In this document: piece after piece, positions 1-36,805 of the stretch | How the letters are laid out: each line of letters starts with the position of its first letter | Position numbering within the stretch: position 1 is the stretch's first letter | Source of the DNA: Melioribacteraceae bacterium | Lineage (GTDB): Bacteria; Bacteroidota; Ignavibacteria; Ignavibacteriales; Melioribacteraceae | DNA: 36,805 nucleotides | Assembly: GCA_028282005.1 (NCBI GenBank) | Contig: JANQIV010000041.1 | Coordinates: 1-36,805 of the forward strand | Reading direction: 5' to 3' | The notes under the pieces: model-generated | Databases searched by the model: none | What the model saw: only the letters and a program-made list of their open reading frames with translations | Told to the model about the DNA's origin: nothing | Program-made: the position numbers and the translations under genes

Positions 1-230
1 TGATTAATCGAATCAACCTGGTCTTTCATCAAAGCAATTAAAGGAGAGATAACTACTGAAAAAGTATCACTCATTATTGAGGGAATTTGGTAACAGATTG
101 ATTTCCCAGCTCCTGTGGGCAAAATCGATAGTACATTTTCTCCTTTTAAAATTAGCTCAATAATTTCCGACTGATTTTCTTTAAAGTTTTCGTAACCAAA
201 ATATTTTTTTAATACTTGTTGGGGAGTCAT
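1..230 (-). CDS. recQ: ATP-dependent DNA helicase RecQ, N-terminal part (cut by window edge)
   Basis: Reading leftward from an ATG at 230, the frame stays open to base 1. It begins MTPQQVLKKYFGYENFKENQ, then carries the helicase Walker A motif PTGAGKS followed by CYQIPS and the motif Ia-like stretch VISPLIALMKDQVDSI. This order (F-G-Y-x-x-F-x-x-x-Q, TGAGKSxCYQ, SPLxxLMxDQV) is typical of RecQ family superfamily 2 helicases, which unwind DNA 3'-5' in recombination and fork repair. Only about 76 residues are visible, so the RQC and HRDC domains cannot be checked. It is divergent from the ABC transporter gene, with about 126 bp between the two starts. Confidence 0.9.
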   Translation of the reverse strand, partial: MTPQQVLKKYFGYENFKENQSEIIELILKGENVLSILPTGAGKSICYQIPSIMSDTFSVVISPLIALMKDQVDSIN

Positions 231-356
231 TAAATTCTAATTTATTACTACAAAATTTGAAATGTTATTATAAATAAATATTTTAAAACATAGTAACATT
301 TGAATCATTCATTTCGTCTCATGACATAACTTACTTAAAAACAATTTCGGAAAACT

Positions 357-1286
357 ATGTATTCAGTTGAAGTTCAGAGTATTAACAAAATCTACGAAAC
401 AGCATTTCGGAAAAGAAGAGTACAGGCTTTAAATGATTTCAGTATAAAAGTGGAAAAAGGTTCAATCTTCGGATTGCTTGGCCCGAATGGTGCCGGAAAA
501 ACAACACTTGTTAAAATACTTTTGGGAATTACTTTCCCGACAACAGGCACGGCTACAGTTTTGGGGCATGATATTTCAAATTACAAATTAAAATCCAAAG
601 TGGGGTATTTACCAGAGAATCATAAATTTCCGCCATACTTAAATGGGGGAGATGTTATCAAATATGCAGCAAGTTTGAGTGGCTATGAGCCGCCAAATCT
701 TGAGCAAAAAGTGGATGAACTTTTGAGTCTTGTGAAAATGCTCGAATGGAAAAACATGAAAGTTAAAAAATACTCAAAAGGGATGATGCAAAGATTGGGC
801 TTGGCACAAGCAATGATAAATGATCCCGAATTGGTTATTCTTGACGAACCAACAGATGGTGTTGACCCGATTGGGAGAAAAGAAATTAGAGATGTTTTGA
901 TTGACTTAAAAAATCAAGGCAAAACCATTTTTCTAAACAGCCATTTGCTTTCCGAAGTAGAATTAATTACCGATAATGTCGCGATACTGAATAAAGGTAA
1001 TCTTGTGCATCAGGGTAATGTTCAGGAGCTAACTACTTCGAAAGAAAAATTCAAAATTAAGTTTGCTTCAGAATTAAAAGAAGAATTGAAATCAGAGAAT
1101 TTTAATAAGTATCAAATAGAACAAATGGAAGAAGATACTGTTCTCTTCAAGTTAAACGATGTTGAAGAATTAAACAATCTGATTGATGATTTGAGAAAAG
1201 CCCAGTTATTTATTGTTTCAATCGAACCATTGAAGAGTTCATTAGAAGATATGTTTATTTCATTAATTAAAAATTCAGACAAATAA
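357..1286 (+). CDS. ABC transporter ATP-binding protein (ABC-2 type exporter)
   Basis: This is a 309-residue single-domain ABC ATPase that energises export through the permease encoded directly downstream. Walker A is GPNGAGKT (residues 42-49), the signature region is YSKGMMQRL (about 139-147, a degenerate LSGGQ with SKGM), and Walker B is VILDEP with D163/E164. The D-loop PTDGVDP and switch HSHLLSEVE-like segment NSHLLSEVE follow. The C-terminal 90 residues are the usual poorly conserved tail of ABC-2 ATPases, similar to the NosF/CcmA-like group. Its TAA stop overlaps the permease ATG by one base (TAATG), which indicates translational coupling. The substrate cannot be inferred. Confidence 0.93.
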   Translation: MYSVEVQSINKIYETAFRKRRVQALNDFSIKVEKGSIFGLLGPNGAGKTTLVKILLGITFPTTGTATVLGHDISNYKLKSKVGYLPENHKFPPYLNGGDVIKYAASLSGYEPPNLEQKVDELLSLVKMLEWKNMKVKKYSKGMMQRLGLAQAMINDPELVILDEPTDGVDPIGRKEIRDVLIDLKNQGKTIFLNSHLLSEVELITDNVAILNKGNLVHQGNVQELTTSKEKFKIKFASELKEELKSENFNKYQIEQMEEDTVLFKLNDVEELNNLIDDLRKAQLFIVSIEPLKSSLEDMFISLIKNSDK

Positions 1287-2113
1287 TGACTACTAAGAAT
1301 ATTTATAAAATCGCTTATTATACTTACCGGGAAGCACTCTCGAGAAAAATATTTTTAACATTTTTCGGAATCTCAACTTTTGTTTTAGTTGTATTTGGTT
1401 TGATATTTCTTTTCAGCGGAATTGAAGATTTGATCAGCTTTACTCAAGTGGAAGCAGGAGAAAGAATTGACCTAATTGAAAAAATAGTTGATGTTTTAAA
1501 ATTTAGTATTGCCGCCCCACTTTATGGAGTTGGCCTATTCTTAGCAATATTTGCCGCCTCCAGCTTTATACCAAATATGCTTGAAAAAGGAAGCATAGAT
1601 GTTCTACTTTCGAAACCGATTTCAAGAAATCAGGTTATTTGGGGAAAATTTCTTGGTGGCCTTTATATAGTTTTGGTGAACATTGCTTATTTGGTTATCG
1701 GAATTTGGTTTTTAATCGGATTAAAATTTGGTAATTGGGATCCATCATTTTTGATGGTGATTCCAACTGTGACATTTACTTTTGCAGTTCTTTATTCGCT
1801 GATTATTTTGGTCGGAATTTTAACCCAAAGTTCAATTCTTGCAATGATGCTTTCATATTTGATTTTTATGATATTTTCACCGGTATTGCTCGGAAGGGAA
1901 GAAATTGCAATTTTGATTGACAATAAATTTGTTGAATACTTGCTTGATGCTCTTTACTATTTAACTCCTAAGACAGCTGAATTAGCATCAATTACGACAG
2001 ATATGGCAACCGGCGATTTTTCCTTTGACTACATGCCTTTTATTACTTCAGCTGCATTTATGATTCTCAGTCTCGGGCTGAGCATTTTTATTTTTAGTAA
2101 AAAGGATTACTAA
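1286..2113 (+). CDS. ABC-2 type transporter permease
   Basis: This 275-residue integral membrane protein is the permease partner of the preceding ATPase. About six hydrophobic segments are visible: around residues 24-45, 78-95, 120-145, 155-178, 182-200 and 250-270. It also has the motif LLSKPISRNQVIWGKFLGG typical of ABC-2 permeases of the NosY/ABC2_membrane_2 type (SKPISR-x-x-x-x-xK). A large hydrophilic loop after the first segment (roughly residues 46-70) is probably extracytoplasmic. It ends the operon: a strong intrinsic terminator lies 60 bp downstream. The exported substrate is unknown. Confidence 0.88.
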   Translation: MTTKNIYKIAYYTYREALSRKIFLTFFGISTFVLVVFGLIFLFSGIEDLISFTQVEAGERIDLIEKIVDVLKFSIAAPLYGVGLFLAIFAASSFIPNMLEKGSIDVLLSKPISRNQVIWGKFLGGLYIVLVNIAYLVIGIWFLIGLKFGNWDPSFLMVIPTVTFTFAVLYSLIILVGILTQSSILAMMLSYLIFMIFSPVLLGREEIAILIDNKFVEYLLDALYYLTPKTAELASITTDMATGDFSFDYMPFITSAAFMILSLGLSIFIFSKKDY

Positions 2114-2172
2114 AACAGCAAATATAAAGTATGCTGATGTCTTTTTTCTGGTATAGAAATTGTTAATTTATT

Positions 2173-2203
2173 AGCCTGGATAATTTGTTATCCGGGCTTT
2201 TTT
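2173..2203 (+). terminator. Intrinsic terminator after the ABC-2 operon
   Basis: An 11-bp stem (AGCCTGGATAA with TTATCCGGGCT, one G-T wobble) closes on a TTTG loop and is followed directly by a run of six T. This is a textbook rho-independent terminator separating the exporter operon from the next gene. Confidence 0.9.
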
Positions 2204-2276
2204 GTTTATGAAAGTTAATAATGGATTTAGTTCGTTTTTATTCGATAATAGAAATTAAAAATAAATAGGGATAGTA

Positions 2277-3215
2277 ATGTCAAATACCAGTTTAAAGTTA
2301 GAAGACCTGTTAAAAGAGAAAACAAAGAATAATGGTGAAAAAGGTAGAATAGACACTGTTGCGATTATTGGCGGTGGTGTTATGGGACGCGGAATTGCTC
2401 AAACTGTTAGTGCTGCCGGGCTTGATGTAATTATTGTTGAGAAAGATGAGAAATTTGCTGAAGAATCAGAAACTAAGATTAAAGAAACAATGGAAACTGA
2501 AATTTCACGTTGGGCAATGACTTCTAGTGAAATGAGATCGGTTCTGAGTAGAATTCAATGGACGCTGGATATTAATGAGTGTGCAAATGCGGATATCATT
2601 ATTGAAGCAGTTGAAGAAAATTTCCAATTAAAAAGATTGATATTCAAAAAACTAGATGAACTTGCAAAACCTGATACTATTTTTGTTTCAAACACATCCA
2701 CACTCAGCTTAACAAAAATTGCTGAAATTACAGAACGCAAAGATAGAATAATCGGAATGCACTTCTTACATCCTGTTCCAAAAGTTGGGCTAGTAGAATT
2801 GATAAGATGTTTTTACACTTCTGACGAATCAGTCGAAATTGTAAAAGAATTTGCAGCCAAGATTGGAAAAACCGCAGTCGAAGTTTATGAGTACCCTGGA
2901 TTCGTAACAACAAGAGCTATCGTACCTCTGTTAAACGAAGCAATGTACATTTTACTAGAAGGTGTGGCAAGTGCTGAAGACATTGATACAGCAATGAAAT
3001 TGGGTTACGAGTTTAAAATGGGACCATTGGAAATGGCAGATACAATGGGGCTTGACGAAGTGCTTACTTGGATGGAACAATTGTGGAGTACTTTAGGAGA
3101 ACCTCGCTATAGACCATGTCCTTTGCTTAGAAAATTAGTGAGAGAGAGAAAACTCGGTAAAAAAACCGGTCAAGGTTTTTATAAGTATGATCAAAATGGC
3201 AAAATAATATCATAA
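2277..3215 (+). CDS. 3-hydroxyacyl-CoA (3-hydroxybutyryl-CoA) dehydrogenase
   Basis: This 312-residue NAD-dependent oxidoreductase interconverts 3-hydroxyacyl-CoA and 3-oxoacyl-CoA in fatty acid or butanoate metabolism. The Rossmann motif IIGGGVMGRGIAQ begins near residue 30. The catalytic region is SNTSTLSLTKIAE, then GMHFLHPVPKVGLVELI with the active-site His. The C-terminal helical domain contains PGFVTTRAIVPLLNEA and the closing motif GKKTGQGFYKY. A polar N-terminal extension of about 25 residues precedes the fold; an upstream AGGG in front of the ATG at 2277 supports that start. The acetate kinase gene follows after 21 bp, so the two are probably co-transcribed. It is a stand-alone dehydrogenase with no fused enoyl-CoA hydratase. 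Confidence 0.92.
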   Translation: MSNTSLKLEDLLKEKTKNNGEKGRIDTVAIIGGGVMGRGIAQTVSAAGLDVIIVEKDEKFAEESETKIKETMETEISRWAMTSSEMRSVLSRIQWTLDINECANADIIIEAVEENFQLKRLIFKKLDELAKPDTIFVSNTSTLSLTKIAEITERKDRIIGMHFLHPVPKVGLVELIRCFYTSDESVEIVKEFAAKIGKTAVEVYEYPGFVTTRAIVPLLNEAMYILLEGVASAEDIDTAMKLGYEFKMGPLEMADTMGLDEVLTWMEQLWSTLGEPRYRPCPLLRKLVRERKLGKKTGQGFYKYDQNGKIIS

Positions 3216-3236
3216 AAAAGTTTTTAAGAGGATAAA

Positions 3237-4451
3237 ATGAAAATACTAGTTTTAAACTGCGGAAGTTCTTCGATTAAATATCAAATGATTGATACTGCTG
3301 AAGAAGTTACACTTGCAAAAGGACAAGTTGAAAGAATTGGAATGGCCAGTGCTGTACTAACTCACCAGCCAATTGGTAAAGAGAAAATTAAAATAGTTGG
3401 CGAGATTTTAGATCACACAATTGCAATTGAATATGTAATTGCTGTGTTGCTTAGTCCGAACCACGGTGTTATTGAAAATAAAAGTGAAATTGATGCTGTA
3501 GGGCACAGAGTAGTTCATGGCGGAGAAACTTTCTCCGGATCGGTTTTAATTACTGATCAAGTTATGAAGGCATTGAATGATAATATTGAATTAGCGCCTC
3601 TTCACAATCCGCCAAACATTAGGGGAATTTTAGCTGCAAAAGCACATTTGCCTGAGACTCCACAGTGTGGTGTGTTTGATACTTCGTTTCATTCACACAT
3701 GCCTCCTCATGCTTATTTGTATGGAATTCCTTATGCACTTTATAAAAAATATAAAATTAGAAAATATGGTTTCCATGGTACGTCTCATAGATTTGTATCT
3801 CAAAGAGCAGCAATAATGTTGGGCAAACCAATTGAAGAATTAAAAATAGTTACTTGTCACTTAGGCAATGGTGCAAGTATGGCTGCAGTTGATGGTGGAA
3901 AATCAGTTGATACAACAATGGGCTTTACTCCGCTTGAAGGTTTACTAATGGGAACGCGTTGCGGCGATATGGATCCGTCTGTAATTCTTTATATAATGAG
4001 TAAAGAAGAGTTATCAATTCCTGAAGCTAATACACTAATGAACAAACACAGTGGATTAGCTGGTATCAGTGGTGAAAGCAGTGACATGCGTGAAATTGAA
4101 GATGCAGTAATGGCTGGCAACGAAAAAGCAACAAATGCTTTTAACTTGTTCTGCTACAGAATTAAAAAATACATCGGCTCATATGCTGCAGCAATGGGCG
4201 GTGTTGATGCAGTTGTTTTCACAGGCGGTATTGGTGAAAAATCTCCAATGGCAAGAAAGTTAATTTGTGAAAACATGAATTTTCTCGGAATTGAATTAGA
4301 CTTAGACAAAAATGAAAACTTAAAAGACGAAGCTGACCTATCAGTTGATAATACAAAAGTTAGAGTATTGAGAATTCCTACAAACGAAGAACTTGTAATT
4401 GCATTGGATACAGAAGAAATAGTAAAAGAACAAATGAAAGAAGTAAATTAG
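3237..4451 (+). CDS. ackA: Acetate kinase
   Basis: This 404-residue protein has the usual length of the family. It transfers phosphate between ATP and acetate, making ATP from acetyl phosphate in fermentation or activating acetate. Seen in order: LNCGSSSIKYQ at the N-terminus (phosphate loop), GHRVVHGGETF, FDTSFHSHMP, the KYGFHGTSHRFVS motif, HLGNGASMAAV, the MGFTPLEGLLMGTRCGDMDP signature and the C-terminal VFTGGIGEKS. A Shine-Dalgarno AGAGGA lies six bases before the ATG. No phosphate acetyltransferase gene is adjacent, which is the usual partner. Pairing with a hydroxyacyl-CoA dehydrogenase suggests a role in disposing of acyl-CoA carbon (inference). Confidence 0.97.
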   Translation: MKILVLNCGSSSIKYQMIDTAEEVTLAKGQVERIGMASAVLTHQPIGKEKIKIVGEILDHTIAIEYVIAVLLSPNHGVIENKSEIDAVGHRVVHGGETFSGSVLITDQVMKALNDNIELAPLHNPPNIRGILAAKAHLPETPQCGVFDTSFHSHMPPHAYLYGIPYALYKKYKIRKYGFHGTSHRFVSQRAAIMLGKPIEELKIVTCHLGNGASMAAVDGGKSVDTTMGFTPLEGLLMGTRCGDMDPSVILYIMSKEELSIPEANTLMNKHSGLAGISGESSDMREIEDAVMAGNEKATNAFNLFCYRIKKYIGSYAAAMGGVDAVVFTGGIGEKSPMARKLICENMNFLGIELDLDKNENLKDEADLSVDNTKVRVLRIPTNEELVIALDTEEIVKEQMKEVN

Positions 4452-4474
4452 AATTTTAGTTTGAATCTAACATT

Positions 4475-4512
4475 AAAGCCGCTCGAAATAATTTTCTGAG
4501 TGGCTTTTTTTA
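4475..4512 (+). terminator. Intrinsic terminator after ackA
   Basis: AAAGCCGCTC pairs with GAGTGGCTTT (one G-T wobble) over a 13-base loop and runs straight into a T tract. It lies just after acetate kinase and before the convergent DUF493 gene. The A-rich left side could also serve the opposite strand. Confidence 0.85.
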
Positions 4513-4544
4513 TAAACTTTCTAGTTTTTGCTTTCAACTATTTG

Positions 4545-4814
4545 TTAGAGCACCATTTTAATATTTTCATACCCTTCAAGATTTTGGTAAACTAAATTTC
4601 TTGCTTCCTCACTTTCAACATTTACTTTTAAGTTTATGCTAAAGTAGTTTCCTTTTTTGCTAATATTTGAAGCAGTGATATCGTATTGCATTCCTTCTGC
4701 AGCTTTCTCCGCAGCTTCAACCATTTTTTCAACATTGTCACCAATAATTTTATACTCCCATTGTGTAGGATATTCTATATCCGGTTTGCGAGGTGTTTTG
4801 TCATCTAAAATCAA
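4545..4814 (-). CDS. DUF493 (YbeD-like) family protein
   Basis: This 89-residue protein resembles the YbeD/HP0495 (DUF493) family: YPTQWEYKIIGDN, then an amphipathic helix (VEKMVEAAEKAAEG) and the strand pair NYFSINLKVNVESEEARNLVYQNL followed by IKMVL. The family forms a small ferredoxin-like alpha-beta fold thought to be a regulatory, ACT-like domain; its function is unknown in most species. No in-frame ATG exists near the start. A TTG at 4814 is preceded by AAGGA with a 7-base spacer, which supports TTG initiation. It is convergent with ackA and stands alone. Confidence 0.8.
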   Translation of the reverse strand: MILDDKTPRKPDIEYPTQWEYKIIGDNVEKMVEAAEKAAEGMQYDITASNISKKGNYFSINLKVNVESEEARNLVYQNLEGYENIKMVL

Positions 4815-5159
4815 AACATGATCCTTTGTTTTTTATTATCCAAAATTAAGTTATAAAATAAATTGCAAAAAATAAGCTCATCAAATGAAATGATTTATTT
4901 TATACCTGTAACTTTGAATCATTCATCAACTTTACTATTTTAGTAAACACAAATTGAATCCTACTGGAGCAGCGGGTTGAAAAGATAAAAAACGGATAAA
5001 GATAATTTACAGATGATTTAATAAATCTTGTTAGCAGAAGTTTTTCGGTGAAGTATCTTTACCCGTTCTTTTCTCCCGTGGTCCAATAAACCGCGATAAG
5101 CGGTTTTCTCTTTTTAAACCGCAATAACAATTCATAATTATTCACAAAAGAGAAAAGTC
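4815..5159 (+). promoter_or_regulatory. Leader of the ABC-F gene with candidate transcription attenuator / anti-SD switch
   Basis: The roughly 345 bp before the ABC-F gene hold an ordered set of elements. A GTG-initiated 13-codon ORF (5048-5089, peptide MKYLYPFFSPVVQ) has a weak AGAAG upstream. Its stop codon overlaps the left arm of a 7-bp hairpin, AAACCGC (5088-5094) with GCGGTTT (5100-5106), which is followed by a pyrimidine tract TTCTCTTTTT. A second AAACCGC at 5116-5122 can compete for the same GCGGTTT. TTTTCTCTTTT (5104-5114) is a perfect 11-bp complement of AAAAGAGAAAA (5146-5156), which contains the Shine-Dalgarno of the ABC-F gene. This is consistent with attenuation as in known antibiotic-inducible ABC-F genes. 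The upstream part (4815-5000) shows nothing else. Confidence 0.6.
5048..5089 (+). CDS. Candidate leader peptide upstream of the ABC-F gene
   Basis: This short frame starts at GTG and encodes MKYLYPFFSPVVQ, followed by TAA. The stop overlaps the first two bases of the proposed terminator stem, the position expected of a leader ORF whose translation state sets which hairpin forms. The peptide is aromatic- and proline-rich, which could favour stalling (inference). An AGAAG lies 7 bases before the GTG. The frame is short enough to be chance, and its ATG-less start lowers confidence. Confidence 0.4.
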   Translation: MKYLYPFFSPVVQ

Positions 5160-6662
5160 ATGAGTAAAAATTTTTTAGAATTCAATAAAGTTTCATTTGG
5201 TTATGAATCGGCTGTTGAAAATTTATTTGAAAATATTACATTCCGTTTGCACAAAGGGTGGACGGGAGTTATCGGACCAAACGGTTCGGGTAAAACAACT
5301 TTACTGAAATTAGCTTGCGGTGATTTATTTAATTATTCGGGAAGTATTCAACAACCTTTTGCAAAAGTTTATTGTGAACAAAGAACAGACTTAGCACCTA
5401 AAAAGCTGGAAGAGTTTTTTAATGATCATAGCAAAATTGCCTATAAATTAATAGATAGCTTCAAGCTAAGTTCTGGCTGGATGAAAAGGTGGCAAAGCCT
5501 TTCGCACGGTGAAAGAAAAAGGCTGCAGCTCGCATTAGCACTTTGGGAATCTCCTGAATTACTTGCTATAGACGAACCAACTAATCATCTTGATGTTGAG
5601 GCCAAAGAAATAATTATTAACTCACTTCTAAGTTATAAAGGCGTTGGTATAATTGTAAGCCATGACCGTGATGTGCTTGACAATTTATGCGGCAGAATAC
5701 TTTTTATTGAACCGCCTAAAGTTACTATGCGGCAGGGTAATTTTACTCAAGCTTCAGAACAAAGGTTACTTGAGAATAAACATACTTTGAAAGCGTTTGA
5801 GATAAAACAAAAGCAGTATGGCAAACTTCAGAAAGAATATAAAAGAAGAAGTGAATTGGCAGATAAGTCAAAGAAAAAATCGTCGAAAAGAAACATTGAT
5901 AGAAAAGACCGCGATGCTAAATCAAAAATTGATTTAGGAAGATTAACAGGAAAAGACGCAGTTGGAGGTAAACTCAAAAATCAAATTACAAACCGTTTAG
6001 AAAAGGCGCAAAGTGATCTCAACAGCATCGAGGTAAAAAGAGAATACGCTACCGGGATTAATTTATTGGGAAGCGAATCGCAGAGAAATTTTTTGTTAAA
6101 ATTGGACGCTGGCGAGATAGATTTATCAAGAAATAAAAAACTGTTTCACAATGATTTGATTATTGTTCCTAATGATAAGATTGCACTTACCGGTGTTAAC
6201 GGTTGCGGGAAAAGCACACTGGTTAAGTTAATTATCGACAAATTGAACATTGAAAAAGGGAAGCTCACTTATATTCCTCAAGAAATTTCCGTTGATGAAA
6301 TAGCAGAAATAATTAAAGAGGTAAAAGATCTTTCCAATGAAGATTTAGGAAAGTTGATGATAATAATCAGCCGACTTGGCTCTGATGCAAAAAGAGTTTT
6401 GGAAACGGATTCCCCAAGTCCCGGCGAAACCAGGAAAATACTTTTGGGCTTAGGCATAACCCGCAGCCCGAATATAATAATTATGGATGAGCCTACAAAT
6501 CACATGGACTTGCTTTCAATTGAGTGTTTGGAAAATGCATTAAAAGAAGTTTCTTGCTCCCTGCTATTAGTCAGTCACGATAAAAGATTTTTGGAATCGC
6601 TGACAGAAAAAGAGTGGAGAATTGAACAGAGTGGAGTCGATTATAATTTAATTCAATTATAA
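5160..6662 (+). CDS. ABC-F family ATPase, possible ribosome protection protein
   Basis: This 500-residue cytoplasmic protein has two ABC domains and no membrane segment, the layout of the ABC-F family that acts on the ribosomal E site. Domain 1: Walker A GPNGSGKT (39-46), signature LSHGERKRLQLA (about 114-125), Walker B AIDEPTNHLD (D138/E139). A long charged, Lys-rich linker (about 190-300) follows; in antibiotic-resistance ABC-Fs this region reaches the peptidyl-transferase centre. Domain 2: Walker A GVNGCGKST (345-353), degenerate signature SPGETRK and Walker B IMDEPTNHMD (D443/E444). The second signature lacks the usual LSGGE, as in several resistance-type ABC-Fs. The leader with candidate attenuator supports drug-inducible expression. 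The housekeeping alternative (EttA/Uup-like) is less likely given the short length and divergence. Confidence 0.85.
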   Translation: MSKNFLEFNKVSFGYESAVENLFENITFRLHKGWTGVIGPNGSGKTTLLKLACGDLFNYSGSIQQPFAKVYCEQRTDLAPKKLEEFFNDHSKIAYKLIDSFKLSSGWMKRWQSLSHGERKRLQLALALWESPELLAIDEPTNHLDVEAKEIIINSLLSYKGVGIIVSHDRDVLDNLCGRILFIEPPKVTMRQGNFTQASEQRLLENKHTLKAFEIKQKQYGKLQKEYKRRSELADKSKKKSSKRNIDRKDRDAKSKIDLGRLTGKDAVGGKLKNQITNRLEKAQSDLNSIEVKREYATGINLLGSESQRNFLLKLDAGEIDLSRNKKLFHNDLIIVPNDKIALTGVNGCGKSTLVKLIIDKLNIEKGKLTYIPQEISVDEIAEIIKEVKDLSNEDLGKLMIIISRLGSDAKRVLETDSPSPGETRKILLGLGITRSPNIIIMDEPTNHMDLLSIECLENALKEVSCSLLLVSHDKRFLESLTEKEWRIEQSGVDYNLIQL

Positions 6663-6707
6663 AAAATTGTGAAGTAACCTTCGTGTTTTGCTAACATAAT
6701 TTTAAGA

Positions 6708-6740
6708 ATACCTTGAAGGTTTTCAAATCCTTCAAGGTAT
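6708..6740. repeat. Perfect inverted repeat (12-bp stem) after the ABC-F gene
   Basis: ATACCTTGAAGG (6708-6719) is the exact reverse complement of CCTTCAAGGTAT (6729-6740), with a 9-base loop. No T run follows on either strand, so it may act as an mRNA 3'-end stabiliser or be an intergenic palindromic repeat rather than a classical terminator. Confidence 0.7.
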
Positions 6741-6860
6741 CTATGCGATATGATTCTGACGTGAAGGCTTATTTTATATTATCAGGTCCCGGTCATGGTA
6801 AAATTACCAATTGAAAAATTATTTTATTAGCTTACAAAATAAAATTCAGCTTACGAGGTA

Positions 6861-7655
6861 ATGATGGACTTAAATCTAAAAGGGAAGAGAGTTTTAGTTA
6901 CTGCATCCAGTCAGGGTATTGGCAGAGCAGTGGTCGAAGAATTTTTGAAAGAGGATTGCAGAGTTGCAATGTGCTCAAGTAACGAGAACAACATTTTGAA
7001 AACTTATAATGAGTTAAAAAGCCAATATGAGAATGAACCATTCTGGACAGTTTGTGACATAAATAGTGAAAAAGATATTGAAGATACCGTAAATTCTGTA
7101 AACGAGGCATTGGGTGGTATTGATATTTTAATAAATAATTGCGGCGGACCTGAGCCTGGCTTCTTTGAAGGCTTGGACGATTCAAAATGGGAACATGGCT
7201 ACAACCAAGTATTGATGAGTGCTGTAAGATTTAACCGTCTTTGTCTACCATATATGAAAGAAAAAAATTGTGGAAGAATAATTAATATAACTTCTCTTTC
7301 AGTTAAACAGCCGGTTGACAATTTAATTTTATCAAACTCTTTCAGAAGTGCACTTACTGCAATGAATAAAACATTGAGCAATCAGTATGGGAAATATAAT
7401 ATCACTTTCAACAACGTTGCTCCGGGTTATACATTAACTTCAAGGCTTTATGAACTAGCTGTTCACCGTGCAAAACAATCTGGCGATTCACACGAACATG
7501 TGTTGGCTGAAATGGCGGCAGAAGTGCCTGTACAAAGACTTGGAAGGCCCGACGAAGTTGCTGCGGTTGTCGCATTTTTAGCTTCCGAGAAAGCTGGTTT
7601 CATAACCGGCCAGACTATTGCTGTTGATGGTGGGGTAATCAGATCTACTTACTAA
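6861..7655 (+). CDS. SDR family protein, BKR-like with non-canonical active site
   Basis: This 263-264 residue protein has a short-chain dehydrogenase fold. TASSQGIGRA (14-23) is the nucleotide-binding loop (normally TGxxxGIG), NNCGGP replaces the NNAG motif, and it ends with GFITGQTIAVDGGVIRS. The catalytic YxxxK is replaced: the aligned stretch S-N-S-F-R puts S158 at the Tyr position and R162 at the Lys position. A FabG-related SDR subgroup with imperfect cofactor and catalytic motifs is known, so this is a family trait rather than damage. The substrate is unknown. Two tandem ATGs occur (6861 and 6864); GAGG at 6855-6858 gives better spacing to 6864. Confidence 0.85.
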   Translation: MMDLNLKGKRVLVTASSQGIGRAVVEEFLKEDCRVAMCSSNENNILKTYNELKSQYENEPFWTVCDINSEKDIEDTVNSVNEALGGIDILINNCGGPEPGFFEGLDDSKWEHGYNQVLMSAVRFNRLCLPYMKEKNCGRIINITSLSVKQPVDNLILSNSFRSALTAMNKTLSNQYGKYNITFNNVAPGYTLTSRLYELAVHRAKQSGDSHEHVLAEMAAEVPVQRLGRPDEVAAVVAFLASEKAGFITGQTIAVDGGVIRSTY

Positions 7656-7707
7656 AAACGCAGGCAGGAGAATACAGACCGCAGACCGAAAAGGATTAAA
7701 AATCGAT

Positions 7708-7733
7708 GGTCATTCGGAAAATTCCAAGTGACC
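7708..7733. terminator. Imperfect hairpin between convergent genes
   Basis: GGTCATTCGGAA pairs with TTCCAAGTGACC across an AA loop (one wobble, one mismatch). It sits between the SDR gene and the convergent TonB-C gene, with short T runs outside both arms (ACCTTTT on the plus strand and ATTTTT on the minus strand). It may therefore terminate transcription from both sides. Confidence 0.5.
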
Positions 7734-7746
7734 ACCTTTTCCCCGC

Positions 7747-8136
7747 TTAACTATGTTTTTCTTCTTTCTTCTTCTTTTTACAATTATCCAATTTGAATTT
7801 TATCGGGATAGTAATTTCAGTTTTAACAACATTTCCGTTTTCATCTTTGCCCGGAGTAAATTTTGTTTTCTTGATTGCTTCCATTGCAGCTTTCCCTAAA
7901 AGGTCATTCACTTCATTTGCAATAGAAACTTTTTGTACGTCCCCGTTTTCATCAACTACAGCTACAACAAGAGCCTTGCCTTCAATGCCTTCCTTTTTTG
8001 CATCTTTCGGATATAAAACATTGTTAATAATTGATTCCATGCCGCCAACAGGTTTAGGCATGTGAGCAACTTTTTCTTGAGCATTTACGAAAATGATAAA
8101 TAATAAAAAGCAAAAAATGATTTGTACTAATTTCAT
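7747..8136 (-). CDS. Secreted TonB C-terminal-domain protein
   Basis: This 129-residue protein starts with a signal peptide (KLVQIIFCFLLFIIFVNA, cleavage likely before QEK). It is then nearly all TonB_C fold: NNVLYPKDAKKEGIEGKALVVAVVDENGDVQKV, followed by the AAMEAIKKTKFTPGKDENGNVVKTEITIPIKFKL pattern. There is no N-terminal membrane anchor or proline-rich spanner, so it cannot be a classical TonB energy transducer. Free periplasmic TonB_C proteins are common in Bacteroidota and their role is unclear. The C-terminus is a Lys/Glu tail after a single Cys. It is divergent from the flavoprotein gene, with a palindrome between the two. Confidence 0.8.
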   Translation of the reverse strand: MKLVQIIFCFLLFIIFVNAQEKVAHMPKPVGGMESIINNVLYPKDAKKEGIEGKALVVAVVDENGDVQKVSIANEVNDLLGKAAMEAIKKTKFTPGKDENGNVVKTEITIPIKFKLDNCKKKKKEEKHS

Positions 8137-8170
8137 TTTACCCCCAATGTGATTGTCAATAATTTGTTTT

Positions 8171-8195
8171 AATTATAGTGTGATCACAATTATAG
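8171..8195. promoter_or_regulatory. TGTGATCACA palindrome between divergent genes
   Basis: A perfect 10-bp palindrome TGTGATCACA (8179-8188) lies in the divergent intergenic region. It is flanked by a direct repeat AATTATAG (8171-8178 and 8188-8195, 17 bp apart). It could be an operator for one or both of the TonB-C and COG2509 genes. The half-site TGTGA resembles Crp/Fnr half-sites but without the usual 6-bp spacer, so the regulator is not assigned. Confidence 0.4.
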
Positions 8196-8273
8196 AGATG
8201 AATCATAAAAAGAAATGTTGTATTAAGTATTTTATTTTTTGGTATAATTATTTTATAAAAATTATCTGTTAAA

Positions 8274-9824
8274 ATGATTAAAGAAATTGAACTCGATATA
8301 ACTCCGGACAAAATAAAAGATTATTCATTTCAAAGGCTGCTTGCTGCAAGAAAATTGAAATTGAATCTTGAAGAAATAACTGCAGTACAAATAACTCGAA
8401 GATCAATTGATGCCAGAAAGAAGCCAATCTTCAAAGTGCGCGCAAATGTGTATTTGAATGAAAAAGAGAAAAGCTTATTCAAACCTATTCAATTTGAAGA
8501 AGTTAATGATAATAAAAAAGTTATTATAGTTGGTTGCGGGCCAGCCGGCATGTTCGCAGCATTGCGATTAATAGAACTCGGGATAAAGCCTATAATTATT
8601 GAGCGCGGCAAAGATGTGCAAAGCCGGAGAAGGGATTTAAAATCAGTACAGCAAGAAGGAATTGTAAATCCGGATTCAAACTATTGCTTTGGGGAGGGAG
8701 GTGCAGGCACTTACAGCGACGGTAAGCTTTACACCCGCTCTGGGAAAAGAGGAAGCATTAAAAGAATTTTAGATTTACTTGTTCAGCACGGTGCCCAAGA
8801 AGAAATTTTAATCGATGCTCATCCGCATATCGGTTCAAATGTTTTACCAAAAGTTGTGCAGTCAATTAGAGAAACGATAATAAGCTGTGGCGGTGAAATT
8901 CTCTTTGATTCAAAAGTGACTGATTTTGTTTTAACACAAAAAAAGATTAATGGCGTAATTGTAAATAATGAAAAAGAGTTTTTCGCAGATGCAGTAATTT
9001 TGGCAACCGGCCATTCGGCAAGAGATATTTTTTATTTATTGCACAAACATAATATTTTAATCGAGCAAAAAGATTTTGCAATCGGTGTTAGAATTGAGCA
9101 CCCGCAGCAATTGATCGACTCAATCCAATATCACACAGAAAAACGTCATGAGAATTTGCCTGCGTCAAGTTATAACATAAGCTGCCAGGTTGATGAAAAA
9201 GGAGTTTACTCATTTTGCATGTGTCCGGGTGGAATTATAATCCCGGCGTCAACTGATACAAACGAACTTGTGCTGAACGGAATGTCCGTTTCTCGGAGGG
9301 ATTCAAAATATGCTAATTCCGGTTTAGTTGTTTCTGTGAATGAAAAAGACTGGAAAAAATATAATAAGCACGGAGTCTTTGCTGGTTTAGAATTCCAAAA
9401 AGAAATTGAAAGAGCGGCTTTTGAAGCCGGAGGAAAAACTCAAACTGCTCCCGCACAAAGAATAACAGATTTTGTGAAAAACAGAAACTCAAATACTTTG
9501 CCCGATTCATCTTACATCCCCGGAATAGTTTCTTCACCTTTGCACGAAATACTTCCACCGGATATTTCTAAAAGGCTTCAGCGTTCGTTAAAAATTTTTG
9601 GAAAAAAACTAAAAGGTTATTTTTCTGAAGAAGGCCAGATACTTGCCGCAGAAACACGCACAAGTTCACCTATTAGAATTCCGCGTGATAACGAAACACT
9701 TATGCACGTTCAGATTGAAGGGCTTTTTCCATGTGCTGAAGGTTCCGGGTATGCTGGCGGAATTATATCCGCAGCTATTGACGGTGAAAGATGCGCAGAT
9801 GGTGTAAAAGGGTATCTCAATTAA
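8274..9824 (+). CDS. FAD-dependent dehydrogenase of the COG2509 family
   Basis: This 516-residue flavoprotein has an N-terminal domain of about 80 residues typical of the COG2509 group (ITAVQITRRSIDARKKP). The FAD Rossmann motif GCGPAG (87-92) with IERG follows. The family hallmark GEGGAGTYSDGKLYTRS comes next, then DAHPHIGSNVLPKVV, the second GG-like motif VILATGHSARDIF and the C-terminal FAD contact GLFPCAEGSGYAGGIISAAIDG. The reaction is not established for this family. It is probably a soluble cytoplasmic protein, since no signal peptide is present. The gene is monocistronic, with no recognised partner. Confidence 0.88.
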   Translation: MIKEIELDITPDKIKDYSFQRLLAARKLKLNLEEITAVQITRRSIDARKKPIFKVRANVYLNEKEKSLFKPIQFEEVNDNKKVIIVGCGPAGMFAALRLIELGIKPIIIERGKDVQSRRRDLKSVQQEGIVNPDSNYCFGEGGAGTYSDGKLYTRSGKRGSIKRILDLLVQHGAQEEILIDAHPHIGSNVLPKVVQSIRETIISCGGEILFDSKVTDFVLTQKKINGVIVNNEKEFFADAVILATGHSARDIFYLLHKHNILIEQKDFAIGVRIEHPQQLIDSIQYHTEKRHENLPASSYNISCQVDEKGVYSFCMCPGGIIIPASTDTNELVLNGMSVSRRDSKYANSGLVVSVNEKDWKKYNKHGVFAGLEFQKEIERAAFEAGGKTQTAPAQRITDFVKNRNSNTLPDSSYIPGIVSSPLHEILPPDISKRLQRSLKIFGKKLKGYFSEEGQILAAETRTSSPIRIPRDNETLMHVQIEGLFPCAEGSGYAGGIISAAIDGERCADGVKGYLN

Positions 9825-9994
9825 AAAGAAAATAATTAGAGTAATTTTTATTAGTTTCTAGTACTGCTTTATCTTTATTGTTGCAAATGTATTGACATGA
9901 AATATTGATATAATTTCTATTATAAATCCGCGTTTACTGAATTAGCTGATTATTTACCAACAAATAAATGTTTCACTAATTTGGGGATTAAGAA

Positions 9995-10468
9995 ATGAAA
10001 AATGTCATTACATTAGCCGTTTTAGCAGCATTCATCTTGCTTACCAGTTGTAAGCCACAAATTGACCTTGAAGCAGAAAAAGAAAAAGTGATCGAAGTGC
10101 TCTCACAATTTATTGAAGCTTCGCAAAACCACGATATGGAAATGTTATCCAAAATTTATGCTCATGATGATGATATGGTAATTTTCGGTACACACGCAGA
10201 TGAAAGAATAGTAGGTTGGGAGAACTTGAAAAAAGTTATGGAAGAGCAATTTGATTCGTCTGGTAATTCAACTTATGCTGTGAGCAATCAAGTTGTGAAA
10301 ATGCATAGTTCCGGTAAGGTTGCATGGTTCTCCGAAATTATTGACTGGGAATTGGAATACCAGGGTGAGCAAGTAATTATACTAGGATTAAGGGTGACCG
10401 GTGTAATGGAAAAAAGAAATGATAATTGGGTTATTGTACAATTACATTATTCAATTCCGGCGAGCTAA
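9995..10468 (+). CDS. SnoaL-like / DUF4440 lipoprotein
   Basis: This 157-residue protein begins with a lipoprotein signal (ITLAVLAAFILLTSC, lipobox LTSC with C19). A single NTF2-like domain follows: EVLSQFIEASQNHDMEMLSKIYAHDDDMVIFGTHADERIVGWENLKKVMEEQF and a C-terminal sheet ending GVMEKRNDNWVIVQLHYS. The fold resembles calcium/calmodulin kinase II association-domain or DUF4440 proteins, which are generic small-molecule binding or enzymatic scaffolds. It is likely attached to the outer or inner membrane on the periplasmic side. The ATG follows the AT-rich GGGGATTAAGA. No operon partner is obvious. Confidence 0.8.
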   Translation: MKNVITLAVLAAFILLTSCKPQIDLEAEKEKVIEVLSQFIEASQNHDMEMLSKIYAHDDDMVIFGTHADERIVGWENLKKVMEEQFDSSGNSTYAVSNQVVKMHSSGKVAWFSEIIDWELEYQGEQVIILGLRVTGVMEKRNDNWVIVQLHYSIPAS

Positions 10469-10734
10469 TAATAAGAAAGCCACTGTACAAAATACAATTT
10501 GTCCAATTTCATCTAAATTGATAGTATTTGTTACATTCTCTATTTTACAACTCAATTTTTGAAATGAAGTAATTATTGTTATAAGTCTAATATGACTTTG
10601 AAAGTCATGGAAAATATTTCTACTTAAACAGAAAGTAACATGGAACGACATCCTAGCTGAGCGTTCCGTATAAATAAATGTTAGGTAGTCTAATTAGTTA
10701 AACTACTAGAGATATTTGTTCATGAGAGGTTGAA
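10469..10734 (+). other. Intergenic region ending in an attC-like core site
   Basis: No gene is seen in these 266 bp. The 3' end carries AAGTAAC (10633-10639), a hairpin GGAACG/CGTTCC (10642-10647 with 10662-10667) and then GTTAGGT (10680-10686). The last is an exact match to the integron core-site consensus GTTRRRY. The reverse complement of GTTAGGTAG occurs 10 bp after the next gene, so the gene is framed like an integron cassette. Confidence 0.35.
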
Positions 10735-11529
10735 ATGAAAGTATCAATTTGTACAAATCGAAATGTTATTACACCTTGCGGACTGGAAAATTTTGATTAT
10801 CAACTTGACACTTATATTGGTTGCGAACATTATTGCAATTATTGTTATGTGCTTTCAAAAGCTGAAACTAACTGGTTAGATGAAATACAAATTCATAATA
10901 ATATTATTGACCAACTAAGTGAAGAGCTAAACACAATAACTCCACAAACCATTTATATTGGCTATAATTCGGATCCTTATCAGCCTTGTGAATTTGATTT
11001 ATTACAAACAAGGAACGTTTTGAAACTACTTTGTAGTAGAAATTTTTCTGCTAGTATTCTTACAAAATCTGATTTAGTTGTTCGAGATATTGATCTATTA
11101 AAAAAGATGGAAGATGCAAATGTAAGTATATCTTTTGCATTTACAGATAATCACGCTCGTCAGTTATTCGAGATTAACACAATCACTACTGAGAAAAGAA
11201 TAGCTACTTTGAGAGAACTTAGTAATAATGGGGTAAAAACGAGCGCAATAATCTGCCCAATTATTCCATATATAACTGATGCACATAAATTAATTGAAAT
11301 GATTTCACCTTATGCAGAAAAAATTTGGATTTATGGATTAAGTATAAATGATAAGTCAGACCAAAATTGGGCAAATATGCTTAGCATTCTTGAAACCAAT
11401 TATCCTGAAATGCTAGACTCAATTGTAGCAGCGATTTTTGATAGAGACGATTTATATTGGAAGTATTTAAGTAATGAATTGAATGTTCTGAAAGATGAAA
11501 AGCAATTAAATTTGAATATTCATTTGTAA
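10735..11529 (+). CDS. Radical SAM protein of the spore-photoproduct-lyase-like family (COG1533)
   Basis: This 264-residue protein has a cluster motif GCEHYCNYCYV: C30, C34 and C37 form the CxxxCxxC that binds the 4Fe-4S cluster used to cleave S-adenosylmethionine. Downstream, IYIGYNSDPYQPCE is the characteristic xxSxTDPYQPxE-like motif of the SplB/COG1533 group, followed by ILTKSDLVVRDIDLL and VSISFAFTDN. Members of this group are widespread radical SAM proteins, mostly without assigned substrate; true DNA photoproduct lyases are larger. A GAGAGG Shine-Dalgarno precedes the ATG. The flanks resemble integron core sites, suggesting acquisition as a cassette. Confidence 0.85.
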   Translation: MKVSICTNRNVITPCGLENFDYQLDTYIGCEHYCNYCYVLSKAETNWLDEIQIHNNIIDQLSEELNTITPQTIYIGYNSDPYQPCEFDLLQTRNVLKLLCSRNFSASILTKSDLVVRDIDLLKKMEDANVSISFAFTDNHARQLFEINTITTEKRIATLRELSNNGVKTSAIICPIIPYITDAHKLIEMISPYAEKIWIYGLSINDKSDQNWANMLSILETNYPEMLDSIVAAIFDRDDLYWKYLSNELNVLKDEKQLNLNIHL

Positions 11530-11538
11530 TGTAATTGG

Positions 11539-11565
11539 CTACCTAACCTACCATTTAAGCCGACT
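11539..11565 (+). repeat. attC-like 5' half-site after the radical SAM gene
   Basis: CTACCTAAC is followed by ctacc and ATTTAAGCCGACT. ACCTAAC (11541-11547) fits the inverse-core consensus RYYYAAC. The stretch CATTTAAGCCGAC resembles the left arm of known attC sites, which often read TTCAAGCCGAC. No matching right half (GTTRRRY) is found downstream, so the site would be a relic. Confidence 0.35.
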
Positions 11566-11614
11566 ATTCTTCTATGAACCCAAAATGATATATTAATCAA
11601 AATTTTACACTAGT

Positions 11615-11630
11615 ATGTTACCGGTAACAT
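11615..11630. promoter_or_regulatory. 16-bp perfect palindrome, likely LacI-type operator of the cellulase gene
   Basis: ATGTTACCGGTAACAT is a perfect palindrome centred on CG, 72 bp before the cellulase start. Its form (even length, central CG, TGTTACC half-sites) fits operators of LacI/GalR-family sugar regulators. The first three bases make a spurious ATG in frame with the cellulase gene, but this is a regulatory site, not a start codon. Confidence 0.55.
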
Positions 11631-11701
11631 TATTATATTGTTTTTATACTCTCAAATTTTGTTTATCACTTTTAATAGTATATCTTTTTCATGGAGTAAA
11701 A

Positions 11702-13660
11702 ATGTTTATAAAAAAATCAAATCTCAGTTTCGGTGTTTTTCTAGCAGTTTTCTTTTGCTTATTGCTCTCCGATACATTCGCAAATTCATATTTATTATCT
11801 CAAAAACAGCCGACATTTTCATCATCTATTGAGCTGGAATCACTAAGTGCAGAATATGCGGTTGACGGTGATATCTCAACTCGCTGGGCTTCTGCTGAAG
11901 GTTCTGACCCGGAATGGATCTATGTTGATTTAGGCATCGAGGCTTCGGTTGATAGTATTGTTTTGCACTGGGAGACCGCTTACGGCAAAGAGTATGAACT
12001 TCAGGTTTCTAACGACGCAAATACATGGACAACTATTTATTCAACCACAGATGGTAAAGGCGGAGTTGAAGAACTCTCGGTTTCCGGAAATGGCCGTTAT
12101 GTGCGGATGTTCGGTATTGCAAGGGGAACACAGTGGGGCTACTCTTTATGGGAGTTCAAAATTTATGGTGATTTTGCCGGAACCAAAACTTATGATCTGG
12201 GCACACAAGTGATTGGTTCAGGCATAATCAATCCTTCCGGAGGCACATACAGCGAAAATGTTTGGGCAGAAATTGAAGCAGTAGCAGATTCAGGCTGGCT
12301 CTTCGAACATTGGGATGGGGATTTGTATGGAAATACAAATCCAACAGCAGTTAAAATGGATTCCGACAAAAATATAACTGCTGTATTTAAACAAAAACTT
12401 TCGCCTTCTCAATCACCTGTCGCTATTAACGGTCAATTAAGTGTTGACGGACTTAATCTAGTTAACCAATACGGCCACCCTATTCAGTTACGGGGCATGA
12501 GCACACATGGATTGCAATGGTTTTGGGATAACTATACAGACGAATCATTAGATGTACTCGCTTATGAATGGGGTGCGGATATTTTACGAATTTCTGTGTA
12601 CGTTCAAGAAGGAGGATGGGTCACTGATCCAGCCGGTTTCACTGCAAAAGTAAGTACTCTAATTGATAAAGCAACTGACCGTGGCATGTATGCGTTAGTT
12701 GATTGGCATCAGCTTCAGCCGCCTGATCCGAATTATAATTTGGATAACGCGATTACATTTTTTACCGATATTGCAACAGCTTATAAAGATTATAACAATA
12801 TAATTTATGATATCTGCAATGAGCCGAGTGATGTAAGCTGGAACACCATAAAAACATATGGTGATGCAATTATTCCGTTGATCCGCGCCATAGATTCTGA
12901 TGCAGTGATATTAATAGGAACACATGGATGGGCGACATTTGGTGTGTCTGACGGAAGAACACATCAGGATATTCTTGATAATCCTCTGAATTATCCCAAC
13001 ATTATGTACACTTTCCATTTTTATGCAGCCAGTCATCAGGAAAGCTATTTAGATGAATTAGATGCCGCATCGGATGTGCTGCCTGTATTTGTAACTGAAT
13101 TTGGAACACAAACTTACTCCGGCGATGGTACAAATGACTTTGGCTTTGCGCAGAAATACATCGATCTGATGGCGCAGAAGAAGATCAGTTGGACGAATTG
13201 GAATTATTCGGATGATTTCCGCTCCGGTGCGGTTTGGAAGAATCCGAATACAGGCGCAAATAATGGCCCTTGGACAGACGCTAACCTTAAAGAATCTGGT
13301 CTTTGGATAAAGGATAAAATATCGAATCCTGCTGATGATTTCCCAATAGATGTTACATCAGTAACTGATCCGGCTGTGTTAACAACTGAGATATCAGATA
13401 GATTTGAAGTTTACCAGAATTATCCAAATCCGTTTAATCCGACTACAAAAATAAAATACTCAATTCCGCAATCTTCTTTTGTTTCATTAAGAGTTTATGA
13501 TTTATTAGGCGAAGAAATAATGACTTTGGTTAATGAAGAGAAATCAATTGGAAATTATGAAGTGGAGTTTAACGGTAGTAATCTTTCTAGTGGAATTTAT
13601 TTTTACAGATTCCAGTCCGGTAGTTTTATTGAAACAAAGAAACTCATTTTAGTGAAATAA
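11702..13660 (+). CDS. Secreted GH5 cellulase with F5/8 (CBM32-like) domain and T9SS sorting domain
   Basis: This 652-residue extracellular endoglucanase-like protein has a signal peptide (1-27). A discoidin-type F5/8 carbohydrate-binding domain follows (about 30-155: AVDGDISTRWASAEGSDPEWIYVDLG at its core). Next is an InlB-type/Flg_new repeat (about 168-240, with WLFEHWDGDLYGN). The GH5 TIM barrel (about 243-540) contains RGMSTHGLQW, the acid/base E374 in DICNEP and the nucleophile E466 in VTEFGT. The tail (575-652, YPNPFNPTTKIKYSIP to GIYFYRF and TKKLILVK) is a type A T9SS sorting domain. The start at 11702 is chosen because GGAG lies 4 bases upstream and a signal peptide follows at once; an upstream in-frame ATG lies inside a palindromic operator. 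Confidence 0.93.
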   Translation: MFIKKSNLSFGVFLAVFFCLLLSDTFANSYLLSQKQPTFSSSIELESLSAEYAVDGDISTRWASAEGSDPEWIYVDLGIEASVDSIVLHWETAYGKEYELQVSNDANTWTTIYSTTDGKGGVEELSVSGNGRYVRMFGIARGTQWGYSLWEFKIYGDFAGTKTYDLGTQVIGSGIINPSGGTYSENVWAEIEAVADSGWLFEHWDGDLYGNTNPTAVKMDSDKNITAVFKQKLSPSQSPVAINGQLSVDGLNLVNQYGHPIQLRGMSTHGLQWFWDNYTDESLDVLAYEWGADILRISVYVQEGGWVTDPAGFTAKVSTLIDKATDRGMYALVDWHQLQPPDPNYNLDNAITFFTDIATAYKDYNNIIYDICNEPSDVSWNTIKTYGDAIIPLIRAIDSDAVILIGTHGWATFGVSDGRTHQDILDNPLNYPNIMYTFHFYAASHQESYLDELDAASDVLPVFVTEFGTQTYSGDGTNDFGFAQKYIDLMAQKKISWTNWNYSDDFRSGAVWKNPNTGANNGPWTDANLKESGLWIKDKISNPADDFPIDVTSVTDPAVLTTEISDRFEVYQNYPNPFNPTTKIKYSIPQSSFVSLRVYDLLGEEIMTLVNEEKSIGNYEVEFNGSNLSSGIYFYRFQSGSFIETKKLILVK

Positions 13661-13676
13661 TAATATAATTAAGTCT

Positions 13677-13705
13677 GCTCTCCTTCGCTAAAGCTTTCGG
13701 AGGGC
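13677..13705. repeat. Imperfect hairpin after the cellulase gene
   Basis: GCTCTCC pairs with GGAGGGC (one G-T pair) around a 15-base loop containing AAGCTT. It is 16 bp after the stop and may end the transcript, but only a short TTT follows 5 bases further on, so a dispersed palindrome is equally possible. Confidence 0.4.
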
Positions 13706-13832
13706 TGCACTTTCCTGATTAGATTTTAGCTTTTCAAAATTGTAGTAAACGAAAGAAAATAGTAATTTACTTTTATTCTCATTAAACAAATTAATAATTA
13801 AAAGGTGTGATTCAAATGGGAAAAAAGGGGCA

Positions 13833-14204
13833 ATGCCTAGCTACGAGACAATTGACGATTATATCGCAGATCAGTCTGAAGAAGCGCAAAAAGTTTTGCA
13901 AGAACTAAAAAGTATTATCAAAGAAGCAGCACCGGATGCAACAGAAATTCTAAATTATAAAGTCCCATCTTTTACTTTAGTTCCGGGTGGGAAAAGAGAT
14001 CAGCAAATTATGATGGCAGCATACACAAAATTTGTGGGTTTCTATCCTTTCCCAACAACTATGGCAGAATTCTCTGAAGAACTCAAAGATTTTAAGCAAG
14101 GCATAGGTTCTGTTCAATTTCCTTATAATAAACCTTTACCAAAAGAATTAATAATCAAAATGGTCAAGTTCAGAAGAGAAGAGATTTTGCAAAATTGGAA
14201 ATAG
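13833..14204 (+). CDS. DUF1801 family protein
   Basis: This 123-residue cytoplasmic protein matches the DUF1801/YdhG-like pattern. It has an N-terminal helix pair (TIDDYIADQSEEAQKVLQELKSIIKEAAPDATEILNYKVPSF), a central sheet with AAYTKFVGFYPFP and a C-terminal LKDFKQGIGSVQFPYNKPLPKELIIKMVKFRREE. The family includes Fra-like frataxin-fold proteins proposed to handle iron, but most members are uncharacterised. The start at 13833 has AAGGGG just upstream; an ATG at 13816 is in another frame. It is followed by a decayed coding fragment and a damaged DinB gene. Confidence 0.82.
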   Translation: MPSYETIDDYIADQSEEAQKVLQELKSIIKEAAPDATEILNYKVPSFTLVPGGKRDQQIMMAAYTKFVGFYPFPTTMAEFSEELKDFKQGIGSVQFPYNKPLPKELIIKMVKFRREEILQNWK

Positions 14205-14216
14205 CGGAAAAAATAG

Positions 14217-14483
14217 AAGTGTAACAACCTAGCCATTATTTATAAAATTTATTTTTTACTTTCTTGTACAAGATCACCAGAAAATTCACGCGGACGTACA
14301 GCAGATGCTAGTGCTGCAAACATCTTGAAGTATATTGCGAAATTATCTGATGAAGAAGATAAAGCAAACAAATTAAAATTGATGGAAGCTGCATACTATG
14401 CAAATTTGATCCTTTACCAGTATGAACAAGGGGAAGAATTTATCTGGCCAATTAGAATTTCGGGAGCCTCAAAAGAAAAATAG
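14217..14483 (+). pseudogene. Decayed coding fragment without a start codon
   Basis: This frame is open from just after a TAG at 14214 to the TAG at 14481. From 14271 it reads like real protein: RSPENSRGRTADASAANI, then a helical, charged LKYIAKLSDEEDKANKL, then MEAAYYANLILYQYEQG and a terminal FIWPIRISGASKEK. There is no ATG, GTG or TTG before a TTG at about 14325, well inside the coding-like part. Upstream residues (KIYFLLSC) could be the remains of a lipoprotein signal. It may be the 3' end of a lost gene or a gene starting at a rare codon. No family is recognised. Confidence 0.4.
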
Positions 14484-14579
14484 GACATGGAAATTTAGGC
14501 AAATGCATTTTTCACATCCAAATAGGGGATTTCCGAATGTTAGAAATTAGATATTTAAAAAATCATTTAGTTTTCAGTC

Positions 14580-15088
14580 ATGAAAAAAATTATTCTAAAA
14601 TCGTATTCCTTTAATCTGCTTTATTCAAAAGAGCTTGTTGTAGATATAGATGAAAGTAAAATGGCAATTTCGCCTGGAGTTGGCTTTGAAAACCACGCCT
14701 CATTTACTTTGGGACATTTAGTTTCGGGATCGGCACTAACGGCAAAATATTTAGGCGGGCTATATGAATTTAATCCCGAATGGGAAGAATTATTCAGAAG
14801 AAAAGACCCTGGAGATCCCAGAAAACCAAATAATGATAAAGATTTGTATCCGTCAAAAGATGAACTTTTAAGTGAATTAGAAAATCAGCACAAATTAGTT
14901 GAAAGCTTAATTTTAGAGCTTGATGAAAAGAGATTTAACGAACCAGCCGGGTGGAGATTTTCTAAATATATGCCCACACTTACAGACTTGTTGTATTTTA
15001 TGTGCGTTACACATGAGTCTATGCACTTGGATCAATTAGCAGGTGGCGAAGGACAATTGGTTTGCCTTCTGCATTGGGAAGACTTTAG
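14580..15088 (+). pseudogene. DinB-family protein gene with a 3' frameshift
   Basis: The N-terminal 152 residues have the four-helix DinB/YfiT-like pattern: FENHASFTLGHLVSGSALTAKYLGG with a metal-site-like His, and THESMHLDQLA near the end. In the actual frame the protein then runs on to 15221, through 133 bp of antisense to the histidine kinase gene. Shifting by one base at about 15039-15041 instead gives RWRRTIGLPSALGRL and a TAG at 15086-15088. That is the normal DinB ending (QLAxWRRxxGLPxxxG), and the stop then abuts the kinase stop at 15089 with no overlap. A single-base loss after the Ala codon at 15039 explains it, either as a real mutation or a sequencing error. Confidence 0.8.
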
Positions 15089-16957
15089 TCAGTTAAAAAT
15101 TATTTTAAAAGTTGTACCCTGTCCTTTAACGCTGTCAACCTTAATTTCACAATTATTGATTTCACAATATTTTTTCACAAGCGACAGTCCTAATCCGGTA
15201 CCTTCGTATTTACGAGTATAACCTTGCTCTTCTTGACTGAATTTATCGAAGAGATTTGGTAGGTATTCTTCAGAAATGCCAATACCGGTATCTTTAATTT
15301 TGACGGCTATTTTATCATCTTCTTTAATAACATCTATTTCAATTGTACCATCTTTTGTGTATTTAAAAGCATTATCTATAAGATTAGCCATTATCTGGTT
15401 AAGTGAGTATTTATCAGCTGTTACCGCAAAGTCTTTTCCATTACCCAAAAGCTTGAATTCAAGATTTTTGTTTTTATTATTTTTTGTAAACTCTTTATAG
15501 ATTGGTTTTATTACATCTTCTTTCAGAAATAGTTCTGTCGGAAAAACTTCATAAGTGCCGGTTTCCAAATCCGACATATTCAATACTAGGTCAATTGTTC
15601 TTAGCAGACGTGTAGCAGCATTTTCAATTGAAATAAAGCTATCTTTTAAATCATCAGGCAACCTTCCCTCAAATTCCAGTTGAATAAGGGAAGTCCAATT
15701 CATAATTGTATTTACCGGAGTTCTTATTTCATGAGATATCTGCGCCAAGAATTCCGACTTTAATTTATTTGCACGTTCGGCTTTATCAGCTTCGATTTGC
15801 AATTCCTTATTGGTTCTCTTTATCGCTTTTGCCGATTTATCCCTTTCTCTGAAAAATACAATGAAAACAAATGCAATTATTGCCAGGAAAACTGTTGTAA
15901 CGATAAAGAAATTTCTTTGCAGAGTTTGTTCACTTAATGCTAAGTTTTGCAAATCCTTTTCTATAGCAAGATTTTCATAAATTGCTTCAACCTCAATTGA
16001 TTGGCGTGCAATTTCATCATCATAAATTTTATTTCTTATCTCAAAATATTCTTTAAAATAATTCAGTGCTGTTTGATAGTCTTCTCGAATAGAATAAATA
16101 CGATAGAGGTTATATTTACAATCCATACTATAGTGATTTGCATTAGCTTTTGATGTGTAATTATAAGCATGATTAAGTAATTCCTCAGCTTTGTTTAATT
16201 CATTCCCTTCAATATATGAATTTGCCAACATTATATAAGTATGTGCAATTCCTAATTCATCATTTGCCGGATCTAAAATATCCAATGCATAGTTGTAATA
16301 AATTATTGAAGAATCAATCTGCTTTTTTTGATAATAAATTTTCCCTATGTTTTTGTATGTAGAAGCTGCACTAGTAAATTCATTTAGTTCCAGCTTTAAA
16401 GCTAATGAACGCTTCAAATAATCTAATGCAAGTTCGTAGTCCTTTTTACTAATATAGATATTACCAATATTATTTAGTGAACCGGCTAATCCTTTTTGAT
16501 CATCTATTTCAGCTCTTAAATCGTAAGCAGAGTTATAATACGATAATGCTTTCTCTATATTACCGATATAGTTATAAACATTACCTATGTTATTTAAAAC
16601 ATTGCCTTTTTCTTTTAAGTCGTTTATTTCTTCAGATAAATCAAGAGCTGTCAAAAAATTGGTGAGAGAATTTTTATAATTCCCCATCACTCTGAAATTT
16701 AGGCCAATATTTTTGTAAAGCTGTATTTTACTTTTGGTATCGTCTAAATGTTCAGCTAAAATTAGCCCTTCGTTTGCAGCAGCAATTCCTCTCGTGGGGG
16801 ATGAATTTGAATAAGTTTTTGAAAGCCTAACATAGACTTCCAACTTTTCTTTTCCATCGGTAATATTAAGTAAATTATTAAGTGAATCTATTTCATTTGA
16901 AACTATTATTTCAAATGAGAAAATAAAACAAATTATAAAAGATATATTCTTTAGCAT
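15089..16957 (-). CDS. TPR-containing sensor histidine kinase
   Basis: This 622-residue protein has a signal peptide (1-20). About six TPR units (residues 38-310, repeated NNIGNVYxxxGxxxKAL pattern) are predicted in the periplasm. One membrane segment follows (about 350-369, FIVTTVFLAIIAFVFIVFF), then a short coiled coil and the HisKA domain with phospho-acceptor H409 in SEFLAQISHEIRTP. The HATPase domain has N-box NLIDNAFKYTKDG, G1 DTGIGI, F-box LFDKFSQ and G2 GTGLGLSLVKKY. The architecture is common in Bacteroidota. No receiver or response regulator gene is nearby, so its partner is elsewhere. It lies 69 bp after tyrA on the same strand and may be read from that operon. No good Shine-Dalgarno is seen. 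Confidence 0.92.
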   Translation of the reverse strand: MLKNISFIICFIFSFEIIVSNEIDSLNNLLNITDGKEKLEVYVRLSKTYSNSSPTRGIAAANEGLILAEHLDDTKSKIQLYKNIGLNFRVMGNYKNSLTNFLTALDLSEEINDLKEKGNVLNNIGNVYNYIGNIEKALSYYNSAYDLRAEIDDQKGLAGSLNNIGNIYISKKDYELALDYLKRSLALKLELNEFTSAASTYKNIGKIYYQKKQIDSSIIYYNYALDILDPANDELGIAHTYIMLANSYIEGNELNKAEELLNHAYNYTSKANANHYSMDCKYNLYRIYSIREDYQTALNYFKEYFEIRNKIYDDEIARQSIEVEAIYENLAIEKDLQNLALSEQTLQRNFFIVTTVFLAIIAFVFIVFFRERDKSAKAIKRTNKELQIEADKAERANKLKSEFLAQISHEIRTPVNTIMNWTSLIQLEFEGRLPDDLKDSFISIENAATRLLRTIDLVLNMSDLETGTYEVFPTELFLKEDVIKPIYKEFTKNNKNKNLEFKLLGNGKDFAVTADKYSLNQIMANLIDNAFKYTKDGTIEIDVIKEDDKIAVKIKDTGIGISEEYLPNLFDKFSQEEQGYTRKYEGTGLGLSLVKKYCEINNCEIKVDSVKGQGTTFKIIFN

Positions 16958-17026
16958 GGGGTCATCATTTAATCAATAAATTATCGGATTTTTTCAAGGG
17001 TAATTTAACTATTTAATAATACTAAA

Positions 17027-18100
17027 TCAGTCAGTTTCAATGTTGTTTTGAGAGAGAATTTTTTTAGAATTTAAAGCATCCTCTAGGGTAGAAAATGATA
17101 ATCTGAAGGTTCCGCCTTTACCGTCTCTAACTTTTAATAATTCAATATCTTTAATATTGATACCTTTTTCAAAAAGTAACGTTGAGATTTTGCTAATTAC
17201 ACCTGGCTCATCTTTTACGTAAACAAATATATCATGAAGCGGCTTTAAAAATCCTTTTGAATTTTTTGGTATTTCATCGCGACTGACACGCGCCTCTTCA
17301 AATTTCCCGGCAATCTTACTTAATTCATTTTGGAACAATATTTTTTTCAGTGTTTCCAATTCTAGTGTAAATTTGTCTATCGCCGTAACTATTTCATTTT
17401 TATTTTCTTTGATAATAGGTTCCCAAACTTTGAAATCACTGTCCGCAATTCTTGTCATATCCCTGAAGCCGCCTGCAGCCAAATCTAAAAAATTGTATTC
17501 GTCGGTTTTGAGAGACGCAGTATTTACAAGTGCAACGGAAACAAGCTGAGGCAGGTGACTGACACTGGCAGCGATCACGTCATGTTGTTTAGCCGGGATA
17601 TGTAAAATGTTTGCTCCGAGAAGTTCGATAATTTTATGAAAATCTTTTAACTCTTCATTCAATTCTTGGGTTAAAATATAAATTGTATTTTCAAAGAGAA
17701 GTTTGTCGGAGTTTGAGAAACCACCACTCTCTTTACCTGTCATCGGGTGTCCGCCGACATAAATTCCATCGCTTTTAATTCCTTTCCAAATTTTTTCAAA
17801 AGGAAATTTAACACTGCAAACATCCGTTAAAATTGAATTTGGTTTTAATTCCGGTGCAAGCTTTTTAAATAACTCGATTGAAGTATCGACTGGGGTACAC
17901 AAAAAGATTAAATCGGAATTGAGGGATTCTTCAATGCTATCCAGTTTATTGTCAATTGCATTGTGTAAAATTGCATCTTGCAACACATCATTATTATCGA
18001 ATGCATTAATCTCAAAAATATTATCAGCGGATTTTATTGCTTTCGCAATTGATCCGCCAATTAAACCTAAGCCGATTATTGATATTTTTTTGATTTTCAT
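17027..18100 (-). CDS. tyrA: Prephenate dehydrogenase with ACT domain
   Basis: This 357-residue enzyme oxidatively decarboxylates prephenate to 4-hydroxyphenylpyruvate, the tyrosine branch of aromatic synthesis. The N-terminal Rossmann motif is IIGLGLIGGSIAKAIK, followed by IFLCTPVD, TDVCSVK and the catalytic VGGHPMTGKESGGF. The helical domain has SHLPQLVSVAL and DLAAGGFRDMTRIADSD. A C-terminal ACT-like domain (about 285-357, IFVYVKDEPGVISKISTLLFEKGINI) suggests feedback control by an aromatic amino acid. It starts 2 bp after the aroF stop, so the two are tightly coupled. Confidence 0.95.
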   Translation of the reverse strand: MKIKKISIIGLGLIGGSIAKAIKSADNIFEINAFDNNDVLQDAILHNAIDNKLDSIEESLNSDLIFLCTPVDTSIELFKKLAPELKPNSILTDVCSVKFPFEKIWKGIKSDGIYVGGHPMTGKESGGFSNSDKLLFENTIYILTQELNEELKDFHKIIELLGANILHIPAKQHDVIAASVSHLPQLVSVALVNTASLKTDEYNFLDLAAGGFRDMTRIADSDFKVWEPIIKENKNEIVTAIDKFTLELETLKKILFQNELSKIAGKFEEARVSRDEIPKNSKGFLKPLHDIFVYVKDEPGVISKISTLLFEKGINIKDIELLKVRDGKGGTFRLSFSTLEDALNSKKILSQNNIETD

Positions 18101-18102
18101 TT

Positions 18103-19119
18103 TTAAACTAAATCTCTTCCGATAGCTTGTGCAATTAATCTAAGTTCACCGACCAGGGTATTATATTGTTCAGGTAATAGTGCTTGCGGTCCGTCAGACA
18201 GAGCATTTTCCGGATCGTGATGAATTTCAATCATCAAACCGTCAGCGCCGGCTGCTACTGCAGCTCTTGCCATCGGAGCAACCTGGTCACGTAATCCTGT
18301 TGCGTGTGAGGGATCAGCAATTACCGGTAAGTGGCTCTTTTTATGAACAACCGGAATTGCAGAAAGATCAAAAGTATTACGCGTATATTTTTCAAATGTT
18401 CTAATTCCGCGTTCACAAAGCATTACATTTTTATTTCCCTGAGCAAGCATATATTCGGCAGACATTAGCCATTCTTCAATTGTTCCGGATAATCCACGTT
18501 TCAGCATAACAGGTAATTTTGCTTTACCTAATTCTTTAATAAGTGAAAAGTTTTGCATGTTGCGGGCGCCAACCTGAAATATATCTGCGTATTTAGCAAT
18601 CAAATCAATTTGAGCTATTTCCATTACTTCAGTAATTACAACAAGTCCAAATTCGTCTGCTGCTTTACGTATCAACTTTAATCCTTCTTCTCCCATGCCC
18701 TGGAAAGAGTAGGGTGAACTTCTAGGTTTAAAAGCACCGCCACGTAAAATTTTTGTGCCTGATTTGGCAACTACTTCTGCTAGTTTAAAGATTTGCTCTT
18801 CACTTTCTATTGAACAAGGTCCTGCCATTAGCGCTAAGTTTTTTCCGCCAATCTCAACATCTTTAATTTTAATTACTGTGTCTAGTTCTTTAAAACTTCT
18901 GCTCGCCAACTTAAATGGTGCTGTTACGCGATATACATCATAAACACCTTTTAATATTCTAATTTTTCTTGTATCGAAATCCGGTTTTACACCAATAGCT
19001 CCAATGATCGTTCTTTGAACACCTTGGGATTTATGAATGGAAAACCCAAAATTTTCTAGGTGTCCGACTATATTTTGAATTTCTTCATCAGTTGCGTTAT
19101 TTTCTAAAACTACTACCAA
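18103..19119 (-). CDS. aroF: 3-deoxy-7-phosphoheptulonate (DAHP) synthase, type I-beta
   Basis: This 338-residue enzyme condenses phosphoenolpyruvate and erythrose 4-phosphate, the first step of the shikimate pathway. An N-terminal ferredoxin-like regulatory domain (about 1-68) precedes the TIM barrel. The barrel carries MAGPCSIES, the KPRSSPYSFQG motif, EVMEIAQID, QVGARNMQNF, LKRGLSGTIEEWLMSAEYM, ADPSHATG and IEIHHDPENALSDGPQAL, all hallmarks of the I-beta class. The regulatory domain normally mediates inhibition by Tyr or Phe, matching its operon neighbour tyrA. The upstream DUF1684 gene ends 15 bp away. Confidence 0.96.
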   Translation of the reverse strand: MVVVLENNATDEEIQNIVGHLENFGFSIHKSQGVQRTIIGAIGVKPDFDTRKIRILKGVYDVYRVTAPFKLASRSFKELDTVIKIKDVEIGGKNLALMAGPCSIESEEQIFKLAEVVAKSGTKILRGGAFKPRSSPYSFQGMGEEGLKLIRKAADEFGLVVITEVMEIAQIDLIAKYADIFQVGARNMQNFSLIKELGKAKLPVMLKRGLSGTIEEWLMSAEYMLAQGNKNVMLCERGIRTFEKYTRNTFDLSAIPVVHKKSHLPVIADPSHATGLRDQVAPMARAAVAAGADGLMIEIHHDPENALSDGPQALLPEQYNTLVGELRLIAQAIGRDLV

Positions 19120-19134
19120 TTTATACTCCGTAAT

Positions 19135-19749
19135 TTAATCATGAAATTTTTTCTCGCCTGCTTCAATAGCTACGGCAAGGTAATCTTCTTTTGTGGGAAT
19201 CGTACAAGAGAAGTCCGGGGAATAAGCGCAATATGGATTGTACGATTTATTAAAATCAATTTTATAAATAAAATTCGGGTCATCAAATTTTTCGAAGTTC
19301 AAATATCTACCAACACCATACGTTGTTTCATGTGTTGTTTTATCCGTGAACCAAATTGAATAATATTTTTTACCGATTGCAAGTTCACTTTCGTAAAGAT
19401 TTAGTGTATGTTCTTCTTCGCTTTTATTGATTATAAAATACCCGTATCGAACTGATTTTCTTTCGTCACCTTTTGTCCCGTATGTTATTATCGTATCCTT
19501 TTTGTTGTATTCATATAACTTACTTTCAAAAATAAAGTCAGGGTCAACATCAAAATAACTTAAGGGGTGAAACTCTACTTTCCCTTTTCTATTAAATGGT
19601 GAGTTTGGATCATTGGCTAGCCATTCGTTGTATTCTTTTCTATCTGTTTCAATTTGCTTTATATATTCTATTTCCTCCGGGGTATAATTTTTCCCGCATG
19701 AGAATAATGCAAAACTTAAGAATAACAGAAATAATAAATAGTTTTTCAC
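19135..19749 (-). CDS. DUF1684 lipoprotein
   Basis: This 204-residue protein has a lipoprotein signal (LLFLLFLSFALFSC, lipobox C18). The DUF1684 hallmarks follow: FRKx-like SPFNRKGKVEFHPLSYFDVDPDF, WFTDKTTHETTYGVGRYLNF and the C-terminal KIDFNKSYNPYCAYSPDFSCTIPTKEDYLAVAIEAGEK. The function is unknown; DUF1684 proteins are often secreted in Bacteroidota. It sits inside the mutS-aroF-tyrA string, 4 bp after mutS and 15 bp before aroF. It must be co-transcribed with them although no functional link is evident. Confidence 0.88.
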   Translation of the reverse strand: MKNYLLFLLFLSFALFSCGKNYTPEEIEYIKQIETDRKEYNEWLANDPNSPFNRKGKVEFHPLSYFDVDPDFIFESKLYEYNKKDTIITYGTKGDERKSVRYGYFIINKSEEEHTLNLYESELAIGKKYYSIWFTDKTTHETTYGVGRYLNFEKFDDPNFIYKIDFNKSYNPYCAYSPDFSCTIPTKEDYLAVAIEAGEKKFHD

Positions 19750-19753
19750 TTGG

Positions 19754-22357
19754 TTATTCCTTTGCTTTCTTTTTTAATTCATTCAATTTATTGAGTGCTT
19801 CAATTGGCGTTAAGTTATTTATTTCCAAATCTGAAATTTCTTTTCTCAATTCATCATCTTTCATTTCGAATAAACTAATTTGGTATTTATCATCTTGATA
19901 TTTTTTCTGTTTAGCTTTTTTTACTTCGTAAGGAGTGAGTTCTTTCCCTTCAAGATTTTCCAAAATTTCTTTTGCACGGTTTGTAACAAAATTCGGTAAG
20001 CCAGCCATTTGTCCCACTTGTATTCCGTAACTATGGTCAGCTCCGCCTTTTGAAACTTTATGGAGAAAAATCACTTTGTCATCATACTCACGAACCTCAA
20101 CTTTAAAATTACTTATTCGTGGAAAAATATCCGACATTTCATTTAGCTCATGATAGTGAGTCGCGAATAAAGTTTTTGCAGCTAAGTTTGGATTTTCGTG
20201 TAAGTATTCTGTTATTGCCCAAGCGATAGAAATACCGTCAAATGTACTTGTTCCTCTTCCGATTTCGTCAAGTAGTATCAAACTCTTTGTAGTAGCATTA
20301 TTTAAAATATTTGCCGCTTCCTGCATTTCAACAAGGAACGTACTTTCACCAGCAGAAATGTTATCACTCGCTCCAACACGTGTGTAAATGTTATCAACCA
20401 ATCCGATCTTCGCAGATTTGGCAGGAACAAAAGAACCAATCTGCGCAAGTAAAACAATTAACCCAACTTGACGGAGATAAACAGATTTACCAGCCATGTT
20501 CGGCCCGGTTAAAATTATAATCTGAGAATCATCACTGCTAGCTTTGTAATTATTTGGGGTGAATTTTTCACCAGGTGGTAAAATTCTTTCAACTACCGGA
20601 TGACGCCCTTCAGTAATATCTATTTCATCGGATTCATCAATCTCCGGTTTGCAGTAATTAAATTCGTGAGCCGCTTCAGCAAGTGAAATATAGCAGTCTA
20701 GCATTCCGATGAGTCTTGCATTTTCCTGAATAGCTTCGGCTTCAATTGCAACATAGCTTCTTATCTGTTCAAAAATTTGATGCTCTAGTGTTGAGATATT
20801 TTCTTCAGCATTCAGAATTTTATCTTCATACTCTTTCAACTCAGGAGTTATGTATCTTTCACTATTTACCAGAGTCTGTTTACGGATATAGTTTTCCGGT
20901 ACTTTATCTTTATGAGTATTACTTATTTCAATGTAGTAACCAAACACCTTGTTGTAGCTTACTTTTAATGAAGGGATGTTTGCTCTTTCTCTTTCACCCT
21001 TTTGCATATTGGCAATCCAGCCTTTTGCATTTGACGAGAGTTCTCTCAATTCATCAAGCTCAGGGCTGAACCCGGTGCGAATCACTCCGCCGTCACTTGT
21101 TGCCAAAGGAGGTTCGTCTGAAATGGCTACTTCAATTTTATCAATAATATTTTCGAGCGGTTTAAGGCGATCATTAATTTGCGTGATTGTGTTTGAATCA
21201 AAATTATCTAGTATCTGCTTGAGTAGAGGAATTTTTCGCAGAGATAATTTTAGATTAACCAAATCTCTCGGATTTGCTCTACCGACACAAATTTTTGAGA
21301 TAAGTCTTTCTAAATCACCAACTTCTTTAAGTTCATCAATTAAATTTTTACGAGCAGCTTGGTTATCATAAAAATCGGAAACACATTCTTGTCTTTTGAT
21401 TATCGGCTCAAGTTTAGTCAGTGGTGCACCAATCCATCTCTTTAACAAACGGCCGCCCATTGCGGTGACAGTTTTATCAAGTATTGAAATTAAAGTGCCG
21501 TCTCTTGAATCACCTTGGATTGTAAATAATATTTCAAGATTTCTCTTTGTCGAAAAATCGAGATGCATATAATCTGAAGGATTATATTTTGACAACTTTG
21601 AAATGTGAGATAAGTTTGCCCGCTGTGTATCTTTTAAATAGTGCAGTACAATACCGGCACTGATTATTCCTTCGTGAAAATTCTCAATTCCAAATCCTTT
21701 TAAAGTTTTGATCTCGAAGTGATTTAACAGAAGATCATTCACAAAATCAAAGTCGCAAATCCAGTCATCAATTTTTGTAATTCTAATTGCATCGGAAACC
21801 GATTTAATAATAGGCTCAAGAAAATTATTGTGAGCTTTGGCTACTAAAATTTCGGTTGGATTTATTAAACTGATCTGCTGCTGAATGTTATTTGAGTTTA
21901 CTTCATAAGTTGAAAACTCACCGGTTGAAACATCAGCAAAAGAGATTCCGGCTTTTTCTTTGTTTATAAATATTGAAGCAATGTAATTGTTCTTTTTGTG
22001 ATCGAGCAATTTATCAGAAAACGAAGCACCTGGTGTAACCACTTCAACCACTTCACGCTTTACAATTCCCTTAGCTAATTTCGGATTTTCAACTTGTTCA
22101 CAGATAGCAACACGGAAACCTGCTTTTACTAATTTCGGTAAATAGGAATCAATGGCGTGATGAGGAAAACCAGCGAGCGGAACGTGTTCAGCCTTTCCGT
22201 TTGCTCTTTTTGTTAAAGTAATTCCCAATACCTTCGATGCTGTTTTTGCATCTTCGTCAAAAGTCTCAAAAAAGTCCCCAACCCTGAATAACAAAATTGT
22301 ATCCGGGTGATCGTTTTTGATCTTGAAGTATTGCTTCATCAAAGGAGTTTGGGTCAT
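19754..22357 (-). CDS. mutS: DNA mismatch repair protein MutS
   Basis: This 867-residue protein is full length for MutS1. The mismatch-reading F-x-E motif is F29-F30-E31 in VGDFFETF. The connector and core/clamp domains follow (NYIRKQTLVNSERYITPELKEYE is the clamp-to-lever region). The ATPase has Walker A GPNMAGKS (K624), a DN-box at SAGESTFLVEMQE and Walker B LILLDEIGRGTSTFDG, then ATHYHEL. The C-terminus has the HTH-like SYGIQVGQMAGLPNFVTNRAKEIL. It recognises base mismatches and recruits MutL. It is the promoter-proximal gene of the leftward operon. The 171-bp gap to the divergent GH13 gene should hold both promoters. Confidence 0.98.
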   Translation of the reverse strand: MTQTPLMKQYFKIKNDHPDTILLFRVGDFFETFDEDAKTASKVLGITLTKRANGKAEHVPLAGFPHHAIDSYLPKLVKAGFRVAICEQVENPKLAKGIVKREVVEVVTPGASFSDKLLDHKKNNYIASIFINKEKAGISFADVSTGEFSTYEVNSNNIQQQISLINPTEILVAKAHNNFLEPIIKSVSDAIRITKIDDWICDFDFVNDLLLNHFEIKTLKGFGIENFHEGIISAGIVLHYLKDTQRANLSHISKLSKYNPSDYMHLDFSTKRNLEILFTIQGDSRDGTLISILDKTVTAMGGRLLKRWIGAPLTKLEPIIKRQECVSDFYDNQAARKNLIDELKEVGDLERLISKICVGRANPRDLVNLKLSLRKIPLLKQILDNFDSNTITQINDRLKPLENIIDKIEVAISDEPPLATSDGGVIRTGFSPELDELRELSSNAKGWIANMQKGERERANIPSLKVSYNKVFGYYIEISNTHKDKVPENYIRKQTLVNSERYITPELKEYEDKILNAEENISTLEHQIFEQIRSYVAIEAEAIQENARLIGMLDCYISLAEAAHEFNYCKPEIDESDEIDITEGRHPVVERILPPGEKFTPNNYKASSDDSQIIILTGPNMAGKSVYLRQVGLIVLLAQIGSFVPAKSAKIGLVDNIYTRVGASDNISAGESTFLVEMQEAANILNNATTKSLILLDEIGRGTSTFDGISIAWAITEYLHENPNLAAKTLFATHYHELNEMSDIFPRISNFKVEVREYDDKVIFLHKVSKGGADHSYGIQVGQMAGLPNFVTNRAKEILENLEGKELTPYEVKKAKQKKYQDDKYQISLFEMKDDELRKEISDLEINNLTPIEALNKLNELKKKAKE

Positions 22358-22528
22358 GGTTTTTCAAAAATTTTAAAATCAAAATATATACTAACATCAA
22401 ACGAATATCAATTTTAATAACTCAGCAAAAGAAGTTCTGCAAAAAAATCACCAAGACTAGTCATTATAATTTTCAAATGTTTATATTGTGTTTGATTTTC
22501 CAGAGGGTTAAAAACAAAAGGAATATAA

Positions 22529-25500
22529 ATGGGTAACGATTTGAATTTTATTGGTTCAACAGACAATCGAATTTCCGTTAAAAATCTACCGAAATACGAA
22601 TTTCATATTGCGAAAGAAGTGAGAAAAAAGTACGAATTTGAAGATGAACTGTTTTCGATTTCTGGAAATGTAATTTTCAGAAATAATGTTGCTGTTAGAA
22701 ATTTTACGCATAAGATTAACAGCAAAAGGCCGGAAGATCAGAAAGTGAAAATCAGTTTGGTAAATGCTGTCGGCTTGCTGGATGAAGTTTACCATTATGT
22801 TTTGCGAATTTATGAAGAAAATGAAAATCCTGGCGTGTTCGCAAGAAGTGTTGAATATTTAAAAAATTCCCTCGGAGAAGTTTCATTAAATAAAATCCTA
22901 TTTGATTTTGCATCTATTTTCCCGCCGATGGAGGTGGTAAAAGGAAGAATCAGTACTTTTAATTATTTGAATGGTTACACCGGAAGTAAGCCCAATTCAG
23001 AAATTGTTATTGAAGAATTAGTACTTCTTTATTTCTGTAATTTTAATCCCGCTGGAAAAAGCTTAAAAGAACTTTACGATGAAAATTATTTATTGAATAA
23101 AAATCTTTACGATTCAGCAGTTAAAAAACTTGATGAATTTTTCCAAAGTGAAAGGCCTTTTGGACCTGACAATCAAGACATTTTCAATTTATTGAAAACA
23201 CCTATTCTTAATGCGCCGGAAAATATTGAAGCACAATTTGATTTCATCAAAGACAGATGGAAGTCAATTATTGGTGAAGAATTTCTTAAAAGAATCATGC
23301 TCGGTAAAGATTTGATACGTGAAGACATTGTGTTTGAAACCTTCGGCGGTGGAGGCGGAGGCGGTGCTCCGACCGTAACCCCTAAATACAAAGGCGATGA
23401 TGATTTTGGTGATGCATTGATGATCGGTAAATCAATGTATAAATATGCTAAAGATTCTGTTTCGGATTACGACGAGCCGGAAGCATTTACTGCAGACATT
23501 GAATGGATGCCGAATATTGTTTTGATCGCAAAAAACACTTACGTATGGCTTGACCAGCTTTCGAAGCAATACAGAAGAGAAATCAAAAGATTGGATCAAA
23601 TCCCGGACGAAGAATTAGACAGAATTGCAGCAAGCAATTTTAATGGACTCTGGTTAATAGGGCTTTGGGAAAGAAGTACAGCCTCAAAAAGAATTAAACA
23701 TATTATGGGAAATATTGATGCAGTTGCTTCAGCCTATTCTCTTTTTGATTATGAAGTAGCTTTCGATCTCGGTGGAGAAGAAGCATACAATAATTTGAAT
23801 GAAAGAGCAAAAGCCCGTGGAATAAGGCTTGCGAGTGATATGGTTCCAAATCACACTGGAATTTATTCACGTTGGGTGATTGAGCATCCTGAATATTTTA
23901 TTCAAAGTGATCAACCTCCGTTCCCTTCATACTCTTTTACCGGTGAGAATTTATCTGAAGATCCAAGTTTTCAGATTAGAATTGAGGACGGCTATTTCAG
24001 AAAAAGTGACGCAGCAGTTGTCTTCCAAAGAATAAATAATAACACCGGTGAAGTTAAATATTTGTATCATGGAAACGACGGCACGAACATGCCCTGGAAT
24101 GATACTGCCCAACTTGATCTTCTGAAAAAAGAAGTGCGTGAAGCAGTTATTGATAAAATTTTTGAAGTAGCAAGAAAGTTCTCAATCATCCGCTTTGACG
24201 CGGCGATGACGTTAACCAAACGTCACTTCTCAAGATTGTGGTATCCTCAGCCGGGATTGGGTGGAGATATTCCTTCACGTTCGGATTATGCTTTAACGAA
24301 AGAAAAGTTTGATTCAAAATTTCCTGAAGAGTTTTGGCGCGAAGTTGTTGATAGAATAAATGAAGAAATGCCGGAAACCCTTTTACTTGCTGAGGCTTTC
24401 TGGTTAATGGAAGGTTACTTTGTCCGTTCACTCGGAATGCACCGTGTTTACAACAGTGCTTTCATGAATATGATGATGAAAGAAGAGAACGAAAAGTACC
24501 GTGACTTAATTACAAACACTTTAGAGTTTGAGCCGGAAATTCTTAAACGGTATGTAAACTTTATGAGTAACCCGGATGAAGAAACTGCTGTGCGCCAATT
24601 TGGTTCTGATGATAAATATTTCGGTGTTTGTATCTTAATGATTACGTTGCCGGGCTTACCAATGTTTGCACACGGGCAGGTGGAAGGCTATCACGAAAAA
24701 TACGGAATGGAATACAAACGGGCTTATTACAACGAAGAGCCAAATCAATGGCTGGTTGAAAAGCACCAAAGAGAAATATTCCCGCTGATGCAGAAACGAT
24801 TTATGTTCAGCGAGGTTCGCAATTTTAATTTTTATGATTTTATTGACGATCGCGGAAACTTGAATGAAAATGTTTTTGCGTACTCAAACTTTGAATACGG
24901 CGAAAGATCGCTGATCTTTTATAACAATAAATATGACGGTACATCTGGTAAGATTCACACCTCGGTTCCAAAGCTGGATGCTGACAAAAATCCAAAACAA
25001 ATATCTTTAGCAGAAGCGCTACAGATCAAAAACGATCCGAGTTATTTTTACATTTTCAAAAACCACATTACGAATCTTGAGTATATCAAACGCGGTTCTG
25101 ATTTCCACAAAGATGGATTTGAAATTGAACTCGATGGGTTTAAATACGCAGTATTCACAAACTTTGCCGAAGTTTACGATTCAACCGGTGATTTTACAAA
25201 ACTTGAAGGGCACCTTGGCGGTAATGGTTCTTACGATATTCACAGATCTTTGGATGAGCTGAAGTTACAACCAATTCACGACGCCTTCGAAAACATTTTT
25301 GATGAAAAAGAAATCAACAATCTTATTGATGATACCATAACTCATGCTGAAGAAGAAAAAATTATTGATTATGACTTAGATATTATTTCAACTAATTTCG
25401 GAAAACTTATCGACATCATAAAAGAGAAATACAAATATGATGACAATTGCTCGGCCTGCATTCAAGATTTCCGAAAAGAAATAGAAGCTGTACGTGATAT

Positions 25501-26179
25501 CAATAAATTACTGCTCGAAGAATTTCCTGAAAAAGGAAACATCAAGTACAGAAATATCCACGAAGATTTTGAACTTTCTGTAAAACATAATTACAAAGAA
25601 AACATAACGCTTTATTTGATTAATAATGCAATCACTCTAATCAACGAAATGTTTGAGCCAATCAAAGAAAGAGAAGAAGAAAGCTTTATTCAAAGGTTAC
25701 TGCTTGATAAGCCGGTACGACGTATTTTTGAAAGACACGGTAGAGGAGAAGAGAGTAGATTTAAAAAACTTACATTGCTCAATGTTCTTTTAAAGTTCAA
25801 TGGCGATTTATTTAATGTAGCAGATAAAAAAGTAGAGCTTGACGATTTAGCAGACTCAGCTAATCTCAAGAAATATCTGAAAAAGAACAAGTCAAAATTG
25901 ATTGAAGAAATGTTGGGTAATGAGTTTGTTCAAATCTTTATCGGTGTAAATGAATACGAAGGTGAGAAATATTACAGCAAAGAAAGTTTTGAAGATTTGA
26001 TGAATTGGATATTCACTTTAACAGTGATTGATTATGATTTGAATTGGGAAAAAGACAATTTATCAGAATTGATAAAAAAATCGTATATGCTTTGTGAAGA
26101 ATTAAAAACTCTATCTCAAAGGTCTGGTTTTAAATTGGAAGGCTTTAAGGAAATATTGTTAACTGATAAAGGAAGTTAG
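22529..26179 (+). CDS. Very large cytoplasmic GH13 (alpha-amylase-like) protein with unassigned flanking domains
   Basis: At 1216 residues this is roughly twice a normal GH13 enzyme. Residues 1-270 match no domain I recognise and end in a glycine run (about 273-280). The barrel (about 320-800) has motif I ASDMVPNHTG, motif II IIRFDAAM with nucleophile D557, motif III LLLAEAFW with acid E622 and motif IV SNPDEE with D683, where the usual His of NHD is Pro. PGLPMFAHGQVEG closes the barrel. Residues 930-1216 are charged and helical with no known domain. No signal peptide is seen, so it acts inside the cell on alpha-glucans (inference). The catalytic triad is intact, so activity is likely, but the substrate is not assigned. 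Confidence 0.85.
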   Translation: MGNDLNFIGSTDNRISVKNLPKYEFHIAKEVRKKYEFEDELFSISGNVIFRNNVAVRNFTHKINSKRPEDQKVKISLVNAVGLLDEVYHYVLRIYEENENPGVFARSVEYLKNSLGEVSLNKILFDFASIFPPMEVVKGRISTFNYLNGYTGSKPNSEIVIEELVLLYFCNFNPAGKSLKELYDENYLLNKNLYDSAVKKLDEFFQSERPFGPDNQDIFNLLKTPILNAPENIEAQFDFIKDRWKSIIGEEFLKRIMLGKDLIREDIVFETFGGGGGGGAPTVTPKYKGDDDFGDALMIGKSMYKYAKDSVSDYDEPEAFTADIEWMPNIVLIAKNTYVWLDQLSKQYRREIKRLDQIPDEELDRIAASNFNGLWLIGLWERSTASKRIKHIMGNIDAVASAYSLFDYEVAFDLGGEEAYNNLNERAKARGIRLASDMVPNHTGIYSRWVIEHPEYFIQSDQPPFPSYSFTGENLSEDPSFQIRIEDGYFRKSDAAVVFQRINNNTGEVKYLYHGNDGTNMPWNDTAQLDLLKKEVREAVIDKIFEVARKFSIIRFDAAMTLTKRHFSRLWYPQPGLGGDIPSRSDYALTKEKFDSKFPEEFWREVVDRINEEMPETLLLAEAFWLMEGYFVRSLGMHRVYNSAFMNMMMKEENEKYRDLITNTLEFEPEILKRYVNFMSNPDEETAVRQFGSDDKYFGVCILMITLPGLPMFAHGQVEGYHEKYGMEYKRAYYNEEPNQWLVEKHQREIFPLMQKRFMFSEVRNFNFYDFIDDRGNLNENVFAYSNFEYGERSLIFYNNKYDGTSGKIHTSVPKLDADKNPKQISLAEALQIKNDPSYFYIFKNHITNLEYIKRGSDFHKDGFEIELDGFKYAVFTNFAEVYDSTGDFTKLEGHLGGNGSYDIHRSLDELKLQPIHDAFENIFDEKEINNLIDDTITHAEEEKIIDYDLDIISTNFGKLIDIIKEKYKYDDNCSACIQDFRKEIEAVRDINKLLLEEFPEKGNIKYRNIHEDFELSVKHNYKENITLYLINNAITLINEMFEPIKEREEESFIQRLLLDKPVRRIFERHGRGEESRFKKLTLLNVLLKFNGDLFNVADKKVELDDLADSANLKKYLKKNKSKLIEEMLGNEFVQIFIGVNEYEGEKYYSKESFEDLMNWIFTLTVIDYDLNWEKDNLSELIKKSYMLCEELKTLSQRSGFKLEGFKEILLTDKGS

Positions 26180-26189
26180 TTCTAAATTG

Positions 26190-26483
26190 ATGAATTTAAT
26201 TGAACCTTGGCAAGTTTTAGATGGTGATGAAAAATTGAAATTAGAAAATGAATTACGAAAAGAAATTCATTACAATCATATTTTGTTTAATCAGGATTTT
26301 ATCTTAGTTGGAAAAAGAATTGATCGCGATGATGTTTTATTAAAATTTATAGATAACGATTCATTAGCTGTAGTTCATTTGACATTTAAGGCGAGTCCAG
26401 AAGAGGGCCCTTGGCCTTCAACTAGAATTCTATCTGTAAGTGAATTTCAAAAAGAAATGAATACAGAAAACGAGGTTTGGTGA
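26190..26483 (+). CDS. Small conserved hypothetical protein (WPxT motif)
   Basis: This 97-residue soluble protein starts at ATG 26190 (a TTG three bases upstream is also in frame), 11 bases after the GH13 stop. It carries a pattern seen in many small bacterial hypothetical proteins: LENELRKEIHYNHILF, a DDVLLKF strand, SLAVVHLTFKASPEEGPWPSTRIL and a closing FQKEM. No function is known. Its closeness to the GH13 gene suggests co-transcription. It is followed by a T-rich stretch (GATTTTTTT) and the first composite repeat. Confidence 0.65.
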   Translation: MNLIEPWQVLDGDEKLKLENELRKEIHYNHILFNQDFILVGKRIDRDDVLLKFIDNDSLAVVHLTFKASPEEGPWPSTRILSVSEFQKEMNTENEVW

Positions 26484-26509
26484 TTTTTTTCCTTTCTAGC
26501 AATCTTTAA

Positions 26510-26672
26510 GCCTGCCATGTCTGTAGGCAGGCCGGAATCTATTTTTTAACACTCCGGCTCATCGAGAACCTCAGAGACCGGAGCTGTAACTTTCATTTTG
26601 GATGCAACTCTATTGATGGCTGAGGCTCTCATGGCGGTTGAGGCCCTCGAAACCAGCCACCTCTTTCTTATT
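26510..26672. repeat. Composite intergenic repeat, copy A
   Basis: This first of four copies begins with a small stem GCCTGCC/GGCAGGC and the right arm CCGGAAT of the repeat's first hairpin. The core palindrome is at 26552-26585: CTCCGG, an inner TCGAGA segment, then CCGGAG. It is followed by arrays of TGAGGCTCTC-like units ending in AGCCACC. It fills the 265-bp gap before the first metallophosphoesterase gene. Confidence 0.75.
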
Positions 26673-26748
26673 TAATAATTTTATAATCGAATTCATTCAA
26701 TCCAATTAATTAAATTTACATTCCATTCACATTTAATGAGGGAAAGTG

Positions 26749-28401
26749 ATGATTAAAAATCTTCTTCAGTCAATCATAATATTAATTCTTCTAATTAACA
26801 TTAATTATTCAAATGAAAAAGAAATACTTGCAAAAGGATATGTGTTTCATGATGAGAACATGAACGAAGTTCGTGATGAAGGTGAAAAAGGAATTGAAGG
26901 TGTAGCGGTTTCAAATGGTGAAGATATTGTTATAACAAATGATAAAGGTTATTACGAAATAAAAATCGATGATGATACAATCATTTTTTGCATCAAACCA
27001 CGCAACTGGATGACGCCGGTAAACGAAGATAATATTCCGCAGTTTTTTTACATTCATAAACCTAAAGGTTCACCTGAGCATTTCAAATATGCCGGGGTAG
27101 CTCCAACTGGTGATTTACCTGAAGAAGTAAACTTCCCGCTTTATCCTGAAGAAGGCAAATCAGATTATAAAATGGTAGTGTTCGGTGACCCCCAACCGTA
27201 CAGCCTTGAAGATATTGACTTCTTTGCTGAAGACATCATTCAGGAACTGGTAGACCAAAAAGACTTGGAATTCGGCATGACAATGGGCGATATAGTTGGA
27301 GATAATTTAAATCTTTTTAATCCTTTGAACAGAGTGATCTCTAAAGTCGGAATTCCATTTTATTATGTGCTTGGAAATCATGATATGAACTTTGATACTG
27401 ACAGTGATGAATTATCAGATGAAACTTACGAGCGCGTTTACGGCCCGCCGACTTACGCATTCATTTACGGCGATGCCCATTTTATAGTTGTTGATGATGT
27501 TATCCACTTCCGTGAAGATGGTAAAGCAAAGTATACCGGAGGTTTGCGCGAAGACCAACTGACATTTGTTGCAAATTATTTAAAGACAGTTCCGAAAGAA
27601 GATTTAGTAGTTTTGAATATGCACATTCCGTTATCACAGCATGATGAATGGTTCAGAAATCAGGATCAGAAACGTTTGTTTGATATGCTTAAAGAATTCC
27701 CAAACACCCTTTCTATTTCAGCGCATTCGCATACTCAAAATAATGCATTCTTTCACAAAGACTCATCGGATTGGCAGCGTGAAATCCCGCATCATCATTT
27801 TAATGTTGGGACAACGTCCGGAAGTTGGTGGCGTGGAATGAGAGATGAACACGATATCCCGCATACATTGATGCGTGACGGGACTCCGAACGGGTACGCA
27901 TTTATTTCTTTCAAAGGTACTGAATATATTATCGACTGGAAAGTAGCCGGAAGCCCTGAAGACCATAGGATGAATATTTACATCCCTCGTGGAATAACCG
28001 AAGGCACCGCGGATACAACCAAAGTTTATGTGAACTACTTTATGGGTAGTGAGCAGACAAAGGTCGAATTCCGTATTAAAGATGTCAGCGATTGGCAGCT
28101 AATGACAAGTACCAAAATGATTGATCCTCTTTACGCAAAGAAAGTTAAATTTTGGGAGTTTCTAAAAAAGCAAGACCTTTACTCAAAATGGAGAGCAGAT
28201 CCTGAATTTGCAGATTTAGATTTCCCGGGCAGGCCAATGCCGGAATATGTATTTCAGTCTAACCATATCTGGACTGCAAATTTAAATAAAGATTTATCAG
28301 CCGGAAAATACGTAATTGAAGTAAGAGTAAAGGACAGATACAACCGCACTTTTCATGATTACCAGTTGATCAGAGTAGGGGATAAAAAAGCTGAAAAATA
28401 A
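26749..28401 (+). CDS. Secreted calcineurin-like metallophosphoesterase with MetallophosN and MetallophosC domains
   Basis: This 550-residue protein has a signal peptide (LLQSIIILILLININYS). An N-terminal beta-sandwich resembling Cna-B/MetallophosN follows (about 25-110: GYVFHDENMNEVRDEGEKGIEGVAVSNGEDIVITNDKGYY). The phosphoesterase core has GDPQ (D147), GDIVGD (D181), GNHD (N210-D212), the MHIPL motif and SAHSHTQ. The C-terminal MetallophosC-like domain runs from about 390 to 550. All metal-binding motifs are intact. The ATG at 26749 is preferred over the GTG at 26746 because GAGGG ends 6 bases upstream. It probably acts in the periplasm or outside the cell on a phosphoester; the substrate is unknown. 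Confidence 0.9.
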   Translation: MIKNLLQSIIILILLININYSNEKEILAKGYVFHDENMNEVRDEGEKGIEGVAVSNGEDIVITNDKGYYEIKIDDDTIIFCIKPRNWMTPVNEDNIPQFFYIHKPKGSPEHFKYAGVAPTGDLPEEVNFPLYPEEGKSDYKMVVFGDPQPYSLEDIDFFAEDIIQELVDQKDLEFGMTMGDIVGDNLNLFNPLNRVISKVGIPFYYVLGNHDMNFDTDSDELSDETYERVYGPPTYAFIYGDAHFIVVDDVIHFREDGKAKYTGGLREDQLTFVANYLKTVPKEDLVVLNMHIPLSQHDEWFRNQDQKRLFDMLKEFPNTLSISAHSHTQNNAFFHKDSSDWQREIPHHHFNVGTTSGSWWRGMRDEHDIPHTLMRDGTPNGYAFISFKGTEYIIDWKVAGSPEDHRMNIYIPRGITEGTADTTKVYVNYFMGSEQTKVEFRIKDVSDWQLMTSTKMIDPLYAKKVKFWEFLKKQDLYSKWRADPEFADLDFPGRPMPEYVFQSNHIWTANLNKDLSAGKYVIEVRVKDRYNRTFHDYQLIRVGDKKAEK

Positions 28402-28520
28402 TTGCAATATCACGGTGAGCGGAGACGAACCGGGAATTTGGATTATTACAACTTCGACTTGCGTCCGACTGAGCTTGTTGAAGTCTCAGTTTGACATTAG
28501 CTCAGTACTGACTAAACTTA

Positions 28521-28684
28521 TTGTCATTCCGGCATTTGTTTTGAGCCGGAATCCATTTTTTTGAGCTCCGGCTCTTCGAGAGCCTCAGAGACCGGAGCTT
28601 GGTTCTCAATTGGAAGCTGAGGCTCTCGTGGCGGTTGAGGTCCTCGAATTTCTATTGTTGGCTGAGGCTCTCGAAGCCACCTTT
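28521..28684. repeat. Composite intergenic repeat, copy B
   Basis: This is the most complete copy. Hairpin 1 is ATTCCGGC (28526-28533) with GCCGGAAT (28545-28552). The core palindrome is at 28566-28599 (CTCCGG to CCGGAGCT, with an inner GGCTCTTCGAGAGCC stem). The tail has TGAGGCTCTCG units and GAGGTCCTCGAA, ending GGCTCTCGAAGCCACC. The core's TTCGAGAGCCTCAG and the tail's CTGAGGCTCTCGAA are 14-bp inverted repeats of each other. Confidence 0.85.
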
Positions 28685-28797
28685 CTCCAATACTTAACAT
28701 TCCCTTAACATTGCTAATTTTTTATTAATGATTTTATAAAAATGCACGCTTCATTTATTAATTAAATTTGATCTCGTTGAAACAAAAAATAACATGT

Positions 28798-28826
28798 CCG
28801 TCACGGAATGGTCCATGACGGCTTTT
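28798..28826 (+). terminator. Hairpin with short T run
   Basis: CCGTCA pairs with TGACGG, with an inner GGA/TCC stem and an ATGG loop, followed by CTTTT. It is too far from any gene (about 400 bp after the previous stop) to be assigned with certainty and may be part of a repeat. Confidence 0.4.
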
Positions 28827-29101
28827 AAATACAATTTTGTTAGATGTTGAGAACCACTATGGCTGGCTCAAAACTACTATTGGTTATTTCAAACCGAACG
28901 GAGTGAGTGTGAGAAATCTCCTTTTATGGTTTTAGAAAAAGATTCTCATGTCGCTTTGCTCCTCAGAATGACAATAATGGGAGTTTTGAGATATCCACAC
29001 CACTTCTCGACAGAACAATGGTTAAGAAATACCCGTTCCGTTAAACGTGGGTTCTTGACCGCTTTACAGAAAACATTACAACCAAACTTAGAGGGAAAAA
29101 T

Positions 29102-30979
29102 ATGAGAACAATTATAAAATTTTTTTTGCTGATTCCTTTTTTGCTTTCTGCACATGGGAATCACGGTAAAATGCCGAGAAGCTGGGATTTCTGGCCGCAG
29201 TATGTTTTACCCGGAAGTGCCGAAAATTACGTCGGGCCACGCAGTCCGATAGTTACATCGCCGATAAGTTTGTTTGCAAAAAGGCCTTTGTCTATGTCGC
29301 ATAAAGGTGAACACGCGACAGACTACTTAACAAACTTAATGACAAAAGAGGAATTGCCGAGCACAGAATTCACAATTGAGATGCTGACGGTTGATCACGT
29401 TAATCGCCCGGTTGGGGCTTTTGTGGGAGTAACTCAAGGGATCGAGTCTGAAGTAAAATGGCTGCTGGGATTCTATGACAACGATGTTTATTTCGGTGAA
29501 ATTAAAAATGCGCAAACTGCGACAATTGAACTGAAAAAAGCCCACAGATCCCACGGAAAAACAACCGAGGGAATTGAATCAATTAAGAAATACTGGAATC
29601 ACCTTGTTGGTGTTTACAAAGAAGGTGTTTTCACTTTATACAATAACGGCAAAGTGGTTGCGCAAAAAGAAACGAACACAACAAAATTTAATTTTGCGGA
29701 AGACGCAAGGCTGGAAGTAAGCGCGTTTCTTGACAACGAACCGTACATGGATTTGGGCAATGCTGTGCGGCTTGTAAATTTTTATGAACACGCACTTTCC
29801 GGGGAAGAAATAAACAGCGCGTTTACAAAGCAGTACGACATGCTGGAAAACGGGCTGATCTTTGACGGACTTTTCCATTATACGGCGGGCCCATATTTGA
29901 ACACGGTTTTCGAGAACTCAATAAATATTCTTTGGGAAACAGACAAGCCCGCAAAAGGTAAAGTATATTGGGGAACCGAGCTGCCTTATTCCGACAGCCT
30001 CGAAATAAACGAAGCACAGCGGGTTCACAAAGTAACATTAGAAAATCTCAAAAAAGATTTCGCTTACTTTTATAATGTCAAATCAATATCCGTAGAAAAC
30101 GAAATTATCGAATCGGGCAATCTTACTTTTAGAACAGCACCCGAAAAAGGCCAGCCGTTTGCTTTTGCCGTTGTTGGCGATACCGAAGCAAGGCCGTTCG
30201 TAAACGATAAAATCGGCAAGCTTATCTGGGAGGAACGCCCCGACTTTTTAATGCTTGTGGGCGACTTAACAGACGGCGGGCAGAAAAACCACCGCTGGCA
30301 ATGGACGCACGAATACTTTCTGGGAATGAACCAGCTCACAAGCCGCATACCGGTTTTACCGGCGCCGGGCAATGGCGAAGGGGACAGGGTTTGGTACGAC
30401 CATTACCACAACCTGCCGGATAAAACAATGCCATACTATTCATACCGCCACGGCGATGCCGAGTTTTTTATGCTGGATACGAACATGGGGCACCGCGAAA
30501 GAGAAGATAAAGACTTTAGAAGAAAACAGCGCGAATGGCTTGATAAAGCTTTAAGCGAATCCGATGCTAAATGGAAGTTCGCCGGGCACCACCACCCTAC
30601 TTACTCTTCGGATGAAAACGACTACGGCGATACAATGAGAGAACAGTCTGAAAACGGTGACTTGAATGTCCGCAACGACTTTGTTGATATTTATGAAAAG
30701 CACAATGTTGATGTAGTATTCTTTGGGCACCTGCACAGCTATGAGCGCACACACGGAATTAAGAATGGCAAAGTAAACAACAGGCACGGAGTTGTTTATG
30801 TGCAGACCGGCGGCGGAGGAGGTAACCATGAAAAGCCGTCACCAACAAAAAACTGGTTTACACGCAAAGTCTTTTCAGACTATCATTTTACTTTGGTGAA
30901 TGTTGTTGACAACACTTTAACCATAACTGTGGTTGATGCCGAAGGCCGTATGCGCGATCAGTTTATGATTGAAAAATAA
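29102..30979 (+). CDS. Secreted purple-acid-phosphatase-like metallophosphoesterase with LamG-like domain
   Basis: This 625-residue protein has a signal peptide (1-17). A concanavalin/LamG-like domain follows (about 65-245: FVGVTQGIESEVKWLLGFYDNDVYFG to VRLVNFYEHALSGEEI). Next is a fibronectin-III-like PAP N-domain (about 262-350: PYLNTVFENSINILWETDKPAKGKVYWG). The metallophosphoesterase core has GDTE (D360), GDLTDGG (D388), GNGE (N424), GHHHP (H496-H498) and FGHLHSYER (H543, H545). The usual GNH(E/D) is GNGE, so the His that normally contacts the substrate phosphate is Gly. The 3' half is visibly richer in G+C than its neighbours, suggesting transfer. A 60-bp copy of its 3' end lies at 33554. 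AGAGGG precedes the ATG. Confidence 0.9.
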   Translation: MRTIIKFFLLIPFLLSAHGNHGKMPRSWDFWPQYVLPGSAENYVGPRSPIVTSPISLFAKRPLSMSHKGEHATDYLTNLMTKEELPSTEFTIEMLTVDHVNRPVGAFVGVTQGIESEVKWLLGFYDNDVYFGEIKNAQTATIELKKAHRSHGKTTEGIESIKKYWNHLVGVYKEGVFTLYNNGKVVAQKETNTTKFNFAEDARLEVSAFLDNEPYMDLGNAVRLVNFYEHALSGEEINSAFTKQYDMLENGLIFDGLFHYTAGPYLNTVFENSINILWETDKPAKGKVYWGTELPYSDSLEINEAQRVHKVTLENLKKDFAYFYNVKSISVENEIIESGNLTFRTAPEKGQPFAFAVVGDTEARPFVNDKIGKLIWEERPDFLMLVGDLTDGGQKNHRWQWTHEYFLGMNQLTSRIPVLPAPGNGEGDRVWYDHYHNLPDKTMPYYSYRHGDAEFFMLDTNMGHREREDKDFRRKQREWLDKALSESDAKWKFAGHHHPTYSSDENDYGDTMREQSENGDLNVRNDFVDIYEKHNVDVVFFGHLHSYERTHGIKNGKVNNRHGVVYVQTGGGGGNHEKPSPTKNWFTRKVFSDYHFTLVNVVDNTLTITVVDAEGRMRDQFMIEK

Positions 30980-31010
30980 ATTCTTTGAGAACATTTTAAT
31001 TATCATTCCG

Positions 31011-31110
31011 GCTTTTAGAGTTTGTCATTCCCAAGTGTATTTATCGGGAATCCATTCCTTTAATGCTCCGGCTCTTCGAGAGCCTCAGAGACCGGAGCTA
31101 GTATCTCTCA
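31011..31110. repeat. Composite intergenic repeat, copy C
   Basis: Hairpin 1 is ATTCCC (31027-31032) with GGGAAT (31046-31051), a paired change from the CCGG version of copy B. The core palindrome at 31066-31099 matches copy B closely. The TGAGGCTCTCG tail is missing; the copy ends near the start of the AraC region. Confidence 0.8.
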
Positions 31111-31210
31111 ATTGATTTCTACAAAAATCAGATTAGCCTCAACCAGAGAAATAAGTTTGAAAATGGGGGGAATAAACTTTTTTTTTTATTTTAAAAACCG
31201 ATTGCAAAAT

Positions 31211-32125
31211 ATGTCAAATACCATAAGCATTAACACAATCGCTGAAGCTCATCAAATTATTGGATTGCCTTCACCAAAGCATCCGCTGGTATCTGTTACA
31301 AAAGTAAACGATTTCCAAAATGTTTTAGGGCTGAAAAACGGGAATATTATGCTTAATCTATTTTTGGTTCATTTTAAGCAGGTTGGCACAGGCTCGTTTA
31401 ATTACGGCAGGAACTCTTACGACTACAAAGATGGTACTTTACTTTTTACTGCTCCGGGACAGGTTGCCGAGTTTAAAACAGATGAGATTTTTAATGATTA
31501 TGACAAAGAAGGTTGGAAACTTGCATTTCACCCGGACTTAATTAGAAAATCTGAGTTAGGAAAAAAAATAGACCGTTATTCATTTTTCAATTATGATGTG
31601 AATGAAGCTTTGCACATCTCTGAAAAGGAAAGAAATATTCTTGAAGACATTTTAGAAAAAATTGTTATAGAATACAGCTAAAATAATGACAGACATAGTC
31701 AGAATCTTATTATATCAAACATTGAACTGCTGCTCGATTATTGTGTGAGGTTTTATGACAGGCAGTTTAATACACGAACAAATTTAAACAATGATTTAAT
31801 TTCAAGATTTGAGAAGTTGCTGCAAAAGTATTATCAAACAAATACTGCAAGTGAAATGGGTATACCAAACGTGGATTATTGCGCAAGTGAGTTACACCTT
31901 TCTCCAAATTATCTGAGTGACTTACTAAAAAAAGTAACCGGCAAAACAGCTCAGGAACATATACACTTGTACGTAATTGAGAAAGCGAAAAACTATCTTC
32001 TGAACTCTAGTGTTTCAATCAGTGAAATAGGATATGAATTGGGGTTTAAATATCCCCAGCATTTTAGCAGTCTTTTTAAGTTAAAAACCGGCATTAGTCC
32101 AAAGAAATATAGATTTTTGAACTAA
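31211..32125 (+). pseudogene. AraC-family transcriptional regulator interrupted by an in-frame stop
   Basis: The frame encodes about 304 residues. The N-terminal half (MSNTISINTIAEAHQIIGLPSPKHPLVSV) is an AraC-type cupin sensor with NYGRNSYDYKDGTLLFTAPGQV. The C-terminal half is a double HTH with YCASELHLSPNYLSDLLKKVTGKTAQEHI and SISEIGYELGFKYPQHFSSLFKLKTGISPKKYR. Between them a TAA at 31679-31681 (codon 157) stops translation, yet the same frame continues NNDRHSQNLIISNIELLLDYCVRFYDRQF, the usual linker helix of this family. No frameshift is present. The gene is therefore a recent nonsense mutant, or the stop is a sequencing error. The start at 31211 is chosen because the family begins near MSNTI; upstream in-frame codons (TTG 31112) are not family-like. 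Confidence 0.85.
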
Positions 32126-32310
32126 TATCTATTCTGATTTAGGAAGTTTTTCTTCAATGTAATTTACATTCCCCATTTACAAAACCTCATAGATGTAATT
32201 TTTATAATTATTTCCCTAAAATCTTTAAGAAACCTTTAAGTCGATAAAGTATTTTTAAGCTGCTCTTTATGAAACATATATCAAAAATAATATGATTGGA
32301 GAAGAACACT

Positions 32311-33240
32311 ATGAAAACTTATATCTTTGCGCCTGTTCTGCTATTCCTAATTTTCGCAGGTTGCAGTAAAATAGAACAGATTCAATTAATACGTTCATAT
32401 AAAAACAATATGGTTGATTCATCGCCCGTGGACACAACTGTTACTGACGTAACGGCAGATATTGATAGCCATGGTAGACAAGCAACTTTACTTTCGGCCT
32501 TTTATGGCCTTGATGACGCTTTACCAGGTGTAGCGGATAAGGGAATGTGTGAAGGTGCAGGCGGTGCAGATGGCATGCCGGTTATTTTCTCGCATGAAAT
32601 TGATTTCAGCACTATGGAGACCGGTGATTTCAGAATAACAACCGCCTCCGGGAAAATTGGGGAAATTACTTGTGTTACACTTGCTCCAGCCGATGACAAA
32701 GGGGAGTATCGAACAGCTTTGTTTGCCGGCCATTATGGTAGTATTGACGATCAACCCGTAAAAGTGGAAGTTGTCGGCAACCTTCTTTCTATTGATAACA
32801 CTATTAATTTTAAGGGAGCTAGTGTTGAAGTTACACCTCTTGAAGAAGGCGCAACGATGATTTGGGCGGAAGTTGTTCCCGAAGACCAATGGAAGATGGG
32901 CCAAGAAGCAACACCTCTTCCGTGGGGCGGCAGCAGTGGAGTTCCTGAAGGTACCAAGCAAGTGGTGCGTGTAACCTGGGCCGGAGGCATAACCAAGCCT
33001 GGCGGCGATGAAGTTGACGATGTGGAACGGGTTCAATACAAAGTCACGGTTTTAAAAGAGGATGGCAGCGAAATCGAAGTAACCCCATTTGCCCTTGCTG
33101 ATCTTGTGGATGGCGACAACAATCATTTACTTTGCCTGGATGTCGCTGGCACTCCGCAATCCGTTTATTTTCCAGCAGGGTATATGACAGATCCACGGGA
33201 AGATCTGAATCCGGAAACTACTATAATTATTTCAAAGTAA
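32311..33240 (+). CDS. Hypothetical lipoprotein
   Basis: This 309-residue protein has a lipoprotein signal (MKTYIFAPVLLFLIFAGC, lipobox C18). I recognise no domain. The mature part is acidic and beta-rich: TDVTADIDSHGRQATLLSAFYGLDDALPG, an MCEGAGGADGMPVIF stretch, repeated valine/threonine-rich strands and a C-terminal segment with LLCLDVAGTPQSVYFPAGY. The start at 32311 is chosen because GGAGAAG lies 6 bases upstream and the signal peptide follows at once; the in-frame TTG at 32296 would overlap the ribosome site. It stands between the broken AraC gene and repeat copy D, and its codon use is more G+C rich than the rest of the window. It may have been the regulator's target (inference). Confidence 0.75.
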   Translation: MKTYIFAPVLLFLIFAGCSKIEQIQLIRSYKNNMVDSSPVDTTVTDVTADIDSHGRQATLLSAFYGLDDALPGVADKGMCEGAGGADGMPVIFSHEIDFSTMETGDFRITTASGKIGEITCVTLAPADDKGEYRTALFAGHYGSIDDQPVKVEVVGNLLSIDNTINFKGASVEVTPLEEGATMIWAEVVPEDQWKMGQEATPLPWGGSSGVPEGTKQVVRVTWAGGITKPGGDEVDDVERVQYKVTVLKEDGSEIEVTPFALADLVDGDNNHLLCLDVAGTPQSVYFPAGYMTDPREDLNPETTIIISK

Positions 33241-33313
33241 TTTTGTGGTCGCATCCTTAACCCCCTACAAAGGGGAGGGTAGGTGTTGATTATTAACTGC
33301 TAGTTATCAAAAT

Positions 33314-33553
33314 TTGTCATTCCGGTTATCTTTTAAGCCCGCCTTCCTTAGTAAAAAGTACGGCGGACAGGCCGGAATCCATTTCTTTAACGCTCCGGCT
33401 CTTCGAGAGCTTCAGAGACCGGAGCTAGCATTTCTCATTGGATTGTGTTTCTCGCGATGGCAAGGCTCTCGTGGCGTTTGAGATACTTATGTTGGCTGGG
33501 GTTTTGGTTGCGTGGCGGCTGAGGCTCCCGTGGTGGCTGAGGCTCTCGAAGCC
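33314..33553. repeat. Composite intergenic repeat, copy D
   Basis: Hairpin 1 is ATTCCGG (33319-33325) with CCGGAAT (33372-33378), with an extra nested stem (GCC...GGC) in its loop. The core palindrome is at 33393-33426. The long tail has several degenerate TGAGGCTCTCG/GTGGCGG units and ends GGCTCTCGAAGCC. It abuts directly the relic of a metallophosphoesterase 3' end. Confidence 0.85.
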
Positions 33554-33613
33554 ACCATAACAGTAGTTGATGCCGAAGGCCGCATGCGCGATCAGTTTAT
33601 GATTGAAAAGTAA
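33554..33613 (+). pseudogene. Relic of a metallophosphoesterase 3' end
   Basis: These 60 bp encode TITVVDAEGRMRDQFMIEK and a stop, identical in protein to the last 19 residues of the gene at 29102-30979. The DNA differs at four sites (ACT/ACA, GTG/GTA, CGT/CGC, AAA/AAG), all third-codon positions and all synonymous. Nothing else of the gene is present upstream; the repeat abuts it. It is the remnant of a once functional paralogue. Confidence 0.9.
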
Positions 33614-33826
33614 AAATATTTAATGCTGTCAGTGTATCCACCGAAGCCTTGACGAAGAGGAACCGCAGCAAATTAATTTTTTCTGAATAAGCCTACTTGT
33701 ATCATATGGGTTTGATAAAAAGTAAACAACTATTTAATTTATCCAAAACCCTTCGAAATTGTTCAATTTTTAAGTTTTTTTTTAATAAATTATATTACAT
33801 CCTACAGAAATTATTCTATTTCGAAT

Positions 33827-34399
33827 ATGAATAAAAAATACGAAAATGAGATAAAGGTTTTCGAAAAATATTTTCACCACTTAAATAATCAAGATAATAT
33901 TTTACACCAAATTAGATCTTACAAAATCCTACATGGCGGTGGTCATAGATACGAAAATAAAAATAAAGAATTGCATAGCCCTATTAAAGAATTATCTACA
34001 ACAATTTTTTATAAGTATGATGAAATAAAAAATTTTGAATTAGAAATAATTTGTGAAAAAGTGTATGATATGGTTGTTGAAAAATTAGGACAAATCAAAA
34101 AAATGATGTTCGATGGAATAATTAATATTACAGAATTAACTGGTAATCAAATCGATGCAAAGGGAAAAGGAATTTCGCCTGAATTAATTTTAAATATGCT
34201 CGAGCAAATAGAAATTACATTTGACGAAAATGGAAATCCAAATTTACCTACTTTAAATGTTTCCCCAAAGAACTTTAGAAAAATTAAAGATTTAAAGTAT
34301 AATCCTGAACAAGAGAAAAGACATAATGAAATAATAGAAGCAAAGAGAAAAAAATGGTATGCTAAAAAACGTTATAGAAAATTATCTTATATCGATTAA
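33827..34399 (+). CDS. Uncharacterised 190-aa protein, first gene of the nuclease module
   Basis: I recognise no family. The protein is mostly helical and charged, with NQDNILHQIRSYKILHGGGHRYENKNKELHSPIKEL near the N-terminus (a GGGHRYE motif of unknown meaning) and a central helix FELEIICEKVYDMVVEKLGQIKKMM. The C-terminal 30 residues are strongly basic (RHNEIIEAKRKKWYAKKRYRK), which could bind nucleic acid. There is no signal peptide or membrane segment. The gene is much more AT-rich than the window average, as is its partner. Its 3' end overlaps the start of the nuclease gene by 41 bp, so the two are translationally coupled. It could be an accessory or inhibitor subunit (inference). Confidence 0.75.
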   Translation: MNKKYENEIKVFEKYFHHLNNQDNILHQIRSYKILHGGGHRYENKNKELHSPIKELSTTIFYKYDEIKNFELEIICEKVYDMVVEKLGQIKKMMFDGIINITELTGNQIDAKGKGISPELILNMLEQIEITFDENGNPNLPTLNVSPKNFRKIKDLKYNPEQEKRHNEIIEAKRKKWYAKKRYRKLSYID

Positions 34400-35894
34400 A
34401 GAGGTTCAATTTTTTGCCCCATTTAAAGTACTTTTAGAAACTATGGGATTTTATGATATCCATTTGCTTCATGGATCAACAGAATTTGGAAGAGATTTTA
34501 TTGCAAAAAAACAAGATGATGATGCAACCACTCAATATAGTTTTCAAGTAAAAGTAGGAAATATAAATTTATCAAAATTTACAAATGAAGTTAAACAACA
34601 ACTTTTGGAAATTATCACTAATAAATGTTCACATCCAAATTTTGATAGAAATTTAAAACAAGAAATAGTATTTGTTACTACTGGAAAAATTCAATCACCT
34701 GCGACAATATCTTTCCAAGAATTTAACAATTATATTTGGGAAAATCTCAATTCTGATCCAATAGTCACATGGGAAAAAGATAAAATCTTCATGGATTTTT
34801 ATAAGATAGGGATAGAACCTTTTTATGAACTTCATAACTCCCCAGAATTTGTAAGCAGATTTTTTGATTTTTTTACAAAAATAAAACAACAACATGAATT
34901 TACTGCTTTTGAAATAACTTCTTACACTGATTATTGGTTATCTCTCGATTTAACTGTAAAAGTAAATAAATTACAAGTGTTATTTGAAGGGTACTTCTTT
35001 TCTAAACTATTCTATGAAAATAAAGAATTCTATTCCTCAGTTTTATTTCTTTCTGCATTAACTAGAGTATTTGTTAAAAATGATTTATTTGAAGATTACA
35101 AGTATTTCCTTAAAGAATCTATCTTAAATATAATTAATGATTTTCATTCTGAGTATACTTCTAAAAGTGAAACTGAAAAGGAAAGTTTTTTAATAGGTGA
35201 CAGTTTCTTTTCAATTATATCATATCCAGCAAGATGTTTAAGAACCTTGGAGTTATTTTCGCTCCATTTATTATTATCGGATAAGTTTTCTAAAAAAATA
35301 ATTCAAACATTTAATAAATTGATTCAAGAGAAAGGTGCAAATCGTCCAATTAGTGACAATTATGGAATAGCATTTTTTATGACTTGTTTAGTTTTAATAA
35401 AACTCGATCAAAAAGAATTATTAAGAAAATATTTAATTAACACAACAGTATGGTTGTGTGACCGTTATTCACAAAATGGATTATCGCCAATCGGATATAA
35501 TCCACAAGAAGAATATGAGCAAATATTTTCTGAATATTTAAGTGGGTTGGATTTTTTTGAAAATAAATTCAGTTTTATTGCTGCTATAATATTGGATTTA
35601 TGTTTCTTCTTAAATGACAAGCGGTTATATGCAGATATAGCTAATGATTTTCGGGCTGTAGAAATTATCCCAACATATTTTCACGTTAACGAAAGAGTAC
35701 ATTTATTTGACTATGAAAACATTATTACACAGACAGATAACGACTTCTCGTTAGAAATAAAAGATGATTTTACTAACTATGTGAAATATAGAAATGAAAA
35801 ATTTAGTATTGAATTGAATAAAAGTGAAGCGCTATTGTTAATGTTTCAACTTAAAGATAGATATTTCCCAAATATAATATTTGATCTAATTTAA
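34359..35894 (+). CDS. Mrr-like PD-(D/E)XK nuclease with large helical C-terminal region
   Basis: In this 511-residue protein, residues 20-100 fit a restriction-endonuclease-like fold. A helix VLLETMGF leads to GSTEFGRDFIAKK with E42 and D46, then after a short loop FQVKVGN with Q63 and K65. This D...QxK layout is the active site of Mrr_cat-type enzymes, and an extra helix QQLLEIITN follows. Residues 170-480 are helical, rich in aromatic and hydrophobic residues, and match nothing I know; they may sense a trigger or bind the target. No membrane segment is convincing. The gene overlaps the upstream 190-aa gene by 41 bp and shares its strong AT bias. A role as a defence or mobile-element nuclease is inferred; a housekeeping role is unlikely. 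Confidence 0.75.
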   Translation: MLKNVIENYLISIKEVQFFAPFKVLLETMGFYDIHLLHGSTEFGRDFIAKKQDDDATTQYSFQVKVGNINLSKFTNEVKQQLLEIITNKCSHPNFDRNLKQEIVFVTTGKIQSPATISFQEFNNYIWENLNSDPIVTWEKDKIFMDFYKIGIEPFYELHNSPEFVSRFFDFFTKIKQQHEFTAFEITSYTDYWLSLDLTVKVNKLQVLFEGYFFSKLFYENKEFYSSVLFLSALTRVFVKNDLFEDYKYFLKESILNIINDFHSEYTSKSETEKESFLIGDSFFSIISYPARCLRTLELFSLHLLLSDKFSKKIIQTFNKLIQEKGANRPISDNYGIAFFMTCLVLIKLDQKELLRKYLINTTVWLCDRYSQNGLSPIGYNPQEEYEQIFSEYLSGLDFFENKFSFIAAIILDLCFFLNDKRLYADIANDFRAVEIIPTYFHVNERVHLFDYENIITQTDNDFSLEIKDDFTNYVKYRNEKFSIELNKSEALLLMFQLKDRYFPNIIFDLI

Positions 35895-36136
35895 TCGTTT
35901 TGAAATTCATCTAATTTTTTAATTTTGACAGAGTATTATGTGTGTTTTTTAACACATTAGCTCAACTATCTCTCTGTTCAACTCACCACCCAATTTGTTC
36001 AATTCACAGACTTATTATCTAAATCCCCTAAAACTTAATAAGAATTATTTTTCTTTTTATCGATATTTTATCCTGAAATTACGTATTTTAAAAATCGACA
36101 ATAACTCCGTGTTAGTAATTTAAAATAGCCTTAAAA
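35895..36136. other. Gene-free region after the nuclease module
   Basis: No gene is seen. A weak hairpin ATGTGT/ACACAT (35938-35943 with 35952-35957) has a T-rich loop and may mark the end of the nuclease transcript. The rest is AT-rich and should contain the promoter of the P-type ATPase gene, but no clear element is visible. Confidence 0.45.
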
Positions 36137-36805
36137 TTGTTAATAACCGAAAGGACAAAAGTAAACGAAAAGCTGATCTGTTATCATTGCGGAGAAGAAT
36201 GCAGCGATGACGAAATTAAGATTGAAGAGAAATTGTTTTGCTGCAACGGATGCAAAACAGTATATGAATTGCTGGATGCCAACGACCTTTGCAATTATTA
36301 CAACCTTGAAGAGACTCCCGGTTTAACCCGCAAAAATGAAATAAAAAAGAATTACGACTTTCTGGACGATGCCGACTTAAAAGAAAAATTAATCGATTTC
36401 ACTGACGGCAATATTACATCGGTTTCTTTCAGTATCCCTCAAATTCATTGCAGTTCCTGTATCTGGATTTTAGAAAACCTCTTCAAAATGGATGAAGGGA
36501 TTGTGCACTCCGAAGCAAATTTTTTGAAGAAGACTGTTGCGGTCAAATTTCTTGAAGAAAAAACCACGTTAAAAAGGGTAGTTCAATTACTGGACTCAAT
36601 CGGTTACGAGCCGGAATTTAATTTAGCGGAAAAAGAGGAAGAGGAATCCCAAAAGATAAATAAAAAGCTTTGGTATAAAATCGGTGTTGCGGGATTCGCT
36701 GCCGGAAATATTATGCTTTTCAGCTTCCCGGAATATTTCTCTCTTGGCATTGTTACCGGGGATAACATTAAATATGTGTTCAGTTATTTGAATCTGATTT
36801 TCGCG
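36137..36805 (+). CDS. Copper-type P1B ATPase (CcoI/FixI-like), N-terminal part cut by window edge
   Basis: The frame is open to the window end, with about 223 residues visible. It opens with a zinc-ribbon-like metal-binding domain: ICYHCGEEC, then LFCCNGCKTVYELLDANDLCNYY. A heavy-metal-associated domain with IHCSSCIW (CxxC) and LLDSIGYEPE follows, then the first membrane segment (KIGVAGFAAGNIMLFSF). This N-terminal arrangement is typical of CcoI/FixI copper ATPases that supply cbb3-type oxidase. No ATG is in frame. TTG at 36137 is the first usable start; AAAGGA at 36150-36155 is well placed for GTA at 36161, not a normal start codon. The start is therefore uncertain. Confidence 0.85.
   Translation, partial: MLITERTKVNEKLICYHCGEECSDDEIKIEEKLFCCNGCKTVYELLDANDLCNYYNLEETPGLTRKNEIKKNYDFLDDADLKEKLIDFTDGNITSVSFSIPQIHCSSCIWILENLFKMDEGIVHSEANFLKKTVAVKFLEEKTTLKRVVQLLDSIGYEPEFNLAEKEEEESQKINKKLWYKIGVAGFAAGNIMLFSFPEYFSLGIVTGDNIKYVFSYLNLIFA

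Follow-up and report, generated by a model that had tools for sequence, protein, structure and literature searches.

A candidate drug-sensing attenuator with a three-codon upstream ORF precedes an ABC-F gene in a Melioribacteraceae bacterium

The leader of an ABC-F gene in a Melioribacteraceae bacterium (GCA_028282005.1, contig JANQIV010000041.1; "the window" is the whole stretch of 36,805 nucleotides analysed) is probably a ribosome-mediated transcription attenuator, which would sense drug through a three-codon upstream open reading frame (uORF) encoding MKR and respond through competing RNA arms A, B, C and D (Table 1). The broader reading, that a ribosome-sensing attenuator with competing arms controls the gene, is well supported by sequence comparison, because the arms are conserved in two orthologues, the A/B/C/D logic recurs in Desulfatibacillum and the micro-uORF is conserved. 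An earlier note on this DNA had proposed an attenuator with a leader peptide for the ABC-F gene. Its competing arms and ribosome sensing hold, but its sensor, stalling mode and burial of the Shine-Dalgarno (SD) sequence are not supported. The well-supported candidate for the sensor is the MKR uORF, which the note did not mention; it lies ∼70 nt upstream of the 13-codon ORF proposed there and, with its SD and the left arm of helix P1 (4965-5010), falls outside the interval first reported.

Table 1. Features of the ABC-F gene and its leader, in window positions
Feature	Position	Strand	Evidence or remarks
Micro-uORF Shine-Dalgarno TGGAG, 7 nt 5' of TTG	4965..4969	+	GGAG at 7-8 nt in L009, L010, L016, L110
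Helix P1 (anti-antiterminator), 5' side: UGGA, CA, CGGG, GAAAAGA (uORF codons), ACGG, UAAAGAUA, UUUAC	4965..5010	+	MFE
Arm A CGGG, adjoins uORF start codon	4973..4976	+	Pairs with CCCG 5075-5078 in MFE
Micro-uORF TTG AAA AGA TAA (MKR, stop)	4977..4988	+	MKR-stop in L010, L014, L110; MKRA-stop in L009
Helix P1, 3' side: GTG of 13-codon ORF, AUCUUUACCCGUU, UCUUUUC, arm B	5048..5085	+	MFE; AUCUUUANCCGUU kept in L009 and L010
Arm B CCCGTGGT (CCCGTGG core)	5075..5082	+	Pairs with A (P1 base) or C (antiterminator P2)
Arm C AAACCGCG	5088..5095	+	Pairs with B, or with D as 5' arm of P3 (AAACCGC 5088-5094)
Arm D GCGGTTT 5100-5106 and U-tract to 5115	5100..5115	+	3' arm and tail of intrinsic-terminator-like P3; terminator scan
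Arm E AAACCGC	5116..5122	+	Pairs with D (P4) in read-through RNA; invariant in L009 and L010
Probable Shine-Dalgarno of ABC-F gene, GAGAAAAG	5150..5157	+	Sequence not kept among leaders compared
ABC-F ATPase, 500 aa, ribosomal-protection-like	5160..6662	+	NCBIfam score and predicted fold

The ABC-F product matches PF00005 in two stretches and so carries two ABC domains; its AlphaFold2 model (pLDDT 88.9) has long linker helices between them and no membrane domain, the arrangement of antibiotic-resistance (ARE) ABC-F proteins. The best NCBIfam profile was ribo_prot_ABC_F, at 315 bits under a cut-off of 380, and scores against the named subfamilies Lsa, Sal, Msr and Vga fell far under each cut-off. 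The closest folds in the PDB were VmlR2 (TM 0.75), VgaL, VgaA-LC and LsaA (TM 0.74), at 23-24% identity, and as other ABC-Fs also match the predicted fold, the ARE-ABCF-like shape is present but not exclusive. Judged from these models, a ribosome-protecting resistance protein is probable. The bacterium's own genome holds no second close copy of the gene, only 3 others among the 79 genomes of the family have an orthologue, and 395 genomes sampled across the phylum gave no extra orthologue outside the family. Further orthologues are patchily spread over Desulfobacterota-type, Aminicenantes, spirochaete, Lentisphaerota/Verrucomicrobiota, Coprothermobacterota and other genomes; such disjunct presence has been read as a hint of resistance function in ABC-F proteins (PMC6723617). 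A DNA search found no plasmid copies of the gene, and a protein search of plasmids returned four records at 29-31% identity. The nearest orthologues, L009 and L010, share 57% protein identity with the window protein, and that of Desulfatibacillum (L016) shares 47%. Elsewhere in the window, a strong hairpin (ATACCTTGAAGG/CCTTCAAGGTAT, 6704-6741) without a U-tract lies directly past the ABC-F stop codon, and the protein at 11615-13660 ends in a C-terminal tail of NYPNPFNPTT type, which presumably fits a Bacteroidota-related group.

The window, L009 and L010 share a conserved stretch, CTGGAGACAC-GGG-TTG AAA AGA, upstream of the interval first reported. The peptide MKR recurs with other codons in an Aminicenantes leader (L014, ATG AAG AGA TAA) and in a member of the class of Desulfatibacillum (L110, TTG AAG CGA TAG). 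Related uORFs encode MTR (L012), MKNA (L016), MRI (L109, L144), MRK (L111), MRL (L035), MRN (L113, L126, L129, L145) and MKNAD (L027, L115), each followed by a stop. Of the 71 orthologue leaders, 17 had an SD-preceded uORF of the form M[KR]x{1,3}-stop, where shuffled sequences gave a mean of 0.8 and a maximum of 3; MKR-stop alone occurred three times and never in the shuffles. Residue 2 was Lys or Arg in 18/24 SD-preceded uORFs of 3-5 codons, compared with 14% in shuffles (binomial p ∼2e-11, a value that is too strong because the orthologues are related and not independent). The micro-uORFs are scattered across the ABC-F protein tree, and ∼50 orthologues, including a 21-row Lentisphaerota/Verrucomicrobiota clade, have no M[KR]x-type uORF. 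The leader thus carries a conserved uORF of 3-4 codons with its own SD, as in the short-uORF class of attenuators. TTG or GTG replaces ATG as the start codon in the window (4977), L009, L010, L012, L016, L109, L110, L111, L129 and L145, which would perhaps hold initiation on the micro-uORF low.

The peptide is kept where the RNA sequence differs (L014, L110, L129, L144), which speaks against the alternative that the small ORF is incidental and the leader binds a ligand, as a riboswitch, or a protein. The stable, conserved structure could be an undescribed RNA, as Rfam gave no match at gathering score, just two sub-threshold chance matches to microRNAs; known-type ABC-F genes use uORFs, however, and we find either form of this alternative hardly credible. 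A promoter at the same place, TTGAAA-18-GATAAT (4977-5006), would start transcription at ∼5013 and leave the MKR frame untranscribed. These hexamers agree with the sigma-70 consensus at 10/12 positions and are largely retained in L009 and L010, but such matches occur in the region at chance frequency (49 found, 52.9 expected), and L016 and L110 lack the second hexamer while keeping SD and uORF. Moreover, the stretch pairs with 5054-5073 through inner pairs that covary, and a promoter leaves the synonymous MKR variants of other phyla unexplained, making this reading improbable. As a candidate promoter we also rejected a TAnnTTTG box 5' of the uORF SD, seen by eye in the window (4908-4915), L009 and L010, since it occurs too often in AT-rich DNA and its position varies too much.

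Downstream of the uORF, four pairings compete: A:B, B:C, C:D and D:E. The earlier note had described AAACCGC arms at 5088-5094 and 5116-5122 on either side of one GCGGTTT (5100-5106), followed by a pyrimidine tract, and all of these are present as described; the triple occurs once in the window and in none of 100 shuffles. Folding of 5040-5170, which the note had suggested, gave -31.3 kcal/mol, far better than shuffles (z -4.8). The longer segment 4958-5125 reached -49.3 kcal/mol (z -4.2), and P1 is the long dominant fold once the upstream part is included. Its 5' pieces (UGGA/CA/CGGG, 4965-4976; GAAAAGA, 4979-4985; ACGG and UAAAGAUA, 4992-5004; UUUAC, 5006-5010) face GUGAA (5048-5052), UAUCUUUA (5054-5061), CCGU (5063-5066), UCUUUUC (5067-5073) and CCCG, UG and UCCA (5075-5085). 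The proposed comparison of orthologous leaders, for which three were closely alignable (window, L009, L010), bore out the arms but not the 13-codon ORF. Across this trio, unchanged cells numbered 12/12 in B:C, 13/14 in C:D and 14/14 in D:E; arms B, C, D and E are nearly invariant while the flanks diverge, and all six pairs of P2 (5077-5082:5090-5095) are the same in L009 and in L010. C-GGG of arm A is retained in both, with GCGGGTTG in L016. P1 is mostly retained (17/102 broken cells over the whole MFE structure), and its inner extension has two-sided changes, A-U to G-C in both relatives and U-A to U-G to C-G; with three sequences, this covariation supports P1 at a level below proof. A local hairpin at 5047-5063 was discarded, as 6/14 of its cells are broken in relatives and 6 are changed on one side.

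The frame from GTG to TAA at 5048-5089 is open for 13 codons, as the earlier note had said, ends at arm C among the competing arms and has a 13-codon GTG counterpart in L010. That counterpart, however, lies in another frame and encodes an unrelated peptide, VQIIFIRSFLARG, and L009 has none. In the window the frame has no convincing SD, and its GTG (5048-5050) is buried in the right arm of P1. A ribosome stalled here was supposed to cover the left AAACCGC, but the conserved uORF is the one upstream and would act through the anti-antiterminator helix P1, so we regard sensing by the 13-codon ORF as very unlikely. The note had further proposed that an 11-bp complement (TTTTCTCTTTT, 5104-5114; AAAAGAGAAAA, 5146-5156) buries the SD. 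The complement is exact in the window but absent from both nearest orthologues, which leaves such burial unsupported; near-matches to its purine tract are common in the window (15, with 7.2 expected). A partial complement, CTTTTCTC, is present at 5068-5075, as described.

The Desulfatibacillum leader provided an independent case, which we compared arm by arm because a four-way MAFFT alignment misaligned its 3' half. Its uORF region reads GCGGG-TTG AAA AAC GCA TAA. P1 has a different sequence (TAAACCGGAA with TTCCGGTTTA), B:C is formed by CCCGTGGC:GCCATGGG, and C:D (GCCATGGGG/CCCCGTGGCTTTTTTT) is a textbook terminator at the equivalent place, upstream of the SD. The persistence of A:B, B:C and C:D despite the changed sequence is an argument that the mechanism is under selection.

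From the conserved elements we infer the following scheme, in which transcription would start ahead of the uORF. In the absence of drug, the ribosome would complete MKR and depart, whereupon P1 would close and lock up arm B; arm C, left free, would pair with D, and RNA polymerase would terminate at the U-tract (∼5107-5115). With drug, a ribosome stalled on the uORF, at its start or in its first codons, would cover arm A and the 5' foot of P1, so that B could pair with C before D is made and block the terminator; D would later pair with E, and the ABC-F gene would be transcribed. As likely inducers we propose, by analogy, peptidyl-transferase drugs of pleuromutilin, lincosamide or streptogramin A type: such drugs halt ribosomes within the first codons, and the predicted shape of the protein resembles VmlR2, VgaL and LsaA.

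Co-transcriptional folding was calculated with RNA polymerase at chosen points, with the uORF start codon either free or covered by the footprint of a ribosome. With polymerase at the end of C, arm B of the free window RNA formed 6.9 pairs with the 5' region and B:C only 0.05, whereas B:C rose to 5.8 pairs with the ribosome; in L016, it went from 2.2 to 8.0. Switching was less clean in L009 and L010, where B:C had largely formed at this point even without the ribosome; through the U-tract, their C:D pairing fell from 6.8 to 0.07 and from 4.8 to 2.0, respectively, when the ribosome was added. L109 has the arms and gave no clear switch in the same calculation. In silico, the leader accordingly forms mutually exclusive anti-antiterminator, antiterminator and terminator helices, the uORF lying in the first. 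At equilibrium through the U-tract, adding the ribosome leaves C:D favoured in the window. The model is therefore a kinetic one: it requires B:C to form first, as the order of transcription provides.

A terminator-like hairpin with a U-rich tail is found in the window (7 bp, interrupted U-tract) and L010 and is strong in L016, while L009 ends in CCCATTTT, a poor terminator; the modest window hairpin and the poor one of L009 make a translational component possible. The same MKR sensor might even act mainly on translation, with P1 opening to rearrange B, C, D, E and the SD region and thereby expose the ABC-F ribosome site, and termination playing a minor part. Arm E, which can act only after the U-tract has been transcribed, is invariant, unexplained by attenuation of transcription only; the window SD can pair with either pyrimidine tract; and in CplR and VmlR both levels of control act together (PMC10201436, PMC9226507). 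Yet neither the SD nor its complements are conserved within the trio, the window SD is paired in both calculated states, and the strong L016 terminator stands upstream of its SD. We therefore consider mainly translational control unlikely, if the most serious alternative, and prefer transcription attenuation through the MKR uORF.

Other orthologue leaders differ in layout. In the seven spirochaete members L116-L121 and L123, an ATG some 69-77 nt from the gene runs straight into a stop codon, which is TAA in four leaders and TGA in the other three. This start-stop pair sits 6-7 nt past a TATAAT-like box with a TTGAC-like -35, which makes it leaderless at the predicted 5' end of the transcript. 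Behind it comes TATATTAACC, the complement of GGTTAATAT at the ribosome site of the gene, and on this sequence the pair could possibly be the smallest conceivable translation attenuator. The 21 rows of the Lentisphaerota/Verrucomicrobiota clade (L017-L028, L130-L142) lack M[KR]x micro-uORFs close to the gene, which suggests different or constitutive control. The L023 leader has ATG CAC TCC TGA (MHS-stop), of which CACTCCT exactly complements AGGAGTG, the SD of the gene; a ribosome on this frame would therefore leave the SD free. In L144, the stop of MRI extends into the left arm (AAACAGTA) of a hairpin that resembles a terminator and ends in TACTGTTTTTTGGAG at the gene's SD, and stalling would block that arm directly.

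More tentatively, M-[Lys/Arg]-x-stop may be an old drug sensor shared by Ignavibacteria-like, desulfobacterial, Aminicenantes, spirochaete and Coprothermobacterota genomes, with its basic residues under selection and the spirochaete version shrunk to a leaderless AUG-stop at the mRNA 5' end; we hold this to be possible rather than probable. If it is true, selection on the basic residues implies that arrest is sequence-dependent even for drugs thought to be context-free. That the M-K/R-x logic precedes genes of an uncharacterised ABC-F family in several Gram-negative phyla suggests drug-inducible resistance, not housekeeping, and the uORF gives an immediate handle on which drugs induce this family.

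By analogy, the window leader would work like the short-uORF attenuators of VmlR, CplR and VgaL type in Gram-positives; it is a known kind of attenuator in a lineage where, as outside Gram-positives generally, we found no ABC-F leader of this type described in the open literature, the scope of our search. The Gram-positive uORFs encode MIN (variants MDN, MDK, MRK) for VmlR, MR[I/M] for CplR, MK[L/Q] for VmlR2 and MAGN for LsaA (PMC9226507, PMC10201436), and induction of VmlR by lincomycin and pleuromutilins has been ascribed to initiating ribosomes becoming arrested on the uORF (PMC9226507). Like Bacillus subtilis vmlR (PMC9226507), the window has a three-codon uORF with its own SD, a predicted 5' anti-antiterminator stem-loop, an antiterminator alternative, an intrinsic-terminator-like hairpin and then the SD region, in a leader of ∼200 nt upstream of a probable ARE-ABCF gene. 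It differs in phylum, in its TTG start, in Lys-Arg instead of Ile-Asn, in an extra D:E hairpin and in having no conserved SD-sequestering helix; we saw no sequence homology between the two leaders, and the ABC-F and VmlR share ∼25% identity in their structural alignment. The Listeria lmo0919/vgaL leader (rli53), according to a review (PMC11550727), is comparable in placing a conditional transcription terminator upstream of an ABC-F gene, with induction by lincomycin, but belongs to a different lineage and has a different sequence. The spirochaete members with the start-stop pair in place of a three-codon uORF (487-509 aa, AT-rich, phylum of spirochaete L013) fit the description of a 505-aa ABC-F and probably belong to the same orthologous protein group as Brachyspira tva(A)/tva(B) (PMC6018095). 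Tva-type proteins are linked to reduced pleuromutilin susceptibility (PMC6018095), and this orthology, if true, ties the ABC-F family to it. Clostridioides difficile cplR (MR[I/M]) and Neobacillus vmlR2 (MK[L/Q]) (PMC10201436) share with the window an ultra-short uORF and a basic residue 2, and attenuation by stalling would be a further common trait. The cplR terminator stem sequesters the SD, whereas the candidate terminator of the window ends about 35-40 nt upstream of its SD; the cplR-type MRI itself recurs in L109 and L144. The recurrent basic residue 2 bears on a question raised for VmlR and CplR (PMC10201436), namely whether the stalling of initiating ribosomes by peptidyl-transferase drugs depends on sequence.
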